Source of the DNA: Nostoc sp. FACHB-152
GTDB lineage: Bacteria; Cyanobacteriota; Cyanobacteriia; Cyanobacteriales; Nostocaceae
Direction: 5' to 3'
DNA: 64,000 nt
NCBI RefSeq assembly: GCF_014697475.1
Contig: NZ_JACJRV010000006.1
Location: forward strand, 1-64,000
The stretch's first letter is position 1, and each line of letters starts with the position of its first letter. A program made the translations under genes and the position numbers. Shown piece by piece: positions 1 to 64,000 of the stretch. The notes beneath the pieces are model-generated. The model was not told where the DNA came from and made no database searches. It worked only from the letters and a program-made list of their open reading frames with translations.

Positions 1-871
1 CTGCATCAGTGAAGTCGCTGGAATACGCCATTAGCATTGGATTTTAGATGCTGAGGAGTACCTTAATTCAAAACCTCATAAGATGTCAAATGGGTTCTAT
101 AGGGTTAAAAGTATTTGAGTGTCTAAGTTTTCTCATCTACTAATGTCCTAACACTACTGGCTATCGCTATATTTCATCAGGAAACATTACAAATACTTAA
201 TTTGCATAACAACTATCTTCAATTACCTTCTAACATGAAAAAATTAATTCAGTATTATTAAGCTGTTCAAGTGTATTTTATTACCTATTGTTGGCAAAAG
301 ATGAGCTATTATTCTTTTCTGTCTACTTAAAAAGCTTTTTTAGAGCAGACTGATGCTGTTAATCACAAAAGCTTGCTTGTTGACAGGGTTGCAGGGGAGA
401 GTGTTTGAAGTTTTTCCCAACAATTCAAATTCTGCAACTTGAATGCACATCAGCTTAAATAGCTCTGACGTGGCTAGCATAAAACTTATAATTAAACCAC
501 ATTTTAGAAATTTCTTCAAAATCAAAGCCAAGGAATTTATATATTCTTAATAATTGTTTAACAAGCCAGATCACCATCAAAGCCGCACAAAATCAGCAAA
601 ACAGTATCTTAAACCGCCCCATACTTAGATTAGGCAGTCTTATATAAATGCCAAAAATTTGATGAATACTCTGTGAAAAGCTACTAGCCTCTTAAATCAT
701 TGTGGTAATCTACTGAGAGAAAAAATTACTTAGTAAATATTACTTGCATATTAATTACTTACAAAAACTATTTTTAGTATTTTTATGCAATGTAGCTTGT
801 CGGCATTCATAGACTGACAAGAAACTAACTAAAAATACACGCAATTGCTCATTTAATGGGTGAATTCCGTA
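1..871. other. AT-rich left-edge stretch without a supported gene
   Basis: I see no convincing coding region here. All six frames are broken by frequent stops; the longest minus-strand frame (340-531) has no recognisable composition or motif. A short open frame ends at about position 48 on the + strand and could be the tail of a gene outside the window, but fourteen codons cannot decide that. The stretch probably holds the promoter of the flippase gene that follows; no clear -10/-35 pair stands out in this AT-rich DNA. Confidence 0.5.
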
Positions 872-2341
872 ATGGAACCAGCACAACAACCATCAAATTT
901 AAAACAAAAAGCCATCAAAGGCGTATTTTGGTCTGCAATTGAAAGTTGGGGACGGCAATTAATTTCACTAATTGTTTTCTTTATACTTGCGCGCCTGTTA
1001 AGCCCACAAACCTTCGGTCTGGTGGCGTTGAGTAGCGTATTTATAGCTTTTTTGCAAGTATTTGTTGATCAAGGATTTACACAAGCGATCGTTCAAAGGC
1101 ACAATTTAGAATCAGAGCATTTAGATACGGCGTTTTGGACTAATTTAGGAATAAGTTTAATACTCACTACCTTATGTTTTAGCAGTGCTGATTTAATTGG
1201 TAACTTCTTCAAAGAGCCACAGATAATACCTATTATTAGATGTTTCTCATTAAACTTTATAATCCAAGCATTCATTAGCGTTCAGAATGCAATCTTTGAA
1301 CGTAAATTAGCATTTAAGACTCTTGCTACACGCTCGCTAATAGCCGTGATTGTTGGTGGCATAGTTGGCGTGACTATGGCATTCATGGGGTTTGGTGTTT
1401 GGAGTTTAGTTGGTCAGCAATTATCTAATAGTTTAGCTGCGGTTTTAGTAATGTGGCGGGTTAGTGATTGGCGGCCAAGATTCAAATTTTCGCCAAAACA
1501 CTTTAAGGAACTTTTTTCCTTTGGAGTGAGTGTAGTTGGCATGAATTTAGCTTTCTTTATTAGCCGCCGTTCCGACGACTTTTTTGTCGGTTATTTCTTA
1601 GGTTCTACAGCATTAGGTTATTATTCTGTTGGTTATCGTGTGTTTTCAATTCTCACAGAATTATTAACTAGCGTCTTATCAAAAGTTACTCTGCCAACTT
1701 TTGCCAGGTTGCAGAAAGATCCAGCAAGATTAAGAAGCGCACTTTATCAAGCAATTCAACTATCAAGTCTAATTACTTTTCCTGGCTTCTTAGTGACATC
1801 AATATTAGCACCTGAATTGATTCAATTGGTGTTTGGTGAAAAATGGCTACCTAGCATCCCAGTAATGCAAGCTTTAAACCTTGCTGGTATTGGTATAGCT
1901 TATTTTTATTTCACTGGTTCTGTACTCATGGCCATTGGAAAGCCTTCACTTAAACTAGCTCTAGATTTATTACAAGCTATGACCAATATTATTGGTTTTG
2001 CACTAGCAGTTAAATGGGGCATAGTAGCTGTTGCATATGCTTTTGTAATTAGACTTTACTTGATTGCACCCTTGAATATTTGGATCATTTGGAAGCAAAT
2101 AAATATTAATGTCTTTACTTTTTTGCGCCAAGGTGCAACTGCTTTAGGTGGAACGGTAGCTGTAATATTGACAATTTTGTCTATTAAATATTTTCTTGGT
2201 GATTCATTCAGCCCTCTTGTAATCGTATCAATCTCCGTGCTAGCTGGACTTATAGTATATATATCTTCGATTTTTTTACTTGCACCAAAACTGTTTTGGC
2301 AGTTAGTGAATATAGTTCGTCCCGCACAACAAATACAGTAA
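872..2341 (+). CDS. Polysaccharide flippase (Wzx/MOP superfamily)
   Basis: The 489-residue protein is a polytopic inner-membrane protein with about 12-14 hydrophobic segments, matching the usual length of Wzx-type O-antigen/exopolysaccharide flippases. The N-terminus (LKQKAIKGVFWSAIESWGRQ) is the amphipathic entry typical of the polysaccharide_synt family, and the interior FISRRSDDFFVGYFLG resembles the conserved charged segment of that family. It would move lipid-linked sugar repeat units from the cytoplasmic to the periplasmic face. I prefer the ATG at 872; an in-frame GTG lies at 860. The neighbouring polysaccharide pyruvyl transferase on the other strand supports an exopolysaccharide context. 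Family confident; substrate unknown. Confidence 0.88.
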   Translation: MEPAQQPSNLKQKAIKGVFWSAIESWGRQLISLIVFFILARLLSPQTFGLVALSSVFIAFLQVFVDQGFTQAIVQRHNLESEHLDTAFWTNLGISLILTTLCFSSADLIGNFFKEPQIIPIIRCFSLNFIIQAFISVQNAIFERKLAFKTLATRSLIAVIVGGIVGVTMAFMGFGVWSLVGQQLSNSLAAVLVMWRVSDWRPRFKFSPKHFKELFSFGVSVVGMNLAFFISRRSDDFFVGYFLGSTALGYYSVGYRVFSILTELLTSVLSKVTLPTFARLQKDPARLRSALYQAIQLSSLITFPGFLVTSILAPELIQLVFGEKWLPSIPVMQALNLAGIGIAYFYFTGSVLMAIGKPSLKLALDLLQAMTNIIGFALAVKWGIVAVAYAFVIRLYLIAPLNIWIIWKQININVFTFLRQGATALGGTVAVILTILSIKYFLGDSFSPLVIVSISVLAGLIVYISSIFLLAPKLFWQLVNIVRPAQQIQ

Positions 2342-2373
2342 TACATCTCAAACTAATTAAACATTAAACAATA

Positions 2374-2440
2374 GTAGGGGGAGCCAGTTGTGCAGCGTTA
2401 GCGACGTAAGAACGAGGGGTGCCGCGCATGGTTTCCCTAC
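2374..2440. repeat. GC-rich element bounded by a 6-bp inverted repeat
   Basis: A 67-bp GC-rich island in AT-rich DNA begins with GTAGGG and ends with CCCTAC. It has no open frame of note. The composition jump and matching ends suggest a small dispersed palindromic element of the kind scattered through Nostoc genomes; I cannot confirm other copies from this window. Confidence 0.4.
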
Positions 2441-2538
2441 ATTTTATGTTTTTTTAAGTTGAGCAACTTAGATGACAGCGAAATAATCTTAACTAGACTA
2501 ATTGAAAGATAAAATTATTAAAAATGTATTGCAAGATG

Positions 2539-2582
2539 AAAATGACAGACTCTTTTAGCAAGTCTGTCATTTTAGCTTTTTT
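2539..2582 (+). terminator. Rho-independent terminator
   Basis: A perfect 13-bp inverted repeat (AAAATGACAGACT / AGTCTGTCATTTT) with a 9-nt loop is followed by AGC and a run of six T on the + strand. It lies about 200 bp after the flippase stop and just beyond the 3' end of the convergent pyruvyl transferase gene, so it separates the two. Confidence 0.75.
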
Positions 2583-2602
2583 GTAATACAATTGTAAATT
2601 TT

Positions 2603-3778
2603 TTATTTCATTTTCTCTGCCATAACGTATTTAAATGTTGTATCCCCTGCTGTTTGATATTTCTCAAGACACAAAGCAAGGTCTTTCTTAATCACCTCAG
2701 TATTAACTTCAATGTTATTTAATAAATCTAATATATGCTCACTACTAGAGATATCTACAACTTGCTGCATTAATTCTGCATCTGAAAATATGCCGATAAT
2801 TTTATCATGCCTAGCTTTATCTACTACGGCAACTGGTATTGAACCGCAAACAGTTGCAAACATTAGTACGTGTAATCGATTGCTAAAAATCATGTATGCA
2901 CGAGAATACAAATCATACATTTTTTGAGAGTCGATTTTTTGATCAACAAAGGTTACATTATAGTCTCCTTTATATCTATAGTAAATTTCTTTATTAAACT
3001 CATAATCCATATCTACTTGATAAGAAACAAGCAACTTTTTATTCCATTTGTTACATACAGTTTTAACAATTTCGTCTAAAATAGGAAAGAGATTCCTGCG
3101 ATAAGTATCCGATTCATCAAAAGAATGAGTTGATTCTCTAAAACTCAATATTACATATTCATTATTAAAATGGACTAAATTATTGTTTGTAGTATTAACT
3201 TTTAGTAACCAAGCCAAGTCAGGAAAAATTTTAACTTTATTTATTCCTATTTTTTTAGCGTAAGTTTCTGATTTTGTGTCTCTAACTGAATAAAAATACA
3301 TCAAGTTAGATTGGACTTTTTCTGCTATTTCATCAATTGTCGAGAATGGCCCAATAGAAACTCCAAATCTACATATACGAACACCAAGGATTTTAAATAT
3401 AGCGTATGTTGTGAGAGATTGAATTTTTTTATTTAAGTAATTTAAATACTCTCCAAAATTATAATTATCAGTGTTTACACTAAAACGATGTCCAGGGGTT
3501 AAAATATAATAAATTTTGTTTTTAGAACTAAATAAGTTTTTTAAGGCAAACTTAAGTACTAACAAGCTAAATTTACTTCTATATTTGCTAGCTCTCTCAT
3601 CTTGTTTTATCTCTAATTCCTGACAAAACCATTCTGGCAAATCTTTCTCATTGATAACTAAATTTCCATATTTTCTTAAATTGTCTAATAAGACTTTAAT
3701 AATAATTAAATCACCTAAATTTTCATACTGAGTCTGAGGGCTTAAAAAAATAATATTTTTTGTTTGTTCATTTACCAT
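2603..3778 (-). CDS. Polysaccharide pyruvyl transferase family protein
   Basis: This 391-residue protein fits the polysaccharide pyruvyl transferase (CsaB/WcaK) family, which adds ketal-linked pyruvate to sugars of exopolysaccharides. The N-terminal NLGDLIIIKVLLDNL is the family's early glycine/aspartate loop; RFGVSIGP lies mid-protein; the C-terminal SNRLHVLMFATVCGSIPVA contains the conserved Arg-x-His of the nucleotide-sugar-like fold. It faces the flippase convergently. I choose the ATG at 3778; a GTG at 3787 is in frame but sits only 2 nt from the GAGG that could serve as ribosome binding site. The gene is notably AT-rich. Acceptor sugar unknown. Confidence 0.85.
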   Translation of the reverse strand: MVNEQTKNIIFLSPQTQYENLGDLIIIKVLLDNLRKYGNLVINEKDLPEWFCQELEIKQDERASKYRSKFSLLVLKFALKNLFSSKNKIYYILTPGHRFSVNTDNYNFGEYLNYLNKKIQSLTTYAIFKILGVRICRFGVSIGPFSTIDEIAEKVQSNLMYFYSVRDTKSETYAKKIGINKVKIFPDLAWLLKVNTTNNNLVHFNNEYVILSFRESTHSFDESDTYRRNLFPILDEIVKTVCNKWNKKLLVSYQVDMDYEFNKEIYYRYKGDYNVTFVDQKIDSQKMYDLYSRAYMIFSNRLHVLMFATVCGSIPVAVVDKARHDKIIGIFSDAELMQQVVDISSSEHILDLLNNIEVNTEVIKKDLALCLEKYQTAGDTTFKYVMAEKMK

Positions 3779-4244
3779 AAAATGCACTACCTCTTTAGAG
3801 TTGTGAAATATGAGTGATTATGAGGTTAAAACTATTATGAGATTCTAAAATTAATTATTTGAATCAACAATATAACATAGATTGTAGTCTCAATAATTAA
3901 TAGATGTCAGGTAATTTTAGCATTGGTATTACAGTTATTTTAAAATTGAAATGCTAAAAAATAATTTTAACTATTAATTTTCATGGATAATAATACCATA
4001 AGTAATCATAGTTTATGACACACTTTGCATTTACCTAATATGTAGTAATGCACTTAGTTAGCAGTCTAGAATATTTGTTACTTGTATTGACGGGCTTTGT
4101 GTAGTGTCAAATTTAGGTAAAACTATATTAAGATAAGATGAAATTTAGATTTTGAGTTTTAATTAACTAATTATTATCACTTACGATAAATAGTTATCTC
4201 TATTTATTTACTTTAAAAAAATAAAAATCATGGGCTGATAAAAA
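3779..4244. other. Divergent intergenic region
   Basis: This 466-bp AT-rich gap separates the divergent pyruvyl transferase and ABC permease genes and must hold promoters for both. I see no gene, no strong inverted repeat and no recognisable regulator site in it. Confidence 0.5.
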
Positions 4245-5018
4245 ATGAAGTATTGGCGCGAAACTATAGCTGTGACGCAGCGCATATTAATTGAATTATT
4301 ACGTCGCAGACGCAGCTTGATTTTTTGGGCAATTTTTCCGGTTTCAGTGTTAATGCTGGGTGGTTATATTTTGGCAGAACGCGCAAAACTATCAATTGCT
4401 GACGCTTTTGCATATACTGCACCATCAACTTTGGTAGGTGCAGCATTATTTTTTAGCTGTTTGGGTGGAAGTGTCGCTACAGTAGTTGCAGAAAGAGAAC
4501 AACAAACTCTCAAACGTCTATTTCTCTCGCCTTTGAGTGGTACATCCTATTTTTTAGGAATTTTTTTAGCTCATAGTTGCATTGGCTTAGGACAAACATT
4601 GTTAGTTTATACTACAGCTGCCTTTTGGGGTGCTAGTTTTAAGGGTTCTATTTTCTTAGGGCTAATCATTATTATCATGAGTATTGTGGCTTATGTAGGC
4701 TTAGGGTTTATTTTGGGTACTCAATTGGCACGTCGTATCGAAGATGTTAATGCTTTAGTTGCAGCTTTTGGAGTGCCTTTGTTAATTTTAGGCGGAGCAT
4801 TGTTACCGAGTTCGCTGTTTCCTAAAACTTTAATTAATATTGCTAAATATAATCCTATTTATCATATGAATGAGGCTTTTGTAGGAGTATCTGCTAAGGG
4901 TGAGCAAGTTGGGGATATTGCTTCACATTTTTGGTTTTTAATAGTATTTGCTATGGCAATGATGATTGGTGGTTGGCTATCTTATCAGCGAATGTTGATA
5001 GTAGAGAGAAGATTATAA
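4245..5018 (+). CDS. ABC-2 type transporter permease
   Basis: The 257-residue protein has six hydrophobic segments, with a first helix near residues 24-44 and a cytoplasmic charged loop (VVAEREQQTLKRLFLSP) that matches the E-loop/coupling region of ABC-2 exporters of the DrrB/NodJ type. It is followed after only 4 bp by an ATP-binding subunit, so the two form an operon and presumably a homodimeric exporter. Substrate is not visible; the nearby polysaccharide genes make a lipid, glycan or drug substrate equally possible. Confidence 0.88.
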   Translation: MKYWRETIAVTQRILIELLRRRRSLIFWAIFPVSVLMLGGYILAERAKLSIADAFAYTAPSTLVGAALFFSCLGGSVATVVAEREQQTLKRLFLSPLSGTSYFLGIFLAHSCIGLGQTLLVYTTAAFWGASFKGSIFLGLIIIIMSIVAYVGLGFILGTQLARRIEDVNALVAAFGVPLLILGGALLPSSLFPKTLINIAKYNPIYHMNEAFVGVSAKGEQVGDIASHFWFLIVFAMAMMIGGWLSYQRMLIVERRL

Positions 5019-5022
5019 AAAG

Positions 5023-5916
5023 ATGTTATCAATTAACAATTTAAATAAGTCTTACGGTAAAACTAAAGTTATTAATAATTTAAATTTGCATATTAAATCA
5101 GGAGAGATTTACGGTTTAATAGGGGCAAATGGGGCGGGAAAGACAACCACTATTAATATTATTTGTAATTTAGTTAAAGCTGATAGTGGTAATGTTCAAA
5201 TTAATCAGCAGCCGATTTCGGCAGCAACAAAAAAGATAATTGGGATTGCACCTCAAGAAAATCTGCTATATAAAACTTTAACTTGTACAGAAAATTTAGA
5301 TTTCTTTGCTAATATCTATGGCTTAGATAAAAAAAATCGCCAACAACAAGTACAAGCAACTTTGGCGGCTGTGAATTTATTAGACAGAGCAAATAGTCCG
5401 GTAGAAACTCTCAGTGGGGGAATGCAGCGACGGTTAAATATTGCAGTTGCTTTAGTACATCAACCAAAGTTAGTAATTTTAGATGAGCCAACTACTGGGT
5501 TAGATATTGAAGCCAGATATGAGATTTGGGAGTTAATTCGGCAACTGAAAAATCAGGGAATTACAATTTTATTGACGACTCATTTATTAGATGAGGCGGA
5601 GCGTCTGTGTAATAAAATTGGGATTCTCAAGCATGGGCAAATTTTAGCTGAGGGTAGTTTAGCAGAGCTACGCGGGATAATTCCGGCTGCGGAAATTTTG
5701 GTTTTACAAACTACACAAGAAACAGAAGCGATCGCCTGCGCTCAAGCATCCGGTTTTACGCCTAGACGCTATGGTAAGGAATTAGCTTTTTGGCTACCAG
5801 AACCTCTGGAATTAAAAGAAATTATTGCGCGGTTTGAAGGGATAAAAATTGACGCGATCGCTCTTTCGCCTGTGCGTCTAGAGCATATTTATCTCGAAGT
5901 TACACAAAAAAATTAA
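5023..5916 (+). CDS. ABC transporter ATP-binding protein
   Basis: A single nucleotide-binding domain occupies residues 1-225: Walker A GANGAGKTT, Q-loop (APQEN), signature LSGGMQRRL, Walker B LVILDEPTTGLD and H-loop TTHLLDEAE are all intact. The C-terminal 70 residues are a regulatory extension common in DrrA/CcmA-type exporters. It is the energising partner of the permease immediately upstream and acts on the cytoplasmic face of the membrane. Confidence 0.92.
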   Translation: MLSINNLNKSYGKTKVINNLNLHIKSGEIYGLIGANGAGKTTTINIICNLVKADSGNVQINQQPISAATKKIIGIAPQENLLYKTLTCTENLDFFANIYGLDKKNRQQQVQATLAAVNLLDRANSPVETLSGGMQRRLNIAVALVHQPKLVILDEPTTGLDIEARYEIWELIRQLKNQGITILLTTHLLDEAERLCNKIGILKHGQILAEGSLAELRGIIPAAEILVLQTTQETEAIACAQASGFTPRRYGKELAFWLPEPLELKEIIARFEGIKIDAIALSPVRLEHIYLEVTQKN

Positions 5917-5979
5917 CCATCTCTGGAATTACCCTTGCAACTGCTGTTGTCTGTAATCAGCACTATCAGACAAAAAGTA

Positions 5980-6276
5980 ATGGAAATACTAGCACTCGCT
6001 GGATTATTACTATCGTTAAGTCCTTTTGGGCTGGTAGCGGTGATTATCACCAGACAAATTAATAAAAAGCGGCGGTTAAACAGTCAAGATTGGGAACAGA
6101 AGGATGATTATCTTCATCCAGTTCACAATATAGTGGAAATTCCCCAAATTCCTGGCAATATCTATCCGCCACAATTAGTTCAAAATACCTACTACTACAT
6201 AAACAACGAGGTGGACTGTGAAACAAAACATCATTTAGATGTTGGTGAACAATATAACCATTCTTCACCACCATAA
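5980..6276 (+). CDS. Small single-pass membrane protein, function unknown
   Basis: I do not recognise this 98-residue protein. Starting at the ATG at 5980 it opens with a hydrophobic helix (MEILALAGLLLSLSPFGLVA, continuing to about residue 30), then a basic stop-transfer stretch (KKRRLNSQ) and a polar tail rich in Asn, His and Tyr. A TTG at 5935 would add 15 residues. It lies 63 bp after the ABC ATPase in the same direction and may be cotranscribed. It could be a small accessory of that exporter, but nothing in the sequence proves it. Confidence 0.5.
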   Translation: MEILALAGLLLSLSPFGLVAVIITRQINKKRRLNSQDWEQKDDYLHPVHNIVEIPQIPGNIYPPQLVQNTYYYINNEVDCETKHHLDVGEQYNHSSPP

Positions 6277-6364
6277 GTCAATCAAAAAAGTTACATTAAC
6301 TATCAGCATTTATAGTTAAAACTATATTTACTATAAGTAAAAATAAATATCGCATTTGTTATTT

Positions 6365-6396
6365 TGGCGATGCCTGCGGCTGGCTACGCCAACGCA
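6365..6396. repeat. Dispersed palindromic repeat (GCGATGCCTGCGGC type)
   Basis: The segment starts GCGATGCCTGCGGC and ends GCTACGCCAACGC, the pattern of a short palindromic element that recurs in heterocystous cyanobacterial intergenic DNA. TTGGCG and CGCCAA at its ends can pair. A further GC-rich fragment, GCCGTAGGCTAACGC, follows at about 6419. Confidence 0.6.
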
Positions 6397-6517
6397 AAAG
6401 CTATTTTGGTGTGTTATGCCGTAGGCTAACGCACTGCTTGGGATATCATAATGGTGCGCTGTGCGATACACATCCTATTGGTTATAAAACCCCTCCTCAA
6501 CCTACAGTAGAAGAATT

Positions 6518-6550
6518 AGATCCCCGACTTCTCAAAGAAATTGGGGATCT
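6518..6550 (-). terminator. Hairpin downstream of the DUF4912 gene
   Basis: AGATCCCC and GGGGATCT form an 8-bp perfect inverted repeat around a 17-nt loop. It starts 24 bp beyond the stop of the large minus-strand gene, so it is a plausible 3'-end hairpin, although there is no long T-run. The same GATCCCCGACTTC motif is a common repeat in this group of organisms. Confidence 0.45.
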
Positions 6551-6573
6551 GAGCAGCTGTCTTGTGTTATTTG

Positions 6574-9500
6574 CTATGAATATTCAGCTTCTGCAACTTC
6601 CTGGGAAAACTTTTTATGAATTGTTTTAGAGTTTTCACCATCAGCAGCAACCGCAGTCATCAGATAGTCAATTAAGTTCTCTGAAAAAGGAACGCGGAGA
6701 TGGAATGTACCATCGGGTTTTAGAGAGATGGGATTACCCGCAATATTGACACTTGCATTAGGTTCCGTCGCACCGTGAATAATTAACTCTGCATCTGCTA
6801 CAAACCAGAAATCTTGTTGGGGACGACTGAAAACGCGAACCGCATTAGAACGGATAATTGTCACCCAACCGTCGCCTTCGATGACATAGCCGAGTTCAAT
6901 CATATAGTCCCGATCGCTTGTGGGAATAGCTACATAGCGATCATGGGTAATTTCTTCACATTCATACTGCTGTACTAATTGCGGTTGCTGATAACTTAAA
7001 TCAATATCAGTGGCATCATACAGCCGCAAAGCTAATTGAGTCACACCAGCATTATGCAGTATTTCTTTGCGATTTTCCGAAAGACTCCAAGAAGCGTAAG
7101 CCCACTTCGGAGTCCGAGGTGTGAGAGTAATAGTGCTATCGTCTGCTGGTAGCCAAGTTGCTGCCTCTAAAGAAATACCTTCATCTTCTACATAAGGAGG
7201 ACTGAAAAAGCGCACAATCTCAGAACGAGCGATGCTGACCCAGCGATCGCCTACAATTGGGTAGCCAATTTCTGCTACATAGTCGCGATCAGTTTCGGGA
7301 ATACTGACGCTGCTATTGGCTGTTTCCAAATCCAATTCGTACTGCTGCACCAATTGCGGCTGCTGATAACTCAAGTCTAGATTTGTGACATCATAAAGCC
7401 GCAAACCTAACTGGAATATGCCAGCATTTTTCAGCATTTGCTTGCTAGTGTCCGAAATTTCCCAAGAAACATCAGCGAATTGTTGGGTATTAGGTGTAAG
7501 AACAACACGGCTTGTCTCATCTACTAATACGACATTTGCCGTTGTATTATTTGTATGCGTATTGCCAAAGACGCGGACAATTTCAGAACGTGCTAGAGTT
7601 ACCCAGCCATCGCCTGCTATAGCATAGCCAATTGCTGCTATATAATCGCGCTCGGTTTGGGGAATTGCTACAGTACCATTAGAAGTGCTGAGTTCATAAT
7701 CATATTGCTGTAACAATTGCGGCTGCTGATAACTCAGGTCAATATTTGTGACATCATAAACTCGCAGATTTAATTGAGATTTACCTGCATTTTGCAGCAT
7801 TTGTCGGCCAGTTTCGGAAATTTCCCAAACAACATCAGCCGAGTTGTAACTGCTAGGCGTGAGGACAATGTTACTTTGGGGATCTGCGATCGCTAAAATG
7901 TCATCAGTTACACTAGTTGGCACTTGCCCGTTCAATTCTGGTTGGTTTATACCATCAGTATTAGATGACGCTGACACTGCTGCAACTAACACAGCAATAT
8001 CATCTAGTAATTCTGTGTCTTCTAAGTCGGGTTCTGCTGCATCCGCTACATGATTTAATTTCTCTATCTCTGGATCTAGCGGTTCTGCGCTACTTTCTGC
8101 TTGAGAATCTGCTGGGGTCACATCTTCCACTAGGTCAAAACCCCAATCATCTTCATTTACTGAGTCTTCTGGAATCTCAGGAAAATCAAGACTAGCATTC
8201 GCTTCTACTGGCGTGACTTGAGTACTCGTTTCAACTTCTGCTACTGGCGTAGTTGTTTCTGGAGTTGTTGCAGTTGCAGGTGATTCTGAATTATATGTAT
8301 TTCTCGACACATCTCCCATTGGTGGATATGTGGTATTGACTACCGCAGCAGGTGCTTCCATATCCCAAGGCGATATGCTCAGATCGTAACTATTATCCTC
8401 AGCTTTGTGATTGTCTGTTTCTTTGCCAATCACCATTGAACTGATCACAGCCCCAGCCCCAATTGCTAAACCTGTATCTGTTGTCGCTGGGGTAGTGCCT
8501 TCCAATAAGTTAGCAGTACCGTTATGAGGAGTGTTACCGTTCGTTCCATTGACTGGTGGAATTGCAGGTTCGCTGACAACAGTGTTATCTGCTATTGCTG
8601 TTGGTGCAGATGGCTCAGAACTTGCTGGTAATTGGTTTTCTGCTGCTGCACTATCTGACGAGGAGCTAGTTCTCACTATCCACAACAACAATCCAGCAAT
8701 GACACCCAAGGGTAACACCAACCACCAAAGCGGGATTTGTCCTTGGGAGAGGGGATTACTTGTTGAGGGAGCAGTAGCAGGTTGCTGTTGGCTAGATGTA
8801 GCAGCTGGGGCTGTAGTTGCTGCTGTAGTAGGTGCGGTGGTTGCTGCTGTAGTAGGTGCAGTAGTTGCTGCTGGTGGTGTAGCTTGGGCTGTGGTTGCTT
8901 CGGTAGTAGATGTTTGATTAACAACTAGCTGGAGTGTTGGTGTTTCACCTTTGGCGATCGCTTCTGCTTCTGCGGTTCTAGCTTGTTCTATAGCTTGTTT
9001 TCCTGGTTTTGCCAGTGCAAAGCCGAGAAAACCTGCTACAGCTGGGCTAGGATTGCTTTTGTAAACGTAAACTAAAGGTTGGGAGAAGGGATATTTAGGA
9101 TCATCTGGCAAAGCTTGATGCAACTGGAGAACCCGCACACCAGGTAACTTAGATATCTGATTAACTCTGGCATAGCTGATGCCATCTTTACCTAGTTGTT
9201 TGACGATTTCGGCGGTGTTGTCTTCAGTTAATTGAGTAGCGGTAGGGCCAGTAGTAAATTTTACTATCTTAAAAACTGGGTAGTTGTTGAGTGCTTGGCG
9301 GGTATCGCTAGTATCTGGGCGATCGATGACGCGAATCTTACCTGGAGGGCCGCCCACTTGCGACCAATCAGTAATTCTTCTACCTCGAAAAATTCTAGCG
9401 AATTCTTTATCAGTCAAGCTGCCCCGAAAGGGATTTTCTTCCCCGACAATGATCGCAATCTTTTCGCGGTGCAAACGGACTTGCTCTAAACCTTGAGCTT

Positions 9501-9855
9501 TTTCTTCAGGAGTCAAGCCGCGCCCGATCGCAGCTACATCAACTTTTCCTTCAAGTACAGCTTTGAGCGCCGCATCTGTACCATTATTGGCAACTTCTAC
9601 CTTTGTACCCGCAAACTGTTGCTCAAAACCTTGTTTGAGGTTTTGGTTAATGAGAGCCAAGCTACTTGAACCATCAACACGCACTGTAGAACCATTCTCC
9701 ACCGTTTGCGGCAGTGAGAAAGTAGGAGTCTCAGTGGCAGATTGTGCCAACACTGGTGCTGACACGAAGACATTTACTGCCATAGGGGTGGTAGCTAAGG
9801 CGAGCGATAATGCCAAATTGACGATCGCACTATCTTTTTTTTGTTGTTGCCACAT
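6574..9855 (-). CDS. PstS-like binding domain, transmembrane helix, three DUF4912 domains and C-terminal Ig-like domain
   Basis: This 1093-residue protein begins with a signal sequence (cleavage near APVLAQS, residue 38). Residues 50-295 form a phosphate-binding-protein-like (PstS/SphX type) domain with DGSSSLALIN as the ligand-loop equivalent. A Thr/Ala/Pro linker with an 8-residue repeat (TTAPTTAA) leads to a transmembrane helix at 374-394. An acidic low-complexity stretch follows, then three tandem DUF4912 units at about 664-763, 785-884 and 908-1008, each with a Y-D-V/A-T-x-I/L-D-L-S-Y-QQPQL core and a closing D-R/G-D-W-V/I-x-R-S sequence. Residues 1015-1085 look like a bacterial Ig-like beta domain. 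The topology would place the ligand domain outside and the DUF4912 units in the cytoplasm. Function unknown; a transmembrane anion sensor is only a hypothesis. Confidence 0.88.
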   Translation of the reverse strand: MWQQQKKDSAIVNLALSLALATTPMAVNVFVSAPVLAQSATETPTFSLPQTVENGSTVRVDGSSSLALINQNLKQGFEQQFAGTKVEVANNGTDAALKAVLEGKVDVAAIGRGLTPEEKAQGLEQVRLHREKIAIIVGEENPFRGSLTDKEFARIFRGRRITDWSQVGGPPGKIRVIDRPDTSDTRQALNNYPVFKIVKFTTGPTATQLTEDNTAEIVKQLGKDGISYARVNQISKLPGVRVLQLHQALPDDPKYPFSQPLVYVYKSNPSPAVAGFLGFALAKPGKQAIEQARTAEAEAIAKGETPTLQLVVNQTSTTEATTAQATPPAATTAPTTAATTAPTTAATTAPAATSSQQQPATAPSTSNPLSQGQIPLWWLVLPLGVIAGLLLWIVRTSSSSDSAAAENQLPASSEPSAPTAIADNTVVSEPAIPPVNGTNGNTPHNGTANLLEGTTPATTDTGLAIGAGAVISSMVIGKETDNHKAEDNSYDLSISPWDMEAPAAVVNTTYPPMGDVSRNTYNSESPATATTPETTTPVAEVETSTQVTPVEANASLDFPEIPEDSVNEDDWGFDLVEDVTPADSQAESSAEPLDPEIEKLNHVADAAEPDLEDTELLDDIAVLVAAVSASSNTDGINQPELNGQVPTSVTDDILAIADPQSNIVLTPSSYNSADVVWEISETGRQMLQNAGKSQLNLRVYDVTNIDLSYQQPQLLQQYDYELSTSNGTVAIPQTERDYIAAIGYAIAGDGWVTLARSEIVRVFGNTHTNNTTANVVLVDETSRVVLTPNTQQFADVSWEISDTSKQMLKNAGIFQLGLRLYDVTNLDLSYQQPQLVQQYELDLETANSSVSIPETDRDYVAEIGYPIVGDRWVSIARSEIVRFFSPPYVEDEGISLEAATWLPADDSTITLTPRTPKWAYASWSLSENRKEILHNAGVTQLALRLYDATDIDLSYQQPQLVQQYECEEITHDRYVAIPTSDRDYMIELGYVIEGDGWVTIIRSNAVRVFSRPQQDFWFVADAELIIHGATEPNASVNIAGNPISLKPDGTFHLRVPFSENLIDYLMTAVAADGENSKTIHKKFSQEVAEAEYS

Positions 9856-10371
9856 ATGCTTTTAATTTAAGGTACAGAATACTGCAAGCCGACCAGTACT
9901 GAATAGGATTTTGTTATCTGGGAGGAGACGCGCTAATTATACATCTAGTGTCAAGTTTCTTTTCAAGTTGCGTAATTTACTTATACGAATCTATGCTTAA
10001 GCTTGACCAAAACTAGGGTGTAGGGTGTAGGGTGTAGGGAGAAAAGAAGAATCATGTCGTTGGGATACACTCTACCCCCTACTGATTTCCTTACTACACC
10101 CCACACCCTTCTTCTTGACTTTGGCTACTAACTATGGGTGTTTAGGTTTTTTAATTCATTGAAAAGAATGCAGATTTTTAAGTTCTTCTTTGATGAAATA
10201 GATTTCGATGTAATTAACACATTTATTAGCAATTAGACTAGGATTTTTTCACAAAAATATACAAGTTATATCAGTAGACAGTCAGCAGTAAGCAGTAAAC
10301 AGCCTTAAAAGAGACTTTCAAGCAGATGAATTGGGTACAAGGTTTTTTACTGAATACTTATAACCCACTCC
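9856..10371. other. Intergenic region with tandem heptamers
   Basis: No gene is visible. The gap contains a TAGGGTG-type heptamer array (10015-10040), a loosely complementary ACACCC-rich segment near 10095-10112 that could pair with it, a second array based on CAGTAAG/CAGTCAG (10275-10300), the motif AAGAGACTTTCA (10310-10321) that flanks STRRs elsewhere in the window, and an ACTCCCT-type array that runs into the end of coaR. The 5' end of the DUF4912 gene lies at the left side, so its promoter should be in 9856-10010. Confidence 0.6.
10015..10040. repeat. STRR heptamer array, about three TAGGGTG units
   Basis: Three tandem copies of the 7-bp unit TAGGGTG/TAGGGAG are visible. This is the classic short tandemly repeated repetitive sequence class of heterocystous cyanobacteria. 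Confidence 0.75.
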
Positions 10372-11481
10372 CTACTCCCCACTCTCTGATAAATAACAAT
10401 GACAATCTGGTTTCTCAATCAATGACTCAACTAAGGCATTTAAAGCCGTCGCCGCTAACAAGCCGCCCCCCAAAGTGCCTTCAATTGTGAGCCACGGGAT
10501 GTCTTGCTGCATGAGTTGGCGTTTAGCGGCGGGAGCATGGCTAAAGCCAATAGGCATTCCAATTACCAAGGCGGGGTTAATTTTTTGCTCTTTGATGGCG
10601 GTGCAGGTTGCTAATAAAACAGAAGGTGCATAACCAATCACAACAATGCAGCCTTTAGAGACTTGGAGTAATTTTTCGCGCCATTCTTGACGCTGCCAAA
10701 ATTCTTGTTCTGCTTCTATAGCAGTGGTGATGTGGCAATTGTCAATTAAAATGCTGACTTGGCAGCCTAAGTGAGCTAATCTTGTTTGATCTAAGGCGGC
10801 AGCAACGGTAGGGATATCAACAAAAATCTCACAATTAGATTTTAGGGCAGTACGACTAGCTGCGATCGCCCCAGCACTCACCCTCACAAACGATGCTAAA
10901 CTCACATCACCACAGGCTAAAACTAACTGTGCAATTAGGTGTTGTTCAATCTCAGAACGGTTAGATAAATCAGGTAATAGGCATTGTAAGGATTCGGCAA
11001 AACTTTCCCAATGAGTATGCACCTGGGCATCTAAGCCACTCCAAAGTTGTTCTAACCCGCCTAAGCCAACTTGCGTTTCTACTTCTAATAATTTGAGTTG
11101 AGCGAGGACTTCTGCCTGCATAATTTGACAATGGCGATCGCGTCCTAATAATCCTTCTAATGCTGAGGCTGTTTGTCGCAGTTGGGCAATTTGCTGCATC
11201 ACAGCCCGATATTGCTGTTGCAACTGCGCTGTCAAAGTTTCGGTTTCTGGTTCCACCTCCAGAATATTGCGGATGTGGTTGAGTTGAAAGCCTTGCTGCT
11301 TCAAAGCCACAATTCTTTGTAGACGGATGACATCTTGTTCTGTGTAGAGACGATAGTTGCTAGGCGATCGCACTGGTTGCGGCAACAACCCCAATTCATG
11401 ATAATGTCGTACCATGCGCGGCGTAATCCCACCGCCTACCGCTTGGGTAAGTTCTTTAATTGTCAAGCTATCAGTTTTCAT
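10372..11481 (-). CDS. coaR: CoaR-type cobalt-responsive MerR regulator with precorrin isomerase-like domain
   Basis: Residues 4-70 are a MerR-type winged helix (VGGGITPRMVRHYHELGLL, then SNYRLYTEQDVIRLQRI), followed by a dimerisation coiled coil to about residue 125. Residues 165-350 resemble precorrin-8X methylmutase (CobH), including SAGAIAASRTAL and GMPIGFSHA. The protein ends in Cys-His-Cys (C360, H361, C362 from the ATG at 11481), the cobalt-sensing motif reported for Synechocystis CoaR, which activates the cobalt-efflux ATPase gene coaT. No coaT is present beside it here; the upstream side holds a tandem repeat array. The last codons (SESGE) and stop are made of heptamer repeat DNA. 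A TTG start at 11493 is possible. Confidence 0.88.
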   Translation of the reverse strand: MKTDSLTIKELTQAVGGGITPRMVRHYHELGLLPQPVRSPSNYRLYTEQDVIRLQRIVALKQQGFQLNHIRNILEVEPETETLTAQLQQQYRAVMQQIAQLRQTASALEGLLGRDRHCQIMQAEVLAQLKLLEVETQVGLGGLEQLWSGLDAQVHTHWESFAESLQCLLPDLSNRSEIEQHLIAQLVLACGDVSLASFVRVSAGAIAASRTALKSNCEIFVDIPTVAAALDQTRLAHLGCQVSILIDNCHITTAIEAEQEFWQRQEWREKLLQVSKGCIVVIGYAPSVLLATCTAIKEQKINPALVIGMPIGFSHAPAAKRQLMQQDIPWLTIEGTLGGGLLAATALNALVESLIEKPDCHCYLSESGE

Positions 11482-11608
11482 AGGAAGTTGCAAAAATTAA
11501 AGCTTGTTGAATATCTTCATCTTCCAAGCAATTAATGTAGTTGCCCAACCCAAACCCATCAAAAATTACGCAACACAAGTATTAGAACTTGGCGATCTCA
11601 CTTCCACT

Positions 11609-11881
11609 CAAACATTATTTACTAACGTTTCAACATTTATAACTAACATTCAAGCATTTGTTACAAACAATCGAATCTTTGTGATTAACATTCCAACGTT
11701 TGCTATAAATGTTTAAGCATTTGTTATAAACACTCAAGCATTTCTTGTTAATGCTTAAACATTTGCTAGAAATATTTAAACATTTGTTGCAAACACTCAA
11801 GCATTTCTTGTTAACCTTTGACCATTCATAAATAAGATTCAAGCGTTTATTACAAATGCTTGAATCTTATTTATGGTTAAA
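11609..11881. repeat. Degenerate tandem array, 13 units of 21 bp
   Basis: The sequence falls into exactly 13 consecutive 21-bp units with consensus close to CAAGCATTTGTTACAAACACT. Units start at 11609, 11630, 11651, 11672, 11693, 11714, 11735, 11756, 11777, 11798, 11819, 11840 and 11861. Because 21 is a multiple of three, both strands stay open for stretches and read as heptapeptide repeats (for example TFITNIQ on +, KCLSVYN on -), but codons are poorly conserved and neither frame covers the array. It lies between coaR and the carotenoid oxygenase gene. I read it as a minisatellite or a multi-site array rather than a gene. Confidence 0.85.
11827..11875. other. Long perfect hairpin at the end of the 21-bp array
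   Basis: Two 22-nt arms (11827-11848 and 11854-11875) are complementary except for one position that would be a G-U pair in RNA read from the + strand; the loop is ATTAC. It overlaps the last three 21-bp units and lies 33 bp past the stop of the carotenoid oxygenase gene, so it could act at the 3' end of that transcript. No T-run follows on either strand. Confidence 0.75.
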
Positions 11882-11891
11882 ACTAAAACAG

Positions 11892-11942
11892 TAAGAGACT
11901 TTCAAACCTATTCCCTGTTGCCTATTGCCTGTTGCCTGCTAT
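11892..11942. repeat. STRR element with flanks, heptamer TTGCCTG
   Basis: The flank AAGAGACTTTCA is followed by about four heptamers of the TTGCCTG/TTGCCTA type and closes with TGCCTGCTATA. The same arrangement occurs at 35623-35662 and, inverted, at about 27076-27120. The right part of this copy encodes the last ten residues and stop codon of the carotenoid oxygenase. Confidence 0.8.
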
Positions 11943-13329
11943 AAAACCCTTGTACCTGTTTTTCATTCACCCAAGTAGCATGAAAACCATAGGGTACGCG
12001 TTGGGGAATTAGCATCCGCGCTACAGGTTCATCTGTGATATCTTGAGCATTCACAACCACTAACTCCGAAGTGTTAGCCGTCTCATCGTGAACAAAAGTC
12101 ATCAGCCAGCCATCATCTTCCTCAGTTGCGTAGGGACGCGGCACAAATATAGACTCACCACCATAACGCCCTGCCCCAAATGCATGGATTTGAGTTTTAT
12201 TATTGCTGAAATCGTATTTCATTATCCCTTCAAACAAAGGCACAGAAGTAGCTGCGCTTTTATTGACGTAACCATAGCGAGTTTGCCGCCCCAAGAAATT
12301 CTCATTAACGCGAGGAAATTCCCCAGCAGTATCATCTAAGCTAGACTCAGACACAGCCCCAGTAGTTAGATTAAACCGCCATTCATGCAGTCGTGGAATA
12401 CCTGCATCAGGGTCAGCATTATTAGAACCCAACAAAGAAGTAGAACTCATACGACAGGCAATCAGTACCATTTCATCACCTTGTTCATAGGCGTTAAGGG
12501 TATGAAAAACATAGCATGAGGGACTTTCAAACCAGCGAATATTGCTGTTATCGCCGTGACGTGGGAGAATACCAAAACGACTTGGGCGATCGCTCTCAAA
12601 CATCAGCATTGGTTTTCCTTGCTGCATCCGTTCTGGGCGGAAAGTCAAGGGTAAATCCATGAAAATTGTGTAATTTTCTGTGATAGCAAAATCATGCATC
12701 ATCACAGCTACAGGAATTTCAATTGGCACCGTCTTTAGCAACTCACCAGAGGCAGAAACTATGCCGTATTGCAAATATGGTGGTGCAAAAGAGTAGCCAA
12801 AGAACACCATTTCACCCGTGATGGGGTCTACCTTTGGATGGGCGGTGAACGCAGAAACTAGTTTGCCATCAAAGGTGTACTTACCGATTGTCTTTAACTC
12901 AGGAAGCCCAATTGCGTAAGGCGCGCCACCTTCCCACGTTGCCAACAACTGTCCATCATGCCAAACTAAAGCCGTATTAGCAGTATTTCTAGATATACCA
13001 GGATGATTATTTTGCTGTGGCGGTTCTAAAAACCCAGTCAAAATTGCCTTACCTGCTTCATGTTCAGCTTGCCATTTTTGCGTCTGCACATAGCGGTTAA
13101 GATAAGAAGCTTTGCCGTTATTAATTCTCACACCATGCAGCATCCCATCCCCATCAAATAAGTGATACTGACCAATAGGCGACCATTGGACATTAGGGCC
13201 ATTTCTCACAAACATTCCTGATAATTCGGGTGGAAATTCCCCAATTACTTCTAAGGTGTCCGCAGTAATTTCTTCTCGAACCGGCGCAAAATTGCCATCA
13301 AGGTATGGGTTAACAGATGCGTTTTCCAT
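11908..13329 (-). CDS. Carotenoid (apocarotenoid) cleavage oxygenase
   Basis: The 473-residue protein belongs to the retinal pigment epithelial membrane protein/carotenoid oxygenase family, seven-bladed propellers with a four-histidine iron site. Candidate ligands are in TAHPKVDP, MMHDFAI, CYVFHTLNAYE and PYGFHATWV, in family order; FVRNGPNVQWSP and HLFDGDGMLHG are the N-terminal hallmarks. It probably cleaves apocarotenals to retinal-type products, as Synechocystis Diox1 (ACO) does. I start at the ATG at 13329 (MENASVNPYLDGNFAPV), where family similarity begins; the frame stays open upstream to 13413. The extreme C-terminus SRQQAIGNRE is encoded by heptamer repeat DNA, not by conserved protein sequence. 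Confidence 0.9.
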   Translation of the reverse strand: MENASVNPYLDGNFAPVREEITADTLEVIGEFPPELSGMFVRNGPNVQWSPIGQYHLFDGDGMLHGVRINNGKASYLNRYVQTQKWQAEHEAGKAILTGFLEPPQQNNHPGISRNTANTALVWHDGQLLATWEGGAPYAIGLPELKTIGKYTFDGKLVSAFTAHPKVDPITGEMVFFGYSFAPPYLQYGIVSASGELLKTVPIEIPVAVMMHDFAITENYTIFMDLPLTFRPERMQQGKPMLMFESDRPSRFGILPRHGDNSNIRWFESPSCYVFHTLNAYEQGDEMVLIACRMSSTSLLGSNNADPDAGIPRLHEWRFNLTTGAVSESSLDDTAGEFPRVNENFLGRQTRYGYVNKSAATSVPLFEGIMKYDFSNNKTQIHAFGAGRYGGESIFVPRPYATEEDDGWLMTFVHDETANTSELVVVNAQDITDEPVARMLIPQRVPYGFHATWVNEKQVQGFYSRQQAIGNRE

Positions 13330-13490
13330 TATGTCTTTGATGAAACTGGGTAAATTTCCAAGATTACCTAATTCAATGCGTATGGCAATCAGTGAACTAA
13401 ACTTTATAGCCAAAACCTAACAAGATATCATGTCAAAGCGAGGACTGCTTTATATTATTAAATAATGAAACAGACGTGGAATATTGATCA

Positions 13491-13802
13491 ATGCAATTAG
13501 TTAGTCGAGAGCATATTGCGATCACTTCTGATGTGCGGAGTGCAAAACCTTGCATTGCTGGTACTCGTATTGCTGTAGAGGATGTGGCCGTGATGCATTT
13601 AAAGATGGGGTATTCTTTAGTAGAGATTGCTGGTAAATATGACTTGTTACTAGCATCTGTCTATGCAGCAATGGCTTACTACTTTGATCACCGAGACGAA
13701 ATTGATAGCCGCACAGCGAAAGAAGAAGAGTTAGTTGAGATAATAAAGCAAAACCATCCCTCGCGTCTTCAAGAGAAACTTAAACAGTTGCGGAATGAAT
13801 GA
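13491..13802 (+). CDS. DUF433 antitoxin (VapB-like)
   Basis: This 103-residue protein has the DUF433 pattern: ITSDVRSAKPCIAGTRIAVEDV followed by a helix-turn-helix-like GYSLVEIAGKYDLLLASVYAA and a YYFDHRDEID segment. DUF433 proteins are the DNA-binding antitoxins paired with PIN-like toxins. Its end overlaps the start of the next gene by 8 bp, indicating translational coupling. It should neutralise the toxin and repress the operon. Confidence 0.88.
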   Translation: MQLVSREHIAITSDVRSAKPCIAGTRIAVEDVAVMHLKMGYSLVEIAGKYDLLLASVYAAMAYYFDHRDEIDSRTAKEEELVEIIKQNHPSRLQEKLKQLRNE

Positions 13803-14130
13803 GCGAATTCGCTTTCATTTGGATGAAAATGTCGATCCGGCGATCGCGCTTGGCTTACGACGTTATGGAATTGATGTTACAACAACCAATGATGTAGAAT
13901 TACGTACCCAAAGTGACGAAGTTCAGTTAGCGTTTATTCAGAAAACACAGCGTGTCTTGTTCACTCAAGATGCAGATTTTTTAATTATTGCAAGTTCTCG
14001 ACTTGATCATCCTGGCATTACATACTGTAAGAAAGGAACCCGCTCAATTGGTGAAATTCTTGAAACCTTAATTTTAATTAATGAGGTAATGACACCTAGA
14101 GAGATGGTAGGACGTGTTGAGTTTGTGTAA
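13795..14130 (+). CDS. DUF5615 PIN-like toxin
   Basis: This 111-residue protein is a Mut7-C/PIN-like nuclease toxin of the DUF5615 family. HLDENVDPAIALGLRRYGID at the N-terminus carries the first acidic residues, and FTQDADFLIIA carries the DxD cluster of the PIN active site. It is translationally coupled to the DUF433 antitoxin upstream and would cleave RNA when released. The pair is complete and looks functional. Confidence 0.88.
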   Translation: MNERIRFHLDENVDPAIALGLRRYGIDVTTTNDVELRTQSDEVQLAFIQKTQRVLFTQDADFLIIASSRLDHPGITYCKKGTRSIGEILETLILINEVMTPREMVGRVEFV

Positions 14131-14213
14131 AATCCACAGAGATTTATAACAACATACTCTATAACAATCGCCTACAAAATAATAGTCCTAGCATCAATCA
14201 TCCGTGAACAACA

Positions 14214-14246
14214 AGAACCCCGACTTTTGAAAAAAGTCGGGGTTCT
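14214..14246. terminator. Bidirectional terminator, 15-bp stem
   Basis: A perfect 15-bp inverted repeat (AGAACCCCGACTTTT / AAAAGTCGGGGTTCT) with a 3-nt loop lies between the convergent ends of the toxin gene (+) and hsp20 (-), 83 and 20 bp away respectively. The stem is the well-known CCCCGACTTTT palindrome of Nostoc intergenic DNA. Confidence 0.75.
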
Positions 14247-14265
14247 AATTATCTCAAATTACCAA

Positions 14266-14715
14266 TTAGCCAATAGATTCTAGATTCAGCTTGACAACTT
14301 TTTTCTTTTCTTCTTCGGCTTTAGGCAGAGTCAAATGCAAAATACCATCTTTATATTCGGCGGTGACGTTGGTATTTTGAATGCGGGTTGGCAAAGGAAT
14401 CAAGCGTTGGAATTTGCCATATTGAAATTCAGACTTGGTTACACCTTTGTCTTCAGTTTTTGTTTCTGATTTACGTTCGCCACTGACGTAAACAGCTTTT
14501 TCGGTAACTTGTACATCCAGTTCTTTGGCTTCTATTCCTGGTAGTTCCAGTTTCAGAAGAATAGCATCTTCAGTTTCTTGTAATTCAGCAGCCGGAACTC
14601 TTGCAAATGTTCTTTCTAGAAGGGTCGATGGTAGCATATCTTCTTCAAATAAGCGATTGAGTTGTCTTTGGATGGTGTTCATTTCTTGCCAAGGGTTCCA
14701 ACGTACTAATGTCAT
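14266..14715 (-). CDS. hspA: Small heat shock protein, Hsp20/alpha-crystallin family
   Basis: The 149-residue protein has the cyanobacterial HspA start (MTLVRWNPWQEMNTIQRQLN), an alpha-crystallin domain from about residue 45 to 135 with the signature LELPGIEAKELDVQV, and a C-terminal EYKDGILHLTLPKAEEE strand. The usual C-terminal I-x-I anchor is not visible; the tail ends VVKLNLESIG. It forms oligomers that hold unfolding proteins during heat stress. I see no CIRCE palindrome upstream. Confidence 0.93.
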   Translation of the reverse strand: MTLVRWNPWQEMNTIQRQLNRLFEEDMLPSTLLERTFARVPAAELQETEDAILLKLELPGIEAKELDVQVTEKAVYVSGERKSETKTEDKGVTKSEFQYGKFQRLIPLPTRIQNTNVTAEYKDGILHLTLPKAEEEKKKVVKLNLESIG

Positions 14716-15221
14716 AATGTTTACCTCAGATAATGCCTAGTTTTTGTAGTTGATTTAGGTGTTAATCATTTAACTTGTTTTTATAGTATTCAAAATACCA
14801 AAAGTGGTAAATTCGGTTTTTCTCACTTATGAAATGATGATTACCGAACCTAACATTATCGTTAATAGCATTACGGTAGACTCACCTTATTTTGGTGTAC
14901 TAACCGAACCTTATCTTATTTATTATTAATAGATAGATTCATCTTTGATTTGTTCAAAAATCAGTACATTTCACTTACCTTCTTTGCTATTACCTATTGC
15001 CTACTGCTTTCCTAAACAATTAAGTTTAGTAATCAAACCTGATTTCTATATACCTAACTTCTTTAATAAGTCGGATATTTGACTTATCATAGTTGTCATT
15101 TAAATAGCAGAAATAGTTAATTTAGTGAGGATAGAATTTTTACTTATCATTCTTCGTTGGGCATCCAAGTAATTAAATATACTTGAATGTTACACGTTTC
15201 AATTAAAAATTTATAACAGAT
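14716..15221. other. Divergent intergenic region between hspA and the SMR gene
   Basis: No gene is visible in this AT-rich 506-bp gap. It must carry the hspA promoter on the minus strand. The motif TACCGAACCTAA at about 14842 recurs as TAACCGAACCTTA at about 14900, and short TATTGCC/TACTGCT heptamer-like units appear near 14992-15012. No CIRCE (TTAGCACTC) element is present. Confidence 0.5.
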
Positions 15222-15542
15222 ATGACAGCCAGTTGGATTTATCTCATCATCGCAATTCTGTTTGAAGTCGCTGGAACAACTTCTATGAAGTTATCGGAGG
15301 GATTTACTAAAGTTGTTCCTTCAGCATTAATCTTTATCTGTTATGGAATTTGTTTTAGCTTTTTGACTTTATCACTCAAAAAGATTGAAGTTAGTGTTGC
15401 TTATGCGGTCTGGTCAGGTTTAGGTACAACTTTAATTGCTAGTATCGGTATTTTTTGGTTTCGTGAATCAATGTCGATGGCAAAATTTGTATCTATTGCT
15501 TTAATTATTGTCGGGGTAATCGGGATAAACTCTGGCAAATAA
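15222..15542 (+). CDS. Small multidrug resistance (SMR) family transporter
   Basis: The 106-residue protein has four transmembrane helices and the SMR signature in helix 1, IAILFEVAGTTSMKLSEGF, with the essential membrane glutamate (E14). SVAYAVWSGLGT in helix 3 and IALIIVGVIGINS in helix 4 complete the family pattern. It resembles EmrE/QacE exporters of cationic compounds or guanidinium exporters (SugE/Gdx); sequence alone does not decide which. Proton antiport through a dual-topology dimer is the family mechanism. Confidence 0.9.
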   Translation: MTASWIYLIIAILFEVAGTTSMKLSEGFTKVVPSALIFICYGICFSFLTLSLKKIEVSVAYAVWSGLGTTLIASIGIFWFRESMSMAKFVSIALIIVGVIGINSGK

Positions 15543-15576
15543 AAAAATACCCTAGTCTGTTCCACAATAGACTAGG
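15541..15576 (-). terminator. Rho-independent terminator of the ABC exporter operon
   Basis: CCTAGTCT and AGACTAGG form an 8-bp stem with a 10-nt loop. On the minus strand the stem is followed by GTA and seven T. It lies about 50 bp past the stop of the ABC permease, and directly after the SMR stop on the other strand. Confidence 0.7.
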
Positions 15577-15624
15577 TAAGCACAATAATTATCTGTTAAC
15601 TGTTCCTTGTTACCTGTTCCCTGC

Positions 15625-16413
15625 TTACGCACCCATCCCTGAATATCGCTTTAAACCTGCACGCCACAACGCACGATTCACTCCCAACAACAAAACTATC
15701 CAACCAATCATTGACATAAACCCTCGCGCTATATCTACTGGTAGCCCCACTAAAAGACTTGCAGGGAAGTTAATTAAATAAGGGAAAGGTGTAAAAAACA
15801 CTATATTTCGCACTTGTTCAGGAAAGACATTTAAAGGCGCAATCATCCCTGATAAAAATAAAAAGAATAAAAACCAGAAATTCTCTAAAGCACTAGCTCG
15901 TTCTGTCCAAAAGGCAAACATTGCCAGGGTATATTGAATTACAAATCGTAAAATAAACGCTAACACTACCGCTAATGTAAATAGTAGTATTTGACCGAAA
16001 TTAGGCAACCAAACAGCTTGAGGATACAACAGAAAGAACAAGACTATTAACGAAATAGTAAACGGAATGCGAGCTACTCTTTCAGAAAGATGTGCGGTAA
16101 CATGATGCCAAACTGGATCTATCGGTTGTAACAATCTGGGAGATAGTTTACCTTCTACTACTTCTTTTTCAAATTCCCAAATTACCCAAACTACTGTGAT
16201 TTGTCTCACAAGAAAAACTGTGAGAAAGTACCGAGTAAAATCTACAGATGTTAAACCAAACTGTCCTCCTTGCGCTGCTTGTATCCACACACCCATCAGG
16301 ATAATTGGCAAAGACCCGGACAACACCCATAAAATTGATTCTGCCCGATACTCCAGCGTATTAGCATAGTAAACTGACAGCAAAACCCCAGCTTTTCTAA
16401 TAATCTGTTTCAT
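15625..16413 (-). CDS. ABC-2 family exporter permease (DUF990-like)
   Basis: The 262-residue protein has six hydrophobic segments and resembles the ABC2_membrane_6/DUF990 permeases, with N-terminal RKAGVLLSVYYANTLEYRAE and a central FWTERASALENFWFLFFLFL segment. Many systems of this type have two different permeases with one ATPase; only one is here, so the partner is elsewhere or the protein works as a homodimer. It lies 141 bp downstream of the ATPase gene in the same direction. Its stop codon abuts a heptamer repeat (TTACCTGTTCCCTGC). Substrate unknown. Confidence 0.85.
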   Translation of the reverse strand: MKQIIRKAGVLLSVYYANTLEYRAESILWVLSGSLPIILMGVWIQAAQGGQFGLTSVDFTRYFLTVFLVRQITVVWVIWEFEKEVVEGKLSPRLLQPIDPVWHHVTAHLSERVARIPFTISLIVLFFLLYPQAVWLPNFGQILLFTLAVVLAFILRFVIQYTLAMFAFWTERASALENFWFLFFLFLSGMIAPLNVFPEQVRNIVFFTPFPYLINFPASLLVGLPVDIARGFMSMIGWIVLLLGVNRALWRAGLKRYSGMGA

Positions 16414-16554
16414 TGATATAGGAATCCGGTTTGATTACTGAACATACCTGTGTAGTCAGGCAATAGGCAATAGGCAGGTAACAATGTACTGATTTTTTTC
16501 AAAAATCAAATACTAGTCCTATAATTTGTTTACTATTGAAAAACTCAGCAGTTT

Positions 16555-17535
16555 CTAGATAACTCCCGCCTGAAATACTTTACCAATTACCTCTTCTATG
16601 GGCGGTTCGGTGACTTTTAAATCAATCACTTCTAAATCTGCCAAAATTTGAGCTACGGTTCGTGTCAGTGCATCTTGCTCTACTATAAAGCTTACTGCTC
16701 GTCCGTCTAAGAGTTGTACTTCTCCGTAAGATTTGAGTTTTTCTTTTGGTAAGGGTTGGGCTAACTCTACATGAACTTCTCGATATGGTGCAAAGCGTTC
16801 TAGCAGCCCATCTAAACTACCGTCATACATTAGCTTTCCTTGGTGAATTAACAGCACTCGCTGACACAATGCGGTAATATCAGCCATATAGTGGCTAGTT
16901 AATAACACTGTCGCCTGATAACGCTGATTGTACTCGCGCAAAAAGTCACGCACAGCCACTTGAGCATTCACATCTAAGCCTAGTGTTGGTTCATCTAAAA
17001 ACAATACTTGAGGACGGTGCAAAAGTGCTGCTAACAATTCTGCCTTCATCCGCTCGCCTAATGACAGTTTTCGCACTGGCTGGTTAAGCTGACCATCCAA
17101 AAACAGCATCTCTGATAATTCACCTACCCGCCGGTGAAATTCTTTATCGGGGATGTCATACACAGCAGCATTAATTCTCAAAGAATCCATTGCTGGTATA
17201 TCCCAGAGAAGTTGCTGCTTTTGTCCCATGACTAAGGTAATTTTTTGTAAAAATGCTTCTTGACGCAGAAAAGGGGTGTGTCCAGCAACTTTGATTGTTC
17301 CACCAGAAGGATGTATCAAACCCGTCAGCATCTTCAATGTCGTAGTTTTACCTGCGCCATTTGGCCCCAAAAACCCCACCACCTCACCGGGAGCAATTTC
17401 AAAGGAAACATCCTGTACAGCTTTAATTACACGGTAGTTACGCCGGAAGAAGTGGGTAATTGTCCCGGCAATACCTGGCTCTTTGACAGCTACAGGATAA
17501 AATTTACTGAGATTTTCAACAAATATATTTGACAT
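16555..17535 (-). CDS. ABC transporter ATP-binding protein (paired with DUF990-type permease)
   Basis: The 326-residue protein carries one nucleotide-binding domain with Walker A GPNGAGKTT, signature LSLGERMKAEL, Walker B VLFLDEPTLGLD and H-loop LTSHYMADI. The LSLGER variant and the long C-terminal extension with EPPIEEVIGKVF are typical of the ATPases that pair with DUF990/ABC-2 permeases. It is the first gene of a two-gene operon with the permease at 15625-16413. Confidence 0.9.
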   Translation of the reverse strand: MSNIFVENLSKFYPVAVKEPGIAGTITHFFRRNYRVIKAVQDVSFEIAPGEVVGFLGPNGAGKTTTLKMLTGLIHPSGGTIKVAGHTPFLRQEAFLQKITLVMGQKQQLLWDIPAMDSLRINAAVYDIPDKEFHRRVGELSEMLFLDGQLNQPVRKLSLGERMKAELLAALLHRPQVLFLDEPTLGLDVNAQVAVRDFLREYNQRYQATVLLTSHYMADITALCQRVLLIHQGKLMYDGSLDGLLERFAPYREVHVELAQPLPKEKLKSYGEVQLLDGRAVSFIVEQDALTRTVAQILADLEVIDLKVTEPPIEEVIGKVFQAGVI

Positions 17536-17682
17536 AAAATTTATTTCTAAACCTGCAAAAGACGCGAGATTGTTTCATCAATCATCTACGTCTCTCAGAG
17601 GTTGAAAAGACTAGGGTAGGTGCTTTGCGAACTATAAATTAGGATAATTTTCCTTGATAAATCCCAGGTAAAAGTATATGTG

Positions 17683-19326
17683 TTAACGTAAACGCCCCGA
17701 TCGCAATGTACTAATAATCAGCCACAATCCCAACAAACTGGCAGCAGCAAATAACACACTACTTAAGAACGATAATTGTGATGTCTGCGCTTTTGTAGTA
17801 ATAATTGCTGCGCCCATTATCAATGAACCCACCAATATACTAAAAGACAAACGATTGGCGGCATCGTCTAATGTGCGGCGCATTCCATCTAAACCGCGCA
17901 ACGATAAATTCCATTGCAGGGTTTCTGATGTAACTCGGTCTAATAATAGTTCAATTTGTCGGGGTGATTGTAATGATAAACTTTTTAAGTCGAGGGCAGT
18001 TCTTAAAAGCGATCGCACCGGATTATCGCCCACTAGTTGCCGTCTAAACAAGTCTGTCATTAACGGCTTGACTTCATCAAACAAATTAATTTCTGGGTTG
18101 AAGGCACGGGCTACACCTTCTAAATTAGCTAGGGTTTTAGCATATAAACCCATATTGCTCGGCAGTCTAATTTTATTGTTGCGGGCAACTTGCAAAATTT
18201 CATAAATCACTTGACTGAAGTTCATCTCCGTCAAGCTGACATTATGATATTTCCGCAACATCCGGTCATAATCACTTTCTAGCCGCGCTACAATTACGGG
18301 CTGTGGTGAATCTGCTAACTGCAATGTTAACTGAGCGCACCTACCAGCATCTAAATCGACGATCGCCAGCAACATTTCTGTTAATATCTGCTGGGTACGA
18401 GGATCGAGTCTACCTACCATCCCACAATCTAACAGTGCTACCCGACCATCGTTGAGATAAAACAAATTTCCGGGATGGGGATCGGCATGAAAAAACCCAT
18501 CAATATATAACTGTTGGAAAAATGCCCGAAATAATAACGTAGTTATAGCTTTACGTTCTGCCGCTACATTACCATTATTGTCGCTGTTAAATGTTGCTGA
18601 CAAGAAGGGGACTCCATCTAACCACTCCATTACCAACAACTTTTCGGAAGTTAAATCCCAATAAATTTCTGCAACTACAATTTGTTTCGGGTCAAACCAG
18701 CGACCTTTAGCTAAATTTCGTCGCAGTTCGTCTGTATATCCAGCTTCTCTTGTAAAGTCTAATTCCGCTTCTAAAGCTTTGGTAAATTCTTCAGCCGTGG
18801 ATTTAATTTCGTAAGTTTGTCCAAAATCTGTACGCGCAACTAAATCAGCGATCCCCTGAATTAAAGCAATATCTTGAGCAATGGTAATCTCGATCCCCGG
18901 ACGTTGCACTTTCAGCGCGACTTCTCGACCATCGGCTAATGTGGCGCGATGAGTTTGAGCAATTGATCCCGCCGCCACGGGGACTGGGTTAATCTTTTGA
19001 AAAACTTCTTCTAGGGGACGTTTTAATTGTTTGCGAATAACTACTTCGATCTCTGTCCAGGGAACTGGCGGTACTTCATCTTGTAGTGTTGACAGTTCCT
19101 CAATGTATGAGGCACTTAGTAAATCTGGCCGAGTCGATAATAACTGACCAAGTTTGACATAAACAGGCCCCAAATTTACCAAGATATTTTTTAAAACTGC
19201 TGGGGTGGGTAGCTGGGGTTCATCGGTTTTGCCACCCGTCAGCAGTCTTCGCATATAATCCCAGCCATTGCGAAGTACTACTTCAATAATTTCTCGTTGA
19301 CGAGGAACAGTTTGGGTTAGAAACAT
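17683..19326 (-). CDS. UbiB/ABC1/AarF-family atypical kinase
   Basis: The protein (547 residues from ATG 19326; TTG at 19341 possible) has the UbiB hallmarks: the KxGQ motif in VYVKLGQLLSTRPDLL, the alanine-rich nucleotide loop AAGSIAQTHRA, catalytic-loop equivalent HADPHPGNLFYL and metal-binding DCGMVG. Two C-terminal hydrophobic helices anchor it in the membrane. Family members support quinone or lipid metabolism; in cyanobacteria and plastids they are linked to prenylquinones and tocopherol. It follows yidD by 28 bp and may be cotranscribed with it. Confidence 0.9.
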   Translation of the reverse strand: MFLTQTVPRQREIIEVVLRNGWDYMRRLLTGGKTDEPQLPTPAVLKNILVNLGPVYVKLGQLLSTRPDLLSASYIEELSTLQDEVPPVPWTEIEVVIRKQLKRPLEEVFQKINPVPVAAGSIAQTHRATLADGREVALKVQRPGIEITIAQDIALIQGIADLVARTDFGQTYEIKSTAEEFTKALEAELDFTREAGYTDELRRNLAKGRWFDPKQIVVAEIYWDLTSEKLLVMEWLDGVPFLSATFNSDNNGNVAAERKAITTLLFRAFFQQLYIDGFFHADPHPGNLFYLNDGRVALLDCGMVGRLDPRTQQILTEMLLAIVDLDAGRCAQLTLQLADSPQPVIVARLESDYDRMLRKYHNVSLTEMNFSQVIYEILQVARNNKIRLPSNMGLYAKTLANLEGVARAFNPEINLFDEVKPLMTDLFRRQLVGDNPVRSLLRTALDLKSLSLQSPRQIELLLDRVTSETLQWNLSLRGLDGMRRTLDDAANRLSFSILVGSLIMGAAIITTKAQTSQLSFLSSVLFAAASLLGLWLIISTLRSGRLR

Positions 19327-19354
19327 TTTGGTAAACTGCAAGCCAGCAGTAAAT

Positions 19355-19633
19355 TTAAAGTGGTAGACAACAAGGAATTACAATACAGCCGGAGCTATTT
19401 TTAGTTAAAGTTCGACTGGCTAAAGTACAGTCTTGAAATCTTTTTTGGGATGATTTTACAACTTCTAATAAGCTTTGTTCACTTAATATTTTCTTAATGT
19501 AAGTTGAACAAGATTCTCCTCCATGTAATTGGCGATGGGCGCAAGAAAAACCCTTAAACGGAGAAAGATAATTTTGATAAGCGGTGATGGAGTTAATAGC
19601 TATTGTCTTAGCCAAAGGCTCAAAGCTAGTCAT
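19355..19633 (-). CDS. yidD: YidD-family membrane protein insertion efficiency factor
   Basis: The 92-residue protein matches the YidD/haemolytic-domain family: YQNYLSPFKGFSCAHRQLHG, then GESCSTYIKK and RFQDC with the conserved cysteines. The family helps YidC insert membrane proteins and is usually about 70-85 residues. In most bacteria it lies in the rpmH-rnpA-yidD-yidC cluster; here it lies between manC and a ubiB-type gene instead, so this may be a paralogue. It has an extra cysteine-bearing C-terminal tail (IVIPCCLPL). Confidence 0.82.
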   Translation of the reverse strand: MTSFEPLAKTIAINSITAYQNYLSPFKGFSCAHRQLHGGESCSTYIKKILSEQSLLEVVKSSQKRFQDCTLASRTLTKNSSGCIVIPCCLPL

Positions 19634-19717
19634 AACTGTCAGTAAAAATAACAGACAATCAAGTTATAATAGAAAAACTAGCTTTCAAGCCTCTGTCAAG
19701 GGTTTTAACTTTGATAG

Positions 19718-20782
19718 TTACAGTAGGTTAGAAAAGCGGGGATCATCTTGCAGGATTTTGAGAACCTGCTTAATTTCTTGGGTGCGTTCTTTATTGACGA
19801 TGAGTGTAACGTTGCGATCGCGCACAATCACCACATCCTCTAAACCAATAGTAACAATTACATCCTCTGGATTACTAGCATAAAGGATTGATCCTTGCGT
19901 ATCTAACCCTACATGAGTAGCTAATTCTACATTGGGAGTCTCTTCTTTTTTGAGTAAACGCTCGATCGCATTCCAATCTCCTAAATCATCCCAACCAAAA
20001 TCAACAGGCATGACGTATGCTAGATTGGTCTTTTCCATGAGTGCATAGTCTATACTCTTTTTAGGCAACTGGGGGTAAACCTCAGGGCCGTATTGTTCTA
20101 AAGGTTCAATGATTTCTGGCGCATGGGTGTGTAGTTCCTCAAGAACAACCCCAGCCCGAAACACGAACATTCCACTATTCCAGCTAAAACGTCCCGTAGA
20201 TAAAAAAGTTTCTGCTAATTCGCGGTTAGGCTTTTCAGTAAAACGGTTGACGTGATAAGCTGGCAACTCATTAAAGTTACCCATCTTTTCACCTTGTTCA
20301 ATGTAGCCGTAACCAGTTGATGGAAAAGTGGGCTTAATTCCTAAAGTAACAATCGCTGCGGTGCTTGTTGCTAGTTGAGTAGCAGCCTTTAATGTGTTTG
20401 AAAACGCCTTTTGGTCAGCTATCCAATGGTCAGCCGGAAAAAAGCCAATAACAGCGTCTTCTCCATAACGCTTTTTAATTTCTAAACTTGTCCAAGCAAC
20501 GGCGGCGGCAGTATCCCTTCCCTCTATCTCAATTAATAAGTTTGGCGATGGCAGTTCGGGCAACTGTTGGCGTACACCTTCAGCTATCTGGCTAGAAGTA
20601 ATTACCCATAAGGAATTCCAACCGTCTGCCAATGGGAGCAATCGATCAGCAGTTGCTTGCAGTAAACTTCTAGAACTACCATCTAGACTTAAAAATTGTT
20701 TAGGACGGTCTTTACGACTGAGAGGCCAAAAACGCTCACCTTTGCCACCAGCGAGGATGACGGGGAACAAGGAACTATTCAT
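19718..20782 (-). CDS. manC: Mannose-1-phosphate guanylyltransferase
   Basis: The 354-residue protein begins with the nucleotidyltransferase signature VILAGGKGERFWPLSRKDRP, then KQFLSL, and has the sugar-phosphate motif RFTEKPNRE and FWNSGMF-like FSWNSGMFVF. It makes GDP-mannose from mannose-1-phosphate and GTP for exopolysaccharide, lipopolysaccharide and fucose synthesis. It is the short form: the C-terminal phosphomannose isomerase domain of bifunctional ManC/AlgA (about 470 residues) is absent. I start at ATG 20782; a GTG at 20794 is in frame. It is divergent from an LCP ligase gene. Confidence 0.92.
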   Translation of the reverse strand: MNSSLFPVILAGGKGERFWPLSRKDRPKQFLSLDGSSRSLLQATADRLLPLADGWNSLWVITSSQIAEGVRQQLPELPSPNLLIEIEGRDTAAAVAWTSLEIKKRYGEDAVIGFFPADHWIADQKAFSNTLKAATQLATSTAAIVTLGIKPTFPSTGYGYIEQGEKMGNFNELPAYHVNRFTEKPNRELAETFLSTGRFSWNSGMFVFRAGVVLEELHTHAPEIIEPLEQYGPEVYPQLPKKSIDYALMEKTNLAYVMPVDFGWDDLGDWNAIERLLKKEETPNVELATHVGLDTQGSILYASNPEDVIVTIGLEDVVIVRDRNVTLIVNKERTQEIKQVLKILQDDPRFSNLL

Positions 20783-20899
20783 GTTGTCATACACACCTAC
20801 GCAAGAACACTACAAGTGTACAGTGTGCTTTTACGCTGGCAAGATTTGTAGCTTGGATTAACATAACTTTTAGGGAAGTGGTCGAGTGGGGAGAAATTT

Positions 20900-22411
20900 G
20901 TGATTAGAGAAGTTCAATGGTCAGAAAATGAGGTTACACCTCAGCAAATACCAGGTTTAGATTTAGAAAGCCAGCCTGGTCAAATACAGCGCTTAGAGAA
21001 TCAGGGAACGCTGCAAACAGCAACAGATTCAGAAGTTGAATCTACAACTCAAGAAGCAACAGCCACGGCTTCTCGCAGCGTTGTCGAGTCAGTGAGTGCA
21101 ATTCCCAACGAACTCTATGAGAGATTGGGCTTGAGTATGCCTCGCTGGCTGCTGTGGATACTCACAGTAGTGATGGGGGTAATTCTCTCTGGACTATTAG
21201 TATCGACTTTGGCACTCTGGACTCCTTTATGGAGCAATCTGGATAAAACAGACGAAGAACAGGGGTTTGCTGGTAAAGATGAACAAAAAGTTCCCTTACC
21301 AGGGGAATTATGGGGCAAAATTTCTCAATACCAGCTATCGCGTCCCATGAATATTTTGATTATGGGAATTGAGCCAGTGAATAATGCTGTGGATGGCTCA
21401 CCTGAAAGTTTTGCTGGCAAAAGCGACACCATGCTTTTAGTGCGGCTCAACCCCAGTGATAAATCCATCCGGGTGCTTTCGATTCCCAGGGATACCATGA
21501 TTGCGATCCCAGAAAAAGGTTTAACAAAGCTATCGGATGCTAACCCTCAAGGCGGGCCAGTGTTGGCGGCGCGGGTAGTTAGCCGGACTTTGAATAATGC
21601 GCCAATTGACCGTTATATTCGGATTTCTACCAGTGGCTTGAGACAATTAGTTGATCAGCTGGGTGGGGTAGAGGTATTTGTACCTAAATCAATGGAATAT
21701 CGTGATACTAGCAGTCAACTGTCCATTAATTTAGTTAGTGGTTGGCAAACCCTCAATGGCGAACAGGCAGAACAGTTTGCCCGTTTCCGTGAAGAGGGGC
21801 TAGGGGATTTAGAAAGAGTGCAGCGACAACAAGCACTAGTCACGGCATTACTGCAACGCCTCAACAGTCCTACGGTTCTACCTAAGTTACCTCAATTAAC
21901 CCGCCTGATGCGGAAGTATTTTGACACTAACTTAAAGATAGAAGAAATGATGGCTTTGGTGAATTTTTCCGTAAATGTAGAACGGGATAAATTCCAAATG
22001 ACCACTTTACCGGGTACCTTCAGCCGCTTTAGTCAAGACCCCAATAGCTATTGGCTGAATATGACTGGACAACAAAATCTACTGAATAATTATGTTGGGG
22101 TCGATGTGCCTGGACTGAAAGCAGATGCGCGTCCAGTTTCTAACCTCAAAATTGCTATTCAAAATGCTTCTAATCAACCACAAGTAACCGAAAAAGTTAT
22201 TGCTTATCTCAAAGGGAAAGGCTTTAAAAATATTTACACAGCTTCAGATTGGCCTGATAGCCAACGTCAAACTCAGATTATTGTCCATAGAGGTAGCCGA
22301 CAACCAGGAATTGACCTGCAAAAGATCTTGGGTTTAGGTCAAATTGAAGTGTCATCATCTGGGGATTTTGAATCTGATATTACGATTCGGATTGGGAAAG
22401 ATTGGAAATAG
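20900..22411 (+). CDS. LytR-CpsA-Psr (LCP) family protein
   Basis: The 503-residue protein has a GTG start, a disordered N-terminus, one transmembrane helix (about 83-107) and an extracytoplasmic LCP domain containing IMGIEPV, SDTMLLVRLNP, VLSIPRDTMIAIPEKG and the acidic/arginine residues that bind polyprenyl pyrophosphate. A LytR_C domain fills the C-terminus (from about residue 415). LCP proteins attach glycopolymers from lipid carriers to peptidoglycan. The divergent manC, and murJ downstream, fit a cell-wall glycan role. Confidence 0.9.
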   Translation: MIREVQWSENEVTPQQIPGLDLESQPGQIQRLENQGTLQTATDSEVESTTQEATATASRSVVESVSAIPNELYERLGLSMPRWLLWILTVVMGVILSGLLVSTLALWTPLWSNLDKTDEEQGFAGKDEQKVPLPGELWGKISQYQLSRPMNILIMGIEPVNNAVDGSPESFAGKSDTMLLVRLNPSDKSIRVLSIPRDTMIAIPEKGLTKLSDANPQGGPVLAARVVSRTLNNAPIDRYIRISTSGLRQLVDQLGGVEVFVPKSMEYRDTSSQLSINLVSGWQTLNGEQAEQFARFREEGLGDLERVQRQQALVTALLQRLNSPTVLPKLPQLTRLMRKYFDTNLKIEEMMALVNFSVNVERDKFQMTTLPGTFSRFSQDPNSYWLNMTGQQNLLNNYVGVDVPGLKADARPVSNLKIAIQNASNQPQVTEKVIAYLKGKGFKNIYTASDWPDSQRQTQIIVHRGSRQPGIDLQKILGLGQIEVSSSGDFESDITIRIGKDWK

Positions 22412-22485
22412 TCAAAAGTCATTAGTCATTAGTCATTATCCCTTACTCTTGACTATGGACTATTGACTATGGACTCTTGACCAAA
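22412..22485. repeat. STRR heptamers after the LCP gene
   Basis: Heptamers of the GTCATTA type (three units from about 22418) and then GACTATG/GACTATT units (22449-22475) fill the gap between the LCP stop codon and the pentapeptide gene. The array begins directly at the stop codon. Confidence 0.75.
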
Positions 22486-22494
22486 CATAAAGTT

Positions 22495-23001
22495 ATGAAC
22501 AAGATTTGGCAGAAATTATTAAGTTTGTTTCTAATTTTGCTATTGGCTGGTCTGTGGGTAATACTTAGCCCGCGACCAGCTTTTGCTCAAATTAATACAA
22601 TCAACTACAGCAACATCAATTTAGAAAACCGCGACTTTGCTAATACTGATTTGGCTGGTGTCACCTTTGTCGCGGCGGAAATGCGGGGGACGAATTTTCA
22701 AGGAGCGAATTTAACAAACGCCATTTTTACTAAGGGTGTTTTATTAAAAGCTAATTTAGAAGGTGCAAACTTGACGGGTGCTTTAGTAGATCGCGCTACT
22801 TTAGATGGTGCTAACTTAAAAAATGCTAATTTTACCGAAGCGACTTTAACCAGTAGCCGCTTTTATGATGCTGACATTACTGGCGCGGATTTCACAGACG
22901 CTTTAATTGACCGCTATCAAGTTTCTTTGCTGTGTGAAAAGGCTGATGGGGTAAATCCAGTAACTGGTGTTGCTACCCGCGATAGTTTGGGTTGTAAGTA
23001 A
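22495..23001 (+). CDS. Secreted pentapeptide-repeat protein
   Basis: The 168-residue protein has an N-terminal signal sequence ([17 protein letters not shown], likely cleavage after PAFAQ) and about 16 A(N/D)Lxx pentapeptide units from residue 35 to 140, such as [11 protein letters not shown]. These fold as a right-handed quadrilateral beta helix. Two cysteines near the C-terminus (LLCEKAD and LGCK) could form a disulfide. It would reside in the periplasm or thylakoid lumen; its function is unknown. A TTG at 22477 is in frame but falls inside repeat DNA. Confidence 0.9.
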
Positions 23002-23017
23002 AAGTATGAAGTTTGTA

Positions 23018-23095
23018 GACGCGTTCGCGAAGCGTTCTCGAAGAGTAGCGGCTTGCCGTTCGCGTAGCGTCTCCTTTTAGGAGAAGGCTAGTTTG
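23018..23095. repeat. GC-rich palindromic dispersed repeat
   Basis: The segment GACGCGTTCGCGAAGCG, AGTAGCGGCTTGCC and TTCGCGTAGCGTCTCC contains nested inverted repeats (GACGC/GCGTC, TTCGCGAA) and ends with TAGGAGAAGGCTAG. It is one of the palindromic elements common in Nostoc intergenic DNA. Confidence 0.7.
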
Positions 23096-23209
23096 AAGTA
23101 TGAAATATAGTTATTAAATGTTTATCGGACACAGGGAATTGAGAACAGGAAATTTCACCTACTCTGTTCCCGATTATTTCATTCTTCTCCAGACTGTCAG
23201 GTATTATTC

Positions 23210-24814
23210 GTGACTAATCAAGAGCAAAAATCGTCTCGTTCTTTCGCTGGAATTGCTGGCATTGTTGCCGCAGCCACGTTAATTAGTAAAGTATTTGGGT
23301 TAATTCGGCAGCAAGCGATCGCTGCCGCTTTTGGTGTTGGTGCAGCTGCGACTGCTTATAGCTATGCCTATATTATTCCTGGCTTTTTATTGATATTACT
23401 AGGTGGTGTCAACGGGCCATTACACAGTGCTGTTGTTAGTGTTTTAGCTAAACGCAAGCAACAAGAAGCTGCGCCTATGGTGGAAACAGTGACCACCCTA
23501 GTGGGTGGAATACTGTTGATTGTTACCGTTGCCCAGATTTTTTTAGCAGATACCATTGTTGATATTGTCGGTCATGGTTTGAATGCCACTACAAGAGCGA
23601 TCGCCATTCAACAACTCCAAATCATGGCCCCGATGGCTTTATTTTCGGGCTTGATTGGCATTGGTTTCGGGACTCTCAATACTGCCAACCAATATTGGTT
23701 ACTTTCTATCAGCCCTTTACTATCAAGTATCACTGTAGTTGCTGGTATTGCGATTTTAGCTTTGCAATTAGGCAAGAACATTATTCTGCCAGAATACGCC
23801 TTCATGGGTGGAATGGTGTTAGCCTGGGGAACTTTAGCCGGGGCAATTCTTCAGTGGTTGGTGCAATTGATTGCCCAGTGGCGGTTAGGACTAGGTACGC
23901 TGCGTCTGCGGTTTGATTTTAAAGCCCCTGCTGTTCAAGAAGTGATTAAAATTATGACTCCGGCAACAATTTCTTCGGGAATGATGCCAATTAATGTTGC
24001 CACTGACCTTTATTTTGCCAGTCCTATTCCTGGTGCGGCGGCTGGTTTTAACTATGCCAATTTGCTAGTTCAAACACCTTTAGGGATTATTTCTAATATT
24101 ATTTTGTTACCTTTATTACCAATTTTTGCCAAACTAGCGGAACCCGAAAATTGGCCTGATTTGAAATTACGCATTCGCCAAGGTTTATTACTTACAGCCT
24201 GCACGATGCTGCCTTTGGGGTCTTTAATGGTGGTATTATCAGTGCCAATTGTGCAGGTAGTATATGAGCGAGGAGCCTTTAAGCAAGATGCTACGCAGTT
24301 GGTTTCTTCGCTATTGGTTGCCTATGGCATAGGGATGTTTGCTTATTTGGGGCGAGATGTTTTAGTACGCGTGTTTTACGCCTTAGGAGATGGGCAAACA
24401 CCGTTTCGGATTAGCATTTTTAACATTTTGCTGAACGTTGTACTTGATTATTTTTTGGTTAAACCTTTTGGTGCGCCAGGTTTGGTATTAGCAACTGTTG
24501 GTGTTAATTGCAGCTCAATGTTAATGCTGTTATGGTTACTTGATCGCAAGCTTAACGGTTTACCTTGGCGTGAGTGGAGTTTGCCAATTTTTGGTTTACT
24601 TGGTGGCAGTATCGTGGCTGGGGTAGCCAGTTATGGTACTTTGTTTGGCTTGCAGCATTTATTAGGTACAAAAGGCTTAGTAATTCAGTTAGTAGAGTTG
24701 TCAATTGCTGGTTTAGTGGGCTTAGTTGTGTTTGCTGCGATCGCTTCACTTATGAAAATACCAGAGGTGAATACTTTTGTTTTGCGCTTGCGTCAGCGTT
24801 TCTTAAAAAAATAA
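23210..24814 (+). CDS. murJ: Lipid II flippase MurJ
   Basis: The 534-residue polytopic protein has about 14 hydrophobic segments and the MurJ/MviN signatures: LISKVFGLIRQQAIAAAFG at the N-terminus, RVFYALGDGQTP late in the protein, and the central arginine/aspartate region MTPATISSGMMPINVATD. It moves lipid II across the inner membrane for peptidoglycan assembly. It starts with GTG. The neighbouring LCP protein and GDP-mannose enzyme make this a cell-envelope region. Confidence 0.93.
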   Translation: MTNQEQKSSRSFAGIAGIVAAATLISKVFGLIRQQAIAAAFGVGAAATAYSYAYIIPGFLLILLGGVNGPLHSAVVSVLAKRKQQEAAPMVETVTTLVGGILLIVTVAQIFLADTIVDIVGHGLNATTRAIAIQQLQIMAPMALFSGLIGIGFGTLNTANQYWLLSISPLLSSITVVAGIAILALQLGKNIILPEYAFMGGMVLAWGTLAGAILQWLVQLIAQWRLGLGTLRLRFDFKAPAVQEVIKIMTPATISSGMMPINVATDLYFASPIPGAAAGFNYANLLVQTPLGIISNIILLPLLPIFAKLAEPENWPDLKLRIRQGLLLTACTMLPLGSLMVVLSVPIVQVVYERGAFKQDATQLVSSLLVAYGIGMFAYLGRDVLVRVFYALGDGQTPFRISIFNILLNVVLDYFLVKPFGAPGLVLATVGVNCSSMLMLLWLLDRKLNGLPWREWSLPIFGLLGGSIVAGVASYGTLFGLQHLLGTKGLVIQLVELSIAGLVGLVVFAAIASLMKIPEVNTFVLRLRQRFLKK

Positions 24815-24875
24815 CTGTGAACTTTGAACAACGCTAACCTTGCTCGAAATTATATGCCTGCTGAATTCTGCTGTA

Positions 24876-26600
24876 TCATTCCTTCATAGTCAGAGGTATA
24901 CGCACAATGAAAATTGAGCCTACTCCTGGCTGACTTGTGACAAAAATCTCACCGCCCATCATGTGGCAAAAATGGCGGCTAATTGCTAATCCTAGTCCTG
25001 TACCGCCATACCTTTTAGTAGTTGAAGTATCCCCTTGGATAAAAGGTTGAAATAACTGTTGCTGTTGATGATATGTCATGCCAATGCCTGTATCAGCAAC
25101 TGTAAATGAAATCATGCTCAAGGGCGATTCTAAAGGGGAATTTGGTTTTTCACTTTTAACAGTTAGTGTGACTTTACCGTTAGTAGTAAATTTAGCCGCA
25201 TTACTCAGCAGGTTTAATAATACTTGCCGCATCCTGGTCTGATCAGCATACATTGTTCCCAGTTGCTCGTCGCACTCTACTACTAAAACATTGCCGTTTT
25301 TTTCGATAGATGGCTTGATAGTGTGAACAATATTATGAATCAAATTGGCAATTTCAAATGTCTCTGGATAAAGAGTCATTTTCCCCGCTTCAATTTTTGA
25401 CAAGTCGAGGATGTCATTAATTAATTCTAGTAAGTGTCTACCTGCGGAGTTGATTGTTTCTAAGTCAGTAATAAAATCTCCCGATAAATTTAAATCTGTA
25501 GCGTCATCCTGCAACAGTTGGCTGAGTCCAATTACAGCATTTAGAGGTGTACGTAGTTCATGGCTGACATTAGCCAGAAATACGCTCTTGGCTTTGCTGG
25601 CGGCCTCGGCTAATTCTTTCGCTTGTTCTAGTTGTTTGGTGCGTTCTGATACTCTTTCAATTAAACGATTTAACGATTTGGCTAACAAGCCAATTTCATC
25701 TTCGGTGGTGACTGGGGCGCGCAAATCAAAGTTAGATTTGCGGGCGACTTGTTCTGCGACTTGGGTAACGGTGATTACTGGTTCGGCGATCGCTCGACTA
25801 GTGCGCCATGCGATAATGGCAGCGATCGCTACTGATACCAGCATACTCACCATTACAATTAATCTTTCAACCCCTTTAGCTTGCTCTACATCTTGTTGTC
25901 TTTCTTGTTCTTGATTTTCGGCAGTTTGCAAGATATTAGCTAACTTCTCTGATAGCAGATCTAACTGTATGGCTGTTTCACCACGCATAATTGTGAGTAA
26001 TTGCTCTCTAGTTAAGGCAATTTGCGGTGGCTGTAAGGGCTGCTTATCAGTTTTTTGCAATATAGCTTCTATTTGGTCAACGTAAGACTTTAAATTAACT
26101 GCATAATCTTGTAATAAAGCCTGTAAATTACCACTTGCTGCTGCTAACCTTTTTGGCTTTGTATCTATAAAAGCATCAATTTTTTTCTCTAAATTTTTAG
26201 CTTTATTAACACTACTTAAAAATTCGTTTTTTTTAGTTAACAGCTTTTGTGAATCTTCTAATACTGCAACTAAATTAGAGCTATGTAATTGCGCGCCGAC
26301 TACTGCATTTTTATAGTCATTCAGTAGTTGTCGTTGTTCTTGAGCTTGATTAAACTGCCTGATTTCTCGCCCTCTGTAGTAGTTGGCGATTACTAAACCA
26401 GTAAGTGACCCAAAAAAACCAATGCCAATAGCGACAAAATAGCCATAACCAATTTTCTGATGTATCCGCCAGGAACTGGCCTTTAGTTTCCCACTAGAAG
26501 GAAATTCTATAGTTGGTAGTTCGTCGGTTGATGGCTCTTGGTCTGGCACTTTTTTGCTTTCTAAATTGCTGTTAATAAGGTTAGGCTTGTGAGTTTGCAT
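24876..26600 (-). CDS. Membrane sensor histidine kinase with HAMP domain
   Basis: The 574-residue protein has transmembrane helices at about 50-73 and 246-265 enclosing a 170-residue mostly helical extracytoplasmic sensor, then HAMP (266-318), a coiled coil, HisKA with the phospho-acceptor H347 in [18 protein letters not shown], and an HATPase domain with VADTGIGM and [14 protein letters not shown]. It is a hybrid-lineage kinase without its own receiver. No response regulator gene lies nearby, so its partner is elsewhere. The ligand of the helical sensor is unknown. Confidence 0.92.
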
Positions 26601-27210
26601 TCCTCAAATCTCCTTGCCCTCCCGCAAAAATCGCCATATCAATTTCATCTTTCAAATTAAATTAATTGGTGATTAGCACCTATACAATTTTTTCGAGAAG
26701 TAGGGTAAATATTCTTTAAATAATTGCCATGACTTCATTATATTTGGGTGATTTTGATATGAATGTATACAAAAACACGGGCTAAAGATAAAAACTATTT
26801 TTATAATCAATAGTTTTATAGAGTAAAGTATATTCTAGGTTTTTTGCTCATCGTTACTATTTTTGAAACCCAGTTAATTGCAGCTATGTTTTGACTATCA
26901 GCTACACTGCTACTTCGCTCTTACTTTAGCTTATTTAAATATGTAGTTGCCTGACATTTTCATTTATATCGCATCTTATCATCAATTACTCTAATTCTCC
27001 AACCTGTAGCAGAAGGCAGAAGGTAGAAACCTTGCTGTTTCTGACATTCACGTTGTCAAAATGTCCTAATCGATATAGCAGGCAACAGGCAACAGGCAAC
27101 AGTTTTGAAAGCCTCTTAGCATCCATGTTTGATGATTAGATCTTGTGCTAACCTTTACTTCTACTGCTATGCTCTTGGCTATATTTTAAGTTTTCAGCAT
27201 CTCTAGCCAC
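26601..27210. other. Intergenic region without a gene
   Basis: About 610 bp, AT-rich on the left with the promoter side of the histidine kinase gene. I see no coding region. A flanked STRR element lies near its right end, and the metK terminator follows. Confidence 0.5.
27076..27120. repeat. STRR element with flanks, inverted copy, three AGGCAAC units
   Basis: The sequence TATAGCAGGCAACAGGCAAC continues for a third unit and ends with TTTTGAAAGCCTCTT. Read in reverse it has the same left flank, heptamers and right flank as the elements at 11892 and 35623. Confidence 0.75.
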
Positions 27211-27256
27211 AAAAAGCCCCTGCCTTGTTGCAAAGTCACAATATCAAGGCAGAGGC
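27211..27256 (-). terminator. Rho-independent terminator of metK
   Basis: Two 12-nt arms (27216-27227 and 27245-27256) pair with one G-U, and on the minus strand the stem is followed by TTTTTG. It lies 44 bp beyond the metK stop. Confidence 0.85.
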
Positions 27257-27299
27257 AAATTTATAAAATTACGAAGACTGTAATTTTTATTGTGCTATG

Positions 27300-28568
27300 C
27301 TACGCGATCGCAGTTGAACGCAACTGGCTAACTGCTTGCTGCAAAAATTCCGCCTTATCGGTTTGCTCCCAAGGCAAGTCTAAATCATTCCGTCCCAAAT
27401 GACCGTAAGCCGCGATGTCCTGATAAAAACGTCCGCCTCGTTCACTTGGTAACTTGCGTAAGTTGAAAGCATGAATAATGCCTGCTGGACGCAGTTCAAA
27501 GTTCTGTTTGACTAATTCCAGCAAAATTTCATCATCTACTTTGCCAGTCCCAAAGGTATCTAAGAAAATACTGACTGGTCTAGCCACACCGATGGCATAA
27601 CTCAACTGAACTTCGCATTTGTCTGCTAACCCTGCGGCCACAATATTTTTGGCCACATAACGAGCAGCATAAGCAGCAGAACGGTCTACTTTTGTGGGGT
27701 CTTTACCAGAAAAAGCACCACCACCATGACGAGAATAACCACCGTAGGTATCAATGATGATTTTCCGTCCTGTCAGCCCAGAATCGCCTTGAGGCCCACC
27801 AATGACAAACTTACCTGTAGGGTTAACTAAAAAGCGTGTATCTTGATCAGGCTTAATGTCAATATCGCTAAACACAGGCTCGACCACTGCTGCCCAGAGG
27901 TCTTGTTTGATTTTAGCTTGCACTGCTGCCTCATCAGTGATTTCCCCAATAGTAGCTGTATGCTGAGTGGAAATCAAGATAGTATCAATACCAACAGGTC
28001 TGCCATCTTCATAGACAACGGTGACTTGTGTTTTCCCGTCAGGACGCAGGTAGGACAATTCACCTGTTTTGCGAACTGCTGCCAAACGACGCGCAATTCG
28101 GTGGGCAACACAGATGGGTAAGGGCATGAGTTCTGTCGTTTCGTTGCAAGCAAAACCAAACATGATTCCTTGGTCGCCTGCGCCGATGCTGTCGAATAGT
28201 TCATCACTATCCTGTTCACGGGTTTCGTGAGCAACGTTTACGCCTTGAGCAATATCTGGTGATTGTTCATCTAAGGCGACGATAACGCTAGTGCTGTTAG
28301 CCGAAAAACCGTTATCTGCATTGATATAGCCAATTTCGGCGATTTTTTTCCGTGCTAGATTGGCATAATTGATGTTTGCCTTGGTAGTAATTTCACCAGT
28401 TATTAAGACTAAACCAGTGTTCACTACTACTTCAGCCGCAACACGGCTGGTAGGGTCTTGGGTCAGTAGAGTATCAAGAATTGTATCTGCAATCTGATCG
28501 CAGATCTTATCGGGATGACCCTCAGTTACTGACTCGGAGGTAAATAAATAGCGATGAGACAAAGACAT
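27300..28568 (-). CDS. metK: S-adenosylmethionine synthetase
   Basis: The 422-residue protein makes S-adenosylmethionine from ATP and methionine. [26 protein letters not shown] and [16 protein letters not shown] are the methionine, ATP and phosphate-loop signatures. Length is standard for cyanobacteria, slightly longer than the E. coli enzyme. A GGAGG sits only 1 nt before the ATG, an unusually short spacing. A long inverted repeat lies in the leader (28590-28624). It has its own terminator and appears monocistronic. Confidence 0.97.
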
Positions 28569-28589
28569 TCCTCCAGTGAAAGTATTTTT

Positions 28590-28624
28590 GTTGACTAAAT
28601 ATTTAAGTTTATATTTAGTTCAAC
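28590..28624 (-). promoter_or_regulatory. Inverted repeat in the metK leader
   Basis: GTTGACTAAATAT and ATATTTAGTTCAAC are complementary with one bulged base and an 8-9 nt loop. It lies 22 bp upstream of the metK start, so it would fold in the 5' UTR or act as an operator. I cannot match it to a known SAM riboswitch. Confidence 0.4.
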
Positions 28625-28826
28625 GAATTATTTGTGGAATCATAACAATCTTGACACATTCGGTAGTCAGTGTAGTGCTATCTTTTTAAGACCAAATCAA
28701 GTCTGAGGTTTGGTAAAGCAAATATTTACGATTTTCAATAGTATTTTCAATAAAGTAGTTTTATTAATAATCAATAGTGAGTAGGAAATCGGGCATAACA
28801 AACTGACTATCTATCAAACATAAAAT

Positions 28827-28860
28827 AAAAAGGGGGTCTCCCCGGAAGCGCCCCCTAAAA
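28827..28860 (-). terminator. Rho-independent terminator of prk
   Basis: AGGGGG (28831-28836) pairs with CCCCCT (28851-28856) around a 14-nt loop, and the minus strand continues with TTTTTAT. It lies 32 bp after the prk stop codon. Confidence 0.75.
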
Positions 28861-28888
28861 ACTTTGACACAAACACTGCTGTTTTGTT

Positions 28889-29893
28889 TTAGACTTGAAC
28901 CGCTAGTTTTGCTTCCTTTGATGTCAGGCGCTCATAGGTAGCACGCATTTTTAAACCTGTTAGCACTTGGAACAAACCAGTTCCGTTATTGGAACCTGGA
29001 TACTCACGGTGTTGGAGTAACAAGTGAGTCATTTCACCTTCATACTTGGTAGATGTGTTGCTGAGGTGGTTTTCGATGTAAATGACTTCTTCTAGGTTGT
29101 CAAATTGACCATCTACTTCTAAGACAGAAACGTAGCGGCCGTAGTAAACATCGGAGCCATAGTACAGCTGCATACCTGGGTAAGAACAGGTCAGTTTACG
29201 TCCACAAGGAGTCCAGTGAATGGTTGACCCTTCATCAAACAGGTAAACAGGTGTAAATCCTTCTTTACCTTCTCTTTGCAACATCCGTACCCGCAGAACT
29301 TTGCGGTCTGTGTCGTTCTTGATTAAGTTTGTAGGCAATACTTGGAGAACTACATCAGCGAATTCTCTTTGGGGTTCAATATACTTCGTAAAGTCAGGTT
29401 TACGAGAGTTAATAGCTGCTAAGACATCTTCGTAGCGATGACCCCTTTCTGCCATGTCGCGTTGAATTTTCCAGGCAATTTTAACTTCATCGCTGATGTC
29501 AAAATAAACGCTGAAATCGAGCAGCGATCGCACCCGCTCATCATATAAAGGATGTAAACCTTCAACCACTATAATATGATTTGGTTCTATTCTTTCTGGC
29601 GGATCAATCATGCCGGTTTCGTGGTTATAAATCGGCTTATCAATGGCTTGACCTTCTTTGAGAGCCTTAATTTGCTCGTACATCAAGTCAAAATTGTTTG
29701 CCCTGGGGTCAAGTGCAGTTATCCCAGTTTCTTTGCGTTGTTTGCGATCTAAGCAATGATAGTCATCTAAGCAGATAACTGTCATGAACTCTTCACCAAA
29801 TAAGTCGATCAAACGACGCAAAAAAGTAGATTTGCCGCACCCGGAGTCTCCGGCTACTCCAATTAGTACCACGCGTTCCGGCTTACTTGTCAT
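28889..29893 (-). CDS. prk: Phosphoribulokinase
   Basis: The 334-residue protein phosphorylates ribulose-5-phosphate to the RuBisCO substrate. The P-loop is GVAGDSGCGKST. The redox cysteines C19 (in the P-loop) and C41, and the C-terminal pair C230/C236, are all present, so the thioredoxin switch and CP12/GAPDH complex formation should operate. VVEGLHPLYDERVR and KIQRDMAERGHR are further family blocks. A GAGG ribosome binding site is well spaced. The gene is divergent from petH across a long gap. Confidence 0.97.
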   Translation of the reverse strand: MTSKPERVVLIGVAGDSGCGKSTFLRRLIDLFGEEFMTVICLDDYHCLDRKQRKETGITALDPRANNFDLMYEQIKALKEGQAIDKPIYNHETGMIDPPERIEPNHIIVVEGLHPLYDERVRSLLDFSVYFDISDEVKIAWKIQRDMAERGHRYEDVLAAINSRKPDFTKYIEPQREFADVVLQVLPTNLIKNDTDRKVLRVRMLQREGKEGFTPVYLFDEGSTIHWTPCGRKLTCSYPGMQLYYGSDVYYGRYVSVLEVDGQFDNLEEVIYIENHLSNTSTKYEGEMTHLLLQHREYPGSNNGTGLFQVLTGLKMRATYERLTSKEAKLAVQV

Positions 29894-32487
<2,594 letters not shown>

Positions 32488-32553
32488 TTTTGTTATTGGT
32501 CATTGGTCGTTAGATTAAGACAACTGACAAAAGACAACTAAAACAAGATAATC

Positions 32554-32582
32554 TGTAGGGTGGGTTGTTTACCCACCCTACA
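32554..32582. terminator. 12-bp inverted repeat after petH
   Basis: TGTAGGGTGGGT and ACCCACCCTACA form a perfect 12-bp stem with loop TGTTT, followed by ATTGTTTT on the + strand. It lies 67 bp after petH and is probably its terminator; the same palindrome is a common dispersed element in Nostoc. Confidence 0.65.
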
Positions 32583-32674
32583 ATTGTTTTGTATATATAT
32601 TTGCTAAAGAAAGAGTTTTGGTGGTTAAAATAATAACTGCTCTGAACTCATAACTAGTATTGGGTGAAAAGTTT

Positions 32675-33964
32675 GTGGGTGTAAAGCTGGGAATCTTGGG
32701 ATTAGGTACAGTAGGAACAGGTACGGTGCAACTACTACAAGATGCTGTTGGCCGTCATCCACTGTTGGAGGAAATAGAAATTTATCGGGTGGGGGTACGA
32801 TCGCTTGACAAACCCCGTGCGGTAAAATTGCCACAGTCAGTGGTAACTACAGATTTAGAAGCAATTGTCAATGACCCGGCGGTAGATATAGTAGTCGAGG
32901 TCATGGGTGGACTGGAACCAGCGCGATCGCTAATTCTCCAAGCGATCAAAAATGGGAAACACGTAGTTACTGCCAATAAAGCTGCGATCGCTCGTTTTGG
33001 GGCTGAAATTTTCAACGCTGCCAATGAAGCTGGGGTTTATGTCATGTTAGAAGCAGCTGTTGGCGGTGGGATTCCCGTCATTCAACCCCTAAAGCAAGCT
33101 TTAAGTGTCAACCGGATTCATACTGTTACTGGCATAGTTAACGGTACAACTAACTACATCCTCACCCGGATGCAAACGGAAGGCAGCGACTTTGGTGATG
33201 TTTTGGCTGATGCTCAACGCTTAGGCTATGCTGAAGCTGACCCAACAGCTGATGTTGAGGGCTTAGATGCAGCCGATAAAATTGCGATTTTGGCATCCTT
33301 GGGTTTTGGCGGACGCATCCGCTTAAACGACGTGTATTGTGAAGGCATTCGGCAAGTTAGTAAGACAGATATTGCCTATGCCGAAAAATTAGGATTTGTG
33401 ATTAAATTATTAGCGATCGCCAAATCCCAAAACATGGCTAACTCGCAGCTATCTGTCAGAGTTCATCCTACCTTTGTACCTAAAGCGCACCCATTAGCTA
33501 GTATTAACGGTGTTTACAACGCCATCCTCGTCGAAGGAGAACCCATCGGCCAAGTGATGTTTTTTGGGCCGGGTGCAGGTGCAGGCGCAACAGCCAGTGC
33601 CGTCACATCAGATATTTTAAGCCTAGCAGCTGCTCTCAAAAGTAATACAACTGCTCCCAATCCGCTACTGACTTGTAGACATGAGGATTACTGCCAAGTT
33701 GCACCCATTTCTGAACTAATAACCCGATTTTACACCCGCTTCCTCACCAAAGATCATCCTGGTGTGATCGGTAAATTAGGTACTTGTTTTGGCAATCATG
33801 GTGTGAGTTTAGAGTCAGTTGTGCAAACTGGCTTTCAGGGAGCGTTAGCCGAAATTGTCGTTGTTACTCACGATGTTAAAGAAGGTGACTTCCGCCAAGC
33901 TTTAGATGAAATTCGGAATCTGGAAGCGATTGATAGCATTCCCAGCATTTTACGAGTGCTTTAA
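32675..33964 (+). CDS. hom: Homoserine dehydrogenase
   Basis: The 429-residue protein has an N-terminal Rossmann motif (LGILGLGTVGTGTVQLL), the homoserine dehydrogenase catalytic core (VNGTTNYILTRM, GYAEADPTADVEGLDAADK) and a C-terminal ACT domain (from about residue 345, FLTKDHPGVIGKLGTCFGNH) for threonine feedback. It reduces aspartate semialdehyde to homoserine on the way to threonine and methionine. GTG at 32675 gives the conserved MGVKLGILG start; a TTG at 32660 is less likely. It lies downstream of petH in the same direction but is separated by a hairpin. Confidence 0.95.
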   Translation: MGVKLGILGLGTVGTGTVQLLQDAVGRHPLLEEIEIYRVGVRSLDKPRAVKLPQSVVTTDLEAIVNDPAVDIVVEVMGGLEPARSLILQAIKNGKHVVTANKAAIARFGAEIFNAANEAGVYVMLEAAVGGGIPVIQPLKQALSVNRIHTVTGIVNGTTNYILTRMQTEGSDFGDVLADAQRLGYAEADPTADVEGLDAADKIAILASLGFGGRIRLNDVYCEGIRQVSKTDIAYAEKLGFVIKLLAIAKSQNMANSQLSVRVHPTFVPKAHPLASINGVYNAILVEGEPIGQVMFFGPGAGAGATASAVTSDILSLAAALKSNTTAPNPLLTCRHEDYCQVAPISELITRFYTRFLTKDHPGVIGKLGTCFGNHGVSLESVVQTGFQGALAEIVVVTHDVKEGDFRQALDEIRNLEAIDSIPSILRVL

Positions 33965-34019
33965 GAAGTGTGAAGTATGAAATAAACGTGTTGAGAGGAA
34001 GTCTAAAAACTAAGATGTT

Positions 34020-34040
34020 AAACCCGCCTACGCGGGTTTT
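34020..34040 (+). terminator. Rho-independent terminator of hom
   Basis: AAACCCGC and GCGGGTTT pair with a 4-nt loop and are followed by TTG on the + strand, 56 bp after the hom stop. Confidence 0.7.
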
Positions 34041-34052
34041 GTCTGTATAGCC

Positions 34053-34066
34053 GCGACTTCAGTCGC
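34053..34066. repeat. Short palindrome GCGAC-TTCA-GTCGC
   Basis: A perfect 5-bp inverted repeat with a TTCA loop in the context TAGCCGCGACTTCAGTCGCC. This exact hairpin is a common dispersed element in Nostoc-type genomes. Confidence 0.6.
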
Positions 34067-34154
34067 CAAAGCTAGGAAAGATTATTTATGCTTTACACTT
34101 CATTTTGTAGGTTAATTTTTTACAGGGAATTTTACCGTTTCCAGGGTATACACG

Positions 34155-35243
34155 ATGACAAATCTACCTCCGTCCGATCCAAAGTCATCTGAAAAAACAG
34201 CCCTTGGCTTTGATGAATTTATTGCCATTTTGGTTGCCTTTGCCACTATTGGGGGAATTCTGTTGTGGTCATTTTCTCGGCGTGATGCTGGCTGGAACTT
34301 GAATGCATTGTTGTCGCCTCCACCGAGTTCAACTCCGACAACTCAACCCAAGCCCGCAGCAACTTCTCCAGCTACGCAAATGCAACCAAACGCAAATTCC
34401 CAACCTGAGGCTGTGCCATCGCCTCCAAATGAGTTTGTTCCTGAACCAAGCCCCACTCTACCCCTAATACTTCCACCTATTCCAGTCGCTCCGATTAATT
34501 CATCACCAAAGTTGGCTCCTTTCTCTACATCAACTAAATCATCACCTTTGCCTTTAGTTACCCCTGCTGAACAGAAGTCAGTTATTCCGCCACCGATAGC
34601 ATTTAATGATGTACCTACTAATTTTTGGGCCAGTCGGTTTATTAATACTCTTTCGGCTCGTGGTATTATCAAAGGTTTTCCAGATTATACATTTAGACCA
34701 AATCAGCCTGTCACCCGCGCTGAATTTGCTGCTATCCTCCAGCAAGCTTTTGACACAGAACTGAGTAAAAACTCAGTTCCGTTTAAAGATGTAGCAGATC
34801 AATATTGGGCAACACCAGCAATTGACCACGCTGTTGGTACAGGATTTTTAAAAGGGTTCCCCAACAAAACCTTTCAGCCAAAACAAAAGATTTCGCGTGT
34901 ACAAGTTTTGGTTGCACTTGTCAGTGGGTTGAATCTCAAACAACCAGCGAAACCGTCACAGGTGTTAAGTATTTATCAGGATAGAAACAATATTCCTAAA
35001 TATGCTGTTGGCAAGGTAGCGGCTGCAACAGCTAATGGTCTGGTGATTACCAATTCTAATCAAAAAGTTTTGGCTCCTAATCAAGCAGCTACCCGTGCTG
35101 AGGTTGCTGCTATGGTGCATCAAGCTTTGGTTAAGCTGGGAAGAGTAGATAATCTCTCTTCTGAGAATATTGTGCGTTGGCAAAGCCCGCCGCAGGCATC
35201 GCCTGTGCAGAATTCCTTGCCTAAAGGTAGAGTCACTCCCTGA
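34155..35243 (+). CDS. Membrane-anchored protein with three SLH domains
   Basis: The 362-residue protein has a cytoplasmic N-terminus, one transmembrane helix (about 26-45), a long Pro/Ser/Thr linker (50-150) and three S-layer homology domains: VPTNFWASRFINTLSARGII to about 205, then VADQYWATPAID to about 270, and a divergent third unit ending ATRAEVAAMVHQAL. SLH domains bind cell-wall polymers. Such proteins tether the membrane to the peptidoglycan layer. No porin barrel follows, so it is not an SLH-OprB porin. Confidence 0.9.
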   Translation: MTNLPPSDPKSSEKTALGFDEFIAILVAFATIGGILLWSFSRRDAGWNLNALLSPPPSSTPTTQPKPAATSPATQMQPNANSQPEAVPSPPNEFVPEPSPTLPLILPPIPVAPINSSPKLAPFSTSTKSSPLPLVTPAEQKSVIPPPIAFNDVPTNFWASRFINTLSARGIIKGFPDYTFRPNQPVTRAEFAAILQQAFDTELSKNSVPFKDVADQYWATPAIDHAVGTGFLKGFPNKTFQPKQKISRVQVLVALVSGLNLKQPAKPSQVLSIYQDRNNIPKYAVGKVAAATANGLVITNSNQKVLAPNQAATRAEVAAMVHQALVKLGRVDNLSSENIVRWQSPPQASPVQNSLPKGRVTP

Positions 35244-35505
35244 AAAATTGCCGTCTCGATAAGGGACTTCCAACTCAAAAAATATCCAATCATGAAGGGT
35301 AGCAGAGGGGGAAAAAGATTCTTCGCAATATCTTTGATGGTTGATAGTTGAATAATTTAATTTCTGGAAGTCCCTAAGTATAGGAACCGAAGTATAGCTT
35401 AGGACATCAACAGATGATAAAACTTAGACAGCAAATCGCTTTTAACCCTGTCACCTATCACCTGTTACCTGTCCCCTGCTAGATCACCAACATTTAATCT
35501 TCAAA

Positions 35506-35538
35506 AAATTTGAGCGGCGCAAATTGCCGCTCAAATTT
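35506..35538 (-). terminator. 13-bp perfect hairpin, likely terminator for the CAAD gene
   Basis: AAATTTGAGCGGC and GCCGCTCAAATTT pair with a 7-nt loop; on the minus strand the stem runs into TTTTTG-like T-rich sequence. It is about 125 bp downstream of the CAAD gene. Confidence 0.6.
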
Positions 35539-35622
35539 CTGTGTTTTAAATTGCAGTGAGGAGTTATAGCAGTTGAAGCATAGTTTGGGAAATAAGCTAA
35601 CCGTAAAACTCAGACATCAAGA

Positions 35623-35662
35623 GACTTTCGAGCCTGTTGCCTGTTGCCTATTGCCTGCTATA
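35623..35662. repeat. STRR element with flanks, heptamer TTGCCTG
   Basis: AAGAGACTTTCGAGCC is followed by three TTGCC-type heptamers and closes with TGCCTGCTATA, directly abutting the CAAD stop codon. It is the second copy in this orientation of the element seen at 11892. Confidence 0.8.
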
Positions 35663-36112
35663 TTAAGCTTCAGGAGCGTTTCTGCCAACAACTTGTGATT
35701 TAAGAGTTGTAATTTCATTAGTTAGCTCTTTTCTGGTTGAAGCTTTGAGTAAATAGCGATAAACAAACCAAGCAGAGTAACCAATACCAATCAACTCAAA
35801 GGTAGGTGCTACTAAAGGAATGTCATTCAAAGAATCTAATATTGCCAAAAGTACCTTAACCGCGACAATTGCTGTCACAATTAAGCCAACGCTAACCAGA
35901 GGTTGCTTGTATTTATTGAAAAAGCTACCCAGGTATTCAGGCAGTGTTGCTAAAAAGCCAGAAATTTGTTCGCCATATTTTATCCATTCCTCTTGAGGTT
36001 GTGCAGGAGGCTGGAGTTTGGTAATGGTTCCTGTTTGGCTGTTGATATCTGGCACTGTTGCTTCTGTGGATTTTGTTTCTGCGAATTCCGGTTCTTGCAT
36101 TTTAACTTCCAT
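35663..36112 (-). CDS. CAAD domain (CURT1-like) membrane protein
   Basis: From ATG 36112 the protein has 149 residues: an acidic/Pro-rich N-terminus, a short amphipathic helix, two transmembrane helices (PLVSVGLIVTAIVAVKVLLA and TFELIGIGYSAWFVYRYLL) and a charged C-terminal helix (STRKELTNEITTLKSQV). This is the CAAD architecture, found alone or appended to aminoacyl-tRNA synthetases in cyanobacteria and homologous to plant CURT1 thylakoid-curvature proteins. It is the stand-alone form. An alternative ATG is at 36100. Confidence 0.88.
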   Translation of the reverse strand: MEVKMQEPEFAETKSTEATVPDINSQTGTITKLQPPAQPQEEWIKYGEQISGFLATLPEYLGSFFNKYKQPLVSVGLIVTAIVAVKVLLAILDSLNDIPLVAPTFELIGIGYSAWFVYRYLLKASTRKELTNEITTLKSQVVGRNAPEA

Positions 36113-36840
36113 AAATTTGACAGTTGGGTTTTTTAATCCGGACAATTACAACCAAAAGGCTGCGATTAAGCAAGACACAAGTGTATCAGACTTGGCTTGG
36201 GGTTCCCTATAACCATAAAGGCCTCTAACCTCTACTGCATCAACTACAAGGTAGACAGTCAGTAGGAGGACAGAAGCTAAACAGCGATAGAATGTGTTAC
36301 CCCATCTGTCTGAGTTTTGTGTTTGTCAATCAACTGGAACCCTCAGGATGAGATTATCCCATACCGTATCATTTGCTGATATATAGTACTCATTCAAGTA
36401 CAAATCATGCAAAAAACAGACCACTTCTCCTTTATACAAGGATAATCGCCGATTTTACCTGAATATTAAAGCTATCTTCAGCCGGATTCGTCAATAAATC
36501 TGTTGGTCATTTATATGAATACTTAATAAAACATTTTATATATTCATTTAACCTAGATTTTATAAATATTTTGTGGTATGAGTTTACCAGTGGGCTAAGA
36601 GGTAGCGTTAAGCCATCTGAGTAAAACAGCGTAAATATTTGTAGTTGAAATAAGGCAACCCTGATTAACCAAGTTTCACCACCAAAAATGAAAGCGGTTT
36701 TTTCTTTGCAACTCTCTTTCAAGTCAGGAAGGAATCAGGAATTGAAAATATTTTCCAATTCCTCACCCCTATTAATCAAGGTTGAGTATCCTTTAACCCG
36801 TTCTATTCTTGCGTCGGGAAACTAGTTTATGTAGTTTAGC
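36113..36840. other. Intergenic region without a supported gene
   Basis: The 728-bp AT-rich gap holds the CAAD promoter on its left. A 71-codon minus-strand open frame at 36507-36722 lacks convincing composition. A dispersed repeat occurs at 36629-36670. Confidence 0.5.
36629..36670. repeat. Dispersed repeat, short copy
   Basis: GCGTAAATATTTGTAGTTG at the left and CCTGATTAACC at the right also occur, in the same order, at 59742-59822. Here they are separated by about 12 bp (AAATAAGGCAAC); there the spacer is expanded by heptamers. Confidence 0.7.
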
Positions 36841-37299
36841 CTAGTCCCAATCTGGCATTTGTGCGCCGTCTTCACCACCAACACCGATGCCTGTGTTAAA
36901 AATGTCTGCATCAGTAATATTCATATTTTCCATTGAAGCGCCATATACATTGGAGTCGTGAATTTGAGCGCGGGTAAAATTGACTCCGTTAAGATTGGCT
37001 TTTTTGAAATTAACGTTAGTCGCAAAAGCTGAAGATAAGTTAGCTCCTTTTAGATTGGCATTGGTGAGATCTGCACCCTCAAGGTTTGCACCCGAAAGAT
37101 TTGCTTTAGTAAGATTTGCACCGCGTAAATCAGCACCAATTAAATGAGCGTTCCTGAGGTCAACTCCTGATAGATTGCACCGTTGACATTCCCCAGTAGA
37201 TAAAAGTCTTTGTAAATCTTGTGAATTCCCTGCGTTAACAGAGCTTACAAAAAATAGGGGAGTTGCTAAGGCAAGAGCCGCAAACAGCTTGAGTTTCAT
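36841..37299 (-). CDS. Secreted pentapeptide-repeat protein
   Basis: The 152-residue protein starts with a signal sequence (LKLFAALALATPLFFVSSVNA, cleavage near residue 23). A Cys-x-x-Cys (ECQRC) is followed by about 16 pentapeptide units such as ADLRGANLTKA. A C-terminal acidic tail (GGEDGAQMPDWD) closes the protein. The mature product is likely lumenal or periplasmic. It resembles the other pentapeptide protein in the window only in fold; the cysteine pair at the mature N-terminus differs. Function unknown. Confidence 0.92.
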   Translation of the reverse strand: MKLKLFAALALATPLFFVSSVNAGNSQDLQRLLSTGECQRCNLSGVDLRNAHLIGADLRGANLTKANLSGANLEGADLTNANLKGANLSSAFATNVNFKKANLNGVNFTRAQIHDSNVYGASMENMNITDADIFNTGIGVGGEDGAQMPDWD

Positions 37300-37610
37300 A
37301 ATCTTTCCCCCTTTGAAATTAGGTTGCGTCCGTTCTTTTCCTCACGATTCTATTATCTCACTAATTTTTTTCACAAGGTTGATTTAATTAACAAAATAAG
37401 GGAGATGTGCAATTTATTTACTGGTGACGCAACAATAATAATCACAAGGGTTTCAGGCTATTACTTGCAGATTAATTATGCATAAATTACCTAATTAGAG
37501 CCTTGTTAAATATTTTTACGAAATTCGATTATTTATGTTGCTTTGTCATAAGTTGTTAAGGGTAATTCTTCTAGGAGTAAAAGTCACTCAGTAAATACCG
37601 TTTAAGTATA
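37300..37610. other. Intergenic region, nothing recognised
   Basis: AT-rich gap of 311 bp holding the promoter side of the pentapeptide gene. I see no gene, repeat or hairpin of note. Confidence 0.5.
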
Positions 37611-38474
37611 TTAATTCGCTAAAAAATTCCTCATGTACTGATTAACTAATTGAGGCTGTTCTTGCTGCACCCAATGTCCGCAATCGGGAATATACTGAAT
37701 TTGAAAGTTGCTAACGTAGGCATCAGTTCCATAAGTAAGTTCTTTACCAAGAGCAGTATCCTTTTCTCCCCAAATCATCAGTGTTGGCACAGACAAAATT
37801 TCCCATTTTTTGTTGGGTAAAAATTGCGGTAAATTATTGCGGTAATAATTCAACATAGCTGTTAAAGCACCGGGTTTAGCCGCAGCCTTTTTATAAGTTT
37901 CTAGGTCAGATGAAGTGAAGGCATTTTTATTAGCGGCTGTACCTTGAATAGTCTGGGTAATTGTTTGATAATCGAAAGATTGTAGCATCATTTCCGGAAT
38001 TGCAGGCAGTTGAAAAAAGAATATATATGAACTACGTAGCAACTGCTGAGGAGTTAAGAATGCTTGGGAAAACTTAGCAGGATGCGGCAGGTTAAGTATG
38101 ATTAATTTCTCGATCATTTCTGGGTGGGCATAGGCAAAAAACCAGGCGATCGCACCGCCCCAATCATGCCCAACTAACACACATTTTTCTTGTCCTAAAC
38201 CTTTAATTACTCCTTCAATATCTTTGACAAATTCATCCATTACATAAGCTGATTGTGCTGTTGGTTTATCGCTATCGTTATAGCCGCGCAAATCTAACGC
38301 CACAACTTGGAAATCTTGAGCGAATTCTGGTATTTGATGCCGCCAAGAATACCAAAATTCCGGAAACCCATGTAACATCAGCATTAAAGGGCCTGTACCT
38401 TGGGTGACATAGTGGAGTTTCACACCATTGGTAGTTATGCATTTGTGTTGCCAAGTCTCTGTTGCTGCTGACAT
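37611..38474 (-). CDS. Alpha/beta hydrolase, epoxide hydrolase-like
   Basis: The 287-residue protein has the oxyanion loop HGFPEFWYSWRHQIP, the nucleophile elbow GHDWGGAIAW with aspartate as nucleophile, the acid region LMIWGEKDTALG and the catalytic histidine in DCGHWVQQEQP. Aspartate in the elbow, together with the WYSWRHQ motif, places it with epoxide hydrolases and haloalkane/fluoroacetate dehalogenases rather than serine esterases. Cytoplasmic, no signal peptide. Substrate unknown. Confidence 0.9.
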   Translation of the reverse strand: MSAATETWQHKCITTNGVKLHYVTQGTGPLMLMLHGFPEFWYSWRHQIPEFAQDFQVVALDLRGYNDSDKPTAQSAYVMDEFVKDIEGVIKGLGQEKCVLVGHDWGGAIAWFFAYAHPEMIEKLIILNLPHPAKFSQAFLTPQQLLRSSYIFFFQLPAIPEMMLQSFDYQTITQTIQGTAANKNAFTSSDLETYKKAAAKPGALTAMLNYYRNNLPQFLPNKKWEILSVPTLMIWGEKDTALGKELTYGTDAYVSNFQIQYIPDCGHWVQQEQPQLVNQYMRNFLAN

Positions 38475-38690
38475 AGGTTGTATTTGTTCTAGGGATAACG
38501 TAAGTTGTGTTGAATTATGTACCGTCTTCCTAGACCAAACATCTGTTAAAAGGCAGTGTTTGAGGTGGTGGCAATGTCAGAGAATTTTTATATGGGGAGT
38601 GGGGAATCGGGAGACAAAAGCGAATGGAATTCACGGCTACATAAACAAAGCCCACCTCCGTGGGCTAACACTACTTCCCACTTCCCCCTC

Positions 38691-39836
38691 ATGAAAACAA
38701 CAGAAATTCGTGGTGTCTGGCTGACAACTACTGACAGTAAGGTTTTCCGGTCACAGCAACGCATTGCACAAGCAATGGACTTGTTAGCCGAGACTGGATT
38801 TAACGTGGTGTTTCCCGTGGTTTGGAATAAGGCTGTGACTATGTACCCCAGTCAAACTATGCGACAAACTTTTGGGGTAGAGATTGAACCGATGTCTCTT
38901 GGTCGTGACCCTTTAGCAGAGGTAATAACCCAGGCGCGACGAGTGGGGTTAAAAGTTATCCCTTGGTTTGAATATGGCTTTGCGAGTTCCTACAAATCGA
39001 ATGGTGGGATGCTGTTACAGCAAAAACCAGACTGGGCGGCGCGAGACTGTAATGGGAACCTGTTGCAGAAAAATGGTTTTGAGTGGATGAATGCTTTCCA
39101 TCCCCAAGTGCAAGAGTTGATGTTGAACTTGGTTTTGGAGGTTGTCAGAAATTATGATGTCGATGGTATTCAAGGCGACGATCGCTTTCCGGCTTTACCA
39201 TGCGAAGGTGGTTATGATCCCCTGACTATTGCCCGTTATCAACAGCAATTTGGTTGTAGTCCACCCAACAACGCCAAAGATAAACAGTGGTTACAGTGGC
39301 GTGCTGATATTTTGACAGATTTTTTGGCGTGTCTGTACGGCGAAGTGAAAAGGATTAACCCTAATTTGCTGGTGTCGATGTCTCCAAATATTTATGATTG
39401 GGGATTTCGAGAATATCTGCAAGACTATCCCACATGGCTGAGGTTGGGAATTGTCGATATGATTCACCCCCAAATTTATCGCCGTGATTTTAATACTTAT
39501 AAAGCGATCGCTAATCAACTGGTCAGTCAGTTTACAGATGAGACTCTTTCTAAGGTAGCACCAGGAATTCTCATGAAGCTTGGTGATTACCGCATTAGTC
39601 CAGAATATCTGATGCAGGCGATCGCCTACAACCGCCGCCTCGGAATTTCTGGCGAAGTCTTCTTTTTTTACGAAGGTTTGCGAGAGAATAACAATGCTCT
39701 TGCTAATGTCTTGCGAAATGGCCCCTATGCTAAACCTGCTGTATTCCCGACTTTGGCAGATTTACAGCAACATAGCAATAGTGATGCTTTATCGTTATGG
39801 CAGAAAATCAAAAAATTCTTGAAAAATCTTATTTAA
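38691..39836 (+). CDS. Glycoside hydrolase-like family 10 (DUF187) protein
   Basis: The 381-residue protein matches the GHL10 family: EIRGVWLTTTDSKVFRS at the start, GFNVVFPVVWNKA, VIPWFEYGF, EWMNAFHPQVQELM and YDVDGIQGDDRFP, a TIM-barrel with acidic active-site residues. The frame is open upstream to a GTG at 38556, but that part is GGGGAGT-type heptamer DNA and translates to low-complexity sequence, so I start at ATG 38691. No signal peptide is left with this start. Likely a carbohydrate-active enzyme; substrate unknown. Confidence 0.87.
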   Translation: MKTTEIRGVWLTTTDSKVFRSQQRIAQAMDLLAETGFNVVFPVVWNKAVTMYPSQTMRQTFGVEIEPMSLGRDPLAEVITQARRVGLKVIPWFEYGFASSYKSNGGMLLQQKPDWAARDCNGNLLQKNGFEWMNAFHPQVQELMLNLVLEVVRNYDVDGIQGDDRFPALPCEGGYDPLTIARYQQQFGCSPPNNAKDKQWLQWRADILTDFLACLYGEVKRINPNLLVSMSPNIYDWGFREYLQDYPTWLRLGIVDMIHPQIYRRDFNTYKAIANQLVSQFTDETLSKVAPGILMKLGDYRISPEYLMQAIAYNRRLGISGEVFFFYEGLRENNNALANVLRNGPYAKPAVFPTLADLQQHSNSDALSLWQKIKKFLKNLI

Positions 39837-39844
39837 ATAAGCGT

Positions 39845-40270
39845 ATGGCAGATAAATTGCAGATAGAACAAGTAATTCAAACTCTCAAAGATGATTTACC
39901 AACTTTATTTGAAAAAGATATCTCTTACGATATTTATACACAAGATATCTATTTTCAAGACCCAGTAAATAAATTTAAGTATAAATTCAATTACCGCATT
40001 ATATTTTGGACATTGCGATTTCACGCCCAACTATTTTTTACTCAAATTGCCTTTGATGTACATGAAGTTTATCAGGCGGCGGAAGATACGATTATAGCTA
40101 AGTGGACAGTACGAGGTGTGTTACGTGTACCTTGGCAGGCAAAGATATTTTTTAATGGCTATTCAACTTATAAACTTAACTCAAATAATTTGATATATGA
40201 GCATATTGATACTTGGGATAGAAAGCCAGGAGAGATTTTAAGGCAGTTTGGTCAGAGAGGTGATAGGTGA
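39845..40270 (+). CDS. DUF2358 domain protein
   Basis: The 141-residue protein matches DUF2358, a cyanobacterial and plastid family with an NTF2-like (cystatin-like) fold: LKDDLPTLFEKDISYDIYTQ and YFQDPVNKFK are the hallmarks. Function unknown. ATG 39845 lies 8 bp after the preceding stop, so the gene is probably cotranscribed with it; an ATG at 39797 would overlap that gene. The last residues QRGDR and the TGA are encoded by GTGATAG-type heptamer repeats that continue beyond the stop to about 40290. Confidence 0.85.
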   Translation: MADKLQIEQVIQTLKDDLPTLFEKDISYDIYTQDIYFQDPVNKFKYKFNYRIIFWTLRFHAQLFFTQIAFDVHEVYQAAEDTIIAKWTVRGVLRVPWQAKIFFNGYSTYKLNSNNLIYEHIDTWDRKPGEILRQFGQRGDR

Positions 40271-40365
40271 TGGGTGATAGGTTACAGGGTTATTTATTAT
40301 TTGTTGATGTTCTCAACTATGCTTAGATTGCTAAATATTCAATATTTATGAAGGCTTAAAAAAGC

Positions 40366-41268
40366 ATGGAAAGAAAAATATTATCTGGGCTAAATACAGT
40401 TACATTTCAACATCCTTTTGACCAGAAAGCTTTGACAGCTTTAAATAAAACACCTGGGTTACCTTTATTGTTGAAAAAGGTAAATGAGTATGGAATTGAC
40501 CGCTTGCTGAGAATGCAAATTCTTGGTGGGGAATTTCGCGTCACATCTCGCAATTTTCCTCCATTGCATGATGCATTTGCAGAAAGCTGTGAAATTCTTG
40601 ACTTGAGTCCAAAGCCGGAACTCTATCTATTTCGTGGTACGGGACACATTCATACTAATGTAGTTGGTGTAGAAAACCCAATGGTAAGCGTGAATTTAGA
40701 AGCGATGGAATGGTATTCCTATGAAGAGTTGCTATTTGCTTTTGGGTATGAAATTGCACGAGTTAAGGGTAAATATATCGCTTATCAGCAAATGGCAAAT
40801 GTTATGCCAATGTTAAAAAATATCGTTAATAGTACAACTTTTGGCTTGGGAGGTTTAGCTGCTGGCGGGATAGAAATAGGGCTTTATAACTGGATTATTA
40901 TGTCAAAATTTACTTGCGATCGCGCGGGTTTATTAGCGTGTCAAGATATTAATGTTGCTATCACTGCACTCATGAAATTAGGTGGTTTACCTAGTGAATA
41001 TATAAATCCAGATACTATCGCTGATTTTACAGCCCAAGCGCGGGAATTTTCTAGCATTAGTCTAGATAACGTAGATCAAGTAACTAAGATATTCAGCTTT
41101 ATGGAGTATCAACTTCCTTGGTCTGTGATGCGCGCTTCTGAATTATTGAAGTGGGTTGATTCGGGAGAATATGATAAGTTACTGCAAGCAGAAAATTTAG
41201 AGAAATTAGAAGTTTCAGCAGACAATACAGAAGATTCAGAAGATTGGCAATTTATGTCTTCTTGGTAA
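40366..41268 (+). CDS. Degenerate M48 metallopeptidase homologue (predicted inactive)
   Basis: The 300-residue protein aligns by eye with the cyanobacterial M48/HtpX-like peptidases of the same length: QHPFDQKALTALNKTPGL, then SPKPELYLF, a TFGLGGLAAGG helix and PWSVMRASELLKWVDSGEYD. The zinc motif expected as GHExxH reads GYEIAR (Y128, E129, R132), and the third ligand glutamate in the SExTADRAG motif is lysine (K181 in SKFTCDRAG). All three metal ligands are therefore lost while the fold-defining parts are kept. I infer a pseudoprotease, perhaps regulating an active paralogue. Confidence 0.85.
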   Translation: MERKILSGLNTVTFQHPFDQKALTALNKTPGLPLLLKKVNEYGIDRLLRMQILGGEFRVTSRNFPPLHDAFAESCEILDLSPKPELYLFRGTGHIHTNVVGVENPMVSVNLEAMEWYSYEELLFAFGYEIARVKGKYIAYQQMANVMPMLKNIVNSTTFGLGGLAAGGIEIGLYNWIIMSKFTCDRAGLLACQDINVAITALMKLGGLPSEYINPDTIADFTAQAREFSSISLDNVDQVTKIFSFMEYQLPWSVMRASELLKWVDSGEYDKLLQAENLEKLEVSADNTEDSEDWQFMSSW

Positions 41269-41376
41269 GCTTATAAAACGAACCGCAAAGTACGCAAAGT
41301 ACGCTAAGGGAGAAAGTATAGAGAGTGTTTGTTTGCCGCAGTTTTACAAAGAGCAGTATAAGATTTAAATAACAAA

Positions 41377-42000
41377 TTATTTTGACTGGCTCATCACTAC
41401 ATTCATCAGACTATCTAACAGGCGATCGCGTGACAATGAGCATAGTTCTTTGCCATACAAGATATCCTGTACAATCACATAAGAAACCAGCGACCCCATA
41501 AAGATATGCGCCATTGCTTCTGGGTCAGCAATATTTAATTCTGGATGAGATGCAAAATATTGACTAAGTAAAAATCGACCGCGTTGCACTACTGTTTGAT
41601 TATATAGTTTTGCTAGTTCGGGAAAGTTTTGTGACTCAGTAATAATCAACCGTAACAGTGCTAAATAATCAGGATTATCCGCAACTTTGGTTAAATAAGT
41701 TTCAGCTACCTGACGCAATAAAATTGCAGGTTCACCATGCAATTTCGTACCAGAAAATATACTTTGAAAACACGTAAGCGTTAACCGTTCCATCAACGCT
41801 TTAAACAATCCTTCTTTATCTTGAAAGTGACTGTAGATCGTTTGTTTTGAAACTCCTGCTTCTGCACTTACCCTATCCATACTGGTTCTAGCGTAACCCT
41901 CTTGCAAAAATACTTGAATTGCTCCTTGCAAGATTTGCTCTTGCTTTTGAGTAATTGCAGGTAAAACAAATTCCAGTTGGGAAGCATGAGTTTTAGCCAT
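41377..42000 (-). CDS. TetR-family transcriptional regulator of the adjacent exporter
   Basis: The 207-residue protein has an N-terminal TetR helix-turn-helix (GYARTSMDRVSAEAGVSKQT then IYSHFQDKEGLFKALMER) and a C-terminal ligand domain of the AcrR/CecR type. It is divergent from a four-gene exporter with the gene order of E. coli cecR-ybhGFSR. A 25-bp near-perfect palindrome sits midway between the two starts. It most likely represses the exporter and itself and is released by the exported compound. Confidence 0.92.
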   Translation of the reverse strand: MAKTHASQLEFVLPAITQKQEQILQGAIQVFLQEGYARTSMDRVSAEAGVSKQTIYSHFQDKEGLFKALMERLTLTCFQSIFSGTKLHGEPAILLRQVAETYLTKVADNPDYLALLRLIITESQNFPELAKLYNQTVVQRGRFLLSQYFASHPELNIADPEAMAHIFMGSLVSYVIVQDILYGKELCSLSRDRLLDSLMNVVMSQSK

Positions 42001-42033
42001 GAATAGTAAACTTTTTTGCAGATATCTTGCTAT

Positions 42034-42058
42034 ATCATACTGGACAGTCTAGTATGAT
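42034..42058. promoter_or_regulatory. Palindromic operator for the TetR regulator
   Basis: The sequence ATCATACTGGAC-A-GTCTAGTATGAT reads the same on both strands except for one pair, centred on A42046. Its edges lie 33 bp from the TetR start and 34 bp from the hlyD-type gene start, an ideal position to control both divergent promoters. Size and symmetry match TetR-family operators. Confidence 0.85.
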
Positions 42059-42092
42059 GACAAAAAGTTTTGTTATCAACTAGGGTGCTAAT

Positions 42093-43457
42093 ATGACTCA
42101 GACTGCCCCAGTACCGGAAAGTCTTACGAATGCGCCAGTATCTAAGCAGCAACACCGCAAAAAACCAATTCCTTTATTGATAATAGGCTTACTGGCGGTG
42201 GGTGGCATTGGTTACGCAGTGTGGCGTAGTCAACCGCAAGGGTCAGCAGATATGCTTAAGGTTAGCGGCAGGATTGAAGGTTACGAAACCGAAATTGGGG
42301 TGAAACGTTCCGGCAGAATTGTGTCAATGGCTGTACGAGAAGGTGCAGCAGTCAAGAAGGGGCAACAATTAATTACACTAGATGATAGTAACGACCAAAT
42401 TCTGCAAGACCAACTGCGGGGTGCTGAGGCGAGAATTGCATCGGCTCAATCGGATGAACAGCAAGCAATCTCAGATGTTGAGCGAGTAGAAAGAGAAATT
42501 CAAGAAATTACTAGCCAAATTAACGAAGCCAAGCTTAATTGGCAGCAGTCCCAAGGTGACACCACAGGCAGAATTGAGCAAGCACAATCAAATGTAGCAG
42601 CAGCTAAAGCGCAACTAGTGCAAGCACAAGCCCAAGTTAAACAGGCAGCAGCAGAAGTAAAATTAGCAAAAATTAACCGCGATCGCTATACCAATTTAGT
42701 CAAAGAAGGTGCTATTAATCAACAACAATTTGACCAAGCACAAACCACCCTTGACACGGCAATAGCAACCCTAGAAGCACGACAAGCAGCAGTGAATGCC
42801 GCACGTCAACAATTAAGTGCCTCATCGGGCGCATTAACTCAAGCCAAAACTACAAGTTTCAACCCTGATATTCGCAACGCCCAAGTAACATCATTAGTTA
42901 GAAAGCAGCAGCAAAGTTATGCACAGTTGAAATCTGCACAGGCAAAAGTTAAATCTGCCCGTGCCAAAGTCAGAGATGCCCAAGCCGCAAAGCAGCAAAT
43001 TGTTACGCAAATTGCCGACTCGAAAAAAGATTTAAATGTCATAAGTCCTTTAGATGGAGTAGTCACCGCCCGTAGCGTCGAACCCGGTGCAGTAGTTAGC
43101 AGCCAGACTAATATTTTGACAATTGTAGATCCCAAAACAGTGTACTTTCGAGGTTTTATTCCCGAAGGCGATATTGGCAAAGTGCGTTTAGGGCAAACCA
43201 CAAAAATCTTCATTGATTCTGCACCGGATAAACCATTACAAGGTAAAGTGATTGCCATAGATCCACAAGCATCATTTACGCCAGAGAATATTTATTTTCA
43301 AAAAGATAGAGTTAGACAAGTAGTAGGAATTCGGATTGCAGTCCAAAATCCTGATAGCTGCTTCAATCCCGAAAATCCTTATAATCAATCAGATTTACCC
43401 TGCGCCAAAATGGGGATGCCAGCTGATGCAGAGATTGATTTGAAGGCAGGAGGTTAG
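42093..43457 (+). CDS. HlyD-family membrane fusion protein (YbhG-like)
   Basis: The 454-residue protein has an N-terminal membrane anchor (about 27-46), a lipoyl half-motif (GRIEGYETEIGVKRSGRI), a long alpha-helical hairpin rich in Gln/Ala coiled coil (110-300) and a closing beta-barrel half-motif (DLNVISPLDGVVTARSVEPG). It links the inner-membrane ABC exporter to an outer-membrane channel. It is the first gene of the operon and is followed by the double ATPase and two permeases. Confidence 0.92.
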   Translation: MTQTAPVPESLTNAPVSKQQHRKKPIPLLIIGLLAVGGIGYAVWRSQPQGSADMLKVSGRIEGYETEIGVKRSGRIVSMAVREGAAVKKGQQLITLDDSNDQILQDQLRGAEARIASAQSDEQQAISDVERVEREIQEITSQINEAKLNWQQSQGDTTGRIEQAQSNVAAAKAQLVQAQAQVKQAAAEVKLAKINRDRYTNLVKEGAINQQQFDQAQTTLDTAIATLEARQAAVNAARQQLSASSGALTQAKTTSFNPDIRNAQVTSLVRKQQQSYAQLKSAQAKVKSARAKVRDAQAAKQQIVTQIADSKKDLNVISPLDGVVTARSVEPGAVVSSQTNILTIVDPKTVYFRGFIPEGDIGKVRLGQTTKIFIDSAPDKPLQGKVIAIDPQASFTPENIYFQKDRVRQVVGIRIAVQNPDSCFNPENPYNQSDLPCAKMGMPADAEIDLKAGG

Positions 43458-43495
43458 AGGCTAAGGATGTCCCTTGCATCAATCAACAGATAAAC

Positions 43496-43527
43496 CTCTC
43501 AAAACTCTCTGCGCCTCTGCGTCTCTG
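43496..43527 (+). repeat. Intercistronic CTCTGCG repeat, copy 1
   Basis: CTCTCTGCGCCTCTGCGTCTCTGCGTGAG-type sequence lies just before the ATG at 43544. It is the first of three related copies in the gaps of this operon, each in the same orientation and ending 5-20 nt before a start codon. Confidence 0.7.
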
Positions 43528-43543
43528 CGTGAGACATAAAATT

Positions 43544-45481
43544 ATGAAACAGCCACTCACGACATTACCGCCATCATCAAGCCCTCCAACCACCGCAATT
43601 ACAGCACGTGGTTTACACAAGCACTATGGAAACTTAGCCGCCGTTAGAGGCATTGATTTCACTGTCCACAAAGGCGAAATGTTTGGGCTAATTGGCCCTG
43701 ATGGGGCGGGGAAAACTAGCACCTTTCACATTATGGGCGGGGTAATGGAAGCAACAGCAGGGGAAGTGGAGATATTTGGACAGCCTGCACGAGATGCACG
43801 GTTAATGACTGGTTATCTCACCCAACAGTTTTCGCTGTATTTAGATTTGAGTATTGATGAAAACTTACGTTATGCAGGAGGTTTACGACAAGTTGCGGAT
43901 GATGTGCTGTGGGAACGCCGCAATAAGTATCTAAGTTTAATGGATTTAGATAAATTTGGCGATCGCCTAGCGGGACAACTTTCGGGCGGGATGAAACAAA
44001 AGCTGGCACTTTGTTGTGCTTTAGTTTCCCAGCCGGAAGTATTGTTATTAGATGAACCTACCACAGGTGTTGACCCTGTTTCGCGGCGAGAATTTTGGGA
44101 TGTCTTAGCAGAACTTTCAGCCGAGGGGATGACAATTGTTGTGGCGACACCTTACCTTGACGAAGCTGAACGCTGTCACCGCGTGGCTTTAATGTATAGT
44201 GGACAAATTCATGAAATTGGTACACCCGCCCAATTACGAGATAACTTGGGTTTGCATCGCTTAGAAGTGCGAACCGCAAATTTAGAAGCCACAGAAGAGA
44301 TACTTTCGCAGACTACACAGACAAATATTATAGATGTGCAGATTTTTGGCGATCGCTTGGATGTCCTCGTGCAAGATTTAAATGTAGGAGAAACCGAAGT
44401 TCGCCAACTATTGCAACAACATCAGCTACCATCACCCAATATTGAACGTGGCGAACCCACATTAGAAAACGTCTTTGTCACACGACTACGCCAACAAGGT
44501 TCCGCACCGCAGTTTTTGGCCTTTCCTCGTTCTCGGATGAGGGGCGGTGGAGAAAGAAAAGAATTAGCTATTTACGCCCAAAACCTGAGTCGTGTTTTTG
44601 GCAAATTCCAAGCCGTGAAAGATGTCAACGTCGAGGTGCGTTACGGCGAAATATTTGGTTTATTAGGTGCTAACGGTGCAGGAAAAACCACCACCATCAA
44701 GATGCTGTGTGGACTTTTAGAAGCCAGTGGCGGCGAAGTCTCTTTGGGTGGTGAAACAGGAAATCTGCGGAGTGCAGACTTACGGCGACGCATTGGTTAC
44801 ATGAGTCAGAAATTCACCCTCTACGACGATTTAACCATCCTGCAAAACCTCGAATTTTATAGCGGAGTTTACGGCGTACCACGCAAACTGCGACGCGAAA
44901 AAATTGATTGGGTAATTACTACCTGTGGCTTAGAAGGGCAAGAAAATCTGGTAACTGGACAATTACCCGGAGGATGGAAACAGCGAGTAGCATTTGGTGC
45001 TTCCGTGATGCACGAACCAGATATTTTATTTTTAGATGAACCAACATCGGGTGTAGATCCCTTAGCGCGTCGCCAATTTTGGAAGCTAATTAATGACTTT
45101 GCGCGTAACGGTACAGCCATCTTAGTCACAACTCACTATTTAGAAGAAGCCGAACAATGTAACCGGATGAGTTTTATGGTTGCAGGTGAAACCGTCGCCG
45201 AAGGTTCACCCAGTTCCATCAAAGCATCACAACCAGGAAAATTAATCGAAATCATCGTCAATCAAAACCAAGCCGCATCTAAGTTACTCAAACAACACTT
45301 CGACTCCTGGCGAGTTTCGATTTTTGCCGATAGTTTACACATTGTTCTCGACAACCCCGAACAAGAAATAAACCAAATTACTCAACTTTTAAAAGCCAAT
45401 CAAATTACCGTTAATTCCCTGCGTCCTATTCCCTTTTCCTTAGAAGATGCCTTCATAGGAATAGTACAGCGATCGCAATAA
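43544..45481 (+). CDS. ABC exporter ATPase with two fused nucleotide-binding domains (YbhF-like)
   Basis: The 645-residue protein holds two ABC domains. Domain 1 (about 20-240) has Walker A GPDGAGKTS, signature LSGGMKQKL and Walker B LLLDEPTTGVD, but the H-loop histidine is replaced by proline (VVATPYLDEAE). Domain 2 (about 340-570) has Walker A GANGAGKTT, a degenerate signature LPGGWKQRV, Walker B LFLDEPTSGVD and an intact H-loop TTHYLEEAE. The two ATP sites should therefore be unequal. This architecture matches E. coli YbhF/RbbA-type exporters. I start at ATG 43544; a GTG at 43529 is in frame. Confidence 0.93.
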   Translation: MKQPLTTLPPSSSPPTTAITARGLHKHYGNLAAVRGIDFTVHKGEMFGLIGPDGAGKTSTFHIMGGVMEATAGEVEIFGQPARDARLMTGYLTQQFSLYLDLSIDENLRYAGGLRQVADDVLWERRNKYLSLMDLDKFGDRLAGQLSGGMKQKLALCCALVSQPEVLLLDEPTTGVDPVSRREFWDVLAELSAEGMTIVVATPYLDEAERCHRVALMYSGQIHEIGTPAQLRDNLGLHRLEVRTANLEATEEILSQTTQTNIIDVQIFGDRLDVLVQDLNVGETEVRQLLQQHQLPSPNIERGEPTLENVFVTRLRQQGSAPQFLAFPRSRMRGGGERKELAIYAQNLSRVFGKFQAVKDVNVEVRYGEIFGLLGANGAGKTTTIKMLCGLLEASGGEVSLGGETGNLRSADLRRRIGYMSQKFTLYDDLTILQNLEFYSGVYGVPRKLRREKIDWVITTCGLEGQENLVTGQLPGGWKQRVAFGASVMHEPDILFLDEPTSGVDPLARRQFWKLINDFARNGTAILVTTHYLEEAEQCNRMSFMVAGETVAEGSPSSIKASQPGKLIEIIVNQNQAASKLLKQHFDSWRVSIFADSLHIVLDNPEQEINQITQLLKANQITVNSLRPIPFSLEDAFIGIVQRSQ

Positions 45482-45484
45482 ACT

Positions 45485-45523
45485 CAGCGTACCTCCGCGT
45501 TAACCTCCGCGCCCCTCTGCGTT
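45485..45523 (+). repeat. Intercistronic CTCTGCG repeat, copy 2
   Basis: CAGCGTACCTCCGCGTTAAC followed by CTCCGCGCCCCTCTGCGTTAA fills the whole 48-bp gap between the ATPase stop and the ATG at 45530. Confidence 0.7.
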
Positions 45524-45529
45524 AAAAAA

Positions 45530-46636
45530 ATGAAAAGAATAATCACCCAGTGTATTAAAGAAATAGCTCAATTTCGCCGCGATCGCCTCACCTTAGCCTT
45601 AGCATTTCTCTTACCATTTATCACCCTGATAATCTTTGGCTTTGCGATTAGGCTAGAAAGTAAAGATATCCCGTTGATTGTGCAAGATTTCAACCGCACT
45701 AACTTAAGCCAAAGTTACATCGAAAGATTATATGCCACTAATCAATTTATTCCTAAACAATGGTCAGGCGGCAATCCTACACGCGACGCAATAGATAAAG
45801 GAATTGCCAAAGTCGCAGTAATTATTCCGCCGGAATTTAGCCGCGATATTCAAGCACGAAAAAATACCACAGTACAAATATTAATCGATGCGACAGACGT
45901 TAATAATGCCCGTGTAATTAGAAATAGTATTCAAAGAGTTACAAACTTTTTCATGCAAGAACATGGACTAATACCAGCTACTAATACTATTACAGCGCGA
46001 ATGCGTTTATGGTTTAATCCTGGCAGACTAGAATCACTGTATATTGTGCCGGGAGTATATGGCGTTGTGTTGTGGATTTTTCCTTCATTACTAGCTGCGA
46101 TCGCAATGGTAAGAGAAAAAGAAAAAGGTACAATTTTACAAGTCTACGCTTCCAGTATCAGTGCAACTGAACTATTGCTAGGTAAAGGATTAGCCTACTT
46201 ATTAATTGCCCTAACTGAGACATTAATAGTAATGGGATTCGGCTCAATTATTTTCCAAGTTGGTATAGTGGGCAACCCCATAACATTATTACTTGGCACT
46301 TTATTATTTCTAGCAGATAGCGTTTTTTTTGGTTTACTTTTAGGAGTACGCAGCAGTAACCAAAATTCTGCGGTTCAAGGCGTTTCTCTCATTGGTTTTA
46401 TCACCTCATTATTATTATCTGGATTTATTTATCCACTCAACAATATACCATTCCCCCTCTCATTAGCACCTAACATAGTTCCTGCACGTTACTACATTAA
46501 TATTACCCGCGATGCCTTCGTGCGTGGTACAGGCTTTGCCGGAGTTTGGTTCGATTTACTCATGCTAGCAATCATGGGTTTATTCTTTTTTAACGTATCA
46601 CGCCGAGTTATAAGCCGAATGCAACTACCAAATTAA
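45530..46636 (+). CDS. ABC-2 exporter permease (YbhS-like)
   Basis: The 368-residue protein has one N-terminal transmembrane helix (about 22-42), a large extracytoplasmic domain (about 50-175) and five C-terminal helices, the layout of the YhiP/DrrB ABC-2 permeases. AMVREKEKGTILQVYASSIS is the conserved coupling loop. It pairs with the next gene to form a heterodimeric permease energised by the double ATPase. Confidence 0.92.
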   Translation: MKRIITQCIKEIAQFRRDRLTLALAFLLPFITLIIFGFAIRLESKDIPLIVQDFNRTNLSQSYIERLYATNQFIPKQWSGGNPTRDAIDKGIAKVAVIIPPEFSRDIQARKNTTVQILIDATDVNNARVIRNSIQRVTNFFMQEHGLIPATNTITARMRLWFNPGRLESLYIVPGVYGVVLWIFPSLLAAIAMVREKEKGTILQVYASSISATELLLGKGLAYLLIALTETLIVMGFGSIIFQVGIVGNPITLLLGTLLFLADSVFFGLLLGVRSSNQNSAVQGVSLIGFITSLLLSGFIYPLNNIPFPLSLAPNIVPARYYINITRDAFVRGTGFAGVWFDLLMLAIMGLFFFNVSRRVISRMQLPN

Positions 46637-46638
46637 CC

Positions 46639-46668
46639 TCTCTGTGTTCTCCGCGCCTCTGCGGTTAG
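46639..46668 (+). repeat. Intercistronic CTCTGCG repeat, copy 3
   Basis: CTCTGTGTTCTCCGCGCCTC followed by TGCGGTTAGTTAAAAT fills the 39-bp gap between the two permease genes, ending at the ATG at 46676. Confidence 0.7.
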
Positions 46669-46675
46669 TTAAAAT

Positions 46676-47797
46676 ATGAAACTTATCCAACGATTATTTG
46701 ATAGCCCATTTTGGGCATTAGTGCGAAAAGAAATTAATCAAATCTTACGCAATAAACAACTCATTGTATTGCTAATTGTCCCGCCCACAATACAACTACT
46801 ACTGTACGGATTTATCCTCAATCCTGATGTGCATAACTTACGCTTAGGTGTCATCGACTATGCCAACGTCAGCGCAAGTCGTGAGTTAGTTACAGCCATG
46901 ACATCAAATCGAATTTTTACTCTCGAATCTGTACCAACCAGTGAACAGGAATTAAGCCGACAAGTAGAAGAAGGCAAATTAGATGTCGGAGTTATAATTC
47001 CCCCTGATTTTTCTCGCAAACTCACACAAAAATCAGCAGAAATTCAAGTATTTATTGATGCTGTAAATGCAAATACAGCCGGAATTGCTGGTAATTATAT
47101 GAATCAAATTATCCAGCAATATAATTTGCGCTTAACTCAAAATCAAGCAACCCCGCCAATTTCACCGGAAGTTGTATTTCTTTACAACCCAGGACTCACT
47201 AGTAGCTGGTTTTTTGTACCGGGAGTTATGGGTTTAGTTCTGACATTAATTGGCACATTAGTATCAGCAATCACAGTTGTGCGGGAGAAAGATACAGGCA
47301 CATTAGAACAATTATTGATGACTCCGGCTGCTAACTGGCAGATTTTGCTGTCAAAAATTGTGCCTTTAGCGGTTTTATTATTAGGTGATGTATTTCTAGC
47401 CTTGACATTAGCAACAATAGTATTCAATGTACCATTTCGGGGAAATTTTCTGTTATTTTTAGGCTTATCAAGTATGTATGTGTTTGTGGGTATTAGTTTA
47501 GGAATTATGTTAGCAACTGTTTGTAAATCACAACAGCAAGTAGTACTCACATCTTTCTTTATTAACTTACCAATGGTACAGACTTCTGGTGCGATCGCGC
47601 CAATTGAAGCCATGCCGCCTTTATTCCAAATTCTATCCCTACTCAATCCTTTACGGCATTATATTGCGATCGTGCGCGGCATTTTACTCAAAGGTGTTGG
47701 CTTAGATGTGCTGTGGGTTAATGTCTTAGCTTTAATTGCCTTTGCTGTTGTTTTATTAACTATTAGTATTAATAAGTTTCGCAGTCAGTTAAGTTAA
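46676..47797 (+). CDS. ABC-2 exporter permease (YbhR-like)
   Basis: The 373-residue protein has the same layout as its upstream neighbour: an N-terminal helix (about 30-48), an extracytoplasmic domain and five C-terminal helices, with the coupling loop TVVREKDTGTLEQLLMTPAA. It is the last gene of the exporter operon. Its 3' end overlaps the convergent histidine kinase gene by 9 bp, so no terminator separates them. E. coli YbhFSR and YbhG export drugs and cations; the substrate here is unknown. Confidence 0.92.
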   Translation: MKLIQRLFDSPFWALVRKEINQILRNKQLIVLLIVPPTIQLLLYGFILNPDVHNLRLGVIDYANVSASRELVTAMTSNRIFTLESVPTSEQELSRQVEEGKLDVGVIIPPDFSRKLTQKSAEIQVFIDAVNANTAGIAGNYMNQIIQQYNLRLTQNQATPPISPEVVFLYNPGLTSSWFFVPGVMGLVLTLIGTLVSAITVVREKDTGTLEQLLMTPAANWQILLSKIVPLAVLLLGDVFLALTLATIVFNVPFRGNFLLFLGLSSMYVFVGISLGIMLATVCKSQQQVVLTSFFINLPMVQTSGAIAPIEAMPPLFQILSLLNPLRHYIAIVRGILLKGVGLDVLWVNVLALIAFAVVLLTISINKFRSQLS

Positions 47798-49090
47798 ACC
47801 TAAATTTAATACTGGAGTTGCACATGGTTGAACTTGTAGTTCTTTTTTAAGTTTAAAATAGAACGTACTGCCCTTACCAACTTGTGATTCTACCCAAATC
47901 TCGCCACCATACATTTCTACAATTTTTTTCACTATTGATAAACCAATTCCTGTACTTTCTGAGTCTTGTGTATCAGATAGTTTTTGAAAAATTTGGAATA
48001 TTTTGGCGTAATATTGTTCTTCAATGCCAGGGCCATTATCACTGACACTAAATCGCCAATAATCATTTTCTTCAGTACAGCCAACTGTAATCTTTCCTTG
48101 GGGCTTATCTAGAAATTTTATGGCATTACTTAATAAATTTTGAAATACTTGTTCAATCTTAGTCTTTTCACCGTTAATTTTAGGTAAGTGGTTAAGAATT
48201 TCTATCTCAATATTTTTATTAGGTTCTAGCAGTTCAATGACATCTGTAATAATATTATTTAAATCAATTTCTCTTTTTTCGCCTTGAGAACGCCCGATGC
48301 GCGAATATTCTAAAATACTATCAATTAACCTTTGCAATTTTTGAACTCTATTTATCAGCCTATTAACTAAGTTTTTGCCTTCATCATCAAACTTATCTGC
48401 ATAATCAGTTAATAGCCATTCTGATAATAAGCCGATACCTCGTAAAGGAGCTTTTAAATCATGAGAAACAATATAAGCGAAATCATTTAATTCTCGATTT
48501 TTGCTTTCCAATTCTTTCAATAATTCAGCCATTTGTTCTTGAGAATGCTGACGCTGTACAATCTCTTCTTGCAAATGCTGATTTACAGTTGCTAGTTCAT
48601 TAGTGCGTTGTTCTACTAATTCTTCTAGGCGTTCTTTATACTGTCTTAGCTCCGATTCTACTAGTTTACGCTCTTTAATTTCTGCTTGTAAGGCTTGATT
48701 TGCTTCTTCAAGTTGCTTTGGGCTAGGCAAGGCAAGAGCTTGCGGCACTAAAGGTATTAATATTAAAGCTGTATAAAATGAAATGAAAGCTGTAATTGCT
48801 TTCATCGCACCAGATAGCCAATAATAAGGATGCCAAAGCGTCCACACTTCCATTACATGAGTCGTACCACAAGAAATAATAAAGGCTCCGAATAAAATAA
48901 AAATATTTTTAAAAGGTATATCTTCTCTTTTACGAACAAAATAAATTAATGTTAGCGGGATTGAGTAATAAGAGAACGCAATAATAATATCTGATAAGAG
49001 ATGGAGCCATACTAACCCTGGCTGCCACAGGTAACAATGCCCATGCGGAATAAAGTTTTCTGACAAAAAAAAGCTGAAAAAATTCTCCAT
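47789..49090 (-). CDS. Ethylene-receptor-like (ETR1-type) sensor histidine kinase
   Basis: The 433-residue protein starts with three transmembrane helices that match the plant ETR1 ethylene-binding domain: SDIIIAFSYYSIPLTLIYFV with D34, and FGAFIISCGTTHVMEVWTL with C74 and H78, the residues that hold the copper cofactor in ETR1. A coiled coil (125-195) leads to HisKA (H210 in YIVSHDLKAPLRGI) and an HATPase domain with VSDNGPGI and TGIGLSIVKKIV. Unlike plant receptors it has no GAF domain or receiver. Synechocystis SynEtr1 is a functional relative. It should bind ethylene and signal to an unlinked regulator. Confidence 0.93.
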   Translation of the reverse strand: MENFFSFFLSENFIPHGHCYLWQPGLVWLHLLSDIIIAFSYYSIPLTLIYFVRKREDIPFKNIFILFGAFIISCGTTHVMEVWTLWHPYYWLSGAMKAITAFISFYTALILIPLVPQALALPSPKQLEEANQALQAEIKERKLVESELRQYKERLEELVEQRTNELATVNQHLQEEIVQRQHSQEQMAELLKELESKNRELNDFAYIVSHDLKAPLRGIGLLSEWLLTDYADKFDDEGKNLVNRLINRVQKLQRLIDSILEYSRIGRSQGEKREIDLNNIITDVIELLEPNKNIEIEILNHLPKINGEKTKIEQVFQNLLSNAIKFLDKPQGKITVGCTEENDYWRFSVSDNGPGIEEQYYAKIFQIFQKLSDTQDSESTGIGLSIVKKIVEMYGGEIWVESQVGKGSTFYFKLKKELQVQPCATPVLNLGLT

Positions 49091-49382
49091 TAGAACGCCC
49101 CCTGCTGTACTCCAACTGTTGTTATCATAATTAGATTAAAATTTTGCCTAATTGTAAAGTAATTATTACAAAAAGGTTATTCTTATTATTTATCTGTATA
49201 AGTTAGTACTTATACTAGGTTTGATTAATAAATACTGTTGTAATTCTTGCTCAGTATTTAAGACAGAAGATTTTAGGTAATATCGCTATAAGTCAGGCGA
49301 TCGCATTTAGTTTAAATCGCACAACAGGTTTTTCAACGCAGAGTATCGCTGAGGTAAACGCAAAGTTACATGGAGAGTTTCT

Positions 49383-52274
49383 TTAAGTTTTTGCTTGTAT
49401 TGCTGGATACTGTTTTAACACCTGCTGTAAATATTGCCCAGTATAAGACTTAGAATTTTTCGCCACATCTTCTGGTGTTCCGAAAGCAATAACTTCACCA
49501 CCTTTATCTCCACCATCTGGCCCCAAATCTATTACCCAGTCAGCACAACGAACCACATCTAAGTTGTGTTCAATTACTAAAATTGAATTGCCTTTATCTA
49601 CTAATCTTTGCAAGACATCCAATAATTTATGCACATCATAAAAAGATAATCCTGTTGTAGGTTCATCGATTAAATAAAGTGTCTTTCCAGTGGCGCGACG
49701 AGATAATTCTGTGGCTAATTTAACGCGCTGTGCTTCACCACCAGATAAGGTGGTTGCGGGTTGTCCAAGTTGAACGTAACCTAAGCCAACATCGACTAAA
49801 GTTTGTAGTCGTGTAACTGCTTTCGGAATGTTTTGGAAAAAGTCTAAACTCTCCTCAACAGTCATATTGAGAACATCAGAAATAGACTTATCTTTGTACT
49901 TCACTTGCAATGTGTCGCGGTTGTATCTTGCACCTTTACAAACTTCGCACTGCACGTAAACATCAGGTAAAAAGTTCATCTCAATGACGTTTACACCTTG
50001 CCCACTGCAAGCTTCACAACGCCCACCTTTAACGTTAAAAGAAAATTGTCCGGGTTTGTATCCTCTGGCTTTAGCTTCAACGGTTTGCGAAAACACATCC
50101 CGAATTACATCAAAAACTCCTGTATAAGTTGCCGGGTTAGAACGTGGTGTGCGTCCGATAGGAGATTGGTCAATTACAATGGCTTTATCAACTGAATTTA
50201 AGCCTTGAATTTTTTCTAGTTCTTTTGGTAAGGGTACTTTCTTCGTCAGGTGATGTTGTAGAGATGGGTAAAGTAATTCGTTAATTAATGTTGATTTACC
50301 AGAACCAGAAACACCAGTTACAGCAACAAGTTTACCTAGAGGAATCTCAACATCTATATTTCTTAAATTGTTGCGATGGGCGTTTTTAATTATTAAACTC
50401 CGTCCATTACCTTCGCGGCGTTCTGCTGGTGTATGAATTACTTTTCTTCCTGATAGATATGCACCTGTTAATGATTTTTCTGCTGTTAGTAAGGCTTGTA
50501 AATCACCTTGGGCAATAATATGTCCACCATGAATTCCTGCACCAGGGCCAATATCAACTAAATAGTCAGCAGCCCGGATGGTCTCTTCATCATGCTCAAC
50601 TACAATTAAAGTATTACCTAAATCACGCAATCTAATTAAAGTTTTGAGTAATCTACTGTTATCTCGTTGATGCAAACCAATACTTGGTTCGTCTAAAACG
50701 TAGAGAACTCCTGTTAAACCAGAACCGATTTGTGTGGCTAGTCGAATGCGTTGTGCTTCACCACCAGAAAGAGTCATAGCGGGTCGGTCAAGGGTAAGAT
50801 AATCTAAGCCAACATCTAACAAAAATTGCAATCTAGCTCTGATTTCTCGCAATACTAAATCAGCAATTTGCATCTGCCGATCGCTCAATTTTAACTGATC
50901 AATTCTTTCCTGTGAATCTCTAATTGATACGCCTGTCAAATCTAAAATGCCATATTGTCCTAACCGCACCGCCAAAGCTTCGGGTTTTAAGCGTTTTCCC
51001 CCACAAACTTCACAAGGTTGGTCAATTAAATACTGTTCTAATTTTTGCTTAACTAACTCTGAACCACCTTCATACTGTCGTTGTAATATCGGAAGAACGC
51101 CTTTAAATTGGGTTTTTGCTGTCTCTTTGTTTTTCTCTTCCCCATTTAAAATAATTTGCTTTTGTTCTTCCGATAACTTACTCCAATTAGTTTGTAATTC
51201 AAACCCGTGCGCCTGTCCCAAACTATAAAGTAATTCCAAATAATAGGAATTTTCCTTTTCTGACCAAGGTGCGATCGCAGCATATACTGGTGCTTCAGGG
51301 TCAGGTATGACTAACTCTGCCGAAAATCTTCTTAACGTCCCGATACCATGACAGTGAGGACAAGCACCATAGGGAGAATTAAACGAAAACAATCGTGGCG
51401 ATAACTCCTCCATCACTGCGCCATGTTCGGGACAAGCGAAGTTTTCCGAAAATACCATTTCTTCGTCTTTCGCTTCTGGGTTCTCAGTAGCCGGACTGAT
51501 AAGTATGATTGCAATACCTTCAGATTGCTTAAGACACGTAGATAAAGAATCGACCAAACGCTCTTGAATGCCGTCTTTTTTCACCAAACGGTCAATGACA
51601 ACTTCCATTGTGTGAGTAACATTTTTATCTAATTCAATCGAGTCTGACAGTTCGCGCACTTCGCCATCGACCCGTACCCGCACGAAACCTTGCGAAGCCA
51701 AACTTGACAATAGCTTGCGGTGTGTCCCTTTTTTACCCCGAACCACAGGCGCAAGAATTTGAAACTTGGTGCGGTCTGGTAAGTCCATAATGCGGTCTAC
51801 CATCTCGTCGATAGTTTGGGGGGCAATACAGCGATCGCATATGGGACAATGAGGTTCACCAGCCCGACCAAACAATAGCCGCAGATAGTCGTAAATTTCC
51901 GTTACTGTCCCCACAGTCGAACGGGGGTTGTGAGATGTAGATTTTTGGTCAATAGATATCGCCGGACTTAAACCTTCAATTGCTTCGACATCCGGTTTAT
52001 TTAACTGTCCTAAAAACTGCCTAGCGTAAGCACTGAGAGATTCTACATAACGCCGTTGACCCTCAGCAAAAATCGTATCAAAGGCTAAAGAAGACTTACC
52101 CGACCCTGATACACCAGTGAATACTATCAGGCGATCGCGTGGCAATTCCAAATCAATATTCTTCAGATTATGCTGCCTTGCACCCCGAATCCTAATCGTA
52201 TTTTGACTGTTGTGATGAGTGTTGGGAAGATGCCCATTTAGGAGAGATGCGGCGGCTAGCTTGTTATCTGACAT
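49383..52274 (-). CDS. uvrA: Excinuclease ABC subunit A
   Basis: The 963-residue protein is full-length UvrA. It has two ATP-binding cassettes ([15 protein letters not shown] and [15 protein letters not shown]; signatures [12 protein letters not shown] and [12 protein letters not shown]) and zinc-binding cysteine clusters, including [17 protein letters not shown] and CEACSGQG. As the UvrA dimer with UvrB it finds bulky lesions in nucleotide excision repair. Downstream residues [12 protein letters not shown] are the usual C-terminus. Monocistronic as far as can be seen. Confidence 0.98.
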
Positions 52275-52594
52275 ATTGACAGGCTGATAGTGGGAGGCAG
52301 AGTGAAACAGTTCTTAATAATACTATTTTTCCTCTGCATATACTAGAACAATAGTACTGTTTTATGTAGCGATCGCCCTATATTCTGACTACAGACATCC
52401 GCCCCAGTCTGCTAATTTAAAAGCATCGCAATTAAACATCCTGCTGAGGGTAAAGCTATGGTATCGCAAATCCAACCACAGACAACGCTGTACCCCAATT
52501 ATTGCAAATGGGTTTGAGTATAGAACAGGTTGCACCGGTTTTGAGTTTATCAGTAGAAGAAGTGCGATCTATGTCTTAGGAAAAACCTTTCTAA
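52275..52594. other. Gap holding a small decayed gene
   Basis: The left part includes the uvrA promoter side. The right part contains the frameshifted fragment at 52458-52579. Nothing else is recognised. Confidence 0.5.
52458..52579 (+). pseudogene. Frameshifted tail of an Rpn/transposase-like protein
   Basis: From an ATG at 52458 one frame reads MVSQIQPQTTLYPN and soon stops; the neighbouring frame continues as PQLLQMGLSIEQVAPVLSLS and ends SVEEVRSMS. That tail resembles LLKLGLSTAETAKELGLSVE in the fragment at 57648-57884, the usual C-terminus of Rpn-type PD-(D/E)XK recombination proteins. A single frameshift would join the two halves, so I read it as a decayed remnant. Confidence 0.55.
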
Positions 52595-53245
52595 TCATCG
52601 ATAAATCAATTCTCCTGCCTTTTGTCCGACAACTTCAGGATGGGCAACTTGTAATTTCATCTGTTCAGCACGGACTGTTAAAAATGGCTGACCTAAATTG
52701 AAACCTGAAAAAGGACTTTCGGCAGGTATTTCTAACGACGAACTGATTAAACCGAATGCGGCTTCACATTGGGCTGAAAATCTGATTAATTCAGCACCTC
52801 TAACACTAAATGAATGACCAGTCAAACTTTGTCGCCAAGCTAGATTTTGGGGCTTATAGTTCAGAGTACACAAATTGCGATCGCCCTGACGCACTGTAAC
52901 CCGCTTGTCGTTTTCCCAGGTAAAATGGGCTAATTCTTTCGGTAGTCCCCAAATTTCTCGACCACCCGCCACAGAATCAGCATTATCTACATAAATGTGC
53001 GAAACCCAAGCACCAATTTTATTTTGATAACTAACCACAGCCGGAATCACAATTAACTCACTGTACTCCAGCACTGAACCTTGACAGTATTCAGATAAAT
53101 AAACAGCAGCGAGAGTTTTACCCGGCCATACAGAAAAAATTTGAAATTCAGACGGAATTAGGGAGCGTACTTGATTAATATTTACCAGATGAACAGATGC
53201 GATCGCTTTACCGCAAAGTGTCCAAGGTGTTGCTGGATAAGACAT
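52595..53245 (-). CDS. Acetoacetate decarboxylase-like family protein
   Basis: The 216-residue protein matches the acetoacetate decarboxylase-like superfamily: LIPSEFQIFSVWPGKTLAAV near the N-terminus and the signature GGREIWGLPKELAHFTW with the lysine at the family's catalytic position. Many relatives do not decarboxylate acetoacetate, so the exact substrate is open. Cytoplasmic, no signal peptide. Its neighbours uvrA and dnaK give no functional clue. Confidence 0.82.
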   Translation of the reverse strand: MSYPATPWTLCGKAIASVHLVNINQVRSLIPSEFQIFSVWPGKTLAAVYLSEYCQGSVLEYSELIVIPAVVSYQNKIGAWVSHIYVDNADSVAGGREIWGLPKELAHFTWENDKRVTVRQGDRNLCTLNYKPQNLAWRQSLTGHSFSVRGAELIRFSAQCEAAFGLISSSLEIPAESPFSGFNLGQPFLTVRAEQMKLQVAHPEVVGQKAGELIYR

Positions 53246-53293
53246 ATTAACCTATCACCTGTAACCTTTAACCTGTATACCAAATCCCCAAAT

Positions 53294-53328
53294 AAAAAAA
53301 ATCCCCACCCAGGCGAATGCGTGGATGG
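53294..53328 (-). terminator. Probable dnaK terminator
   Basis: On the minus strand CCCATCCAC pairs imperfectly with GGGTGGGG across a loop, followed by A and at least seven T. It begins about 50 bp beyond the dnaK stop. Confidence 0.55.
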
Positions 53329-53376
53329 GAAATATTCAGTAGGGAATATCTCACGTTCCCTACTACATTGGAGGAA

Positions 53377-55281
53377 TTATTTGCTTTCAGTGAAATCTGC
53401 GTCAATTACATCATCACCGCCACTAGGAGGAGTAGAAGAACCACCATCTTGAGGTTCCGCACCTGGTGCAGCACCACCGCCAGCTTGTTGATAGATGTTG
53501 CTACCAACTGCGAATAGGGCTTGTTGCAGTTCTGGCATGAGCTTGGCGATTTGCTCATCGTCTTCCTTAGCAACCGCTTCCCGTAGGTCTTTCACCAAAC
53601 CTTCAACTTTGGTCTTATCAGCCGCCGGAACTTTATCACCTAATTCTTGCAGTTGCTTCTCAGCTTGATATGCCAAGGAGTCAGCTTGGTTCTTGCGTTC
53701 AATTTTCTCACGACGTTCTTTATCAGAGGAAGCGTTTTGTTCTGCTTCGCGTACCATCCGGTCAACATCATTTTTATCTAAGGTAGAAGCACCAGTAATG
53801 CTGATGGACTGTTCCTTACCAGTACCTTTGTCCTTAGCAGTAACGTTGAGGATACCGTTAGCGTCGATGTCGAAGGTTACTTCGATTTGAGGTACGCCAC
53901 GAGGTGCGGGAGGAATACCATCAAGGCGGAAGGTTCCCAAACTCTTGTTATCGTTAGCAAATTCCCGTTCACCTTGGAGGACGTGAATTTCTACGTTGGT
54001 TTGACCATCAACAGCAGTAGAGAATACCTCGGATTTCTTGGTAGGAATTGTGGTGTTGCGAGGAATAATCTTAGTCATCACACCGCCCAAGGTTTCTACA
54101 CCCAAGGACAATGGTGTTACGTCTAACAATAAGATACCTGTAACATCACCAGCCAAGACACCTGCTTGAATTGCAGCACCAACGGCTACCACTTCATCAG
54201 GGTTAACAGTTTGGTTAGGTTCTTTACCCAACAACCGCTTCACCAACTCTTGGACGGCAGGAATACGGGTGGAACCACCAACTAGTACAACTTCATCGAT
54301 ATCGTTTTTGCTCAACTTGGCATCGCGCAACGCATTCTCAACAGGAATGCGAGAACGGTCGATTAAGTCAGAGCAAAGTTCTTCAAACTTAGCGCGAGTC
54401 AGCGTCATATCCAGGTGCTTTGGCCCATCCTGGGTAGCGGTGATAAATGGTAGGTTAATTTCCGCTTGGGTAACGCTGGAAAGCTCAATTTTTGCTTTTT
54501 CTGCGGCTTCAGTCAGACGTTGCAGTGCTTGTCTGTCTTTGCGGAGGTCGATACCTTCGTCTTTGCGGAATTGTTCTGCTAAGAAATCAACGATTTTTTT
54601 GTCGAAGTCGTCACCACCAAGGTGGGTATCACCAGAAGTTGCTAATACTTCAAATACGCCGTCGCCTACTTCCAGAACAGATACGTCGAATGTACCACCA
54701 CCTAAGTCAAATACCAGGATGGTTTCGTTGCTCTTTTTATCGAAGCCATAAGCCAGAGACGCGGCAGTAGGTTCGTTAATAATCCGTAGAACTTCAATAC
54801 CAGCGATTTTACCAGCGTCTTTGGTAGCTTGACGTTGGGAGTCGTTGAAGTATGCCGGAACGGTGATTACAGCTTGGGTAACGGTTTCACCAAGATATTT
54901 GCTTGCGTCTTCAACGAGTTTACGCAAAACTTTAGCGGAGATTTCTTCTGGGGCGAATTGCTTACCAGCACCAGGAGAATCTAGCTTAACGTTACCGCCA
55001 CTGCTCAACACTTTATAAGAAACTTCTGTAGCTTCGTTAGTAACTTCGTCAAAGCGGCGACCAATGAAACGCTTAACAGAATAAAAAGTGTTTTCTGGGT
55101 TCATCACCGCTTGGCGTTTAGCGATTTGCCCGACCAAAGTGTCGCCATTTTTAGCAAACGCTACTACCGATGGTGTTGTCCGAAAACCTTCTGCGTTAGC
55201 AATAACCGTGGGTTTACCACCTTCCATTACTGCGACGCAGGAGTTAGTTGTACCTAAGTCAATTCCAACTACTTTTGCCAT
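53377..55281 (-). CDS. dnaK: Hsp70 chaperone DnaK
   Basis: The 634-residue protein is a complete DnaK: N-terminal [54 protein letters not shown], the adenosine motif [14 protein letters not shown], a linker [19 protein letters not shown] and a substrate-binding domain with lid. The C-terminus ends [12 protein letters not shown] after a Gly/Ala-rich stretch. Cyanobacteria carry several DnaKs; this one has the standard length of the main type. No dnaJ or grpE is adjacent and no CIRCE element is visible upstream. Confidence 0.97.
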
Positions 55282-55762
55282 TTTATGTGCTGGCTCCGTA
55301 TAACTACAAATGAATGAATGGGAATATAAGGACTAAATCTTGAACCAACTGATTTATGAAAGCAGTTACTTCAGCATCAATGACCTTTAGTTCGGTTTTT
55401 TGGGGTTATAGCCCCAAGTTCTGCTGATATATATACTGAGCTTGTATAGCCAGTCCATGAAGGGTGGTTTCCCGAACCTGATCTGGGACGGTTAATTTTA
55501 AAGATTTGTTTAGTTGGTTCATGGATTAATTTGCTTTCACTTCGTCTAATTTATGAGAATTAATACATCCAGTAATTAGGGTGAACCGTAATCACCATGT
55601 GGTGTTTGCCGTCTTTAAACAACATTAATTCCAAAGATACAGAGAATAAATGAGCTATAAAACGAGCCTTTGCCTAATAATTTCAGTTAAAACGCGGATA
55701 CTTAGTCAAGGCTAGAATTTGTAATATTTATGTATTAGGAATGTATCTACAAAGTGCTAGTT
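55282..55762. other. Divergent dnaK-ADP-ribosylglycohydrolase region
   Basis: No gene is visible in this 481-bp gap. It carries the dnaK leader on the minus strand; TTGGGG-TTATAG-CCCCAA (55400-55417) can form a hairpin about 120 nt upstream of the dnaK start. I found no CIRCE or HIP-type heat-shock palindrome. Confidence 0.5.
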
Positions 55763-56755
55763 ATGCCTCGTGCCTCTGGATGTTTATTTGGACTAGCCTT
55801 AGGTGATGCCTTGGGTGCTGCTACAGAATTTTTAAGTGTTAAGGAAATTTGCGATCGCTTTCCACCCAATGGGCCTCAAGAAATCGTCGGTAATCCCGCA
55901 CGAGTAACTGACGACACCCAGATGACTCTAGCGGTAGGGCAAGCTTTAGTGGAAGTTGGTGCAGCAAACTTGACTGTAACGACTTTAGAACCTGTTTTAA
56001 GGCGTACTTTTATTGAATGGTTAAACAGTCCCGACAATAATCGCGCCCCCGGAATGACTTGCTTGCAGGCTTGTGAATATCTAGAAGCAGGTCTACCTTG
56101 GCAACAAGCAACCAGACCAAACTCTAAAGGATGTGGTGCAAATATGCGTGTCGTGCCTGTGGGTTTGTTGCCAACAGATGATAGCACTCGCGCAGCCGTT
56201 GCCCAGTTTCAAGCAGCATTAACTCATGGTCATCCCACCGCCCTGACCGCCTCAGATTTAACCGCAGCAGCAATTACCTACCTTGTCAAGGGCAGTGAAC
56301 CACAAAAATTGCCAGCCCAACTTCGCAACTATGTCCTAAGTCAGCGATTAGTTTATCATGGCGATTGGCTAGGTTCTTTGTGGCAGCGACCGGGCATTGA
56401 TACACCAGAAGAATTTATTAGTCTGGGCTGGGATGAATGTTTAGCTGTGCTTGACCGTCTGGATGCAGCATTAGTCAATCCTAATCGTGATATTGACCCC
56501 TGTTTAGCAATAGGTGAAGGTTGGGTTGCTGAAGAAGCCTTTGCCACAGGTCTACTATGCTTTTTATTATTTCCACAAGAACCATTAGCTGTATTGCAAC
56601 GCGCTGCACTCACATCAGGCGACTCTGACTCCATTGCTTGTTTAGCAGGTGCTTTTGCTGGCGCATATTTAGGAATGGCAGCATGGCCAGAAGATTGGGT
56701 GAATCGTATTGAATACCGCGACCAATTAGCGGCCTTGGGTCAAGTTTGGGATTGA
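55763..56755 (+). CDS. ADP-ribosylglycohydrolase family protein
   Basis: The 330-residue protein has the ADP-ribosylglycohydrolase (DraG/ARH) motifs: GCLFGLALGDALGAATEF, the metal-binding VTDDTQMTLAVG, ANMRVVPVGLL and the C-terminal SGDSDSIACLAGAFAGAYLG with the second Mg-binding DSD. It would remove ADP-ribose from proteins or small molecules. No ADP-ribosyltransferase is nearby. ATG 55763 is chosen; a GTG at 55754 is in frame. Confidence 0.93.
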   Translation: MPRASGCLFGLALGDALGAATEFLSVKEICDRFPPNGPQEIVGNPARVTDDTQMTLAVGQALVEVGAANLTVTTLEPVLRRTFIEWLNSPDNNRAPGMTCLQACEYLEAGLPWQQATRPNSKGCGANMRVVPVGLLPTDDSTRAAVAQFQAALTHGHPTALTASDLTAAAITYLVKGSEPQKLPAQLRNYVLSQRLVYHGDWLGSLWQRPGIDTPEEFISLGWDECLAVLDRLDAALVNPNRDIDPCLAIGEGWVAEEAFATGLLCFLLFPQEPLAVLQRAALTSGDSDSIACLAGAFAGAYLGMAAWPEDWVNRIEYRDQLAALGQVWD

Positions 56756-56756
56756 G

Positions 56757-56795
56757 ACAAAGGCAGGAGGCAGGGAGGGGGCAGAAGGCAGTCCC
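56757..56795. repeat. STRR heptamers after the ADP-ribosylglycohydrolase gene
   Basis: AAAGGCAGGAGGCAGGGAGG then GGGCAGAAGGCAG, units of GGCAGGA/GGCAGAA type, start directly at the stop codon. The following CGATGAAACAAGTTTCATCG is a perfect inverted repeat. Confidence 0.7.
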
Positions 56796-56973
56796 GATGA
56801 AACAAGTTTCATCGCCAAGTATGAAAGTGCGACTGCTATTTTTACTCAGCACTCACTCAGCACTTTCAAGTCAGAAGTTGAAAAGAGGGGTGTTGAGAGT
56901 ATGCTTTTGGGAAGCAACCTTGATGAAGGTGCTTTTTTTAACCAAAAAATCACTAATATTAAGATGCTATAAA

Positions 56974-57480
56974 ATGATAAGTAACACGATTAAAAAATAT
57001 CTAAAATTATTCAAAAATTCTCCAAGACCCAGTGAATCATCAAGACTTTTCAAGGAGATGAGACAAGAATTTGAGAGATCACCTCCTTCAGTTAGCGAAG
57101 TGATTCAGGAGTTGGAAAAATATGCTTCAAATCCAGATTATCCTGGGGCTTCGTTTATCATGATGGCAGCATGGATTAACCTATCAAAGGATTACACACC
57201 TATACTTTGTCAAATCCTCAATGATGAGAGTAATAATGGTCTTCATGAATCAGTTATTGAACTTTTAGATGTATTGCGCGATGAAAGAGCAATTCCTGCA
57301 TTATCCAAGGCATTGACATACAGATGGTCGTATGATGAATGGCTCAATGTGCCAAGAAAGTCTCTCATGGCATTAGCAGAAATCGGAACTCCTGAAGCGA
57401 AGATGATTATAGAGGCGGCGGCTCAATCTCCTGAAGAGCTAATTAGGGAAGATGCAAATCTGATATTAGACAATTGGTAA
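56974..57480 (+). CDS. Small HEAT-repeat-like protein
   Basis: From ATG 56974 the protein has 168 residues. It begins with a basic helix (ISNTIKKYLKLFKNS) and continues with HEAT-like helical pairs: ALSKALTYRWSYDEWLNVPR, SLMALAEIGTPEAKMIIEAA and ELIREDANLILDNW. The frame is open upstream to 56746, but that part is heptamer repeat DNA and not conserved-looking. HEAT-like proteins are protein-binding scaffolds; the partner is unknown. Confidence 0.72.
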   Translation: MISNTIKKYLKLFKNSPRPSESSRLFKEMRQEFERSPPSVSEVIQELEKYASNPDYPGASFIMMAAWINLSKDYTPILCQILNDESNNGLHESVIELLDVLRDERAIPALSKALTYRWSYDEWLNVPRKSLMALAEIGTPEAKMIIEAAAQSPEELIREDANLILDNW

Positions 57481-57625
57481 ATTGACTAATCCACCAAGCA
57501 TAAAATGCAAACAATACATCCATACAAACAGTCATGAAAATAAAAAAAGTATTTAAGAACCATTTGTAGCGGCTTGCTTTCCAACGTGTCCTTTTAGCAA
57601 AAAATTGGCGGAAGTTGTGAATCAA
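57443..57625 (-). CDS. Possible small single-pass membrane protein
   Basis: This 60-residue open frame has a basic N-terminus (FRQFFAKRTRWKASRYKW) followed by one strongly hydrophobic helix (FLNTFFIFMTVCMDVLFAFY) and a short tail. The composition looks more like a real small membrane protein than a shadow, because the 57481-57625 part lies opposite no gene. It overlaps the end of the HEAT-like gene by 38 bp in antisense. I do not recognise a family. Confidence 0.35.
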   Translation of the reverse strand: MIHNFRQFFAKRTRWKASRYKWFLNTFFIFMTVCMDVLFAFYAWWISQFTNCLISDLHLP

Positions 57626-57647
57626 AACTTGGCGAAGTGTAACTTAC

Positions 57648-57884
57648 TTGATTTATAAATTTCCTACAATGAATCGAGAGGAGATTGAAAGTATGTTTGG
57701 ATTAAGTGAGTTGAAGCAGACAAAAGTTTATCAAGAAGCTAAACAAGAAGGTTTAGCAGAAGGTGCGCGTCAAGAAAAATTGAGGATGATACCTGTGTTA
57801 TTGAAATTAGGGTTGAGTACCGCAGAAACAGCGAAGGAGTTAGGTTTGAGTGTTGAAGAAGTTCAGCAAGAGTTAGAAAAGTAG
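57648..57884 (+). pseudogene. C-terminal remnant of an Rpn-family recombination-promoting nuclease
   Basis: The 78 residues (IYKFPTMNREEIESMFGLSE, LKQTKVYQEAKQEG, then LLKLGLSTAETAKELGLSVE) are the characteristic C-terminus of cyanobacterial Rpn/DUF2887 proteins, which normally have about 200 more N-terminal residues with the PD-(D/E)XK nuclease core. No such core is found upstream in any frame. Only a TTG start is available. I regard it as a truncated remnant, possibly still translated. Confidence 0.7.
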
Positions 57885-57889
57885 TATCT

Positions 57890-58372
57890 ATGCTTGATGA
57901 ACAAAACAAGTCAATTGTGCTGCAAATGTACCAGTCATTCGATGACGGAAATTTAGAAGCAGTGCAAGCATTTCTTGCCTCAAATTTTATTGCTCATGTT
58001 CCTGGTGTTACCGAACCGCTAAATCGGAAAGCGTTCATACAATCTGTACTTAAGGTATTTCGTTCTGCCTTTCCTGATGGGATTCATAAGTTTGAAGATG
58101 TCATTGCCGAAGGTGATAAAGTAGTAACTCGTGGCACTTTTAGCGGGACTCATCGCGGCGAATTACAAGGTCTTCCGCCCACAGGCAAGCAAATCACTAT
58201 CCCCTTCTTTCATCTTGACCGCATCGTGGATGGTAAACTCGTAGAACATTGGGGTCAAAGTGACTTGCTCAGTTTAATGCAGCAAGTGGGAATTATACCC
58301 ATACCGGGGCCAGGCTTAATTGTCCGAAAATTATATTTAGCGATCGCTTCCATCACCAACAAGCGTAGCTGA
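57890..58372 (+). CDS. SnoaL-like/ester cyclase family protein
   Basis: The 160-residue protein has an NTF2-like fold signature of the SnoaL/ester cyclase group: MYQSFDDGNLEAVQAFLASN, IHKFEDVIAEGDKVVTRGTF and GTHRGELQGLPPTGKQI, ending with KLVEHWGQSDLLSLMQQVG. Family members range from polyketide cyclases to proteins of unknown role; the histidines and aspartate at the end line the pocket. Its ATG follows the Rpn remnant by 5 bp. Substrate unknown. Confidence 0.85.
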   Translation: MLDEQNKSIVLQMYQSFDDGNLEAVQAFLASNFIAHVPGVTEPLNRKAFIQSVLKVFRSAFPDGIHKFEDVIAEGDKVVTRGTFSGTHRGELQGLPPTGKQITIPFFHLDRIVDGKLVEHWGQSDLLSLMQQVGIIPIPGPGLIVRKLYLAIASITNKRS

Positions 58373-58467
58373 TAAAGAGCTATCATTTATCTTTGAATTA
58401 TTTACAAAAGTTCCTAATTATTTGAGGTACACTCTAGCCTCTAACCCTTAACCCCTAGCCTCCATAT

Positions 58468-59520
58468 ATGCTTACTCTGTCACCCAGCCTCAAAGCTAGA
58501 CTCTCTCAACCCTTAAAAATCGGCACTTTTGAAGTCAACAGCCGAGTGCTGCAATCGCCTTTATCTGGGGTGACAGATTTGGTGTTTCGCCGTCTAGTAC
58601 GTCGCTATGCACCAGATTCTATGATGTATACCGAAATGGTCAACGCCACAGGACTGCACTATGTCAAGCAGTTACCTATAATCATGGAAGTAGACCCCAA
58701 TGAACGCCCAATTAGTATTCAATTATTTGACTGTCGCCCTGATTTTTTAGCAGAAGCAGCCATCAAAGCAGTAGCCGAAGGCGCGGATACTGTCGATATT
58801 AATATGGGGTGTCCGGTAAATAAAATCACTAAAAACGGTGGTGGTTCTTCGCTGTTGCGACAGCCAGAAGTGGCAGAAGCCATTGTGCGAGAAGTTGTCA
58901 AAGCTGTTGATGTGCCAGTCACAGTTAAAACCCGTATTGGCTGGAATGATAAAGAAATTACCATTCTTGACTTTGCCAAGCGGATGGAAGATGCAGGGGC
59001 AAAAATGATTACTGTGCATGGTCGCACCCGCGCTCAAGGTTACAATGGCAACGCTCGTTGGGAATGGATAGCCCGTGTTAAAGAAGTGCTTTCAATTCCG
59101 GTGATTGGGAATGGTGATATATTTTCTGTTGAAGCGGCGGTGAAATGCTTAGAGCAAACTGGGGCTGACGGCGTAATGTGTTCCCGTGGCACTTTGGGTT
59201 ATCCTTTTTTAGTGGGAGAAGTTGACCACTTCTTAAAAACAGGGGAACTGTTAGCACCACCAACCCCAATACAACGTTTGGAATGCGCCAGAGATCATTT
59301 ACAAGCATTGTGGGAATATAAAGGCGATCGCGGTGTGCGTCAAGCCCGTAAGCACATGACTTGGTATGCCAAAGGTTTCGTTGGTGCAGCCGAATTACGT
59401 GGTCAATTAAGTGTGATTGAAACAGTTCAACAAGGTTTAGATTTAATTGACCGAGCAATTGAAAAGTTAGCACATGGTTATGAATTGGTAGAAGAAGCCG
59501 AAAATTTTCAAATGGCGTAA
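58468..59520 (+). CDS. dusB: tRNA-dihydrouridine synthase
   Basis: The 350-residue flavoprotein has the Dus signature: VLQSPLSGVTDLVFRRLVRR, MVNATGLHY, the catalytic cysteine in DINMGCPVNKITKNGGGSSL, VTVKTRIGW and VHGRTRAQGYNG, plus VIGNGDIFS for FMN phosphate. It reduces uridines in the D-loop of tRNA. Similarity by eye is best to the DusB/NifR3 subgroup. Length is typical. Confidence 0.93.
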   Translation: MLTLSPSLKARLSQPLKIGTFEVNSRVLQSPLSGVTDLVFRRLVRRYAPDSMMYTEMVNATGLHYVKQLPIIMEVDPNERPISIQLFDCRPDFLAEAAIKAVAEGADTVDINMGCPVNKITKNGGGSSLLRQPEVAEAIVREVVKAVDVPVTVKTRIGWNDKEITILDFAKRMEDAGAKMITVHGRTRAQGYNGNARWEWIARVKEVLSIPVIGNGDIFSVEAAVKCLEQTGADGVMCSRGTLGYPFLVGEVDHFLKTGELLAPPTPIQRLECARDHLQALWEYKGDRGVRQARKHMTWYAKGFVGAAELRGQLSVIETVQQGLDLIDRAIEKLAHGYELVEEAENFQMA

Positions 59521-59884
59521 TTTTGTAAGCGATCACTCTATAATCACTTTGTTACAATTTATGCGTCCTGAAAAATGAGCTAACCAGCAATGGTTTGACG
59601 CAACTTGGTAAGAGTGCAAACTCTGGGCTAGCTTTTGGGAACACTTATATTTAGCTGACTGCTGAATTCCAGGGATTTTTCGATTCCTGGAACAGGTTTA
59701 TAAATGAACATTTATCAGTTTTGGTAAATATAAGTAGAACGGCGTAAATATTTGTAGTTGGGAAAAGGCAGGAGGCAGGGGGCAGCTATGCTGGAGAAAA
59801 CAGGGTTTCTGCCTGATTAACCTTTCTTAACATAGTTTTGTTTTTTCCCACCTACTTACTTATAACCAAGGCACGCTCACCAAT
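59521..59884. other. Intergenic region with hairpin and expanded dispersed repeat
   Basis: There is no gene. TTCCAGGG / TCCTGGAA (59667-59692) forms an 8-bp hairpin with one G-U pair. The long copy of the dispersed repeat occupies 59742-59822. Confidence 0.55.
59742..59822. repeat. Dispersed repeat, long copy with heptamer insertion
   Basis: GCGTAAATATTTGTAGTTG and CCTGATTAACC match the short copy at 36629-36670. Between them lies an extra stretch with GGCAGGAGGCAGGGGGCAG heptamers and about 25 further bases. Confidence 0.7.
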
Positions 59885-60664
59885 ATGAAATGGTATAAAT
59901 CGTCCGTAAATTTTGCCGCCTTCTCTCTGCTGTGCTTGGATTTACTATCAATTGCTAGTTTTTCAGCACAGGTAAAAGCTGAATCTTTCCCTGTAAACCA
60001 ACCCTGGCAAATTAGCCAAGCATTTAAACCACCCAAACGAGCAGATCCGCCACCAAGTGCAGGGGGTTCCACGCGTGGTTCTTCTTGTCTGAAAAAGAAG
60101 ACGAAGTTAGTTTCACTCCTACCGCCAAACAAATTAGGTTTGACATTAGCTGAACGTCCAACATTTTTCTGGTTTGTACCGTCAACTTCAGTCAAAACAG
60201 CTAAATTTATTCTCTTAGCTGACAAAGATAAAGATGATAATGTCTTTTATGAAACCACTTTGACGCTGCCAAATCAGCCAGGAATTATTAGTTTTACCCT
60301 TCCTAAAACTGCTCCGAAACTGGCATTAGGTAAAACTTACCATTGGTATTTGACCGTTGTTTGCAATGCGCGAGATTCTAGTACAAATCCTTGGGTAGAT
60401 GGTTGGGTAGAACGCACTCAAGCAAACGCATCATTGTCAGCAGCTTTAGCAAAGGCTCAACCACAACAATTACCCAGTCTTTATGCAGAAGCTGGGATTT
60501 GGCATGAAGCCTTGGCTACTTCGGTACAGCTACGCCGCGCTGATCCGAAAAATTTGCGAACCAGAATGAGTTGGCAGACATTATTGAAATCGGTGAATTT
60601 GTCTGCACTAACTTCTGAATCATTTATCGACTGTTGTACGAGTGACAAAGGGAGTAGGGAGTAG
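59885..60664 (+). CDS. DUF928 domain protein, exported
   Basis: The 259-residue protein has a signal sequence (VNFAAFSLLCLDLLSIASF, cleavage near QVKAES) and a DUF928 domain: KLVSLLPPNKLGLTLAERPT, FFWFVPSTS, TYHWYLTVVCNARDSSTNPW and VDGWVERT. DUF928 genes are often found next to CHASE2 genes in cyanobacteria, as here (64 bp gap). Function unknown; a periplasmic partner of the CHASE2 sensor is plausible. The last codons (KGSRE) and TAG come from GGGAGTA heptamer DNA. Confidence 0.88.
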   Translation: MKWYKSSVNFAAFSLLCLDLLSIASFSAQVKAESFPVNQPWQISQAFKPPKRADPPPSAGGSTRGSSCLKKKTKLVSLLPPNKLGLTLAERPTFFWFVPSTSVKTAKFILLADKDKDDNVFYETTLTLPNQPGIISFTLPKTAPKLALGKTYHWYLTVVCNARDSSTNPWVDGWVERTQANASLSAALAKAQPQQLPSLYAEAGIWHEALATSVQLRRADPKNLRTRMSWQTLLKSVNLSALTSESFIDCCTSDKGSRE

Positions 60665-60722
60665 TGAGTAGGGAGTGGGGAATCTTCACTATTCCTTACT
60701 CTCCATTCCCTATTCCCCTAAT
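60652..60722. repeat. STRR heptamers between DUF928 and cyclase genes
   Basis: GGGAGTAGGGAGTAGTGAGT and further units on the left, then the reverse-complementary TTACTCTCCATTCCCTATTC on the right, make an array that can fold back on itself. It includes the DUF928 stop codon. Confidence 0.8.
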
Positions 60723-60727
60723 AAATT

Positions 60728-62968
60728 ATGATGTGGTCAAAACTTAAACCGCATATTTGGCAATGGCGCGGTGTTTTATTTGCTGTTCCCAGTGTGACAG
60801 CTTTAGTGATTGGATTGCGGTTAACAGGATGGCTGCAATTGTTGGAATTAGCAACATTAGATCAATTTTTTCTGCTGCGTCCATCAGAGGGGGCTGATAA
60901 TCGGATTGTCATAGTGGAAATTAATGAAGCAGATGTTCGCAAGCAAACCCAATGGCCGATGTCTGATGCGGCTTTAGCTACTGTATTAGAGCAAATTAAG
61001 CAACAAAAACCAAGAGCGATCGGTTTAGATATTTATCGGGATTTACCTGTTAATCCTGGTCATCAAACTTTAGTTAAAGTATTTGAATCTACGCCTAATG
61101 TTATTGGGGTGCAAAAAATCTCGGATACTGCTGATAGTTCCGCAGTTAACGCATCTCCCACACTGAAGCAACGTAATCAAATTGGCTCAAATGACCTACC
61201 GTTAGATGGGGATGGTAAAATTAGGCGCGGATTGCTCTACGTTAATTTAAAAAATGACGAAGTTCTCGAAAGTTTTGCGTTGAAATTGGCACTGTTGTAT
61301 TTAAAACCAGAAGGGATTACAGAGAAGCCATCAGCAAATAACCCCAACTATTTGCAGTTAGGTAAAGGAGTTTTCCCAATTTTTGAAGCTGATGATGGCG
61401 GTTACATCCGTGCTAATGCTGGCAGTTATCAAATATTGTTAAACTACCGAGGACGAATACAACAGTTTCAAAAAATTTCTCTTACACAACTCCAAGAAAA
61501 TCGCATTCCACCAAATTTTATGCGCGATAAGGTGGTACTAATTGGAGCCACTGCTGAAAGTTTAAAAGATTTATTTTATACGCCATATAGTAGTAATGTG
61601 TTTGCTGCTCCAGAACGCATGGCAGGTATAACTATCCATGCAAATTTGATTAGTCAAATTTTGAGTGCAGCTACAGATGGTCGTCAACAAATTCAAACTT
61701 TACCAGAACCTTTAGAATATCTGTGGATTTTGGGTTGGTCGATCGCTGGTGCAAGTTTATGTTGGATACAACGCCACAGCAATAACCAAAAAGTTCTTTT
61801 GGCTGTGAATGTATTGTTAACAGGTGGGACTTTAGTTGGTAGTAGTTTCATAGCTTTCCTCGCTGGTTGGTGGATTCCCGTTGTACCCACATTGTTAGCA
61901 TTGGCAGGTTCCGCGATCGCAGTTACACAATACATTGCTGAAAGCGCAAATGGAATGCGGAAAACTTTTGGTCGTTACCTCACAGATGAAGTAGTTGCTA
62001 ACTTACTCGAAAATCCCTCTGGCTTAAAAATAGGTGGCGATCGCCGCAAAGTCACGCTGCTATTTTCTGACTTACGCGGATTCTCGGCCATGTCTGAACA
62101 ATTGCCACCTGAACAAGTAGTAGCAGTTCTCAATTATTACCTAGAAGCCATGACAGATGTGATTAATCAGTACAAAGGTACGATTAATGAGTTTATGGGT
62201 GACGGTATCTTTGTGATGTTCGGTGCGCCAATTAATCGTCCTGATGATTCCCAAAGAGCGATCGCTTGTGCTGTGGCGATGCAATTAGCAATGCAGCAGG
62301 TAAATGAATACAATCGCCAAAGGAATCACCCGATTCTGGAAATGGGGATTGGAATTAATACCGGTGAGGTTGTTGCTGGTAATATCGGTTCCCAAAAACG
62401 TGCCAAATATACAGTTGTCGGTAGTCATGTGAATTTGGCTTCGCGTGTCGAAACTTATACCGTAGGCGGACAAGTTTTAATTTCTGAAAGTACTCGCCAA
62501 GATGCCAACATCGAACTGCAAATTACCGGACAAATGCAAATTGAGCCTAAAGGCATCAAAGAACTAGTAACTATTTACGAAATACGCGGCATTGGTGGTC
62601 AATATAACCTGTTTCTGCCCAACGACGATGAAGGGATGGTCAATCTCAATCAGTCAGTGCCTATAGAGTATACAGTTTTACAAGGCAAACACGCAGTTGG
62701 GACTGTATTTGAAGGGGAGTTAATTAGCCTTTCCGAAAAGTATGCACAACTGCGATCGCTCAATTCCTTAGAACTCTTAAATAACCTCAAACTTAAATTA
62801 CTAGACTCCCAACTCCCCACAGACGAATTTATTTACGCTAAGGTGATGAAAAAATCTGATGTTGACGAACATACTGTGACGATTCGGTTTACATCTGTGC
62901 CACCAAAGGCGATCGCATTTCTGGAGGCAGAAGGCAGAAGGCAGGAGGCAGGAGGTAAAAACATCTAA
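60728..62968 (+). CDS. CHASE2 domain class III nucleotide cyclase
   Basis: The 746-residue protein has an N-terminal helix (12-35), an extracytoplasmic CHASE2 domain (to about 315), three transmembrane helices (328-400) and a class III cyclase domain (about 435-620). Metal-binding D448 (FSDLRGF) and D492 (FMGDG) and the transition-state N569/R573 (VNLASR) are present. The purine-specifying positions are E488 and S566 rather than the Lys/Asp of adenylate cyclases, which points to a guanylate cyclase or altered specificity. The region 640-725 resembles a small PilZ-like beta domain. The tail EGRRQEAGG is heptamer-encoded. Confidence 0.93.
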   Translation: MMWSKLKPHIWQWRGVLFAVPSVTALVIGLRLTGWLQLLELATLDQFFLLRPSEGADNRIVIVEINEADVRKQTQWPMSDAALATVLEQIKQQKPRAIGLDIYRDLPVNPGHQTLVKVFESTPNVIGVQKISDTADSSAVNASPTLKQRNQIGSNDLPLDGDGKIRRGLLYVNLKNDEVLESFALKLALLYLKPEGITEKPSANNPNYLQLGKGVFPIFEADDGGYIRANAGSYQILLNYRGRIQQFQKISLTQLQENRIPPNFMRDKVVLIGATAESLKDLFYTPYSSNVFAAPERMAGITIHANLISQILSAATDGRQQIQTLPEPLEYLWILGWSIAGASLCWIQRHSNNQKVLLAVNVLLTGGTLVGSSFIAFLAGWWIPVVPTLLALAGSAIAVTQYIAESANGMRKTFGRYLTDEVVANLLENPSGLKIGGDRRKVTLLFSDLRGFSAMSEQLPPEQVVAVLNYYLEAMTDVINQYKGTINEFMGDGIFVMFGAPINRPDDSQRAIACAVAMQLAMQQVNEYNRQRNHPILEMGIGINTGEVVAGNIGSQKRAKYTVVGSHVNLASRVETYTVGGQVLISESTRQDANIELQITGQMQIEPKGIKELVTIYEIRGIGGQYNLFLPNDDEGMVNLNQSVPIEYTVLQGKHAVGTVFEGELISLSEKYAQLRSLNSLELLNNLKLKLLDSQLPTDEFIYAKVMKKSDVDEHTVTIRFTSVPPKAIAFLEAEGRRQEAGGKNI

Positions 62969-63030
62969 TTTCATACTTTATACTTCAGACTTCAGACTTT
63001 CATCCGCTTCACACTTCAGACTTTCCCGAT
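62925..63030. repeat. STRR heptamers at the cyclase 3' end
   Basis: GGCAGAA/GGCAGGA units (about 62925-62956) lie inside the cyclase reading frame; after the stop, ACTTCAG/ACTTTAT units (62973-63025) continue the repeat tract. Confidence 0.75.
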
Positions 63031-63070
63031 ATTATAGAAAAGTAGACAAAACTTAAAAAATATTTATCAA

Positions 63071-64000
63071 ATGTTCATTGACTCGTCTGGCTTGTCCAAG
63101 GTCAAAGACTCGATAACAGAAAAAATCTTCTTCGGCCATGAACCCAGTGCCGAGTTAATTGCTATTCTTAGCGTCTACTTTGTCCAAGGAATCTTAGGGT
63201 TGGCGCGTTTAGCTGTTAGCTTTTTCCTCAAGGATGAATTATTGCTGAGTCCGGCTGAGGTATCAGCAATGTTAGGAGTTGTGGCCTTACCTTGGATGAT
63301 TAAGCCACTATTTGGCTTTATGTCTGATGGCTTACCCATTTTTGGCTATCGTCGCCGTCCCTACTTGATATTGTCAGGGATACTAGGAGCTATTGCCTGG
63401 GTGAGTATGGCCACAGTAGTTCATAGTAGCTGGGCAGCAACAGCAGCGATCGCCCTCAGTTCACTAGCTATAGCTGTTAGCGATGTCATAGTTGACTCAC
63501 TGGTCGTAGAAAGAGCCAGAGCCGAATCCCAAGCAGATGCAGGCTCACTACAATCCCTATGCTGGGGCGCGACTGCATTTGGCGGATTGGTTACAGCATA
63601 CCTGAGCGGAATGCTACTCGAACATTTCACTACCCGCACAATATTTTTAATTACCGCATCTTTTCCGTTAATAGTTTCCGGGGTAGCTTGGTTAATTGCT
63701 GAGTCTCCTGTTAGCAAAGACACTCACGATACTAATAACGCTAACTCTCTGAGTGTTCCACATCAACTCAAACAGTTACGCCATGCCATCAGTCAAAAAA
63801 CAATTTGGCTACCAGCCGCCTTTGTCTTCATTCTGCAAGCCACCCCAACCGCCGATTCTGCATTTTTCTACTTCAGTACTAACGAACTCCACTTTGAACC
63901 AGAATTTTTAGGGCGAGTCCGCTTAGTAACCAGTCTGGCATCTTTATGCGGCATCTGGATTTTTCAACGTTTTTTGAAAAGCGTGCCATTCCGCGTCATT
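63071..64000 (+). CDS. Folate/biopterin family MFS transporter (5' part)
   Basis: The frame is open from ATG 63071 to the window edge, giving 310 residues without a stop, so the gene is incomplete here. It matches the BT1/folate-biopterin transporter family: LSVYFVQGILGLARLAVSFF, VVALPWMIKPLFGFMSDGLP, FGYRRRPYLILSG and SDVIVDSLVVERAR. Synechocystis Slr0642 and its plant plastid relative transport folates. About eight of twelve helices are in the window. Expected full length is near 450-500 residues. Confidence 0.9.
   Translation, partial: MFIDSSGLSKVKDSITEKIFFGHEPSAELIAILSVYFVQGILGLARLAVSFFLKDELLLSPAEVSAMLGVVALPWMIKPLFGFMSDGLPIFGYRRRPYLILSGILGAIAWVSMATVVHSSWAATAAIALSSLAIAVSDVIVDSLVVERARAESQADAGSLQSLCWGATAFGGLVTAYLSGMLLEHFTTRTIFLITASFPLIVSGVAWLIAESPVSKDTHDTNNANSLSVPHQLKQLRHAISQKTIWLPAAFVFILQATPTADSAFFYFSTNELHFEPEFLGRVRLVTSLASLCGIWIFQRFLKSVPFRVI

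Follow-up and report, generated by a model that had tools for sequence, protein, structure and literature searches.

A PstS-like binding domain joined by a predicted membrane helix to three DUF4912 units in Nostoc, with a possible tie to glycogen metabolism

The fusion gene and its surroundings

The window, the whole 64,000-nucleotide stretch of Nostoc sp. FACHB-152 DNA analysed here, contains an ORF at 6574–9855 on the minus strand that starts with ATG and encodes a product of 1093 residues. From the N terminus, the chain comprises a signal peptide, a PBP_like_2 domain, a membrane helix, an acidic disordered linker, three DUF4912 units, and a beta-strand tail, all described below with minus-strand coordinates. 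An earlier note had read the same architecture (a PBP fold, one helix, an acidic stretch, and three DUF4912 domains in 1093 residues), and this reading was confirmed by Pfam, hydropathy, composition, and models.

The signal peptide (residues 1–38; 9742–9855) has a hydrophobic stretch at residues 9–27 (mean KD hydropathy 1.63) and V-L-A ahead of the presumed cut, and A37 was invariant in 17/17 aligned full-length proteins; from this sequence pattern, we infer that the peptide is cleaved. The PstS-like periplasmic binding domain (residues 41–295; 8971–9735) matched PF12849 (PBP_like_2) at residues 56–281 with an E value of 3.4e-32 and 112.7 bits, above the cut-off of 27. It is followed by a spacer rich in T, A, and P (49 of 79 residues; residues 296–374; 8734–8970; pLDDT <50) and by the sole strong helix C-terminal to the PBP domain (residues 376–394; 8674–8730; mean KD hydropathy 2.36), which is predicted from hydropathy to cross the membrane, agrees with the span previously placed at about residues 374–394, and ends next to R395. 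The acidic linker (residues 395–655; 7891–8673) was assigned from composition and pLDDT and holds 48 D+E versus 5 K+R in 261 residues. In the full-length model, pLDDT was below 50 across residues 299–656; this fold, made with 17 sequences, had a mean pLDDT of 52.5 overall with a PBP domain that was too poor, and its use was limited to disorder and the DUF4912 stretch. Within the linker lies a short conserved motif, PWDMEAPAAVVNTTYP (residues 496–511; 8323–8370), in which E500, P502, and V506 were invariant in the 17 aligned full-length proteins. A stricter pattern picked out the motif in 14 of 88 fused ORFs, every one of them from a same-family genome.

The DUF4912 units lie at residues 655–769 (7549–7893), 776–890 (7186–7530), and 901–1015 (6811–7155) and share 50 to 59% pairwise identity. 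For the whole protein, PF16258 matched in three stretches with an E value of 5.9e-73 and 243.1 bits (curated cut-off 29.4), and in the genome profile search the units singly scored 103.7, 79.9, and 79.0 bits. The chain closes with the beta-strand tail (residues 1013–1085; 6601–6819).

The claim that no ABC permease partner is nearby held in part. Two ABC-2 type transporter pairs flank the fusion, one on each side at a distance of up to about 6 kb (4245–5916, plus strand; 15625–17535, minus strand), whereas no PstC/PstA-type permease was recognized in ORFs lying as far as 20 kb away. The Pfam run covered 14 window proteins, the fusion included; the tested neighbors were ABC-2 transporters, MerR-CbiC, RPE65-like, polysaccharide genes, and others, with no pstC, pstA, or pstB beside the fusion. 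Elsewhere in the genome, on contigs C171 and C130, PstS-like genes are followed by three pst-like genes, which were assigned from their size and their similarity to one another rather than by Pfam. An ordinary glycogen phosphorylase gene of this genome also immediately precedes, on the same strand, a PstS-like gene and three more genes. Gene-order clustering of the window, L001, and 40 loci gave no neighbor common to most same-family loci, and a conserved operon partner was rejected; the MerR-CbiC gene stood beside the fusion in six of the clustered same-family loci.

The pocket of the binding domain

The closest solved structure to the PBP domain was Sll0540 of Synechocystis (PDB 9l8j, E value 2.3e-50), a protein termed a PstS homologue or potential phosphate-binding protein in passages of the literature. 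Like PstS and PBP_like_2 proteins, the fusion has this fold, and the R..S.T anion loop is found in most fused domains, with R, S, and T retained in 90, 90, and 88 of 94; Arg was present at two pocket positions in 94/94. Unlike those proteins, it has an altered pocket and its own C-terminal helix that anchors it to a cytoplasmic arm, in contrast to the N-terminal helix of the fetched standalone relatives. Compared with 4gd5 and the standalone relatives, the Nostoc pocket carries Asp for the Gly of the SGT loop, Gly for the Ser before the pocket Arg, and Ala for the loop-2 Gly. Across the fused PBP domains, these positions were D/E in 91/94, Gly in 84/94, and Ala in 83/94, respectively, whereas the Gly of SGT and the Ser were kept in 7/7 standalone relatives. 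Each of the two PstS-like controls from the genome retains the Ser as well as the loop-2 Gly, and only one of them aligns with SGT.

This outcome was contrary to the expectation that fused PBPs retain the phosphate pocket. The pocket is derived in a conserved way, suggesting that plain phosphate may not be the ligand. Thus, for the earlier phosphate-binding reading, the PstS-like fold stood, whereas phosphate as the ligand was weakened by the three conserved changes. The NCBIfam PstS-family model TIGR02136 scored 83 bits on the fusion, below its cut-off of 206.6.

Relatives of the fusion and the company of DUF4912

Judged from sequence, the Nostoc fusion is not unique, and its architecture recurs in many cyanobacteria. 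Among the complete PBP fusions fetched, 80 of 88 carry one to five DUF4912 domains, and in 86 of the 88 the helix is immediately followed by K or R, a sign of topology. Of 24 same-family genomes, two (G439 and G448) were without a strong PBP match. The inner part varies in paralogues, which carry a phosphorylase without the catalytic lysine, an acetyl-CoA synthetase, WD40/TPR, or coiled-coil/HHH modules; in locus L067, HHH_5 repeats follow the PBP domain and helix.

The search for phosphorylase fusions, limited to one family and five selected genomes, found a PBP domain and a phosphorylase within a single ORF at 10 loci. In L066 (G011), the PBP domain, helix, and TPR precede a full-length phosphorylase (PF00343, E value 5e-261). 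In one cyanobacterial family, the phosphorylase of the PBP fusion is without the catalytic lysine; such an altered enzyme may not bind glucan, a possibility that counts against a glycogen reading. At L066, L288, L289, and L292, the phosphorylase fusion, a 131-residue protein, and a PBP-DUF4912 gene follow one another on one strand, with an extra 105-residue ORF called within the set at L292. The 131-residue domain also forms the end of 11 PBP-DUF4912 ORFs; it had no Pfam match up to an E value of 1 and no PDB match. For inactive glycogen phosphorylase, PstS-like transmembrane sensors, and binding-protein/pseudoenzyme combinations, nothing relevant stood among the papers listed from the open-licence literature, a scope that makes this absence weak.

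Of the listed same-class-or-closer genomes, G039 alone gave no DUF4912 match; in the others, the match lay mostly in frames of 400 to 495 residues. In cyanobacteria, the body formed by DUF4912 and the tail is joined to Rho_N, as found by Pfam in one protein and by eye or pattern in others. The Rho_N-DUF4912 protein of the same Nostoc genome (L001:874-2124) resembles the fusion in DUF4912 and the same C-terminal tail; it differs in having no signal peptide or helix, one DUF4912, and Rho_N in place of the PBP domain. The fusion of L118 keeps this type of body through to the C terminus.

In the model, unit 3 forms a predicted FN3-like beta-sandwich. The structure search with the DUF4912 unit matched 3n1g_C (Z 8.5, rmsd 3.2, 101 residues aligned), and the ten best rows were all FN3 proteins with Z scores of 8.0 to 8.5, barely above the range of common arrangements. 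The fold match is thus FN3 and no known carbohydrate-binding module, which runs counter to glucan docking. The solved-structure search with the DUF4912/tail part returned one irrelevant match only (E value 0.18). In a 195-residue model, the tail is predicted with good confidence to be a series of strands; the "Ig-like" identity proposed previously is unproven, and Pfam gave no match in the tail of this fusion. A paralogue's tail gave a sub-threshold Glucodextran_B match (Pfam E value 0.016). The earlier note found such an end odd on the cytoplasmic side. It is not odd, as DUF4912 plus tail is the body of proteins that, among those read, start without a hydrophobic stretch.

The DUF4912 and tail combination is also found directly before a GH57 branching enzyme in Omnitrophota and Elusimicrobiota, in proteins that differ from the fusion by the GH57 linkage and the lack of a PBP domain. 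In 97 genomes from the phylum of G470 (the genome of locus L185, titled Omnitrophota), 64 of 76 DUF4912 places, in 62 of the 63 DUF4912-bearing genomes, had a same-strand GH57 match whose start lay no more than 1.5 kb downstream; the sampled genomes are related, so these are not 64 independent events. All five neighbors tested by Pfam (three Omnitrophota, one Elusimicrobiota, and one UBA8530) carried Glyco_hydro_57 and the branching-enzyme domain BE_C. In the oxygenic-type cyanobacterial loci fetched, no same-strand GH57 neighbor was found by profile except at L188, where GH57 is in two ORFs and the bin is perhaps mixed; L172 had a weak match on the opposite strand (E value 3.7e-8). Outside that group, a GH57 neighbor was likewise absent at L175/L109 and L110. 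The Nostoc genome has four GH57 matches (C169, C35, C134, and the window's contig about 190 kb away), and its DUF4912 genes adjoin neither these nor glgP on C171. The only mention of DUF4912 in the open-licence literature searched was a cotton expression table, with no function given. The view that DUF4912 is without an established function therefore still holds experimentally, whereas the neighborhoods point to GH57 alpha-glucan branching enzymes.

A candidate receptor or tether and its alternatives

The reading we favor, at about even chances, is a single-pass plasma-membrane receptor or tether that would couple an outside ligand to cytoplasmic alpha-glucan metabolism, with the ligand, the glucan binding, and the signaling inferred. 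The apparently exported PstS-like domain would bind a small ligand, which may be phosphate or a different oxyanion; a ligand carrying both charges is also a candidate, because the pocket gained an acidic residue. Inside, the DUF4912 modules would dock either on alpha-glucan (glycogen) itself or on the branching enzyme and phosphorylase that act on it, a tie suggested by the GH57 neighbors, by the PBP-phosphorylase fusions and their pairing with PBP-DUF4912 genes, and by the Nostoc phosphorylase gene upstream of a PstS-like gene. The lack of GH57 beside the Nostoc DUF4912 genes and at most of the cyanobacterial loci fetched counts against this tie. Binding outside would then alter the place or manner of glycogen handling inside: a signal could pass through the helix, or glycogen or its enzymes could be held close to the membrane at the point of ligand entry. 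The swapped inner parts of the paralogues fit a modular receptor that reads the state of carbon and energy, not a transporter subunit. Transmembrane receptors built on substrate-binding domains exist, for example BvgS-type kinases, in which a periplasmic binding domain is likewise joined across the membrane to a cytoplasmic part; unlike them, the fusion shows no kinase, cyclase, or DNA-binding domain by Pfam.

Rho_N on the core cyanobacterial DUF4912 protein and the HHH end of L067 point instead to nucleic acid, counter to the glycogen reading. On this alternative, which we consider unlikely, the fusion would bring the body of the Rho_N protein to the membrane as a tether for nucleic acid or transcription. 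The soluble Nostoc protein, the near-universal occurrence of DUF4912 in the listed genomes, and an L111 DUF4912 gene (followed by GH57) that starts Rho_N-like by eye favor it as well. However, no Rho_N was found in the Pfam-tested PBP-DUF4912 fusions among the matches listed (for L154, the best 25 of 53), the GH57-linked proteins of L185, L187, L189, L254, and L176 are without a Rho_N-like start by a crude pattern, and, in a study of cyanobacterial termination, BLAST gave no RHON1 homologue in its strain (PMC13289151). The fold, its kinship to Sll0540, and the retained R..S.T residues would also suit a Pho-type phosphate-specific sensor, with an outer domain that reports phosphate and an inner part that acts on phosphate genes or transport; given the pocket changes across the fused group, no kinase or DNA-binding output by Pfam, and no pst genes recognized beside the fusion, this is rather unlikely.

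An envelope or cell-shape tether without a ligand, with the PBP domain as scaffold and DUF4912 and tail as FN3/Ig-like adhesive modules, would accord with the modeled FN3-like fold and predicted long flexible arms. It appears improbable, as a scaffold would need neither the two Arg kept in every fused domain nor the other nearly invariant pocket positions, and the DUF4912 part is predicted to be cytoplasmic. Least probable by far is that the protein serves an ABC phosphate importer as its usual substrate-binding subunit and that its tail is decorative: the PBP_like_2 match speaks for it, whereas the lack of a recognized Pst permease beside the fusion, the pst-like sets elsewhere, the low PstS-family score, and some 700 residues after the helix speak against it. 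The earlier preference for a sensor or tether over a transporter was supported by the helix anchor, the separate pst-like sets, the TIGR02136 score, and the recurrent architecture and K/R topology.

Beyond the favored receptor or tether, a broader claim is tentative and somewhat doubtful, namely, that these proteins form a new class of one-piece cyanobacterial receptors with a re-tooled phosphate-binding domain for an extracytoplasmic ligand, acting directly on glycogen through DUF4912 modules that dock on glucan or branching enzyme and, in sister genes within one operon, through a conserved dead phosphorylase. If true, nutrient state outside the cell would be wired directly to carbon storage, with no two-component system in between. 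DUF4912 would gain a function from a link to alpha-glucan branching, and a conserved phosphorylase-like family that lacks the catalytic lysine and is coupled to a membrane sensor would represent a new type of regulator. Should the receptors act on glycogen, they would account for the way in which nutrient conditions outside, phosphate being one candidate, reach carbon storage, and would be relevant to cell factories from cyanobacteria.

Architecture, family extent, and predicted topology

Calling and translating the window ORF at 6574-9855 (minus strand) gave a protein of 1093 residues, and the architecture claimed in the earlier note, with a PstS-like periplasmic binding domain (PBP), one helix, an acidic stretch, and three DUF4912 units in one chain, was borne out. 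A hydrophobic N-terminus ending in V-L-A-Q is followed by the PBP domain (PBP_like_2, residues 56-281; Pfam E 3.4e-32), a spacer rich in T, A, and P, a single strong hydrophobic helix by hydropathy (residues 376-394), and an acidic linker (residues 395-655; 48 D+E vs 5 K+R). Three DUF4912 units (E 5.9e-73 over the whole protein) and a β-strand tail at the C-terminus complete the chain. The DUF4912 units share pairwise identities of 50, 53, and 59% and show similar strand patterns in the full-length model, in which the PBP part was poor and residues 299-656 had pLDDT <50; the model of unit 3 with the tail had a mean pLDDT of 86.5. Amid the poorly conserved, disordered linker lies a conserved patch, WDxEAPxAVVN (window 8323-8370, residues 496-511), which, within the set of loci compared, was present only in loci from the same taxonomic family and which looks like a docking motif.

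Of 146 genomes sampled across the phylum, 77 matched the window protein somewhere, much of it through its single-domain parts. The fusion was present in all 18 other same-family genomes of this sample and formed a single ORF in 17, including a shortened version in G051 that has a single DUF4912 and in which the tail was not detected; in G127, it was split, the N-terminal half stopping near the end of one contig and the C-terminal half lying at the edge of another. In a larger class sample, the PBP profile matched 331 of 388 genomes at E 1e-20, standalone relatives lacking the fused cytoplasmic part being counted in, and no strong PBP match was found in 2 of 24 same-family genomes (G439 and G448). 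Sixty long-frame loci were picked from the best-scoring PBP places among the matches listed, and pooling both batches yielded 91 PBP-bearing ORFs >420 aa, 88 of them complete within their own locus. DUF4912 was carried by 80 of these 88 and absent from 8, fractions that are not natural frequencies because long frames were chosen. Among the 80, the number of DUF4912 copies was one (27 ORFs), two (34), three (17), four (1), or five (1), and the tail was present in 43.

For the topology count, the best hydrophobic window C-terminal to the PBP domain was taken for each of the 88 ORFs. K or R occurred within 8 residues past the helix in 86 of 88, and the mean net charge was −0.3 before and +1.6 after it, a count that falls short of proof since some windows were weak and Ala/Gly-rich stretches may have won the selection in a few ORFs. 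The helix sequence was frequently of the type PWWLLLLPLLGGLLWWLLKGRR, and A37 was invariant across 17 aligned full-length proteins. The post-helix K/R, the charge bias, and the invariant A37 support a predicted orientation with the PBP domain outside and DUF4912 inside.

With regard to gene location, a MerR regulator with a CbiC-like domain (PF13411 + PF02570; window 10372-11493, minus strand), presumably resembling the cobalt regulator CoaR, lies directly upstream of the PBP-DUF4912 gene on the same strand in six loci (the window, L035, L036, L037, L043, and L050). Overlapping DUF433 and DUF5615/PIN-like genes at window 13491-13802 and 13795-14130 have the look of a toxin-antitoxin pair.

An altered binding pocket

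We aligned 94 PBP domains from fused proteins (the 91 plus three that were shorter or truncated) with 7 standalone relatives, 2 PstS-like proteins of the window's own genome, and a stretch of the PstS-type structure 4gd5. In PstS, the loops compared here contact phosphate. The Gly of the loop-4 SGT was replaced by an acidic residue (Asp/Glu) in 91 of 94 fused domains, the Ser preceding the loop-3 Arg by Gly in 84, and the loop-2 Gly by Ala in 83, whereas all 7 standalone relatives kept the Gly, Ser, and Gly, respectively. The S and T of SGT were kept in 90 and 88 of the 94, and the two Arg residues, one in loop 3 and the other at the end of loop 4, in 94/94. Both own-genome controls had the loop-3 Ser and loop-2 Gly, yet SGT could be aligned in only one. 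A pocket that is altered yet conserved suggests that the fused domains have a genuine, if different, ligand. The nearest solved relative, Sll0540 (9l8j), aligns with the standalone kind, having SGT and SR; in excerpts of four papers it is described as a homologue of PstS or as a potential phosphate-binding protein (PMC3610870, PMC5053081, PMC11221513, PMC3564720). Of the earlier idea of a PstS-like sensor, the sensor part stood, but phosphate as the ligand was not secured, the fused pocket being altered at three positions.

Partners of the PBP module and of DUF4912

Several other cytoplasmic parts were joined to the PBP domain. A full acetyl-CoA synthetase was fused to it in L160:377-4567 and L162:2138-6343, with intact-looking TSGSTGKPKG and PKTRSGKIMRR motifs; WD40 and TPR accompanied it in L154, which also has DUF4912, and in L169; and a coiled coil with HHH did so in L067. 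Pfam found nothing beyond PBP-type domains in L052 and L061, and L163, the eighth ORF without DUF4912, had its main ORF left out of the Pfam scan. These varied parts fit a modular receptor.

Glycogen phosphorylase was another cytoplasmic partner of the PBP module: at locus L066 of genome G011, the ORF order was PBP, helix, TPR, and phosphorylase (E 5e-261). A search of 36 genomes of its family, with 12 places picked, mostly long frames, gave PBP and phosphorylase in a single ORF at 10 loci including L066 (the PBP match being partial in L296), two phosphorylase ORFs truncated by a contig end (L298 and L299), and an unfused degenerate copy (L297) with Lys in the GTGNMKF column and little else in common. 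In 12/12 fused or contig-cut phosphorylases, the GTGNMKF Lys, which we take to be the PLP lysine, was replaced and the NDTHP His was changed to Asp; five ordinary phosphorylases retained both. The KR pair of KRIHEYKRQ was intact in 0/12, with R remaining in L288 and L289. With these residues replaced throughout, the fused phosphorylases resemble an enzyme that is dead yet conserved. TPR was found in the L066 and L293 fusions and was not seen in those of L288 and L289.

In L066, L288, L289, and L292, the gene downstream of the phosphorylase fusion on the same strand encodes a 131-aa protein, and PBP-DUF4912 comes next (131-aa genes at L066:7606-8001, L288:4776-5171, L289:10156-10551, and L292:3252-3647), with an extra 105-aa ORF called within the series in L292. 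L293 has a shorter 131-aa relative and then a PBP fusion in which DUF4912 was not detected; a 131-aa-type gene also adjoins the fusion in L291, L294, and L295, and none lies beside it in L290 and L296. The 131-aa protein, with a WSTLNGYDD motif in L288 and L289, had no match in Pfam or PDB, and the same domain forms the C-terminus of 11 distinct PBP-DUF4912 ORFs (L066, L117 (twice), L126, L131, L132, L137, L147, L150, L288, L289, and L292). At L095 of the window's own genome (C171:1-16000), a full glycogen phosphorylase gene immediately precedes a PstS-like gene and three others on the same strand, the three resembling pstC, pstA, and pstB as judged only from size and mutual similarity.

Structure comparison of the DUF4912 model indicated an FN3-like fold (3n1g_C, Z 8.5, rmsd 3.2, 101 aligned). 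Among the best 80 of 538 confirmed DUF4912 stretches in a scan across named genomes, DUF4912 + tail genes occurred in Omnitrophota (L185, L187, L254), Elusimicrobiota (L189), and UBA8530 (L176). The next same-strand gene in 5/5 encodes 526-543 aa with Glyco_hydro_57 and BE_C; NCBIfam models for 1,4-alpha-glucan branching proteins matched the four analyzed, far under the equivalog cut-offs. The DUF4912 and GH57 ORFs overlapped as called in L111, and GH57 was spread over two ORFs beside DUF4912 in L188. The linkage was absent in L175/L109 and L110, outside the oxygenic group, and the GH57 profile had no match in the remaining cyanobacterial loci except a weak opposite-strand one in L172 (823-3057, a 744-aa ORF, E 3.7e-8), convergent with the PBP-DUF4912 fusion. 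Across 97 genomes from the same phylum as L185, among the GH57 matches listed, a same-strand GH57, scored by PF03065 alone without BE_C, started within 1.5 kb downstream of 64 of 76 DUF4912 places, covering 62 of 63 DUF4912-bearing genomes. Of the 12 unlinked places among these matches, 4 lie in G555, the sole genome without a link, and 8 are extra copies beside a linked one. By our own arithmetic (0-7 GH57 matches listed per 0.7-3.5 Mb genome), the chance expectation of such links is well below one. Rho_N-DUF4912-type proteins of 1004, 1174, and 801 aa, with Rho_N assigned by a crude pattern only, were seen at L196:5686-8700, L228:5731-9255, and L230:5725-8130, where the DUF4912-to-tail stretch exceeds the usual by hundreds of residues. 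The sole mention of DUF4912 in the literature searched was a cotton study. A review of prokaryotic alpha-glucan enzymes treats GH57 branching enzymes, and its excerpts contain no mention of DUF1957 or fibronectin (PMC11046441).

A putative sensor or tether

Beyond the observed architecture, family, pocket change, and gene linkages of the PBP fusions, the outer PBP domain would bind a ligand, binding outside might be transmitted to the cytoplasmic part, and this part may dock on glucan. Phosphate is a co-substrate of glycogen phosphorylase, and the ADP-glucose pyrophosphorylase of cyanobacteria is inhibited by phosphate. In excerpts of a low-phosphate Synechocystis proteome study, one glycogen phosphorylase was more abundant (PMC3600050). 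The earlier proposal of a sensor or tether held up as the best reading of the window protein. The new point, judged from sequence and gene order, is that DUF4912 and this PBP receptor family appear to be tied to alpha-glucan metabolism.
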